From NCBI GenBank assembly GCA_003598085.1, contig QZKU01000112.1:1-33059 (forward strand): a stretch of DNA of 33,059 bases, in the 5' to 3' direction. The stretch comes from Candidatus Abyssobacteria bacterium SURF_5. GTDB taxonomy: Bacteria; Abyssobacteria; SURF-5. Shown here piece after piece: positions 1 to 33,059 of the stretch (the first letter of the stretch is position 1; every line of letters begins with the position of its first letter). Position numbers and translations under genes: made by a program. A model generated the notes under the pieces. That model was given only the letters and a program-made list of their open reading frames with translations, made no database searches and was not told the origin of the DNA.

Positions 1-202
1 TGTCCTCCTCTCTTTGATTTCCCTACAACTACAACCAAAGATTGGAGCACAAAGCTGGCCGCTTTGTCTACTTTTACAGAAATTAGCCTACACTACCACC
101 TCTTCTTTTCTTTCACTCATTCTCCACGCCTGGCGGCGTGTGTGTCTCGCCTGTGTTTCATCAAACATGCGGGAGATCCTATGCTTTTCTCTCTCTCTTT
201 TC

Positions 203-245
203 GCTCTTTGCGAAAACTCTGCGCTCCTGCGGTTAAATCTTCTTC
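203..245. repeat. Degenerate CTCTGCG-type dispersed repeat, copy 1
   Basis: The stretch reads CTTTGCG, then CTCTGCGCTCCTGCGGT, then TAAATCTTCTTC. It closely parallels 20583-20620 (CTTTGCG, CTCTGCGTCTCTGCGGT, AAAATATTCTTC). Such CTCTGCGTCTCTGCGG-like non-coding repeats are seen between genes in many bacterial genomes. Both copies here are diverged and lie in gene-free DNA. Confidence 0.6.
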
Positions 246-273
246 CTGGTAAACGCACATGGTTTTACCGGTA

Positions 274-293
274 GGTGCGAATTCATTCGCACC
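274..293. repeat. Palindromic hairpin GGTGCGAAT-TC-ATTCGCACC
   Basis: Two perfect 9-bp arms flank a 2-nt centre. There is no T-tract, so it is not a standard intrinsic terminator. In form it resembles the GGCGCGAT-CA-ATCGCGCC palindrome at 19795-19812, which suggests members of one family of short palindromic dispersed repeats. Confidence 0.6.
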
Positions 294-689
294 GTGTGGC
301 TTCAAGGCAGTCAATGATAATTATGCTGGGGTCACGAGGTCAAAGACAAAAATCTGAGATTTTAGCCCGGAATTTTCTTTTCCATCAACTCGAACAATTT
401 TGTAAGGCTGCACATTTCCGTGGCTTGCCCAAAACGCACGTCCGTCTCAATAGGTCGGTTGTCGAATGCATAAAAGGGCTGCAGCTTATCCTTGCTGTAA
501 CATATTCTGAACACATGATTTAGGCCACTTCTCTCTCTTGGCTCTCGTCCTTGTCCGCACGGTCATTTCGGCCGGTTGCCGGCTCCATTCTCCATTTCCA
601 ATGAGTAGGATTTGTTGGTACAATTATTGCTCTTTCATAAGTGAGGAGAGTCTTGAGCAAGCACTTGATTGAACAGAGGGGTAAGAAAA

Positions 690-1736
690 ATGAGAGTCCT
701 TCCCCCACAGGAAGAGCGCCGTCGCGAAGTCGAGTTGTTGTGTAATCTGCAAGACGACATGGCCGTCCTCGAGAATGGATGGCAGAAGAAAAAGATACCT
801 CCACCGAAGGCGGTAAGCCATCTGTGTGAGATACTCGAGTCTATACGCGCGATCACGCGCGCGGAGTCGCTCGATCAATTCGAGAATGTGTGTATCGAAC
901 TCGAAGAAAAGCTCACGCTGGTCCAGAACAAGAAAGAGAAGCTGGAGAAGCACCAGTGGACGCTGGTTTCGGACCTGATACAGCGTGTAAGAGAGTCGCT
1001 CGAATTGGAAGAATCGGAAATCATCGATCTCACCAGCGACTGGACGGCGCCGCCCGCCTGCCCTGAAGGCGCAAGGAACGGAGATTCACCCGCCACTAAC
1101 AACCATCAAACGCCTGCTCTGGAGGAAGACCAGATGAACAAACCCCTGCAGACCGACGCACAAGAGCTGCTTCGAAAGGCGCAGGAGGCTCTTATTTCCG
1201 GAAACGGCGAGATGGCAAAAGACCTCGCCATGCAAGCTGCCGGAGTACTCGCAAAAATCGAGGCGCAAGAGGCTCAGAAGAAGGAGAAAGGGCTCCGCGC
1301 CGACCTTGAGATGGCAGTTCATGAAGAAGCCGAGGCCGAGGAGGCATTTAATCGAATAAACGAAGAGTTGAGCGACAGGGCTAAAGAAGTTGATCAATTG
1401 AACGCTAAACTGGCGGAAGCGGATTCCTCATTTACCCAGCACCAGCAATTGTGCCAGCAGATCAAGGAACAGGTCGAGAAGATCGAGGCCGAACTCGCCT
1501 CACTGGGACAGCAGCGGAAGAATCTGCTCGAGCAATTTCAGGAGGCGCTGCCGGCGCGCGACGCCGCCGAACGCGAGTGCGCGCGACTGAAGAATGACCT
1601 GGAAAAATTGAAGCCGGAACTTGATATGATTAAAGAAAGCGCCGGGGCAGCCGAAGCTCAAATGGCGAAGGCGCGAGAGAACAAGAAATCACTTGAAACG
1701 CAAATAGATAGACTTGCGGCGCGTGTGGCCTCGTAG
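690..1736 (+). CDS. Coiled-coil protein of unknown function
   Basis: I do not recognise the family. The ATG at 690 is chosen over an upstream in-frame TTG (669) because GAGGGG at 676-681 is well placed for it. The product is about 348 aa and soluble, with no signal peptide. The N-terminal 120 residues are helical and charged, ending in an IIDLTSDW segment. A Pro/Asn/Thr-rich linker follows, and from about residue 145 to the end there is almost continuous heptad-type Glu/Lys/Ala/Leu sequence predicting a long coiled coil. It stands alone, followed by a small hairpin at 1757-1776. A structural or scaffolding role is plausible but is only inferred from composition. Confidence 0.75.
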   Translation: MRVLPPQEERRREVELLCNLQDDMAVLENGWQKKKIPPPKAVSHLCEILESIRAITRAESLDQFENVCIELEEKLTLVQNKKEKLEKHQWTLVSDLIQRVRESLELEESEIIDLTSDWTAPPACPEGARNGDSPATNNHQTPALEEDQMNKPLQTDAQELLRKAQEALISGNGEMAKDLAMQAAGVLAKIEAQEAQKKEKGLRADLEMAVHEEAEAEEAFNRINEELSDRAKEVDQLNAKLAEADSSFTQHQQLCQQIKEQVEKIEAELASLGQQRKNLLEQFQEALPARDAAERECARLKNDLEKLKPELDMIKESAGAAEAQMAKARENKKSLETQIDRLAARVAS

Positions 1737-1756
1737 GCTCAATATCCTTCGGGAAA

Positions 1757-1776
1757 TGCTCCGCTTCTTCGGAGCA
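1757..1776 (+). terminator. Hairpin after the coiled-coil gene, possible weak terminator
   Basis: TGCTCCG and CGGAGCA form a perfect 7-bp stem around a CTTCTT loop, 20 nt after the stop codon of the preceding gene. No T-run follows, so a standard intrinsic terminator is doubtful. Position and stem quality are the only support. Confidence 0.35.
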
Positions 1777-2014
1777 CTCACACGTACGCTCCCGTTCCTG
1801 TCACAGCCAACCGGCAAACGGATTCCCCCGAAGCGTTTCACGCGGCAGCACAGCCTGACAAAAACCGAATTTTCCTCCCTTTACCTTCTACCACGGCTTC
1901 ATATCCCCGGAATGTGGATCCGGAAATTCGACGACGAGAATCGCTTGACAGATCTCGGAAAAGGTGGCAAAGTAATGGGTGAAAAAATATGCCTTTCGTG
2001 CGGGGGGAACTTAC

Positions 2015-3112
2015 ATGACAAAAGATAATTCGCGTCCGCGTCGTGCGCCGGATATCGCCGGCCGATGCGTTCTGATGACCGGAACATCCGGATTTGTTGG
2101 CGGCAATCTACTCAAACGCCTGCGACAGGATCACCATTATAAGAGGATTGTGGAGGTCGATGTTGCAAGACCTTCAACAAAATCGACAAAGGAAAAATTC
2201 TACAAAGTAGACCTGACCCATCCCCGCGCCGATGAGATGATCTATGAAATCATCGAGGGCGAAAAACCAGATACCGTGATTCATGCCGGATTCCACCAGC
2301 GGCCGATTTCCGATACCACATATGCGCACGAGGTGACCTCCATCGGAACAATGCACGTTTTGTCCGCATGCGCGGAAGCAGCCATCAGAAAGATCGTGGT
2401 CGCAAGCCGTACCCTGGTCTATGGCGCCAGATATGATAATCCTCATTACATGGACGAAAATTACACGCCGCGGCCTCGGCTGGACTACGAGTTTCAACTC
2501 GATCTGGTGGAAGTCGAGCGCCAGTTGCTTCGCTTCTGGAAAGCGAACCCGAATACGCTCGTAACGGTATTGCGGCATTCCAGCATCATAGGGCCAACCG
2601 TCGATAATTGCTGGACTCATTATCTCTCGATGCCGGTCTGCCCGACCGTTCTCGGTTACAATCCACTGATACAGTTCATTTCGGAAGATGATGTAATCGA
2701 TGCATTCAAGCTTGCCGTAGACGAGGATTTTCATGGTGTCTTCAACATTGTAGGGCAAAGGATCATTCCGCTGAGCATGATCCTCAAGCTGGCTAATAAG
2801 AAAAGCGTGCCGATGCCTTACCCGCTGGCCCAAAATTTTATCAGGGCGCTCTGGATTGCCAAAACCGGACCTTTCCCGCCGGAACACCTCGATTTTCTCA
2901 GATATCATTGCCTGGCCGACGGGTCAAGGGCCAAAGAAGTCATGGGATTTGAGGCGAAAAAGACAGCCTGGCAGGCGCTGGAAGAATTTCTCGAAGTGAA
3001 GCGCCTTGGGCGCGTTGGACGCCGGCCGGCAACGGCGGAGGATGATTCCGACGGAGAAGCGCTTGCCGATATTCCCGCCGCCGAAATGGCGGAGACACTG
3101 CTGCCAAAATAA
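2015..3112 (+). CDS. NAD(P)-dependent epimerase/dehydratase-like SDR protein with degenerate catalytic motif
   Basis: This is an extended short-chain dehydrogenase/reductase-type protein of 365 aa. The ATG at 2015 is preferred over GTG 1979 because GGGGGGA (2002-2007) is well spaced before it. The Rossmann nucleotide-binding motif GTSGFVG is at residues 23-29. The conserved downstream strand (VIHAGFH) and the active-site strand (KIVVASRTLVYG) are present. Where family members carry YxxxK before an AEVER-like helix, this protein reads FQLDLVEVER, so both Tyr and Lys appear lost. Either the fold binds nucleotide without classical redox chemistry or another residue has taken over. The start of the acyltransferase gene 15 nt downstream implies co-transcription and a shared lipid or envelope role. 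The last roughly 35 residues are acidic and probably disordered. Confidence 0.8.
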   Translation: MTKDNSRPRRAPDIAGRCVLMTGTSGFVGGNLLKRLRQDHHYKRIVEVDVARPSTKSTKEKFYKVDLTHPRADEMIYEIIEGEKPDTVIHAGFHQRPISDTTYAHEVTSIGTMHVLSACAEAAIRKIVVASRTLVYGARYDNPHYMDENYTPRPRLDYEFQLDLVEVERQLLRFWKANPNTLVTVLRHSSIIGPTVDNCWTHYLSMPVCPTVLGYNPLIQFISEDDVIDAFKLAVDEDFHGVFNIVGQRIIPLSMILKLANKKSVPMPYPLAQNFIRALWIAKTGPFPPEHLDFLRYHCLADGSRAKEVMGFEAKKTAWQALEEFLEVKRLGRVGRRPATAEDDSDGEALADIPAAEMAETLLPK

Positions 3113-3127
3113 AAGCGAGGGTGCGAA

Positions 3128-4294
3128 ATGGCCACTGAAAAAACCCGGAAACGGAAACCCGCGGCAAGATCCACCGGGGGTCCATCTGTCAAAAAAGCCA
3201 AGATAACCGCAAAGAAGCGAACCAAGGTGCGACGCGATTCGGCTGAGAAAGACAATGGGTACGCCGGCGTCGAACGCAGAATCGAACAGCGCTTGGAGAG
3301 ACTCGAGAAGCGACCCGAGAAAAAGGCAAAAAGAACTCCGTCAATCGAGCCGCAACCGATGGAATCCGAAACAGGATCCTTTGATGTGCCGGTGAAGAAA
3401 TTGAGGCCTTCACCTGCAAAAAGCAGGGACGGGTCATTGAAAAGCGGATTGAAGCGAATCCTTTCGCTCCTGCCCGGCTCGCGGCCACACGATTACGACA
3501 AGCTGATAGAGACGCTGGAGCATATGGATGAATTCGGCAAAGTTCCGGATATCGAAACGAAGTTCGAATCGTTGATGATGTTCCTGTATGAAAAATATTG
3601 GCGGGTGAATACCTCCGGCATCGAAAAAGTGCCTTCCAAAGGGAGAACGCTTATCGTCGCAAATCATTCCGGCGTCATCCCATTCGACGGCGCAATGATT
3701 GCCACCGCAATCTACAAATTTCATCCGGCCCGCCGCCATGCCCGGTTCCTGATCGAGGACTGGTTCGGCCAGTTGCCGTTTGCCACGCAATTCATGAATG
3801 CCGTCGGGCAGGTCAGAGCCTGCCAGGAAAATGCGGAACGACTGCTTCGGCACGACCAACTGGTCGGCGTTTTTCCCGAGGGCATAAAGGGGATGGCCAA
3901 AGGATTCAAGAACCGTTATAATCTCGCCCGGTTCGGCCGCGGAGGCGTCATCCGGCTTGCAATCAAAACGGGGACGCCGGTCGTCCCCTGCGCCGTCGTC
4001 GGCGCTGAAGAAATCTACATCGTTCTCGGATACGCCAACTGGCTCGGCAAGATGTTCGGAATGCCGCTGTTCCCGATCACCGCAACCTTTCCCTGGCTCG
4101 GCCTCCTCGGATTCCTTCCGCTGCCTACCAAGTGGTACATCCAGTTCGGAGACGTCATCAGCTACGATGAGTACGGAGAAGAGGCATTGAGCGACAACGT
4201 GATCGTCAACCGCCTCAACCGGCAACTCCGCTCCACAATTCAGGATATGGTCGATTCGGCCCTGAAAAAGAGAAGATCGCTTTTCTTCGGATGA
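3128..4294 (+). CDS. Lysophospholipid acyltransferase family protein with lysine-rich N-terminal extension
   Basis: This is a PlsC/DGAT-like glycerolipid acyltransferase of 388 aa. ATG 3128 follows GAGGGTGCGA. The catalytic block NHSGVIPFD is at residues 179-187 (His as base; spacing to Asp as in the DGAT-like subgroup). The acceptor-binding FPEG block is at 249-252, and a hydrophobic amphipathic stretch follows (FPWLGLLGFLPLP region). The first roughly 105 residues are unusual: they are very rich in Lys, Arg, Ala and Pro and predicted disordered, resembling histone-H1-like or nucleic-acid-binding tails. Family members usually begin near the acyltransferase fold. The enzyme would transfer an acyl chain from acyl-CoA or acyl-ACP at the inner membrane face. 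The substrate is not determinable. It is coupled to the SDR gene upstream. Confidence 0.85.
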   Translation: MATEKTRKRKPAARSTGGPSVKKAKITAKKRTKVRRDSAEKDNGYAGVERRIEQRLERLEKRPEKKAKRTPSIEPQPMESETGSFDVPVKKLRPSPAKSRDGSLKSGLKRILSLLPGSRPHDYDKLIETLEHMDEFGKVPDIETKFESLMMFLYEKYWRVNTSGIEKVPSKGRTLIVANHSGVIPFDGAMIATAIYKFHPARRHARFLIEDWFGQLPFATQFMNAVGQVRACQENAERLLRHDQLVGVFPEGIKGMAKGFKNRYNLARFGRGGVIRLAIKTGTPVVPCAVVGAEEIYIVLGYANWLGKMFGMPLFPITATFPWLGLLGFLPLPTKWYIQFGDVISYDEYGEEALSDNVIVNRLNRQLRSTIQDMVDSALKKRRSLFFG

Positions 4295-4409
4295 TCAGCC
4301 GCCGAAAACGCGATAGTGCATGCGGCTTCATTCGGCTTGATCTCGGTTCATTTCATTCTTTCGAACGCCCAACTCGGCACCATAATATTCCGATTTAATT
4401 GGAGCCCTC

Positions 4410-5207
4410 ATGAACCAACGAGACGTCGAGCGAATGTGGGATGAGAACGCCAAAAGCTGGACCAGACTGTCGCGATTAGGCTACGACGTCTTCAGGGATC
4501 ATGTCAACACTCCGGCATTCCTGGAAATGCTGCCGACGGTGACCGGACTTCGAGGATTGGATATCGGGTGCGGCGAGGGGAACAATACCCGGCTGATCCG
4601 CCGCCTCGGCGCGGCAATGACTGCCTTGGATATCTCCACGGTCTTTGTGCGCGATGCCGTTGAGGAGGAGCGGCTTCATCCCCTTGGCATACAGCATCTC
4701 AGGGCTAGTGCGCTGGAATTGCCGGTTCGATCAGATTCATTCGATTTTGCGATCGCAACCATGAGCTTGATGGATATGCCGGAGCACGAGAAGGTCGTGG
4801 CCGAGACATACCGTGCCTTGAAGCCGGGCGGGTTCCTCCAATTTTCAATCACGCATCCATGCTTCCAGACGCCGCGCTGGAAATATGTCTTCGACGAGAA
4901 GGGTTCCGTGACCGCCGTCGAATGCGGAAACTACTTTTCTCCCCCTGCCGGTGAAGTCGAACAGTGGGGATTTTCAAATATTCCTGCCGAACTGAAGGGC
5001 CAGACGGAATTCCGAATCCCCGTCTTCCGCAGAACACTCAGTGCCTGGCTGAACCTGCTGATAAAAAGCGGCTTCACTCTGGAGGCTTTCTCGGAACCGA
5101 CCGCCACCGATGAAAGCGTGAGCCGGTATCCCGAGCTCGCGGTGACGCGCGTCATCGCTTTCTTCCTCATCATTCGCTGCAGGAAATCCCTTCCTCCTGG
5201 TATATAA
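4410..5207 (+). CDS. Class I SAM-dependent methyltransferase
   Basis: The predicted protein is a 265-aa methyltransferase of the Methyltransf_11/UbiE-like type. Motif I GLDIGCGEGNN is at residues 49-59. An acidic residue ends strand beta-2 (TALDIS, about residue 74). The motif corresponding to DxFD is SDSFDFAIATMSLMDM, and LKPGGFLQFSITHPCF follows, as is typical for the post-II region. ATG 4410 follows TTGGAG. There is no membrane segment. Substrate is unknown: UbiE-like sequence features are not specific, and nothing nearby points to quinone synthesis. The gene stands alone between the acyltransferase and the ParB-like gene. Confidence 0.88.
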   Translation: MNQRDVERMWDENAKSWTRLSRLGYDVFRDHVNTPAFLEMLPTVTGLRGLDIGCGEGNNTRLIRRLGAAMTALDISTVFVRDAVEEERLHPLGIQHLRASALELPVRSDSFDFAIATMSLMDMPEHEKVVAETYRALKPGGFLQFSITHPCFQTPRWKYVFDEKGSVTAVECGNYFSPPAGEVEQWGFSNIPAELKGQTEFRIPVFRRTLSAWLNLLIKSGFTLEAFSEPTATDESVSRYPELAVTRVIAFFLIIRCRKSLPPGI

Positions 5208-5282
5208 TTCTGGATGCGCCTTTACGATTTCCCATAAGCCAAAATGCAATACTTCGCATTTGTTGCGAGTGAAGGGAAAGAG

Positions 5283-6251
5283 ATGGAATATCGATTGCTG
5301 AAAATCGCCAATATCTTGGCCAATGCTCCCGAGGCCGCCAAATTCAGCTTTTCGTTCGAGCCCGATGTCGGCGCACTTACCGCTTCCATACAAGAACTGG
5401 GGCTGATTAATCCGCCGCTGGTGAAAAAAACAGAACATAAATACGAGATCATTTGCGGATTCAACAGGGTTCAAGCATGTTTTCGCCTCGGCATTCCCGA
5501 AATTCCCGTGAAAGTGGCCGATCCCGTCGGATTGTCGGACGAAAAGTGCCTGTGGCTCAGTCTGGTCGACAGCGAATGGTCGCGCCGGCTGAGCCCTGTC
5601 GAGCAGGCGATTGCGCTTCAGAAATTTGCAGCAGTCGGCTATTCAATCGAACGATTATTTGCCGAGATAGCGCCTCATCTGCAATTGCCGCAATCCAGGC
5701 GGCATCTGGAAAATCATCTGCGGTTGACGACCTTGGAACCGCCGATGCTGCAGGCGATTCATCGAGAACAACTCCGAGTGGAACAGGCTTTCCTCCTGCT
5801 CGACGTCGAGCCTCCCGCGCGGCTCGCCCTCTTCGACCTGCTGCAAGCGTGCAAGGCGAACCTCAATGAAACCCGAGAGCTGATTCCCACGATACTGGAC
5901 GTCGCGAAGATGAAAAATCTGGAACCCGCACAATATATTCGGCAATTGGAGGCATCGGCTGTCTCCGGAACGTTCCGCCACAAATTGCAAGTCCTGCGAG
6001 ATTCGCTGGTTAAAAGCAGATATCCTGCGCTGAGTGCCGCACAATCACAATTCGATAATTTGGCCGGTGCGCTGACAGCCGGCCATAACTGCAAGATCGA
6101 AGCGCCGAGATACTTGGAAGGCGATGAGATCAGCATTTCCATTCGAGCAAAAAGTCCGGAGCAACTGGAAGATGTCCTCCGGAAGCTCTCGCGGCCCGAA
6201 TCATCCGATAAAATCAGGTCGCTCTTTTCAATTCTCGGTGGTCATACATGA
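5283..6251 (+). CDS. ParB-N-like (ParB/Srx fold) protein coupled to a radical SAM gene
   Basis: The product is 322 aa. ATG 5283 is chosen because AAGGGAAAGAG lies directly before it; ATG 5244 has no such site. Residues 25-80 match the ParB N-terminal nucleotide-binding fold: SIQELGLINPPLV, then YEIICGFNRVQACFRLGIPEIPVKV. The GERRxRA CTP-binding box of true ParB is here GFNRVQA. A helical middle (SRRLSPVEQAIALQKF, with later repeats of short helices) resembles the HTH portion of ParB. There is no parA, parS cluster or replication gene nearby, so chromosome partitioning is unlikely. The stop codon overlaps the ATG of the next gene (ATGA), implying translational coupling, so it most probably acts together with the SPL-like enzyme. 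Confidence 0.8.
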   Translation: MEYRLLKIANILANAPEAAKFSFSFEPDVGALTASIQELGLINPPLVKKTEHKYEIICGFNRVQACFRLGIPEIPVKVADPVGLSDEKCLWLSLVDSEWSRRLSPVEQAIALQKFAAVGYSIERLFAEIAPHLQLPQSRRHLENHLRLTTLEPPMLQAIHREQLRVEQAFLLLDVEPPARLALFDLLQACKANLNETRELIPTILDVAKMKNLEPAQYIRQLEASAVSGTFRHKLQVLRDSLVKSRYPALSAAQSQFDNLAGALTAGHNCKIEAPRYLEGDEISISIRAKSPEQLEDVLRKLSRPESSDKIRSLFSILGGHT

Positions 6252-7324
6252 AGACGTTCGAGCCGCAAAAGATTTATGTGGAAAAAGCCGCCGCGTCTCA
6301 TCCTCGTGCACAGCGAATTCTGAAAAGCTTTCCCCGTGCAGACATTTCGTATGTCGAAGATCACCGCCGACTGGACTTCTCGCATCTAACTCCCGGCAAG
6401 CGGTTTACAGAAGCGAAGAAATATCTGGCGATCGCGCTCAAGCAGGGTGCGATGGTGAAAGAATTCCGGCGACACGATTCGCTCAACCAGGATAAAGAGT
6501 ATTATCTCCTGCACGCGGAAAACTGCCCGTTCGATTGCAGCTATTGCTACCTCCAATGCTATTTCGCGAACGCGGTTCCCACGATATTCGTCAATGCCGA
6601 CGAGCTGTTTATGCAGGTTCGAGAGATTCTCGAGAACGAACGATCCGACGAAATTCTCTTTCATGCCGGCGAGACAGCCGACGCGCTCGCGCTCGAGCAT
6701 TTTAGCGGATTTGCCGCCGAGGCAGTCGAGCTCTTCTCCCGATTCCACAACGCAACGCTCGAACTGCGGACAAAGAGCGACCTGATCGACACAATTCTGC
6801 CGCTCCGGCACAACAGAAGAACGGTCGTCTCCTGGACATTAACCCCATTGGAAATTAGCCGGAAATATGAAGTCGGAGCGGCATCAATAGAGGAACGTTT
6901 GAAGGCGGCAAGGAAATGCGCGTCTGCAGGTTATCCGATTGGGCTTAGGCTTGACCCAATCATCCATTACCATAATTGGCAAGCCGGCTATGAGAACCTT
7001 GCCGATCTCATTGCTGATGCCCTGCCGCTCGAAACGATCGATTCAATCGTTTTGGGCGCCTTCCGATTTCAGCCGCCGCTGCTCGATGTTATGCGCGCGC
7101 GGTTTGGACGAGATGAACTTGTTCTCGCCGAATTCGTCCCCGGCCCGGACGGCAAGATGCGATATTTCCGGCACATTCGAGAGGAGATGTACCGCGAGAT
7201 AATTGGATTCTTCCGGGAGCGCAACGGCGACAAAATCATTGAAAAAATCGAACTGTCAATGGAACCGCCCTATACGTGGGAGGGTGCGGGATTGCGCAGG
7301 AACTCTATGCATACAGGAATGTAA
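6248..7324 (+). CDS. Spore photoproduct lyase-like radical SAM protein
   Basis: The protein is 358 aa, a length close to SplB. It opens with the family-type KIYVEKAA segment and carries the radical SAM cluster motif C93-x3-C97-x2-C100 (NCPFDCSYCYLQCYF). After it come FVNADELF and the segment FHAGETADALALEHF. In Bacillus SplB the equivalent region reads with a Cys (Cys141) that donates hydrogen to the substrate radical. Here that position aligns to Glu142, so the classical repair cycle would need another donor. The partner gene encodes a ParB-N-like protein with a 4-nt overlap. A DNA repair or nucleic-acid modification role is likely from the family. Activity on spore photoproduct itself is doubtful, and no sporulation genes are seen. 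Confidence 0.82.
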   Translation: MKTFEPQKIYVEKAAASHPRAQRILKSFPRADISYVEDHRRLDFSHLTPGKRFTEAKKYLAIALKQGAMVKEFRRHDSLNQDKEYYLLHAENCPFDCSYCYLQCYFANAVPTIFVNADELFMQVREILENERSDEILFHAGETADALALEHFSGFAAEAVELFSRFHNATLELRTKSDLIDTILPLRHNRRTVVSWTLTPLEISRKYEVGAASIEERLKAARKCASAGYPIGLRLDPIIHYHNWQAGYENLADLIADALPLETIDSIVLGAFRFQPPLLDVMRARFGRDELVLAEFVPGPDGKMRYFRHIREEMYREIIGFFRERNGDKIIEKIELSMEPPYTWEGAGLRRNSMHTGM

Positions 7325-7348
7325 ACCGCCTTACCGCGCGGGCTGGTT

Positions 7349-8182
7349 TTAAACCTGCACCTTGAAGACCCCTTTGAGGGAATATCCCGCAGCAACTGAA
7401 ACGACAAAGAAGAAAACCAGCCAGTGCACGCTCAGACCGAATACGTTCAATTCGCGCCGCGGCAGAATAAAGCTGACGGACTCGAGCGGCGAATCCTGCG
7501 GGAGAGGCTTCTGCCCGGGTGCAAACAGAATGCCCGCAAACGCATACTTTTCCCGCTCAGGATAAACGCATTCAATCCGATTAGAGACTCTTACGGGAGT
7601 CGTTATCCGCTGCCCGTCTATAACAACAACCAGGTGGTGCTCGCCCTCGCTCAGCGCGCCGATCCGAACATCGATCTCACGATCTTCCGGCAACCGCAAC
7701 AGCGGCGTCTCCAGTTTGATTCCATCACTTGCCTCCACCAATACCGGAAGAGCTTCAATCGGTTCCCCGAACTTCAGCTTCACGACGGCGCTTTCGCCCG
7801 GCCTCAGCGGCCGGTTCTCGTAGCGGATGCCGAGTTGAATGAGAATCAGCACGACCGGAACGAGCATGATCAGCATCGGGACCACCGAGTACTTCATGTA
7901 CGTCAGGTTTGTCCGCAGAATTCGCTTCTGCGCATCGAGCATCAGGCCGAGATCGTCCTTGAACAGCCGAATTTGCAGGAAATAGGCGCTGATCTTCTCC
8001 TTCGTCTTCCGGATCGCCGCCTGGTTCGAAGTATACTTGAAGATCACCACCAGGACGATTCCGGTGACAACCGAAACCGCCAGCAGACCCCAAATGGGCG
8101 ACAGCCCGCTGAACGGACTCAACAGCGCACCAAAGATTCTCGTGATGACTAAATTCGCGACGTACATCAGTTGGTTATCCAA
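7349..8182 (-). CDS. EMC3/TMCO1 (Oxa1 superfamily)-like membrane protein with a large inserted beta domain
   Basis: The product is about 277 aa. The start is either TTG 8182, overlapping the end-region of the upstream gene's Shine-Dalgarno spacing, or ATG 8167. TM1 is at about residues 30-49. A positively charged, probably cytosolic helical hairpin follows at 50-95 (NQAAIRKTKEKISAYFLQ, then MLDAQKRILRTNLTYMKY). TM2 is at about 98-118 and the last TM at about 250-268. The TM1/coiled-coil/TM2 arrangement resembles DUF106/EMC3-type members of the Oxa1 membrane insertase superfamily. In those proteins TM2 and TM3 are close together. Here a roughly 130-residue beta-rich, probably extracytoplasmic domain separates them. 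It is the last gene of the sat operon. Family assignment is by pattern only. Confidence 0.6.
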   Translation of the reverse strand: MDNQLMYVANLVITRIFGALLSPFSGLSPIWGLLAVSVVTGIVLVVIFKYTSNQAAIRKTKEKISAYFLQIRLFKDDLGLMLDAQKRILRTNLTYMKYSVVPMLIMLVPVVLILIQLGIRYENRPLRPGESAVVKLKFGEPIEALPVLVEASDGIKLETPLLRLPEDREIDVRIGALSEGEHHLVVVIDGQRITTPVRVSNRIECVYPEREKYAFAGILFAPGQKPLPQDSPLESVSFILPRRELNVFGLSVHWLVFFFVVSVAAGYSLKGVFKVQV

Positions 8183-8187
8183 ATCTC

Positions 8188-8379
8188 TCAGGATATATAT
8201 CCGAGCCCTTTTAACTTCTTCTTGATTTCCTCTTCCGAGTCCGACTCTTCGAGCCGCTCAATCTCGCGCTCGAGCGTGTGCGTGATGAATTCCTCCACCG
8301 ACGAATATCCAGCCAGATCGGAATATTTCTTCACCTTCGCCATGAGTTCCTTATCAAGTTTGATCTTTGATCCGAACAT
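8188..8379 (-). CDS. Small ribbon-helix-helix-like protein with LGYI tail
   Basis: The protein is 63 aa. ATG 8379 follows a near-perfect AAGGAGGCGAG. Residues 4-43 (a short basic strand KIKLDKEL, then two helices with GYSSVEEFITHTLEREIERL) fit the Arc/MetJ ribbon-helix-helix pattern. The remaining acidic tail EEEIKKKLKGLGYIS closely resembles the C-terminus of the APS kinase in the same operon. It could be a dimeric autoregulator, or a small adaptor whose tail docks to a common partner. The gene lies 46 nt after hydrolase D and 5 nt before the membrane protein gene. Confidence 0.75.
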   Translation of the reverse strand: MFGSKIKLDKELMAKVKKYSDLAGYSSVEEFITHTLEREIERLEESDSEEEIKKKLKGLGYIS

Positions 8380-8425
8380 CTCGCCTCCTTAGTCCCACCC
8401 CGGGATATAATGCCATTTTCAAAAC

Positions 8426-10411
8426 TCACGTTTCAAAAACGGGCTGGCCTTTCATATTCTCCGGCGGCTGTATTCCGAATTCCAACAGAATCGACGGCGT
8501 CAGGTCGAGCAGGCGCGGATTCGGGTTCTTCAGTTTCTTGTTTGAGAGAAGGATTCCCGGAACCACTTCAGTCGCCACGCAGTGGTCGCCGCTCCAGCGC
8601 TCGTCGTTATTGACTATTAATTCCTTGGGGAATGAGCCGATCGCCGTCTGCCACGAAGCACGATACCCACGATCGTATCCGATGATCGCGTCGGGCGTCA
8701 GACGCTCATCCGCGGTATGATATGCATCCTTCGTCTTGTAGACGCGAAAGATGACCTGCTCGCCGGTACTAGGATCGCGGACCTCCTCCAGCTTGCGGGC
8801 GATCTCGTCGAGCAGCGCATCCTTTTCCGATGGATGGACGATCCCGCTGCCCTCCCGGCCCCGCTGGTTTATGTACAATCCATTTAAGCCGAGCGCGTAA
8901 GCGCGCGTTTTCGCCCAATTAACGTTTGAATAAAATTCGCCCTCTTCATCATTGGTCAACGTGACGTAGCCGTTATCCTTGAGCCACGTGTTCAGGTTGA
9001 AACACCGGTAAAAGGGGGCAAACCCATGATCGGACATGACGATAAGAGTGGTGTTCTCGTCAAGCTTCCGCAATGCCTTCTCGAGCACCTTGTCCATCGC
9101 AGCATAAATGTCGTAGAGGACATGCTCGTACTTCTGCGCAACCTCTTTCTCATAGATCGGATGCTTTGGATCGATCAGCCACCACAGCATGTGCGAGTTC
9201 TGGTCGAGGCTGCAGAAATAGAAAAAAAGCAGACCGTCTTTGAATTCCTCGACTGCGAGATCATACATCGCCAGCCGCTCCCGCAACACGATCGCCGTCT
9301 GCTTCAGATAGTCCCCGACGGCGAGCGCATCGACCGAAAATGCCTTCGTGTCCTCGGGAAACCCCTGCGTATAATAGCATCCGATTTTTCTGGCCAGCTT
9401 CGCGGCGTAATCATCGGGCGTGGATATCGGCAGCGCGGGATCGAGCGGATCGATGTTGATCGGGCTGACGTAAAACTCGAAGTTGGGACGCGCCTGCTTC
9501 AGGTAAAACCTGCACATTCCGCTGACACTCTGAAGGTACGGGACGGCCACAAATTTCAGATGAATCCACTCGCTGAATTCGCCCACATTGAGCAGGATTT
9601 CCTGGTCTTGAACTGCTATTTTCGCAACAGGATTCTCCGGATCGATATGCACGGTGAAATCAATGGCGATGGTAGGCTCGTCTTTCTTGAAGCTATTCTT
9701 CGGCCCCTCGATCTGAGCGGTCACAGTATCCCGATAAACGTCGACGGGGACTATCCTGCCGCCGGTAACATCCTTGTCCTCATATTTTGCCGGATTTGTG
9801 GTGTACAAAGTGAATGTTCCATACGAGCCGAGCATGTCCGGTGTTCCCATTCCTGAAAGTGAGCGGCCGCTCGATTCCGCCGGCGGAAAATTGGCCGGCA
9901 TCTTGATAACGTTCGTCGGAATTCCATTCTCTTCGAGTATCTGCCAAAACGCTCTCCCTTTGCGCAGCAACGTGGTTTCCCCGCCGGAAAGAGGAATAAC
10001 CCAATCGCCAAGCGTCCACGTCCTTTTCGCGCCTTCCGCCTTGCTCGTGGATAGAAACGGCAAATAGTTTTCCGGTTCACGATGAATGAAATCGCAGATG
10101 CCGTGTCCGCCGGGATCCATTCCGGTGATGAAGTCGGACCAGGCAACCGGGCTTTGCGGCGGAACGCTCGAGCCGAGCGCGCTGAATGAGCCATCTTGCG
10201 CCAGTTTCAAGAAGGAGGGCATTCTCCCCTCATCCATCATCTTTCGGAGAATTACCGGATCCATCCCGTCAATTCCGAGGATGATAACCTTTTTGGAGCC
10301 CGTGAAAAAGGATTTGGCGCTCTTTCCAACTGCCTCCGCAACGGCCGCAGGCGCAACAGCCGCCCCAACGGTCCCAACTCCGATCAGCTTGAGAAATTCG
10401 CGACGGTCCAT
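8426..10411 (-). CDS. Tat-exported alkaline phosphatase superfamily phosphodiesterase-like hydrolase (D)
   Basis: The product is 661 aa. ATG 10411 is chosen because GGCGAGGTGAC precedes it and because it places a Tat signal (RREFLKLIGVGTVGAAVAP) at the N-terminus. Two-metal centre residues of the type I phosphodiesterase/nucleotide pyrophosphatase family are visible: Asp48 in GIDGMDP, nucleophile Ser87 in PQSPVAWSDFITG, the PGGHGI turn, DQNSH, SDHGF and a C-terminal GDHC. There is no CxPxR formylglycine motif, so it is not a canonical sulfatase. A roughly 150-residue beta-rich insertion lies after the TPDMLGSYGTFT segment. Periplasmic action on a phospho- or sulfo-ester or a nucleotide is likely. 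It is the close partner of hydrolase C (same insertion, same C-terminal motif set), 80 nt upstream in the operon. Confidence 0.85.
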   Translation of the reverse strand: MDRREFLKLIGVGTVGAAVAPAAVAEAVGKSAKSFFTGSKKVIILGIDGMDPVILRKMMDEGRMPSFLKLAQDGSFSALGSSVPPQSPVAWSDFITGMDPGGHGICDFIHREPENYLPFLSTSKAEGAKRTWTLGDWVIPLSGGETTLLRKGRAFWQILEENGIPTNVIKMPANFPPAESSGRSLSGMGTPDMLGSYGTFTLYTTNPAKYEDKDVTGGRIVPVDVYRDTVTAQIEGPKNSFKKDEPTIAIDFTVHIDPENPVAKIAVQDQEILLNVGEFSEWIHLKFVAVPYLQSVSGMCRFYLKQARPNFEFYVSPINIDPLDPALPISTPDDYAAKLARKIGCYYTQGFPEDTKAFSVDALAVGDYLKQTAIVLRERLAMYDLAVEEFKDGLLFFYFCSLDQNSHMLWWLIDPKHPIYEKEVAQKYEHVLYDIYAAMDKVLEKALRKLDENTTLIVMSDHGFAPFYRCFNLNTWLKDNGYVTLTNDEEGEFYSNVNWAKTRAYALGLNGLYINQRGREGSGIVHPSEKDALLDEIARKLEEVRDPSTGEQVIFRVYKTKDAYHTADERLTPDAIIGYDRGYRASWQTAIGSFPKELIVNNDERWSGDHCVATEVVPGILLSNKKLKNPNPRLLDLTPSILLEFGIQPPENMKGQPVFET

Positions 10412-10491
10412 ATCTGTCACCTCGCCGCCCCGGAGGCTTTCCGGCCTATTTTCCTTAATCATCTTGCCGGTTGCCCGGAGCATTCACCATA

Positions 10492-12633
10492 TCAAACTGC
10501 CGCTTCCTGCTTTTCGGCAGGGACATCGGCTTCATTTTCAATCTTCTCGAGCAATGATTTCCCATCCATGTAAGGCGGAACGGGAATGCCGAATAGCTCC
10601 AATGCAGTCGGCGCAACGTCTATAATATTGATGTCGTCCTTCCGCATTTTCCTGTTTGAAAAAAAGACCCCCGGTACGTGCGCAGGGTCAATGCAGTGGT
10701 CGCCGCTCCAGCTCTTCGTATTGTCGCTGAATACCGTCTCGGTCACCGTTCCGGTTGCATTATCCCATGAGGCGCGATAACCCTTGTTGTACCCGATAAT
10801 GAGGTCGGGCGCGTTCTCTTTATATGGCCCGGAATACACGCTGGCGCTGTCGTAGACGGAAGTGATCCCGATTTCGCCAGTCGAGTCGTCCCGCAATCCC
10901 GTCAGTCTCTCGATCAGCTCGCGCTTCAGATTTTCAGCCTCTTCACTCGCCTCGACTATGCCCTTCGATTCGCGGCCTTTCACATTCAGGTACAGTCCCC
11001 CGAGTCCAAGCGCAAAAGCTTTCGTCTTGGTCCAATCAACTCCCTTGAACCACTCGCCCGCCGTCTCGCCTTCTTTCAAGCGGAGATAACCGTTCAGATA
11101 AAGCCACGAGTTCAGATTGATGCCCCTCCGGAACGAGTTGAACCCGTGGTCGGACATGATGATGAGGACGTCCCGATCCGTCAGTCGCTCGGTCACCCGC
11201 CCCACGAGCGCATCCATATCCGCGTACAGCCTCCCGATCGAATCCTTGTACTCCACAACATCCTTGTCCCTGTTTGCCGGATGTCGATCATCAAGATACC
11301 GCCAGAAAAGGTGCTGAATCCTGTCGGTGATGTCGAAGACGCACGTGCACAGACCACGTTTCGTCTTCTCGAGCGTATCGAAAAACATTCGCTCGCGTTC
11401 CTCCTGGATCAGATAACACTGTTGCCTGAACGCCTTTTCCTCGATGATCCGCTCATTAATTGCCCACGTGTCCTCAGCCAACCCAAGCGTTGCGTACGAT
11501 CCAAACAGTTTCGACAGATAGATGCTGTAAATGAACGGGTGCGATATCGGAAGCGCCGGCTTGGCGGGATCGATATTGATCGGTGTCATGTACATATCGC
11601 AATGCGGCTCGATCTCTTTCAGCAACAACCTGCAGATGCCGTGCACTTTCATGCCGGGCGCGGCCCGAAACGACAGCCGGACCCAATCCGAATACTCGCC
11701 CTTCTTCAATACCGTTTTCTGTCCGTCAAACCGCAGTTCAGCCGTATCCGGACCCAAGGGAACCAGATCGAACGGCATCTTCATTTCGGAAGCGTCCTTC
11801 CGCAATGTGTTCTCCGGTCCGCTGAAGTAAGAGCGGAAAGATTTACCGTTCTTCTCCATCAGGATTTCCATGCCACCGGTGTACCGGCCTTCGGCTTGCC
11901 TCGTGGTGTAATGAGTAAAGGAACCCTGCGTTCCCTTCAGGTCGGGAACACACATGGCGGATAACATCACGCCCTTGAATTTTTCAGGCGGAAACGTTAT
12001 CGGCACGCGAATGACGGAAGAGAAAATGCCGTGCTCGCCCAAAATCGTCCAGAACGGCTTGCTCTTGCGAAGCAGCTTGATCTCCGGCTTGCCGAGCGGA
12101 ATCACATAGCTCCCGATCGAGAGTGTTCTTTTCGGTTTCCCAATATGCGCCGAAGAGAGGTCGGGCAGGTATGTCTTTTTGTCGCGAGAGAGAAAATCAA
12201 AAATGTTGTGCCGGCCGGGATTCGAGCCGGTCATAAACGACGACCAGGCGACCGGCGAGATGGCCGGACACGTAGTGCCGAGGCGGCTGTATGTTCCATC
12301 TTGGCGCAGCTTCGCGAAGTTCGGCAGCTTGCCCTCAATGATGAACTTCTCAACCAGGTTTGGGTCAAGTCCGTCAAGTCCAACGATGATCACGCGGTCC
12401 GCCCGGCTCTTTCCAAAAGCTTTCTGCCTTCTGAAAGAGGCAAGCAGATAGCGGATCGGCCACAGCAGGATCGACAGGAACGCCAGCAGAAACGTCAAAA
12501 AGATCACAAAAAACGAGCTCAGAAACGCGAAACCGGCGCCGGGTCCGATATACGCAGCGGCCGGATTCGGTATCGAGACGATAAGGACGCAAAAGACAAG
12601 AAGGAATAGGAATCTCTTTGATGATGCGGACAA
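10492..12633 (-). CDS. Membrane-anchored alkaline phosphatase superfamily phosphodiesterase-like hydrolase (C)
   Basis: The product is 713 aa and starts with TTG 12633, directly after the stop of hydrolase B (no gap). GGAGGG lies 4 nt upstream, and no in-frame ATG is near. The N-terminus has a signal-like segment (residues 7-27), then AYIGPGAGFAFLSS and a second long hydrophobic segment (about 37-65), then a basic stop-transfer. The catalytic domain carries Asp87 (GLDGLDP), nucleophile Ser126 (AISPVAWSSFMTG), PGRHNIF, DRIQH, SDHGF and GDHC. It is clearly a paralogue of hydrolase D: long shared blocks such as VIGYNKGYRASWDNA match D's IIGYDRGYRASWQTA. Orientation of the catalytic domain relative to the membrane is inferred to be extracytoplasmic if the first segment is cleaved or spans, but this is not certain. 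Confidence 0.83.
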   Translation of the reverse strand: MSASSKRFLFLLVFCVLIVSIPNPAAAYIGPGAGFAFLSSFFVIFLTFLLAFLSILLWPIRYLLASFRRQKAFGKSRADRVIIVGLDGLDPNLVEKFIIEGKLPNFAKLRQDGTYSRLGTTCPAISPVAWSSFMTGSNPGRHNIFDFLSRDKKTYLPDLSSAHIGKPKRTLSIGSYVIPLGKPEIKLLRKSKPFWTILGEHGIFSSVIRVPITFPPEKFKGVMLSAMCVPDLKGTQGSFTHYTTRQAEGRYTGGMEILMEKNGKSFRSYFSGPENTLRKDASEMKMPFDLVPLGPDTAELRFDGQKTVLKKGEYSDWVRLSFRAAPGMKVHGICRLLLKEIEPHCDMYMTPINIDPAKPALPISHPFIYSIYLSKLFGSYATLGLAEDTWAINERIIEEKAFRQQCYLIQEERERMFFDTLEKTKRGLCTCVFDITDRIQHLFWRYLDDRHPANRDKDVVEYKDSIGRLYADMDALVGRVTERLTDRDVLIIMSDHGFNSFRRGINLNSWLYLNGYLRLKEGETAGEWFKGVDWTKTKAFALGLGGLYLNVKGRESKGIVEASEEAENLKRELIERLTGLRDDSTGEIGITSVYDSASVYSGPYKENAPDLIIGYNKGYRASWDNATGTVTETVFSDNTKSWSGDHCIDPAHVPGVFFSNRKMRKDDINIIDVAPTALELFGIPVPPYMDGKSLLEKIENEADVPAEKQEAAV

Positions 12634-13944
12634 TTAGCCCTCCATGTACTGCAGAATGATGCCGGCGATATCGGTGATGTTCAGGTTCTGCGGCGGCTGT
12701 TGCGGGGAAAAGAAGAATGCATCGTCCCACGTGTGCATGCCCGTGAGCGCGCTCCGGCCGAAAAGCTCCTTTTTCTTGGGTGAACTCTTCACATCGTAAC
12801 CATACTTCGATACAACCACCAGATCGGGCCCCTGCTCGGCAAATGGACCGTCATATGCCTCTGCTCGCTCAAACACCTTCTCTACGACACGGTCACCGTT
12901 GCACGACAGCTCGCTCAGACCCGCCTTGATATCCGCAACGATCGAGCGAACATCCTCCGGCTTCACCGAACCTTTCGGATATTTCCCTGTCATGTTCAAG
13001 TAAATGCGCGACGGATCAAGCGCAAACGCAAGAGAACCCTCACTAATGGCCTCAATCGAATCGACTTCTTCCGCCTCAAGTTTCAGGAAGCCCTCCTGTT
13101 TCAGCCAGGCATTCAAATAGAATTCGCTCTTGATGCCGGTAAATCCGTGGTCCGAGAGTATAAAGAAGCCGGGAGTATTCTCGCCGGCGCCCGTGAGCCG
13201 TCGAAAACGCGAATGGATCGACCCGATAAATGAGTCCACCCGCCGATAAAAGTTCAAAAACGCCTCATGATGCTGATCCGAGGTATCATCGAGCGCCGAC
13301 CACAGGTAATGGTGCAGCCGGTCGGTGCCGGTCACGACGACCTCGAACAGGTCCCACTCTTCGCTGTCCCACAGTGAATTGACCGTCCGTTGGCGCGCAT
13401 CAAGCGTCCGGTTCAGCTCGTTCACGAGGTACGCGTGGTCCTCGCGCGCGCGCATCGTGTCGATATCGATGATGTAGCCGTCCTGCTCCAGCTTCGGCAA
13501 CAGCGACTTTGGATGTACCGCCTTCTTCAGGCTCAGCGCGACAAACCCGGAAATGAGCACGCCCTCGATCGGCCGCGCCGGATACGTTGACGGCTGATTG
13601 ATGACGATGCTCCTCTTCTTCTTTTCGCCCAGCTTGTCCCATATCGTCGGAACCCGTACGTCCCCAAAGGAAGGGAACCGCAGGCTGTAGGAATGAGGCT
13701 TGAGGTCGACAAACCCAAAGATCGAGTGCTGTCCCGGATTGACGCCCGTCATGAAGCTCGGCCAGCTCACCGCCGAGATCTCCGGAAGCGTCACTTTCAT
13801 CTGCGCCAGATGGCCGCTCCTCAATATCTCGGCCGTTTCCGGCATCGTGCCGTCTTCGGTCAGTCTTTTCAACAGCGTGTACGGGACTCCATCGAGCCCG
13901 ACAACGCACACCTTCCTCTTCTTTTTACTCCAGAACGCTGACAT
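12634..13944 (-). CDS. Cytosolic-looking alkaline phosphatase superfamily hydrolase (B)
   Basis: The product is 436 aa. ATG 13944 follows GAGAGGGCT. There is no signal peptide or membrane segment; the protein starts with a basic SKKKRK segment and enters the fold at once. Metal and nucleophile motifs are Asp18 (VVGLDGVP), Ser57 (EISAVSWPSFMTG), PGQHSIF, TDRLHHYLW, SDHGF and a C-terminal His (GMHTWDD). It lacks the beta insertion seen in hydrolases C and D and is therefore the minimal form. It is stop-to-start contiguous with hydrolase C. It could process a nucleotide such as PAP, APS or PAPS, or a glycan precursor; the sequence does not decide. Confidence 0.83.
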   Translation of the reverse strand: MSAFWSKKKRKVCVVGLDGVPYTLLKRLTEDGTMPETAEILRSGHLAQMKVTLPEISAVSWPSFMTGVNPGQHSIFGFVDLKPHSYSLRFPSFGDVRVPTIWDKLGEKKKRSIVINQPSTYPARPIEGVLISGFVALSLKKAVHPKSLLPKLEQDGYIIDIDTMRAREDHAYLVNELNRTLDARQRTVNSLWDSEEWDLFEVVVTGTDRLHHYLWSALDDTSDQHHEAFLNFYRRVDSFIGSIHSRFRRLTGAGENTPGFFILSDHGFTGIKSEFYLNAWLKQEGFLKLEAEEVDSIEAISEGSLAFALDPSRIYLNMTGKYPKGSVKPEDVRSIVADIKAGLSELSCNGDRVVEKVFERAEAYDGPFAEQGPDLVVVSKYGYDVKSSPKKKELFGRSALTGMHTWDDAFFFSPQQPPQNLNITDIAGIILQYMEG

Positions 13945-13975
13945 AGCCCTCTCAATCGGATGTAAGGATGCGGGC

Positions 13976-14578
13976 TCAGATATAACCCAGCGACCGCAGC
14001 CGTTCCTTTATCTTCTCTTCTTCTTCTTCCGTATATTCGTCCTCAATGCCCGACGGCGGAATATAATTCATCAGTTCGAGCGTCCGGATAATCTTGTTAA
14101 AGCTCTGCTCGACCGTCTCCTTGTCGGTTTCCAGGATGATCTCGGCATCCAGCGGCTCCTCATACGGATCATCTATGCCGGTAAACTGCTTGATCTCGCC
14201 TTTTTCTACTTTCTTGTAAAGCCCCTTCGGATCGCGTTCCTTGAGAACATCGAGCGGACATTTGCAGAAAATCTCGACATACGACTTGATCAGATTTCGA
14301 TTCTCGCTCCGAATCTCGCGGTACGGCGATATGGCGGCTGCTATGGCGACGACATCGTTCCGGGTCAGCAGATGACAGACAAAGCCGATCCGCCTGATAT
14401 TGATATCGCGATCTTTCTTGGAAAAACCCAGCCCCTGACTGAGATTATTGCGAATAACGTCGCCGTCAAGCACCTCGACCCTCATGCCGCGCTCGAGCAG
14501 CGTTTCCTCGACCATGCGCGACAGCGTCGTTTTGCCGGCGCCTGACATGCCGGTGAACCACAAAGTAAATCCTCTCAT
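13976..14578 (-). CDS. cysC: Adenylyl-sulfate (APS) kinase with an acidic LGYI tail
   Basis: This 200-aa enzyme phosphorylates APS to PAPS. Walker A GMSGAGKTT is at residues 10-18. The APS-binding segments DGDVIRNNLSQGLGFSKKDRD and ISPYREIRSENRN are intact, and the lid-like KGLYKKVEKGEIKQFTGIDDPYEEP is present. ATG 14578 follows AAGGAGG. Typical CysC proteins end near residue 180. This one has an extra segment, YTEEEEEKIKERLRSLGYI, nearly the same as the tail of the small protein at 8379-8188. It sits between two hydrolase genes and two genes after ATP sulfurylase, which supplies its substrate. Confidence 0.95.
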   Translation of the reverse strand: MRGFTLWFTGMSGAGKTTLSRMVEETLLERGMRVEVLDGDVIRNNLSQGLGFSKKDRDINIRRIGFVCHLLTRNDVVAIAAAISPYREIRSENRNLIKSYVEIFCKCPLDVLKERDPKGLYKKVEKGEIKQFTGIDDPYEEPLDAEIILETDKETVEQSFNKIIRTLELMNYIPPSGIEDEYTEEEEEKIKERLRSLGYI

Positions 14579-14598
14579 GTATGAAGCCTCCTTTTTGC

Positions 14599-15975
14599 CT
14601 ACCTGATCGGCGTGCCGATCATTTCGCTCGGAATGTCGATGTCGAAATACTTCAGTACAGTCGGGGCGATATCATAAATGGAATAGGGATGCGGGCCGCC
14701 GGGATGATTGCCGCCGGACCGCCAGATGAAGATGCCGTTCTCAGCGTGGTTCGCGTCGTCCGGTCCCGTATCGTTCTCATACAGGTAGACCGAGCCCACA
14801 CCAACCGACCCGGCCGAGCGCCAGTCCAGATTCCCTAAATAGACGATCAGATCGGGAGCAATACCGTTTGTTTCCCGATACACCTCCTCGGGCTTGAATG
14901 CCTTGGTATGAATACATTTTCCGCTCTCATCCTCGATCGCCTCGAGACGGGCCTTCAGTTCGTCGCGCGCGGTCTCGTACTGATCCTGCGGAATGACGCC
15001 CTTGGGCTCTCTTCCCTGCACATTCATGAAGATGCGGCTGTAGTAACCGCCCTCTCCCCAAGCTTTCGTTTTGCTCCAGTCCACCATGCTGGTCTTGAAA
15101 CGCTCCCTCTTCTTCGGCGGCTCCTTCAACGCCAGATATCCTTCGCGCTGAAGCCACTCATTGATGCAGATGGCGCCGACCATCGTTTTTGCCCCATGGT
15201 CGGACACAATCATCACCGAAGTATCCGAAGGCAGATTCTCAATCGTTCTCCCGATTTCCTGGTCCAGATATACATAATAATCGTGAATCACGTTCTCGTA
15301 TTTGTTGCCCGGCTCATACAGCCGATGACCCTTGTCGAAATACCGCCAGAACCCGTGATGGATGCGGTCGATGCCCATTTCGACCATGATGGCAAAATCG
15401 TATGAGTCCTTCTGATAGAAATAACGAAACGCTTTGAACCGCCGCTCGGTCATGACGTAAATCGCCTCGAGCAGCTCGTCCTTTTCGTCCGTCCGAAAAT
15501 CCTCGACATCAATAATATAATTGCCGTCGGCGACCCGGTCGAGCTCCACCTTCACCTCGTCGGGAAAGGTGTACTGGACATCCTTGCTCGGCGTCAGGAA
15601 ACTGCAAACAAGCGTTCCATTCAACGGGCGAGGCGGGTAAGTCTGCGGAACTCCGAAGACGAGCGAGCGAAGCCGGTTGCGCGAGAGATGGTTCCACAAG
15701 GTCTTCGCCTTCACATATTTCGCGTTCGCAAAAAAGAGGTCTTCATAATCGTAGCTTTTCCGGTTTCTGAAGCCGTAAAAGCCCAGCATGCCCGGGTCCT
15801 GCGACGTCATCATCGCCGTCCACGCCGGAACGGTTATCGGCGGCAGCGTCGAGTGCAGCGGGCCAAAGACGCCGTTCTTTACAAGGCTTCTGATGTTAGG
15901 AAGATCATTAATCCACTTGTTGAAAACAAGTTCGGGCTCGGCACAATCGAGCCCCAAAATGAGCAGTTTGCCCAC
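14599..15975 (-). CDS. Alkaline phosphatase superfamily hydrolase (A), cytosolic-looking
   Basis: The product is 458 aa. The start codon is GTG 15975, preceded by AAAGGAG. There is no signal peptide. Motifs are Asp10 (ILGLDCAEP), nucleophile Thr48 (PPITVPAWTAMMTS), DRIHHGFW, SDHGAKT and a late DANHAENGIFIW. It differs from B, C and D in using Thr instead of Ser, and in lacking the His of the PGxHxI turn (here PGMLGFYGF). It resembles uncharacterised type I phosphodiesterase-like proteins that lie next to nucleotidyltransferases in many anaerobes. It is 11 nt downstream of the ATP sulfurylase gene and 20 nt upstream of APS kinase, so its role is probably tied to PAPS or sulfated products. Confidence 0.83.
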   Translation of the reverse strand: MGKLLILGLDCAEPELVFNKWINDLPNIRSLVKNGVFGPLHSTLPPITVPAWTAMMTSQDPGMLGFYGFRNRKSYDYEDLFFANAKYVKAKTLWNHLSRNRLRSLVFGVPQTYPPRPLNGTLVCSFLTPSKDVQYTFPDEVKVELDRVADGNYIIDVEDFRTDEKDELLEAIYVMTERRFKAFRYFYQKDSYDFAIMVEMGIDRIHHGFWRYFDKGHRLYEPGNKYENVIHDYYVYLDQEIGRTIENLPSDTSVMIVSDHGAKTMVGAICINEWLQREGYLALKEPPKKRERFKTSMVDWSKTKAWGEGGYYSRIFMNVQGREPKGVIPQDQYETARDELKARLEAIEDESGKCIHTKAFKPEEVYRETNGIAPDLIVYLGNLDWRSAGSVGVGSVYLYENDTGPDDANHAENGIFIWRSGGNHPGGPHPYSIYDIAPTVLKYFDIDIPSEMIGTPIR

Positions 15976-15986
15976 AAATAGCTCCT

Positions 15987-17144
15987 TTATTGAGACCGCC
16001 GAAAGGCCTGAATCAGAACGTCCGCCACTTCAGGTCGTGTGAATTCAGGCGGCGGCGCCATTCCGTTTCGAAGCATTTCCCGCACTTTCGTTCCACTAAG
16101 AACAATGTGCTCTTTCGTGTCGTGCGGGCACGTCTTCGCCGATGCCATCCCGTTGCACGCCCTGCAGAAAAAAGCATTCTCGAAAAACAAAGGGCTTATC
16201 CCCAGTTCCTCGGGTTCAAATTCGTGGAAAATGTACTGCGCATCATACGGGCCGTAGTACGAACCCACGCCTGCATGGTCTCTGCCGACAATAAAATGGG
16301 TGCACCCGTAATTCTTGCGGATCAGCGCGTGAAAGATCGCTTCCCGCGGGCCCGCATAACGCATGGCCGCCGGAAAAATCGAAAGCGCCACCCGCGTCTT
16401 CGGATAATACTTCTCCAGCAAAATCTCGTAACACCGCATCCGCACGTCGGCGGGGATATCGTCTCCCTTCGTCTCCCCCATCAGCGGATGGATCAGCATC
16501 GCGTCGACGAGTTCAAGCACGCATTTCTGAAGATATTCATGCGCCCGATGTATCGGATTGCGGGTCTGGAATGCGGCCACCTGGCGCCAGCCCTTCGCCT
16601 TGAACAACACCCTCGTTTCCTTCGGATCGAGCCGATATTTCGGAAACAAAACGTGATTCGGCCGGTGCAGCAGACTTATCCGCCCGCCCAGATAGACGTC
16701 GCCAACCGACTGCAGATATTTTACACCCGGATGCGCCTCGTCCGTCGTCCGAAGAACCGCCGACGCTTCCCGCTCTTTATCAACCTTGTATTTATCCTCA
16801 AGGTGAAGCACGCCCAGCGGCTGGTTCCGCTCGTCATAAAGCGCAACGTCCTCCCCCGGCCGATATGCCTCCTCGCGGTCACCCTCCTTCAGTGCAAGCG
16901 TGATCGGAATCGTCCACGCAAGCCCCTTCGCCAGACGCATCAGGTCCAGAACGCTCACGTAGTCGTCCTGCGTCATGAACCCTTCTAACGGGCTCATCGC
17001 GCCGGTCGCGATCATCTCGAGATCGCTGACCTCGCGAGCATTCAGCTTGACGCTAACCATCTGAGGAAGCTGAGCTTCCAGCAGCTCGTGCTCGCGACCT
17101 TCGACAATACGACTAACCAGTGCCCCGCCATGCGGCTTGATCAT
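15987..17144 (-). CDS. sat: Sulfate adenylyltransferase (ATP sulfurylase)
   Basis: This 385-aa enzyme makes APS and pyrophosphate from ATP and sulfate. It begins with the typical [13 protein letters not shown]. The nucleotide-binding [11 protein letters not shown] is at residues 193-203 and [12 protein letters not shown] at 287-298. The probable zinc-binding Cys set of the bacterial/archaeal homo-oligomeric Sat is present at 327, 330 and 339. It is full length without an APS-kinase domain; that function is supplied by the separate cysC two genes downstream. As the first gene of the operon it has a clear promoter at 17244-17216. Dissimilatory reduction would pair sat with aprAB/qmo, which are absent here, while pairing with cysC points to PAPS production. 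Confidence 0.96.
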
Positions 17145-17449
17145 GAAAAGCCTACTTTGCAGATCGAGATTCTGCAGATTGCCCGAACGCCCCCAATTGA
17201 AGAAAAGATTATATTATTTTAGTCGGTTGTGAACACGATGTCAAGCGCGACAACCATCGTTGCGCAATGGACACTGTCTCGGCACCGGACGGGGCACGAT
17301 GCATTAATTGGCAGTATCTGGTTTACTGCAAATAGAAATATGGGCCATCAGAAAAAACCGGAAATTACGCCCGCCCGATATGCTATTCTATTCCATCTGG
17401 CAATGGTATCATGAGGCCATTCAGATCGATTTGAACTCTCCCTGCTCGG
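17145..17449. other. Divergent intergenic region between sat and the toroid-protein gene
   Basis: The 305-nt region separates the two divergent transcription units. It contains the sat promoter. I see no clear promoter for the rightward gene, no operator-like inverted repeat and no riboswitch-like structure that I can support. The sequence is locally AT-rich at 17200-17225 and around 17330. Confidence 0.6.
17216..17244 (-). promoter_or_regulatory. Sigma70-type promoter of the sat operon
   Basis: On the minus strand TTGACA (17244-17239) and TAAAAT (17221-17216) are separated by exactly 17 nt. Transcription would begin about 65-70 nt upstream of the sat start codon. The divergent gene at 17450 starts about 200 nt away on the other strand. 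Confidence 0.65.
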
Positions 17450-19474
17450 GTGACGCCTGTTATGAAAAAAGAATTTGATTTCGTCGAAGCAAACACGGTC
17501 CGGCTTCCCGCAGGCTATCCGGCGGCCTCTATCCCCGACACATATGCCCGCGAACCGATCCCCCCGGATTTCGACCGCCGCAAACAGATGTATCTTGAAT
17601 ACTGCGCAGAAAATCCCGCTCAACCCACTCTGAAAGGTTTCCTTTACGAACTGGCCCGGCTGGCCCTTAACCGCGAACCCGTCAACACGCGCGCTATTGA
17701 AGGCGCCCTGCAATTCATCAATAAAAAACTCGACTGCTCCGATTTCGTCCTGCTCGGGATCCTCCGGATGGTCCTGCAGTTCAACGCAAATCCGCTGCTC
17801 ACGGAAGATATCCTGAACAAAACGCGAGATACGATCCTCGCCTTCAAATATTGGCCGGATGAGCCGGGCCGCGATTCGATGTGCACCTGGACCGAGAATC
17901 ATCAGGTCCTTTTCTCGACTTGCGAATATCTCGCCGGCATGATGTATCCCTCCGAAGTGTTTACCAATTGCAACATGAAGGGGATCGAGAAAATGGAAAA
18001 GGCCCGCATCCGCCTGCTGAAGTGGATGGAGCTGAGATTCCGGACCGGCTTCAATGAGTGGCTGTCGAACGTATATTATGATGAGGATATCGCCGCGCTC
18101 CTGACGCTGGCCGATTTCTGCGATGATCCGCTTCTGACGCGAGGCGCGTCGTGCATCCTTGATCTGCTGTTCTACGACATGGCCCTCAATTCCTTCCGCG
18201 GCACGTTCGGTTGCACCCACGGCCGAAGCTATTGGATTCAAAAAAAGTCCGGATGCAATGAATCGACGGCGGACACCCAAAAGATCGCTTTCGGGATGGG
18301 CGTCTTCGGGGCCGCCGACAGTATGAGCGGGATCAATCTCGCCCTGAGCAGATATCGCCTGCCCAAAGTCATATGTGATATAGCCGCGGACACCGGAACG
18401 GCGGAACTCGAAAACAGGCAGAGGATCGGAATCAAAATCTCGGAAGCAAGGCGCTGGGGATTGGATTTTGAGAAATTGGATGACGGAATGGCGCTGCTAA
18501 GCTTCGAGGCATATAACCATCCGAAAACTATCCGGCTCTTCCTGAAGATGCTCGACTCCTGCAACTGGTGGGAGAACGAGTTCTTCCGCCCGTTCAACAA
18601 AATCAAGCGCCCGCTTCTCCTATTGAACAAACTGCGCCTGCTTTCCCCCGTCGTCTGGCTGCTGCGCAAGGATATCGCGAGGAATATGCGGGAAGAGGTC
18701 CACACACTGACGTCTCGGACGCCCGACTACATGCTGAGCGCCGCGCTGGATTACAAGAAGGGATTTGGCGGCGACCAGCACCATATCTGGCAGGCGACGC
18801 TCTCGGAGGATGCCGTAGTCTTCACCACTCACCCCGGCTCGCTCACCCACCGCTCGCCCGACTACTGGACCGGCTCCGGCTTCCTGCCGCGAGTCGCCAT
18901 GCACAAGAACGTCCTCATCTGCATCTACCGCATATCATCGACGCCGGGCCTGTATATGAAGAACAAATACAATTTCACACATGCCTTTTTCCCTAAACAT
19001 CATTTCGATGAGGTGGCCGAAGTCGCCGGCTGGACTTTCGGAAGAACGGGAAACGGCTATATCGCCCTCTATTCGCAAAACGGGTACCGCTGGCAGACCG
19101 AGGGCGAGGAGAAGAACGCCGAGCTTGTCGCCGACGGCAAGAAAAACATCTGGATTTGCGAGATGGGGCGCGAGGCGACCCACGGAACCTTCGCGCAATT
19201 TCAAAAAGCTGTTTCCAGCGCTAAAATCATTTTCCGCGGATTGAATCTCGTTTATCATTCGCCTTCCATCGGCGAACTGGCCTTCGGCTGGAAAGGCCCA
19301 TTCCGGATAAACGACAAGAAGGTCCCGCTCCGAGACCAATTACGTTATAATAATCCGTATTCCAAGGTCGCATTCGATCCCGAAGTAATCGAAGTCAAAA
19401 AGGGAACCGATTGGCTCCGGCTCGAACTCAACGACTACAGGCGAGCCTTTAGCAAACAACCTAGTGTTGTGTGA
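17450..19474 (+). CDS. Large predicted alpha-toroid/beta-sandwich protein, glycan-lyase-like, unknown
   Basis: The product is 674 aa from GTG 17450 or 670 from ATG 17462; neither has a convincing ribosome binding site. There is no signal peptide. The first roughly 400 residues look wholly alpha-helical with Trp/Tyr/His-rich blocks such as CTWTENHQVLFSTCEYL, NEWLSNVYYDEDIAALL and CTHGRSYWIQ. The last roughly 250 residues are beta-rich (IWQATLSEDAVVFTTHPG, GYIALYSQNGYRW, IWICEMGRE). That order matches polysaccharide lyases of the heparinase/chondroitinase type. I cannot name catalytic residues with confidence, but the His and Tyr in these blocks are candidates. Its position divergent from a PAPS operon is suggestive for sulfated glycan metabolism, though a cytosolic location would be odd for that. 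Confidence 0.7.
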   Translation: MTPVMKKEFDFVEANTVRLPAGYPAASIPDTYAREPIPPDFDRRKQMYLEYCAENPAQPTLKGFLYELARLALNREPVNTRAIEGALQFINKKLDCSDFVLLGILRMVLQFNANPLLTEDILNKTRDTILAFKYWPDEPGRDSMCTWTENHQVLFSTCEYLAGMMYPSEVFTNCNMKGIEKMEKARIRLLKWMELRFRTGFNEWLSNVYYDEDIAALLTLADFCDDPLLTRGASCILDLLFYDMALNSFRGTFGCTHGRSYWIQKKSGCNESTADTQKIAFGMGVFGAADSMSGINLALSRYRLPKVICDIAADTGTAELENRQRIGIKISEARRWGLDFEKLDDGMALLSFEAYNHPKTIRLFLKMLDSCNWWENEFFRPFNKIKRPLLLLNKLRLLSPVVWLLRKDIARNMREEVHTLTSRTPDYMLSAALDYKKGFGGDQHHIWQATLSEDAVVFTTHPGSLTHRSPDYWTGSGFLPRVAMHKNVLICIYRISSTPGLYMKNKYNFTHAFFPKHHFDEVAEVAGWTFGRTGNGYIALYSQNGYRWQTEGEEKNAELVADGKKNIWICEMGREATHGTFAQFQKAVSSAKIIFRGLNLVYHSPSIGELAFGWKGPFRINDKKVPLRDQLRYNNPYSKVAFDPEVIEVKKGTDWLRLELNDYRRAFSKQPSVV

Positions 19475-19666
19475 GAAAACCAACTTCCGGCGTGCACTAA
19501 CTGTCTGCCCTGGCGCCCGGTTGAGCGCAACGCCTGGAATCACAACGCGCTTCGCGTCGGAAGTCACGCCCTTTAGGGTGATCACGCTGGCCTGTTAGGC
19601 GTTTCGCGCGGTCACGAGATAGAATAATGTCTGTCCCCGAAAGCTCCAAATCGAGCGGTCTTCCTC

Positions 19667-19696
19667 GTAGGGGTGGGTTTGAAACCCGCCCCCTAC
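19667..19696. repeat. Palindrome GTAGGGGTGGGTTT / GAAACCCGCCCCCTAC
   Basis: The two arms pair almost completely: GTAGGGG-GGGTTT against AAACCC-CCCCTAC with one G.T/G.C difference and one bulge. The sequence matches the GTAGGGGCGGGTTTGAAACCCGCCCCTAC type of dispersed palindromic repeat seen in intergenic DNA of diverse bacteria. No T-tract follows. Confidence 0.65.
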
Positions 19697-19794
19697 TGCT
19701 GTCGCGTCGCAGGCGCCTTACGGAGTCGGGGACCCACGTATGTGGTCAACAATGCGAATTTGCTGTTGTGGCGGCGTAACTGATTGCACCCGCA

Positions 19795-19812
19795 GGCGCG
19801 ATCAATCGCGCC
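19795..19812. repeat. Palindrome GGCGCGAT-CA-ATCGCGCC
   Basis: Perfect 8-bp arms surround a 2-nt centre. It has the same layout as the hairpin at 274-293 (arms joined by a GAAT/GAT-ATTC/ATC core). It probably belongs to the same palindromic repeat class. Confidence 0.6.
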
Positions 19813-19866
19813 CTTACAAATAACCTGTGCAAAATTCACTCCCCCAAAAGCAGCAAAGAGGAAACA

Positions 19867-20325
19867 ATGGAAATAGTGCTCTTGAAAGAACGAACAGAAT
19901 TTATCCCCACCCTCGCCGCGTGGCATCACCAGGAGTGGGCCTACCTTCACGACCACGATTCAGTCGAAAGGCGAATCGCCGAATTCCAGGAAGAATTACA
20001 GGCGAACGGCATACCCCGCACATTCGTTGCCATATCGGGAAACGGTGTCATCGGATCCGCCAGCCTGCTCCCTCAAGATATGGACACCCGAACAGACCTC
20101 AGCCCCTGGCTCGCCTCGGTCTACGTGGTTCCCGAACAGAGAAAACAGGGCATCGGTTCGGCATTGGTCAAGCGCGTCGTTCAGGAAGGCGCCGCACTCG
20201 GCTTTCGCACTCTCTACCTTTACACTCCCGACCGCCCGCAGTTTTATGCAAGCCTCGGCTGGTCGACCGTGGAAAAGGTGCAATATCATGGAACCTCGGT
20301 CACGATAATGAAAATCGAACTATGA
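19867..20325 (+). CDS. GNAT family N-acetyltransferase
   Basis: The product is 152 aa, the usual length for the family. ATG 19867 follows AGAGGAAACA. The acetyl-CoA-binding motif A is clear: WLASVYVVPEQRKQGIGSALVKRVVQEG contains the QxxGIGS loop. The C-terminal LYLYTPDRPQFYASLGWSTVEK is the classic GNAT motif B region with the Y-x-x-x-G-W/F tail. The N-terminal EWAYLHDHDSVERRIAEF segment would shape the acceptor site. The substrate is unknown, and the gene stands alone between repeat-rich gaps. Confidence 0.92.
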   Translation: MEIVLLKERTEFIPTLAAWHHQEWAYLHDHDSVERRIAEFQEELQANGIPRTFVAISGNGVIGSASLLPQDMDTRTDLSPWLASVYVVPEQRKQGIGSALVKRVVQEGAALGFRTLYLYTPDRPQFYASLGWSTVEKVQYHGTSVTIMKIEL

Positions 20326-20701
20326 TACGGCATCGCGGTTGTCCAAAGTTCTTGTCTCGGATAAACCTAAATCAATATACCGTTAGAGTTTAGCAACATG
20401 ATGTTTCATTCGGAAAGCGAATGCAGGAATCCATATTTCTTCTCTGCCCGACGGTGGCGCTTGAAAGCCCCATTGGTAGTGACTGAATGCGCGCTTTTCT
20501 TAACCGCTTTACCTCCAAGGAGCCAAGAGCGCAAAGCATAGGAGGAATGCCGTGTTCTTGTCTTCAATTCTCTCCGCCTTAATCTTTGCGACCTCTGCGT
20601 CTCTGCGGTAAAATATTCTTCAATAAATGCGCCACCTCGCTTTCTTTCTGGAGTTTAGCCGAGAAGAGTGACTTTGGAACCATGATCTTTAAGGAGGAAA
20701 T
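20326..20701. other. Gene-free region with dispersed repeat relics
   Basis: The 376-nt gap has no gene I can support. It includes a phrase like the bacterial GAAAGCGGGAATCCA repeats (near 20410-20435) and the CTCTGCG-type repeat (20583-20620), followed by the Shine-Dalgarno AAGGAGGAAAT of the next gene. Confidence 0.6.
20583..20620. repeat. CTCTGCG-type dispersed repeat, copy 2
   Basis: The stretch CTTTGCG-ACCTCTGCGTCTCTGCGGT-AAAATATTCTTC parallels 203-245. An upstream phrase, GGAGCCAAGAGCGCAAAGCA (20519-20538), looks like another part of the same composite repeat. Confidence 0.6.
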
Positions 20702-21445
20702 ATGCGACGACTAACCACCATCTGCCTTCTACTAACTGCTCTGGCAATCTCCAAACCCGCGTTCGCGATCGACGAATGCCCGCAGCCGCGCCTGATAACT
20801 GTGACCGGCAACGCGGAGGTCCGCGTCACCCCCGACGAGGTGATCCTGACACTTGGCGTCGAGACCTGGAACAAGGACCTGACAACCGCAAAAAATGACA
20901 ACGACCGGCGCGTCCAGAAGATCCTGCAACTGGTGAAATCGTTCGGGATCGAAGACAAACACGTTAAGACTGATTTCATCAGCATCGAGCCACGCTACGA
21001 AGACCAATGGGAGCACCGCAATTTCATCGGCTATTTCGTGCGAAAGACCGTCGTCATCACGCTCAGGGACACGGCCAAATTCGAGACGCTTCTCAGCAGG
21101 GCCCTCGAGGCCGGCGCCGATTACGTTCTCGGCATCGAATTCCGCACTACCGAGCTCCGCAAGCACCGTGACCAGGCTCGCGCGCTCGCTATCAAGGCCG
21201 CACAGGAGAAAGCGACCGATCTGGCAAAGGCGCTCGGACAGACGATTGAAAGACCCCATTCGATAACCGAACACGAGGTCGGCTGGTGGTCGTCATACAA
21301 CACCTTCTGGGGCGCCCGATGGAGCGGCGGCATGGCTCAGAACGTCATGCAAACCGCCGGCGGCCCCTCCACCCCCGAAACCACGATCGCCCCCGGCCAG
21401 ATCGTCGTCACCGCCCGCGTGACCGTAAGCTTTGAACTGCAGTAA
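20702..21445 (+). CDS. SIMPL domain (DUF541/YggE-like) periplasmic protein
   Basis: The product is 247 aa. ATG 20702 follows an excellent AAGGAGGAAAT. A Sec signal peptide covers about residues 1-22 (hydrophobic ICLLLTALAISKPAFA, cleavage after AFA). The mature protein begins with PQPRLITVTGNAEVRVTPDEVILTLGVET, the hallmark N-terminal strand of SIMPL proteins, and ends with IVVTARVTVSFEL, the usual final strand. Conserved GIEDKHVKTDFISIEPRY lies in the middle. YggE-type proteins are periplasmic, linked with oxidative stress response in Escherichia coli. Their biochemical role is not known. Confidence 0.93.
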   Translation: MRRLTTICLLLTALAISKPAFAIDECPQPRLITVTGNAEVRVTPDEVILTLGVETWNKDLTTAKNDNDRRVQKILQLVKSFGIEDKHVKTDFISIEPRYEDQWEHRNFIGYFVRKTVVITLRDTAKFETLLSRALEAGADYVLGIEFRTTELRKHRDQARALAIKAAQEKATDLAKALGQTIERPHSITEHEVGWWSSYNTFWGARWSGGMAQNVMQTAGGPSTPETTIAPGQIVVTARVTVSFELQ

Positions 21446-21450
21446 ACCGA

Positions 21451-21475
21451 AAAATAGGGACAGAGCCTATTTTTT
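21451..21475 (+). terminator. AAAATAGG-GACAGAG-CCTATTTTTT hairpin
   Basis: An 8-bp stem (AAAATAGG with CCTATTTT) encloses GACAGAG and is followed by T-rich sequence, 6 nt after the SIMPL stop codon. The core AATAGGGACAGAGCCTATTTT also matches a dispersed repeat common in environmental bacteria, so it may be both a repeat and a functional bidirectional terminator. Confidence 0.5.
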
Positions 21476-21547
21476 ATTTTTAAGATCAGTATTATCAATG
21501 ACTTGAGAGCACGCATTTTCAAAGGCCTTTTGATTATCAGTATTTAT

Positions 21548-21577
21548 TTGACATACAAGCGGCAATCCGCCTACGCT
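21548..21577 (+). promoter_or_regulatory. Possible promoter of the dihaem cytochrome gene
   Basis: TTGACA (21548-21553) and TACGCT (21572-21577) are separated by 18 nt, about 55 nt before the start codon. The -35 is perfect; the -10 matches 3 of 6. The spacer contains a small GCGG-CAAT-CCGC dyad. Confidence 0.35.
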
Positions 21578-21632
21578 ATCCGGATCGTTTATCGTCCAGA
21601 CGGCATAATAAAAAATCGAAAGGAGGCGCCTG

Positions 21633-22193
21633 ATGAGTAGAGCACGGACGTGGGGCATCATATTGGTAGCTTTCCTGGCAAGCACACAGATTCTTGCCGT
21701 TGCGCTTGCAGATGAGGGCGGACGTCACCGCCGGCGCGAGCGCCATTCGCATCGAGAGCATGAACACAGCCGGAATGAATTCGGAACAATTGATAATCCG
21801 TTATACCGGGAGCAATGCGGCGCGTGCCATTTCGCCTATCCCCCGGGACTGCTTTCGGCAGGTTCGTGGAGTAAGATATTGGGTCAATTGGAAAACCACA
21901 ATGGTGCCGAGGTGGCGCTCGATGCGCAGGCAGAGGAAGCCATAGGTCGATACCTGGAGGCGAATGCGGCAGACAGATTGACGTCCAAACGCGCCGGCAG
22001 GATAACAAGCAGCTTGAGGGGGCAAACACCGACAAGAATAACCGAGGTCCCATACATTCTCAACGAACATAAGGATCTTCCGCCGGAAACATTTAAGAGA
22101 ACATCGGTGGTTTCTTTCTCCAATTGTATCGCCTGTCATCCGGGCGCAGAACAAGGCGTCTTTGACGACGACTCGGTCAGAATTCCCGATTGA
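21633..22193 (+). CDS. Secreted dihaem cytochrome c (DHC-like)
   Basis: The product is 186 aa. ATG 21633 follows AAAGGAGGCGCCTG. A signal peptide spans about residues 1-26 (IILVAFLASTQILAVALA). Two haem c motifs are CGACH (62-66) and CIACH (165-169). The flanking text ECGACHFAYPPGLLSAGSW, TPTRITEVPY and CHPGAEQGVFDDDSVRIP matches the dihaem cytochrome c family found near cytochrome b561-like partners. No cytochrome b gene is adjacent here. A His/Arg-rich stretch (31-46: RHRRRERHSHREHEH) follows the signal and could bind metal. It is expected to carry electrons in the periplasm. Confidence 0.92.
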   Translation: MSRARTWGIILVAFLASTQILAVALADEGGRHRRRERHSHREHEHSRNEFGTIDNPLYREQCGACHFAYPPGLLSAGSWSKILGQLENHNGAEVALDAQAEEAIGRYLEANAADRLTSKRAGRITSSLRGQTPTRITEVPYILNEHKDLPPETFKRTSVVSFSNCIACHPGAEQGVFDDDSVRIPD

Positions 22194-22319
22194 GCCCGCT
22201 TCGACCGGCATGTCGCGCCGCAGAAATCGTTTGATCTGATCAGGCTGAGAAGTCGGTTGGCTGCACCGCCTTCACATTGCGAGTCCCCACGCTGTCTTCC
22301 CCGACACCCTTCGCTTTTC

Positions 22320-22348
22320 TTGAAGACCCGCGGGAAATGTGTTATGGT
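22320..22348 (+). promoter_or_regulatory. Possible promoter of the B12-binding radical SAM gene
   Basis: TTGAAG (22320-22325) and TATGGT (22343-22348) are spaced by 17 nt and lie about 80 nt before the chosen ATG at 22429. This placement argues against the alternative GTG start at 22339, which would lie inside the promoter. Confidence 0.4.
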
Positions 22349-22428
22349 ATGCGGCAGAAAGCAGGAAATTTGATGTAAAGAGACTCTGCCTGTTGGAAGA
22401 AAATGCGCGAACAAGCGAGGTGGCCGAT

Positions 22429-24189
22429 ATGAAACGCGTTCTCCTCACGAATCAGTATGGCCCCTATCCTCGATCATGGGGCACGAACTCATACGACATC
22501 ACCGAAACGCGATTCCACCGCGGCCAAGGGGCGTTCGCCCTCAGCTCGCATATTCACTGCCTGGCGCTCTACCTGATCGCCGAGAATATCAAGGCGGTCA
22601 CCACCGTAGTGGAGTACCCTCGCATCGAGGACTTCGAGGAGGAGCTGAGAAAGGGCTACGATTACTGGGGCATTCAGATGGTTTCGATCAACACCAACAA
22701 AGTGGCCGACATGATGCGTCTCGCTCGCAGAATCGCCCCGCAGACAAAAATCATCATCGGCGGCTACGGCGTCCTCAGCCTCGATGATCCTCCGCCCGGA
22801 GAGCCCACGCGCGATGCCCAGTATATCCTGGAGCAGGCCGACTACATCTGCCGAGAGGAAGGCATCCGCTTCATGCGCAGGCTGCTCGGCGACGAGCCGG
22901 TCGACCGCCCGATCACCCAAAAATATCCGCCGCGCGACGGCACGACGTACCCGGGCCTCGAACAGATGTTCTCCGACAGATCGCGCAACATGGCGCTGGT
23001 CGCGCTCGGATGCCCCAACGGATGCGAGTTCTGCTGCACATCGGCCATGTTCAAGAGGAAGAAGATCTACGTCGCGACGCCGCAGGAGACATTCGAAAGT
23101 CTCAAGCACAATTGCCGGCGCAACGGCGGCAGGGCAACCACCACCGCCCTCATGGACGAAGACTTCCTCATGAACCGCAAGTACGTGCACGAACTCGGAA
23201 AGCTGATTCAGGAGGATAAGGAATTCGGCCTGCGCAAACTCAGCTATTTCTGCTTCGGCGACCTCCGCTCGATGACCAAATACAGCATGGAGGAACTGCT
23301 GGAGAATGGCGTCGACACCGTTTGGATCGGCGTCGAATCCAGCATCGACGACGTCATCACTTCCGAACACAATATCGCGAAACGCAAGTGCGACGATATC
23401 AAATCCACCTTCCGCGGAATGGAGGAGTACGGCATCGGCATCACCGCATCCCTCGTTCTCGGATGGGATTTTCATACGCGCGAGAACATCGAGCGGGACA
23501 TCGACTTCTTCGTCGACCTCAAACCGTCGGCTCACCAGATAACGTTCCTCGGCGCCTGCCCCGGCACCAAGCTGTACGAGAGAATGAAAAAAGAAGGCCG
23601 GATCAATCCTGAGTTCGCTTATAAGGACATTGAGCAGTGCAACGACGTCGGCTCGTTCATCCCCAAAAACTTCAAGCGGGGCGAACTGAAACATTATTTC
23701 GATCTCGCGCACACCAAGCTCTATGAGGCAAACGGGCCCGGCATCTTCCGAATGTTCCAGCTCAACCTGAACGGCTACGAAACGTGCAGCACCTCTCACC
23801 GCCCCTTGCTTCGCAAGGACAAAGCCCCCTTCTTCGAGGAGCGCTGCAGGCGAGGATATCCGCTCATCGAGGCGTGCGCCAAGTACGCGCCCAACGAAGG
23901 CGTGCGTCAAAAAGTCGACGAGGCAAAGGGAAAATACCTCCGCCTGTTCGGCGAGCCGGACGAAGAGCAGAAGGTCTACTCCAAATTCTTCTGCGAAACC
24001 GTCGGCCGGCGCGCCGAGAGACTGAAGACGGAACCCCCGGACGAGACACCATTCGATCCGCCCGTTCGGCGCACGTATTACGACCCGTCTCGCGGGCCGG
24101 TTCCGCTGGTTAAAAAAGGACGAGGACCGGGCGACCCGGTCCCTTATAACGCCTTTGACGAGCCCGAACACCTCTCCAATGTCTGTTAG
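22429..24189 (+). CDS. B12-binding-domain radical SAM protein
   Basis: The product is 586 aa. ATG 22429 is chosen: GCGAGG precedes it, and the protein then starts with the typical KRVLLTNQYGPYP. Residues 1-120 form a cobalamin-binding-like Rossmann domain (YWGIQMVSINTNKVADMMRLARR, TKIIIGGYGV). The [4Fe-4S] motif is Cys195-x3-Cys199-x2-Cys202 (ALGCPNGCEFCC). The radical SAM barrel follows, with TVWIGVESSIDD, ASLVLGWDFHT and ITFLGACPGTKLYERM. The C-terminal roughly 160 residues are extra. The canonical DxHxxG cobalamin His motif is not evident. Typical reactions are methylations or ring rearrangements in lipids and natural products. The substrate is unknown and the gene appears to be monocistronic. 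Confidence 0.9.
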   Translation: MKRVLLTNQYGPYPRSWGTNSYDITETRFHRGQGAFALSSHIHCLALYLIAENIKAVTTVVEYPRIEDFEEELRKGYDYWGIQMVSINTNKVADMMRLARRIAPQTKIIIGGYGVLSLDDPPPGEPTRDAQYILEQADYICREEGIRFMRRLLGDEPVDRPITQKYPPRDGTTYPGLEQMFSDRSRNMALVALGCPNGCEFCCTSAMFKRKKIYVATPQETFESLKHNCRRNGGRATTTALMDEDFLMNRKYVHELGKLIQEDKEFGLRKLSYFCFGDLRSMTKYSMEELLENGVDTVWIGVESSIDDVITSEHNIAKRKCDDIKSTFRGMEEYGIGITASLVLGWDFHTRENIERDIDFFVDLKPSAHQITFLGACPGTKLYERMKKEGRINPEFAYKDIEQCNDVGSFIPKNFKRGELKHYFDLAHTKLYEANGPGIFRMFQLNLNGYETCSTSHRPLLRKDKAPFFEERCRRGYPLIEACAKYAPNEGVRQKVDEAKGKYLRLFGEPDEEQKVYSKFFCETVGRRAERLKTEPPDETPFDPPVRRTYYDPSRGPVPLVKKGRGPGDPVPYNAFDEPEHLSNVC

Positions 24190-24262
24190 AAACGGTCTCT
24201 CTGGTATTCAAATTGGGCATCTTCGTTCAAATAAATTGCGAATTCACTAACCACGAGACGGA

Positions 24263-25972
24263 ATGGTTCAAATGATCGGAAATGTTCCTTCAGTAGAAGG
24301 ATTAAAACGAAGCCTGAAGTTGCTGATGCCCGGACTGATCCTCTTCTGTCTTTCGCTCTTCATCCTTCATTGGGGCTGGCAGATCGGGATACGGGTGTAC
24401 GATGAAGGTATTTCCGTCTACGGGGCAATGCGCGTGCTGCAGGGGGATCTTCCTTACGGAGATTTTCGCGCGGTCTATCCGCCGGGACACTTTTACGCGC
24501 TCGCGTTGGTGTTTCTTTTGTTCGGGAAATCGCTGCTCGTCGAGAGAGTTTACAGTGTCATATTGATGTCGCTGATCGCCGTCCTCTGTTATTCGCTTGC
24601 ACGAAGGATATCCTCGGCGAGGCTGGCGGTTCTGTCGTGGCTCATGCTCATCCTCTGGATGGCGAGCTTCGGGTATTTGTTCTACGGCAGTAACGTCCTG
24701 CCGACACTGGTCCTTAGTCTATTGAGTTGTTCTCTCCTCATAAATTTCCTGCAATCAGGAAGCGACAAACATCTCTTGCTTGCAGGAGCCGCCGCGGGCG
24801 CGACTGTTCTGTTCAGGCATGATGTCGGGGTCTACACAATTATTTCCGAAGCCGCAATACTTCTGATTTCCGCCCTCGCCGAAGCCAGAAGGCGGGATCG
24901 AAAAGCGTTAGCCATCCCCCGCCTTCTCGTGCCGACTGGCCTTTATTCGGCGGCCGTCGCAGCCGTCGTACTGCCGGTTCTTTTCCTGCTGATCTACCAT
25001 GTTCCGACCCGCTATCTGATTGCTGATTTTATTGAGTGGCCTGCTGTCTATCATGTTTTCAGAACTTTGCCTTTCCCAACATTGCTGCCTCACCCTTTCG
25101 GCGTCTTCACAGGGGAATACACGCCGGCCCAAGCTTTACGGACTGCGCTCAACCGTTTCGTTTTCTATTACCCCATCTTCATACTTTTTTTGGTATCCCT
25201 TGTGGTGATTTCCAGATTCAGGCCGCGTCAAGCGTCGGCGGCATCGGAACCACAATCAAGGATGATGCCCACCCTGCTCCTTCTGCTGCTGGGAATCACT
25301 TTCTTGAACTACGTCAGAACATTGCCGGATAATTATCATCTGCTTGTACCCACTCTTCCGGCACTGATTCTGCTGCCGGCAATGTTTTCAAAAACCGGAG
25401 GAACCAGTTTCGGGAAAATCGGACTTTCTTTCAGATGTCTGACTATCTTCTTCACTATAATCATGATGATTACGCTCGGCCGCTTCTTCCTTCAATCGCC
25501 GCCTTCGGCCGCTAATCTGTCCACGTTTATTCTCGACAGAGCCAGGGGAATCCAGATGCTTCCGCACGATGTGAGGAATATCGAGGCGGCAGTCAGATGT
25601 GTTCAGGAATATGTTCCAAAAGACCAGCGGATTTTCGTTGGAAATGTCCGGCATGACCGATTATCGGTAAATGACATCATGTTTTATTTCCTTTCTGAAA
25701 GAGAAAGCGCGACGCGCTACCACATGTTCGATCCGGGAGTGACGACGACGCGCGACATACAAAGGGAGATCATCAGAGAGATCGAGGATAATCGGGTAAC
25801 TTGTGTGGTTCTATGGTATGGCGATGAAGGCGCGATCGGACCCAATGCAGGCGGCGTCAGCAGCGGAATAACAGACCTCGATCATTTCATACGAACAAAA
25901 TTTCAGCTCGTTCAGAGGTTTGGAGATTATCTCATTCTTTTTCGCCGCACCCTCGACCAAAAAAACGCTTAG
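24263..25972 (+). CDS. GT-C-like (glycosyltransferase 39 type) polytopic membrane protein
   Basis: The product is 569 aa with about ten membrane segments through residue 400. The first extracytoplasmic loop after TM1 has the diagnostic acidic motif VYDEGISVYGAMRVLQGDLPYGDF, followed by VYPPGHFY. These are typical of lipid-linked sugar transferases of the PMT/ArnT/GT39 fold, where the Asp/Glu act at the active site. The C-terminal 170 residues are a soluble domain (FVGNVRHDRLSVNDIMFYFLSE). ATG 24263 follows GAGACGGA; a second ATG is 9 nt later. It would transfer a sugar from a polyprenyl phosphate donor on the outer face of the inner membrane. The acceptor is not predictable. Confidence 0.83.
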   Translation: MVQMIGNVPSVEGLKRSLKLLMPGLILFCLSLFILHWGWQIGIRVYDEGISVYGAMRVLQGDLPYGDFRAVYPPGHFYALALVFLLFGKSLLVERVYSVILMSLIAVLCYSLARRISSARLAVLSWLMLILWMASFGYLFYGSNVLPTLVLSLLSCSLLINFLQSGSDKHLLLAGAAAGATVLFRHDVGVYTIISEAAILLISALAEARRRDRKALAIPRLLVPTGLYSAAVAAVVLPVLFLLIYHVPTRYLIADFIEWPAVYHVFRTLPFPTLLPHPFGVFTGEYTPAQALRTALNRFVFYYPIFILFLVSLVVISRFRPRQASAASEPQSRMMPTLLLLLLGITFLNYVRTLPDNYHLLVPTLPALILLPAMFSKTGGTSFGKIGLSFRCLTIFFTIIMMITLGRFFLQSPPSAANLSTFILDRARGIQMLPHDVRNIEAAVRCVQEYVPKDQRIFVGNVRHDRLSVNDIMFYFLSERESATRYHMFDPGVTTTRDIQREIIREIEDNRVTCVVLWYGDEGAIGPNAGGVSSGITDLDHFIRTKFQLVQRFGDYLILFRRTLDQKNA

Positions 25973-26026
25973 CTTGTGCAAATCAGGACATGTGTCTCTC
26001 CCTAATTCCCGCAAAGCGCTTGGCGA

Positions 26027-26530
26027 TCATCTCTCATTTTGCAGCGTCGAGTTCCTGTCGCCCGCCGGGCCGGAGAGAACGCTGAAGCTTCCATCCGTTT
26101 CCAGGACGACTGCATTTACATCCTGCAGGTTAGCACGACCTTGTGCACGGGCGGCGGCAAGCACTTCTTCTCTCGTCACGCGCTCCTCTTTTAAGGCGAC
26201 CTCGAGAAAGTTCCCCCCGTGGAACAAGAGTCTTGGCTCGGCTTTAATCAGCGGTTGAAACCGCCGCGACCGGATCTGGAGCCAGGTGACTGCAAGCTGG
26301 AGACACACGAGAAGCGCCAGAGCCAGCACTCCCTCGGCCAGGGCAACATCCTTGGACAAAATGATCGTGGCGAGAGTGGACCCGAGCGCCACGGTCACTA
26401 CAAAATCGAAGGCATTCATCTTCGAGAGCGTGCGTTTGCCGGTGACCCGAAGGATGAGGACCAGAGCGATGTATGCAAAGACACCCCCAAGGATAACCCT
26501 GAGGAGTCCATCCCATGAATGAAAGAACAT
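26027..26530 (-). CDS. DUF421 (YetF-type) membrane protein
   Basis: The product is 167 aa. ATG 26530 follows AAAGGA. Three membrane helices lie within residues 8-85. The family block RVTGKRTLSKMNAFDFVVTVALGSTLATIIL is present, followed by the soluble beta domain (LFHGGNFLEVALKEERVTREEVLAAARAQGRANLQDVNAVVLETDGSFSVL). This is the usual arrangement and length for short DUF421 proteins. Their function is not settled; some are linked to spore or stress traits in Bacillus. It is convergent with the GT-C gene and transcribed away from the histidine kinase. Confidence 0.93.
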   Translation of the reverse strand: MFFHSWDGLLRVILGGVFAYIALVLILRVTGKRTLSKMNAFDFVVTVALGSTLATIILSKDVALAEGVLALALLVCLQLAVTWLQIRSRRFQPLIKAEPRLLFHGGNFLEVALKEERVTREEVLAAARAQGRANLQDVNAVVLETDGSFSVLSGPAGDRNSTLQNER

Positions 26531-27099
26531 CGATTGAGTTCCTTTCGAAAGACCATCTTCAGTATACGAGAGTAGAATGACACCGAACCTTCGGAAACCT
26601 TCCTTAATAGCATAACTTTTTCATTGATAGATGGAAACGCCGGCAAGCAGTTCTTCAGAAACACGCAAACGAGCTTCCGTGTGGGTCGCTCAGTTGCATT
26701 CTGAAGCCGGGCCTTTCCCTCATGATGTGTGGGCGTGGAGTCAGCGGAAAATCGGGGAGATTCCGGAAATGGAAAAGTTTTTATTGAAAAATGGTTGTGC
26801 TCTGATATAATTAATCGATTCTCAACATTCGATGGCACTTTTGGCGGGCGACTCCTGCAGAGGAAGCGGCGGATATCCTCCTGTCCGTGACACTCTAAGG
26901 CCCTCCCTTCTGGCAAGAATCGAAGATTGATCCGCATTGAAACCAGAGGTGTATCTTGGACAGAGGGGACGGCTTGTTTCCAATTTTCAGCAGGCAGCAA
27001 CAAGAGCTGTCGTTTCCGCGAGACGCCCAAAGATTCTCATTATCTCCATAGCATCAGATTCTTTCATACTCTTACAACTGATGAACGAGAGGTGAAACA
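26531..27099. other. Intergenic region upstream of the histidine kinase
   Basis: The 569-nt region between two divergent genes has no gene I can support. Its main content is a good promoter pointing right (26784-26811) and about 280 nt of untranslated leader before the kinase. No riboswitch or terminator structure in the leader is clear to me. Confidence 0.6.
26784..26811 (+). promoter_or_regulatory. Sigma70-type promoter upstream of the histidine kinase
   Basis: TTGAAA (26784-26789) and TATAAT (26806-26811) are 16 nt apart in an AT-rich patch. The -10 is perfect and the -35 matches five of six. Transcription would run into the kinase gene with a leader near 280 nt. Confidence 0.6.
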
Positions 27100-30000
27100 A
27101 TGTGGCATCTTTCTCCTGCATTGCTCCTTTTATTGATTCTTTCCGGAATCGGCACGTTTATGCTGGCTCTCTACTTTTCTCAGAAGCGGGAAGCTCCTGA
27201 GGCAACAACACTCTTCATCCTGATGACTGCTGCCGCAGTATGGTGTTTTGCCTACATGCTGGAACTGGGAAGCGTCGAGTTATCCGGGAAACTGTTCTGG
27301 GCAAAAATGAAATATTTCGGGATTGTGGCCGTCTCGCCGACCTGGTTGATTCTCTGCCTGCAGTACACCAATCGAGAGACATGGATCAAGCCACGCTATA
27401 TTGGCTTGCTGTGCATTGTGCCGTTGTTCAATCTTATTCTGGTGTGGACGAATCATCTCCATACCCTCTACTGGACCGGAGCGGCGCTGGAGAAAACGGG
27501 CGCATTCTCGGTCATTGAGCTGGTGGTCGGACCCGGCTTTTGGTTCTGCACAGCCCATAACTATCTGCTGATGTTGTGTGGAGCGATCCTGATCCTTGGA
27601 GCGTTCCTGCGCTCAAACCCCTTATACCGGAAGCAGGCGACGACGATGCTGCTGGCGGCGCTTTTTCCCTGGGCAGGTAACGTCCTGTTCGTTGCAGGAT
27701 GGACTCCGCTGGAGCACCTTGACCTCACGCCATTTGCCTTCGTCGTCAGCGGCATGCTCTGCGGATGGGCCATTCTTCATCAGGGGTTGCTGGACCTCAT
27801 ACCGGTAGCGCACGCTTCCATCGTGAGCGGAATTACCGACAGCATTATCGTGCTCGACAGGCAGAATCGCCTCGTCGAAACAAATCCTTCTGCGCAACGC
27901 CTCGTGAGTCTGTCAGCCGCAGACATGCTTGGCAGGCCGTTACAGGAGATCCTGCCGGAACTCAGCCGCCAGTTCGATCCTTCCCTCGTAAAAATCATCG
28001 CAGTCGAGGACATCGAATTCGGCACGGGGGCGGACAGGCGCATCTATGAACTCAGGCTTTCTCCTCTTGCCGACCGAAAGGGGGTGCAGATTGGGAAGGT
28101 CCTCGTTCTCCGCGATGTGACGAAGAACCGGTTGGCGGAGGAGAATGCGAAACAACAAAATGAATTTCTGCGAAACGTGGTGGAATCTATTACCCACCCG
28201 TTCTATGTGCTGGATGCCGAAACCTTCGCCATCAAACTGGCGAATTCAGCCGCTATCGCGGGAGGCATGCCAGGCGAGTCTACCTGCTACGCTCTCACTC
28301 ACCGCAAAGACAGGCCATGCGATTCCACAGGACATCCCTGCCCGCTCAAGAAGGTGAAGCAAACCAAAAAGCCGGTTTCAATAGAGCATATTCATGACGA
28401 AGGCGACGGCCCGCCAAAACATTTCCAGGTTTACGGATATCCGATACTCGATAATGAAGGGACTGTCGTGCAAATGATCGAATATCATCTGGATATTACC
28501 GCTCGCCGGCGGATGGAGGAGGCGCTTCGCGAGAGCGAGGCCAGGCTTCGGGCCGTCATCGAAAGCCTGCCGTTCGACTTCTTCATGCTCGACAATGACG
28601 GTCGTTACGTCATGCAGAACTCCACCTGTAAAAAGCAGTGGGGCAATGTACTCGGCAAGAGGCCGGAAGAACTTGATGTGAGTGAAGAGAGCCTGTTGTT
28701 GTGGAGGAGCAATTATGACGGGGCCTATAGCGGTGAGACCGTTCAGGGAGACGTCTTCCTCGGCGCCAAAAGGGGATTCTGCCACAATATTGCCGCTCCG
28801 ATTGTCGATCAGGGCAAAGTGAACGGCATCCTGGGCATAAACATCGACATTACCGAACGCAAGCGAATGGAAGAGGAATTGGTGCGACATCGGGAGCGCC
28901 TGCAAGACTTGGTGGCGGAGCGTACGGAGGAGTTGGCAACGACGAATGCGAAACTGATCGAAGAGATCGCCGAACGAAGGAAAAAGGAACAGGCGCTTCA
29001 GGAGAGCGAGGAGTTGTATCGAAACCTCTTCGAAAATTCAATACAGGGGATCTTCATCATGGATCTCAACGGCAGATTCGTGTCCTGTAACCCAGCCCTC
29101 GAAAAGGTCCTGGGATACACCTCCAAGGAAATCCTCGGTAAGAGCTTCCATGAGCATGTAGCACCAGGCGCCGAGAAAATGCTTCTCCGGGAGTACGGCA
29201 AACTCTTCCGGAGCGGAGTGCCGATCAGAAATCTGCGGTACGAAATAATCGGAAAGGGCGGAGAGAGAAGGACCGTCGAAACAAACGTGAGTCTGATCAG
29301 GAAAGGCAATCGCTCGATCGGGTTTCAGGGAACCGCCACCGACATCACCGATCAGGTGCAGGCCCAAGATGCCTTGATGAAATCCGAGGAGCGCTACCGA
29401 TTGCTGGTCGACAACTCGCTAACCGCAATCTACGTTTTGCAGGATGAGAAGGTGCAATTTGTCAACAGTCGGTCGGAAGAAATTATCGGGTACAACCCGA
29501 GCGAGTTGCTTGGAAAACCTTTCTATGAGTTCTTACATCCCGCGGACCGGCAGGTAGCTAGAGAATTTGTGGCGACTTCCCTGTCAGGCGAATCACGCGG
29601 TGGACGCTTCCAGGCGCGTGTGCTTCACAAGAACGAATCCGTCAGATGGCTGGAGGCGTTGGCATCGACAATCCGAATACGGCGGAAAATCCGCGCTGCT
29701 GGTCAATATCATAGACGTCACAGAGCGGAAAGAAGCGAACGAAGCCCTTCGCGAAAGCGAAGAAAGGTTCCGACTCATAGCCGAAACCATCCAGAGCGTC
29801 TTCTGGATCAGCAGTCCGGAAATCAAGAAAATGCTTTACGTTAATCCCGCATACGAAAGGATCTATGGGCGCTCGCGGAAAAGCCTGTACAGCGCCCCCC
29901 GCTCATTCCTGGATGCCATCCATCCGGAGGACCGCGAGCGGGTGCTCGAGGGGGTGCAGCAACGCCGGCGGGAGGCGTGGCAATATGAGTATCGGATCAT

Positions 30001-31336
30001 CCGGCCAGACGGAGCCATCCGCTGGATTCGCGATCGCGGCTATCCGATTTTTGGGGAGGACGGAAATCTCCGGCTGATGACCGGAATCTCGAATGACATC
30101 ACCGACCATAAACATGCGGAACTCGCGCTTCAGGAGAGCGAAATCCGACTCCGCGCGCTTCTCGATGCCTGCACCGACACCGCATTCCTCATCGATGCCG
30201 GAGGAAACCTGCTCACCCTGAACGAGACTGTTGCCCGTCGGTTCGGCAAGACTGTGGATGAGATGACGGGAGCGAATGTTTATGCAATCCTTGATCCCGA
30301 AACCGCACGGTCGAGAAAAGAAAAGATTGATGCCGCTATCAGCTCCGGCCGGCCGGTCCGGTTCGAGGACGAGCGCGCCGGCATCCTCTTCGACAACCAC
30401 TTGTATCCAATCCCGCAGGCCACCGGCGCGACAGCGCACCTGGCCGTCTATGCCCGTGATATCACGGAACAGAGACGAGCGGAGAATCAATTGAAAAAGA
30501 CGCTCGAACTGTTGGAACAGCGAGTGGAACAGCGGACGGAAGAACTCTCCAAGGCAAATCGGGCGCTCGAGAATGAAATAAAGGAACGCAAGCGCGCCTA
30601 CCAGAAGCTCGCCAAAGTCAACACAAAACTCAAGGAGCTGGAGCGTTTTAAAGAAGACCTGGTGTATATGGTGATCCATGACATGAAGAACCCGGTTTCC
30701 AGCAGTATGCTGGCGCTCGATGTGATTCATATGGAAGTGGGGAAACAATTGACACCTCGACAAGCGGAGTATCTTCAGGTCGCCAAACGCAGCCAGTTCA
30801 AATTGTCGCAAATGATAGCGAACCTGCTGGAGGTCTCGAAGCTCGAGGAAAACAAGTTCCAGGTCATCAGGATGAGGGTGGATCTGGAGGAAATGATAAG
30901 CCGCATACTTGAGCCGTATGGAGAAATGCGCGGCCACAACCGCCCGTCGGTAAGAATCACTATCGACCCGCACGCTCGCTTGTTCTCCAGCGACCCGTAC
31001 CTGCTCGAACGCATTATCTCAAACGTCGTCTCCAATGCCATCAAGCATTCTCACTCCATCGAAGAAATCTCCGTTTGCGCCAGACGGGATGAAACCAATC
31101 GCGAAATCCTGATATCGATCGAGGACAAGGGACAGGGAATACCAAAAGAGCACCACGAGAAAATCTTCGAGAAGTTCTTTCAGAGAAATCTCAAGCAAGA
31201 AGGTCACAGAGCGGATACCGGCTTGGGACTGGCGTTTTGCAAGCTCGCGGTCGAGTCGCTCGGCGGAAAGATCTGGGTCGAAAGCGAGCCCGGAAAAGGC
31301 AGCCGCTTCACCATTTCCCTGCCGGATGAGCCCTAA
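27100..31336 (+). pseudogene. 7TM multi-PAS sensor histidine kinase interrupted by a frameshift
   Basis: Reading from ATG 27100 (GAGAGGTGAAACA before it), the frame is lost near 29674. An extra C in ATCCGAA shifts it, and removing it joins perfectly to the frame ending at 31336, giving 1411 aa. Domains in the joined protein: a 7TM histidine-kinase sensor at about 1-235; PAS at about 238-350; a Cys-bearing PAS at 355-470 (C396, C407, H412, C414); further PAS domains at about 475-590, 635-750, 755-865, 885-1005 and 1010-1125. Coiled coils lie between some of them. HisKA has its His near 1193 (MVIHDMKNP), followed by an ATPase domain (NVVSNAIKHS, EDKGQGIPKEHHEKIFEKFF, GLGLAFCKLAVESLGG). Both halves are intact, so it may be a recent mutation or a sequencing error. 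It has no cognate regulator gene adjacent. Confidence 0.9.
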
Positions 31337-31402
31337 TCCGCTCAAACAGACCGGCGTGAATCTTCTCGGTCGTGCCAAATCATCGGATTATCACGTGACC
31401 GG

Positions 31403-32227
31403 CTATTTCTTCGTGATTGACGCTTTCCTGACCCTGGCAGGTATCCGGACCGGATCCTCCGCCATTTCATAAAGCAGCTGCTCCACGTCCTTCTGCCCCT
31501 TCCCCCGCAGGTGGCAGGAATCGAGAAAATCCGAAGATTGAACCGTCTGCGAAATATCGATGACCGGCACATTCGCCCTGAAAACGGCCTCCTGAAAGGA
31601 TTCGCTGAGCAGCTTGCATTTCTCGATGTCTTCAGCGGACGCATATGAGGGCATGTTCTCGGGAGAATACGGAAACAGAACAAATGTGAGATTTTCAAAC
31701 CTGTCGCTCAGTAACTTCAAATCATCCACAGACTTCTTCATCTGATCAGGCGTTATTCTTAGAATAGTATGTAATTCGAGTATGCGAAGCAGTTTCGCGC
31801 CGATAACGATATCCTGTTCCGTTGCAGACGCAAAGAAAGACTTAACCGCATACTTGTACCTTTCCGGAAAAGAAAACGGGTAGTCAGAGCTGGGCCTCGT
31901 CGTCAACGCCACGTGCGTCAGATTTATGCCGTAGAGAATGTAGTCGTCCCGTGAACAATATATATTCATGATTTCTTCCGTCTCTGCGGGGGGAGATCCC
32001 AGAAACGCCAGATTGGCAGTGTTCTCGACCTTCAGATATCGCACGTATGAAGGACCCACTAAAACCACGCGGGGAGACGTCATCAAGGTGTGCTTGATAA
32101 CCCCCCTTTCGAATGCCATCATCGTTGCCGCGATCCCTCGGGAAAAGCGATGACACACTAATGCCGTGCCGAGGACGATGAAAAGCAGAAAGGCTGCGGT
32201 AAACAACAATATGCGAACCAGCTTCAT
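31403..32227 (-). CDS. Membrane-anchored SGNH/GDSL-like hydrolase-type protein, unknown
   Basis: The product is 274 aa. ATG 32227 follows GAGGGG. An N-terminal hydrophobic segment (residues 5-24) is a signal anchor. The mature part shows VVLVGPSYVRYL (possible nucleophile Ser60 in the GxS block of SGNH proteins), an intermediate strand ILYGINLTHVALTT, and SSDFLDSCHLRGKGQ, which contains the DxxH catalytic pair (Asp236, His239). This set resembles DltD/AlgX-like or GDSL acyl-ester hydrolases that act on envelope glycans. The fit is by motif only. It is convergent with the histidine kinase and its stop lies about 65 nt from the kinase stop. Confidence 0.6.
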   Translation of the reverse strand: MKLVRILLFTAAFLLFIVLGTALVCHRFSRGIAATMMAFERGVIKHTLMTSPRVVLVGPSYVRYLKVENTANLAFLGSPPAETEEIMNIYCSRDDYILYGINLTHVALTTRPSSDYPFSFPERYKYAVKSFFASATEQDIVIGAKLLRILELHTILRITPDQMKKSVDDLKLLSDRFENLTFVLFPYSPENMPSYASAEDIEKCKLLSESFQEAVFRANVPVIDISQTVQSSDFLDSCHLRGKGQKDVEQLLYEMAEDPVRIPARVRKASITKK

Positions 32228-32265
32228 GTTCGTCGTTCGCCCCTCGGAGCTGCCTTCCTTGAAGG

Positions 32266-32388
32266 TTATCCCTGGTTGTTGACGCAGTCCATCTGCAGTT
32301 CGTCGTCGCGGTCGATCACATTCCCGTTCACATGCAGATTGCGCCGCATCTTCCGCAGGCCCTCGATGTATTGCCGTTTCGTGCGCAT
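32266..32388 (-). pseudogene. N-terminal relic of an HpaB/4-hydroxybutyryl-CoA dehydratase-type gene
   Basis: A 40-codon open frame starts at ATG 32388 after AAAGGAGCAAAGGCG and ends at TAA 32266. The sequence MRTKRQYIEGLRKMRRNL, then VNGNVIDRDDELQMDC, matches the usual start of the 4-hydroxyphenylacetate hydroxylase/4-hydroxybutyryl-CoA dehydratase (flavoprotein) family, whose members are near 480 aa. The rest is absent; the next gene begins 39 nt further. An intact leader and start codon with a cut body indicate a recent internal deletion or a remnant left by rearrangement. A genuine 40-aa peptide gene is less likely. Confidence 0.55.
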
Positions 32389-32653
32389 CGCCTTTGCTCC
32401 TTTATTCCAGCATTGACTGACACATTCGCCGATGCTTCGCCGTCTATCACAGCGCCTCTATGATAAAGAATAGAACCATCCTTTGGCAAGATGAAGGAGT
32501 GGACATCTTTTTTCGAGAGCAGATGCATAGAGACCGGCAAAGCAAACAAGATTCTTCGAACATGAATTGCACAATTTGACGAACAGCGAACATCCGCTGA
32601 TCTTCAAAAACGTTTCGGAACAGGAATCGGGCGAATTAGAGTAATTTTTCAAA

Positions 32654-32681
32654 CCACAGATGCACACCGACGGACACAGAT
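32654..32681. repeat. CCACAGATGCACACCGACGGACACAGAT-type dispersed repeat
   Basis: The stretch matches the CCACAGATGCACACAGATGGACACAGAT consensus of a repeat found between genes in many bacterial genomes, with few changes. Confidence 0.6.
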
Positions 32682-32696
32682 AGTACTGCCTTTTTT

Positions 32697-32724
32697 CGTC
32701 ATTACTGCGAAGGCAGGAATCCAG
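32697..32724. repeat. CGTCATTACTGCGAAGGCAGGAATCCAG-type dispersed repeat
   Basis: It is close to the CGTCATTCCTGCGAAGGCAGGAATCCAG palindromic repeat widely scattered in bacterial intergenic DNA. A second partial element, TTCATTCCTGCATGTCCCGCCTGCGG, follows at once. Confidence 0.6.
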
Positions 32725-32810
32725 TTCATTCCTGCATGTCCCGCCTGCGGCGCTGCCGCGAGGAATCCAGGACGCGCGGCGCTCGTCGCGCCATCTCAGC
32801 CCTCCCTCTG

Positions 32811-32850
32811 CTTGTCCTGACCTGGAGCATAGTCGAATGGGTCATTCTGA
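32811..32850. repeat. CTTGTCCTGAGCATAGTCGAAGGGTCATTCTGA-type repeat relic
   Basis: The stretch reads CTTGTCCTGA-CCTG-GAGCATAGTCGAATGGGTCATTCTGA. It looks like a copy of the common CTGAGCATAGTCGAAGG dispersed repeat with a short duplication or insertion in the middle. Confidence 0.5.
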
Positions 32851-33059
32851 CCACGCGCCTCGCGTGGGAAGAATCTCTCTTTTGGATAGCTGATTGCGCC
32901 TAGTGGTGTTTCCATACCGTAGGGAGAGCAACCGGGTTGAACCTACACATTTTACAAAACAGGTTCTTCTCCGATTTAGTTGTTGCCTGAGAATGCCTGT
33001 ATGACTTTAAGAGTAAAATATCGGTTGTCATGGAATCCGAAGGCGCGTTTGGAAATGCT

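Follow-up and report, generated by a model that had tools for sequence, protein, structure and literature searches.

Why should a ParB-like protein be encoded in overlap with a radical SAM enzyme that resembles spore photoproduct lyase (SPL)? This question is raised by a gene pair of Candidatus Abyssobacteria bacterium SURF_5, found in the 33,059 nucleotides of contig QZKU01000112.1 that we analysed as a whole and call the window. A sequence-only reading had proposed that the ParB-like protein supplies a nucleotide switch or DNA clamp for the radical SAM enzyme, in what might be a DNA repair or base-modification system. We found that the pair is part of a linked gene set with two to four members that occurs in many bacterial phyla, and that this set probably modifies some molecule of the cell and does not repair UV damage. 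The explanation that we favour, to which we give a probability of about 0.5, is that of a SAM-consuming modification enzyme that acts on a nucleotide-like substrate and forms one functional unit with a nucleotide-binding ParB-like adaptor. In 5.39 million open-access papers, we found no description of a pairing of ParB with spore photoproduct lyase, and a 2025 survey of ParB folds mentions neither radical SAM enzymes nor SPL.

The features of the pair are collected in Table 1. The positions of the two reading frames and their four-nucleotide overlap, as first described, agree with the ORF coordinates; the replacement of GERRxRA by GFNRVQA in the ParB-like protein was confirmed, and the reported lack of parA and sporulation genes holds for the roughly 15 window ORFs scanned. 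The ATG of the ParB-like gene at 5283 has AGGGAAAGAG ahead of it, and an alternative in-frame ATG at 5244 would give a product of 335 amino acids. Pfam matched both domains of this protein (ParB_N, 6e-7; HTH_ParB, 1e-6). Its gene has a methyltransferase gene and the SPL-like gene as neighbours, with no parA beside it, and in relatives the neighbours are again not parA but GT2 glycosyltransferase and SPL-like genes. Elsewhere in the window, a second radical SAM gene (22339-24189; Pfam 4.9e-10) lies downstream of the pair, at a distance of about 15 kb, and is unrelated to the SPL family matches, and two of several window paralogues of the type I phosphodiesterase/nucleotide pyrophosphatase family lie on the minus strand (8426-10483 and 12634-13944).

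Table 1. Features of the ParB-like/SPL-like gene pair, in window coordinates
Feature	Position	Strand	Basis or remark
ParB-like protein, 322 aa	5283..6251	+	ORF list; ParB_N and HTH_ParB above curated cut-offs
ParB_N (ParB-CTPase fold) domain, residues 27-95	5361..5567	+	Pfam; missing from several lineages
P-motif G59-F-N-R62 (canonical GERR)	5457..5468	+	G and R invariant; Glu absent
HTH_ParB-like region, residues 103-201	5589..5885	+	Pfam; matched in 6/16 relatives
ParB-like C-terminal module, about residues 150-322	5730..6248	+	Retained in truncated relatives; fused to SPL-like proteins
ATGA start/stop overlap, ParB-like/SPL-like	6248..6251	+	ORF coordinates; -4 spacing also in relatives
SPL-like radical SAM protein, 358 aa	6248..7324	+	Pfam SPL 1e-38
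Radical SAM motif C93-PFD-C97-SY-C100	6524..6547	+	Three Cys in 77/77 relatives
G141-E142, Glu at the hydrogen-donor Cys position of canonical SPL	6668..6673	+	Alignment of 77 relatives
K303-M-R305-Y306, shortened C-terminal hairpin of SPL-like protein	7154..7165	+	K 76/77, R 75/77, Y 77/77

A four-nucleotide overlap is by itself ordinary; its conservation is far beyond chance. Using profiles of the ParB-like and SPL-like families (A1 and A2) built from matches found in other phyla, we surveyed 290 genomes, mostly one per family and from many phyla. Full-length matches to the window ParB-like protein were present in other phyla, most of them with an SPL-like gene directly downstream. The ParB-like family occurs in 38 of the 290 genomes, and 36 of these 38 also have the SPL-like family, compared with 57 of the 252 genomes without the ParB-like family (Fisher 3e-18); one of the two exceptions (G032) is a gene truncated by the end of its contig. 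The pair is unlinked in about 11 genomes, where its members sit on separate contigs or at a distance from each other, and the co-occurrence is thus not merely a matter of neighbours being transferred together. When 84,980 species genomes were scanned, 567 relatives of the SPL-like protein emerged, and the best 80 of these come from Deltaproteobacteria of the Desulfobacterota and Myxococcota type, KSB1, Zixibacteria, Aminicenantes, Marinimicrobia, Omnitrophota, WOR-1, Spirochaetia, Nitrospirae, Acidobacteria, Binatia, and Sumerlaeota, with a ParB-like gene just 5′ of the SPL-like gene at most of these 80 loci. Over all collected loci, the ParB-like gene is immediately upstream of 83 of 126 SPL genes; 44 of the 83 adjacent pairs overlap, and 22 have exactly the -4 spacing of the window. 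Since these 126 loci were selected by ParB or SPL matches, with a few repeated, the count over 290 genomes is the unbiased one. Some SPL relatives have no ParB nearby.

Pairwise distances of the two families correlate with r=0.82 (permuted maximum 0.08), a value that includes shared ancestry, and in two lineages (L093 and L230) the C-terminal part of the ParB-like protein is fused to the front of the SPL-like enzyme. The functional coupling proposed from the sequence is thus borne out by a neighbourhood conserved across phyla, by co-occurrence, and by fusions. We rejected the possibility that the genes are cargo of a mobile element, as synteny is stable within clades and the ParB, SPL, and GT2 distances agree. 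In viral contigs, scanning with single sequences turned up no relative, and scanning with an alignment only distant SPL-like phage proteins that lacked ParB. The SPL-like proteins of two viral contigs have a GELxDSL motif (L137, 6842-7711; L138, 8065-9192) and lie beside ORFs that may resemble three-Cys-motif partner proteins.

ParB and SPL folds meet at other places in the small phylum of the window. For instance, in a genome of the window's own family (G002, locus L003), a different SPL-like radical SAM gene (1444-2541) is directly followed by the gene of a short ParB_N protein (2553-3161; E 1.5e-4, under the cut-off), a second and apparently independent case of the two folds lying side by side. 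A third such neighbourhood (G001, locus L002) has another SPL-like radical SAM gene (1450-2706) overlapping a gene in which ParB_N is fused to N6_N4_Mtase (2646-4031). At two further loci (L049, 9989-11080; L053, 9537-10694), the ParB-like gene is followed by a GalT-like (DUF4921) gene, and the SPL-like gene lies elsewhere in the genome.

The AlphaFold2 model of the ParB-like protein, built with 72 relatives, has a pLDDT of 94.7. Its best Foldseek matches in the PDB are Noc and the CTP-bound ParB of Myxococcus (E ~2e-8), and ParB/Noc proteins are its nearest solved relatives. Sulfiredoxin, SbnI, and SerK, enzymes of the ParB/Srx fold, gave weaker matches to the N-terminal part; the match spans only about 80 residues and the family shows no sign of a serine kinase context, but the likeness means that a ParB fold need not imply partition. 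With ParB/Spo0J and Noc of the ParABS and nucleoid occlusion systems, the family shares the ParB_N and HTH fold and the GxxR P-motif, in which G59 and R62 are found in 72 of 72 relatives. It differs from them in having no parA, a different C-terminal module, a single gene adjoining SPL, and no catalytic Glu of GERR (0/72; mostly Phe, Tyr, or Trp instead). The Asn and Arg of Box III are kept in 60 and 62 of the 72 relatives (Ser and Arg in the window), and the TIGR00180 score of the window protein is 49.7 against a cut-off of 58.45. Kaljevic et al. (2025, PMC12704722) reported that NTP binding depends on the Arg of GxxR and that orphan ParB folds have CTP, ATP, or GTP as ligands, which, together with the invariant GxxR, makes nucleotide binding plausible here. 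Judging from these residues, the ParB-CTPase domain probably still binds nucleotide where it is present, and hydrolysis is doubtful because the catalytic Glu is gone. The nucleotide pocket on which the first proposal depended is thus recognizable, with a P-motif intact in sequence inside a predicted ParB-CTPase fold.

A switch or clamp is nevertheless not what the family conserves most widely. In truncated lineages, ParB_N and the greater part of the HTH region are missing, and at several loci (L083, L091, L107, L131-L133, L221, and L229), as well as in the fusions, nothing before about model position 150 is kept. Within this C-terminal module, R246, P248, and E279 are nearly invariant, and none of the PDB matches to the model covers its end. 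By this pattern of retention, the indispensable part of the protein is the C-terminal module and not the nucleotide switch. The proposed role as clamp or switch is not general, as in several lineages the nucleotide domain is absent along with most of the HTH region. A function as the chromosomal partition protein was rejected, given that relatives carry a separate canonical ParB beside the family member and that the Glu is lacking. In the window genome (G000; 5.1 Mb, 98.5% complete), a PF02195 search found ParB_N nowhere else and no canonical ParB, which two relatives do have, reflecting either loss or an assembly gap.

The SPL-like protein keeps the whole SPL fold but not all of the relay residues. 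Its model (pLDDT 92.1) matches the SPL structure 4fhc over its whole length (TM 0.82/0.86 over 347 columns), far above any other radical SAM protein, and the nearest solved relative is the SPL of Geobacillus. With SplB (TIGR04070, PF20903), the family shares the fold, the CxxxCxxC motif and the Tyr between its second and third Cys (both in 77 of 77 relatives), and the K and Y residues of the hairpin. All 11 of 11 relatives match TIGR04070 (best E 6.6e-47), with the window protein at 148.1 bits against an equivalog cut-off of 400; for TIGR03886, it reaches 82 bits against 438. The TIGR03886 "SPL family" proteins are likewise SPL-like proteins of non-spore-forming bacteria, but they lie far from the window family in a quick tree. 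In SPL, a Cys donates the hydrogen (PMC5368176), and this mechanism was our reference for comparing the relay. At the donor position (C141 in Bs, C140 in Gt), the 77 relatives have Glu in 75 cases, Gln in 2, and Cys in none, whereas Bacillus SplB and the two TIGR03886-type proteins compared have Cys. The first of the relay Tyr residues (Y97 and Y99 in Bs) is present in 77 of 77 and the second in only 11, the window protein among them. The substrate hairpin is six residues shorter than that of Bacillus SplB, and, unlike SplB, the family goes without spores and with a ParB partner. By this comparison, canonical SPL chemistry fails at its defining residue.

A different route to hydrogen transfer may exist in the sister clade of the window protein. 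Cys residues at window positions 73, 82, and 337 are nearly invariant in that clade (Phe, Asp, and Ser in the window) and might serve as ligands of a second cluster or take the place of the donor, a role filled by C74 in C. acetobutylicum SPL. C73, found in 74 of 77 relatives, was aligned weakly by HMMER, with a gap nearby, to the engineered C76 of 4rh0, and it may stand in for the SPL donor in most relatives; SPL-like hydrogen transfer is therefore possible in the sister clade. In this quick, unfinished tree, the SPL-like proteins of the window and of its closest relative (G089) form a group (support 92) outside a clade of 75 rows (support 98) that holds the other module members. Because it lacks these three Cys residues and its genome lacks the glycosyltransferase described below, the window enzyme may differ from those of the sister clade.

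These observations bear directly on whether the ParB-like protein, as a DNA clamp or nucleotide switch, delivers the enzyme to DNA lesions or bases, which we consider unlikely. The full SPL fold, the K-x-R-Y residues kept in the hairpin, the ParB fold with its HTH, and the possible replacement of the donor by C73 would all suit such a system, and elsewhere SplB-like proteins are encoded in SOS operons (PMC3765255). Nevertheless, the donor Cys is lost throughout, the Tyr relay is broken in 66 of 77 relatives, the hairpin is shortened, and some lineages that keep the C-terminal module lack ParB_N and the greater part of the HTH. Furthermore, the recurring partners are a GT2 glycosyltransferase and a PNP-family nucleosidase, clustering of neighbours found no recurring repair gene, and record titles place many hosts in dark habitats, among them deep sediment and groundwater. 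Repair of UV lesions by the pair is thus unlikely, and the claim of DNA repair is not supported, with base modification as such being possible.

The partners define a larger module. In many lineages, a GT2 gene lies upstream of ParB (GT2-ParB-SPL), and these GT2 proteins form one tight family, with 41-58% identity across phyla to that of locus L036. The family was found in 55 of the 290 genomes, 51 of which also have the SPL-like gene. Four loci (L036, L221, L225, and L229) have overlapping PNP-GT2-ParB-SPL operons, in which the fourth member is of the PNP_UDP family; a divergent PNP occurs in L048, L220, L073, and Aminicenantes, and in L237 the PNP is fused to GT2. In total, PNP is linked to the module in only about 15 loci. 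Beyond GT2, ParB, SPL, PNP, and a GalT-like gene, neighbour clustering revealed only clade-specific synteny. The module GT2 was not found in the window genome or in G089, and the window pair is a sister branch without it; a GT2 and PNP neighbourhood in the window genome (C64) was rejected as a module because its glycosyltransferase is DPM1-like. At three loci (L076; L090, 7101-8075; L124), an SPL-like gene without ParB is followed by a ThiI and NFACT-R_2 PP-loop gene, overlapping it in L090 and L124, and has a GalT-like DUF4931 gene upstream, which hints at a link to RNA or nucleotides.

In hopanoid synthesis, HpnH, HpnG, and HpnI follow a logic of adenosylation, depurination, and glycosylation that has also been proposed for arsenosugars, and MqnE and MqnB similarly pair a radical SAM enzyme with a PNP-family protein. 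By analogy, the SPL-like enzyme might add a 5′-deoxyadenosyl radical to an acceptor, from which PNP would remove adenine and whose ribosyl product GT2 would glycosylate. The PNP-GT2 fusion, the overlapping four-gene operons, the loss of the SAM-recycling relay, the matches of module PNPs to MTAN and HpnG models, and the weak match of GT2 to the arsenosugar model TIGR04283 are in keeping with this scheme, which we nonetheless find distinctly improbable in full, even more so than a clamp. The GT2 match is under its curated cut-off, as are those of the PNPs (nearest AMP nucleosidase, HpnG, or PNP models), except for the L036 protein, which exceeds the MTA/SAH nucleosidase cut-off and fits a simple clearance of 5′-deoxyadenosine equally well; PNP may merely serve that purpose. 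In addition, the known pathways use other radical SAM families and no ParB, the SPL fold is known for hydrogen abstraction and not for addition, and the scheme explains neither ParB nor the window branch. Least credible is that the ParB-like protein regulates transcription of the operon by binding DNA, as KorB and VirB do, and does not itself contribute to the radical SAM reaction, since its ParB_N and HTH architecture and the existence of ParB-fold regulators are outweighed by the fusion of its C-terminal part to the enzyme in two lineages, the loss of the HTH region where the C-terminal module stays, the co-occurrence even of unlinked genes, and the highly correlated ParB and SPL distances.

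Returning to the explanation of an adaptor and an enzyme forming one unit, the fusions support a docking of the ParB-like protein on the SPL-fold enzyme through its distinctive C-terminal module. The nucleotide domain, where present, would bind nucleotide and hydrolyse it poorly or not at all, serving as a sensor or scaffold and not as a partition protein. Since the Cys/Tyr chain that regenerates SAM in SPL is lost, we would expect the enzyme to consume SAM, either releasing 5′-deoxyadenosine or transferring the adenosyl radical, and its substrate is probably nucleotide-like because the SPL fold persists together with the K-x-R-Y residues of its hairpin. In the large sister clade, GT2 and, in some lineages, a PNP-family nucleosidase would handle the product further, and such partners point to biosynthesis or modification and not to the reversal of lesions. 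A tentative and less probable extension is an adaptor-controlled pathway that spans many phyla, most of them uncultivated, with a ParB-fold subunit sensing nucleotide, an SPL-fold enzyme that has ceased to recycle SAM, and a product that is depurinated and glycosylated.

Orphan ParB-fold proteins are common and bind several NTPs, and their functions are mostly unknown (PMC12704722). With the pair described here, one large orphan ParB family gains a defined enzyme as its partner, and with it a subunit interface open to testing. At the same time, an SPL-fold clade that spans many phyla cannot use the hydrogen-donor Cys of the textbook SPL, and annotations of such genes as "spore photoproduct lyase" should therefore not be read as UV repair. 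If the reading of an adaptor-controlled pathway is true, it would provide the first case of a radical SAM enzyme with a ParB-CTPase-fold subunit.
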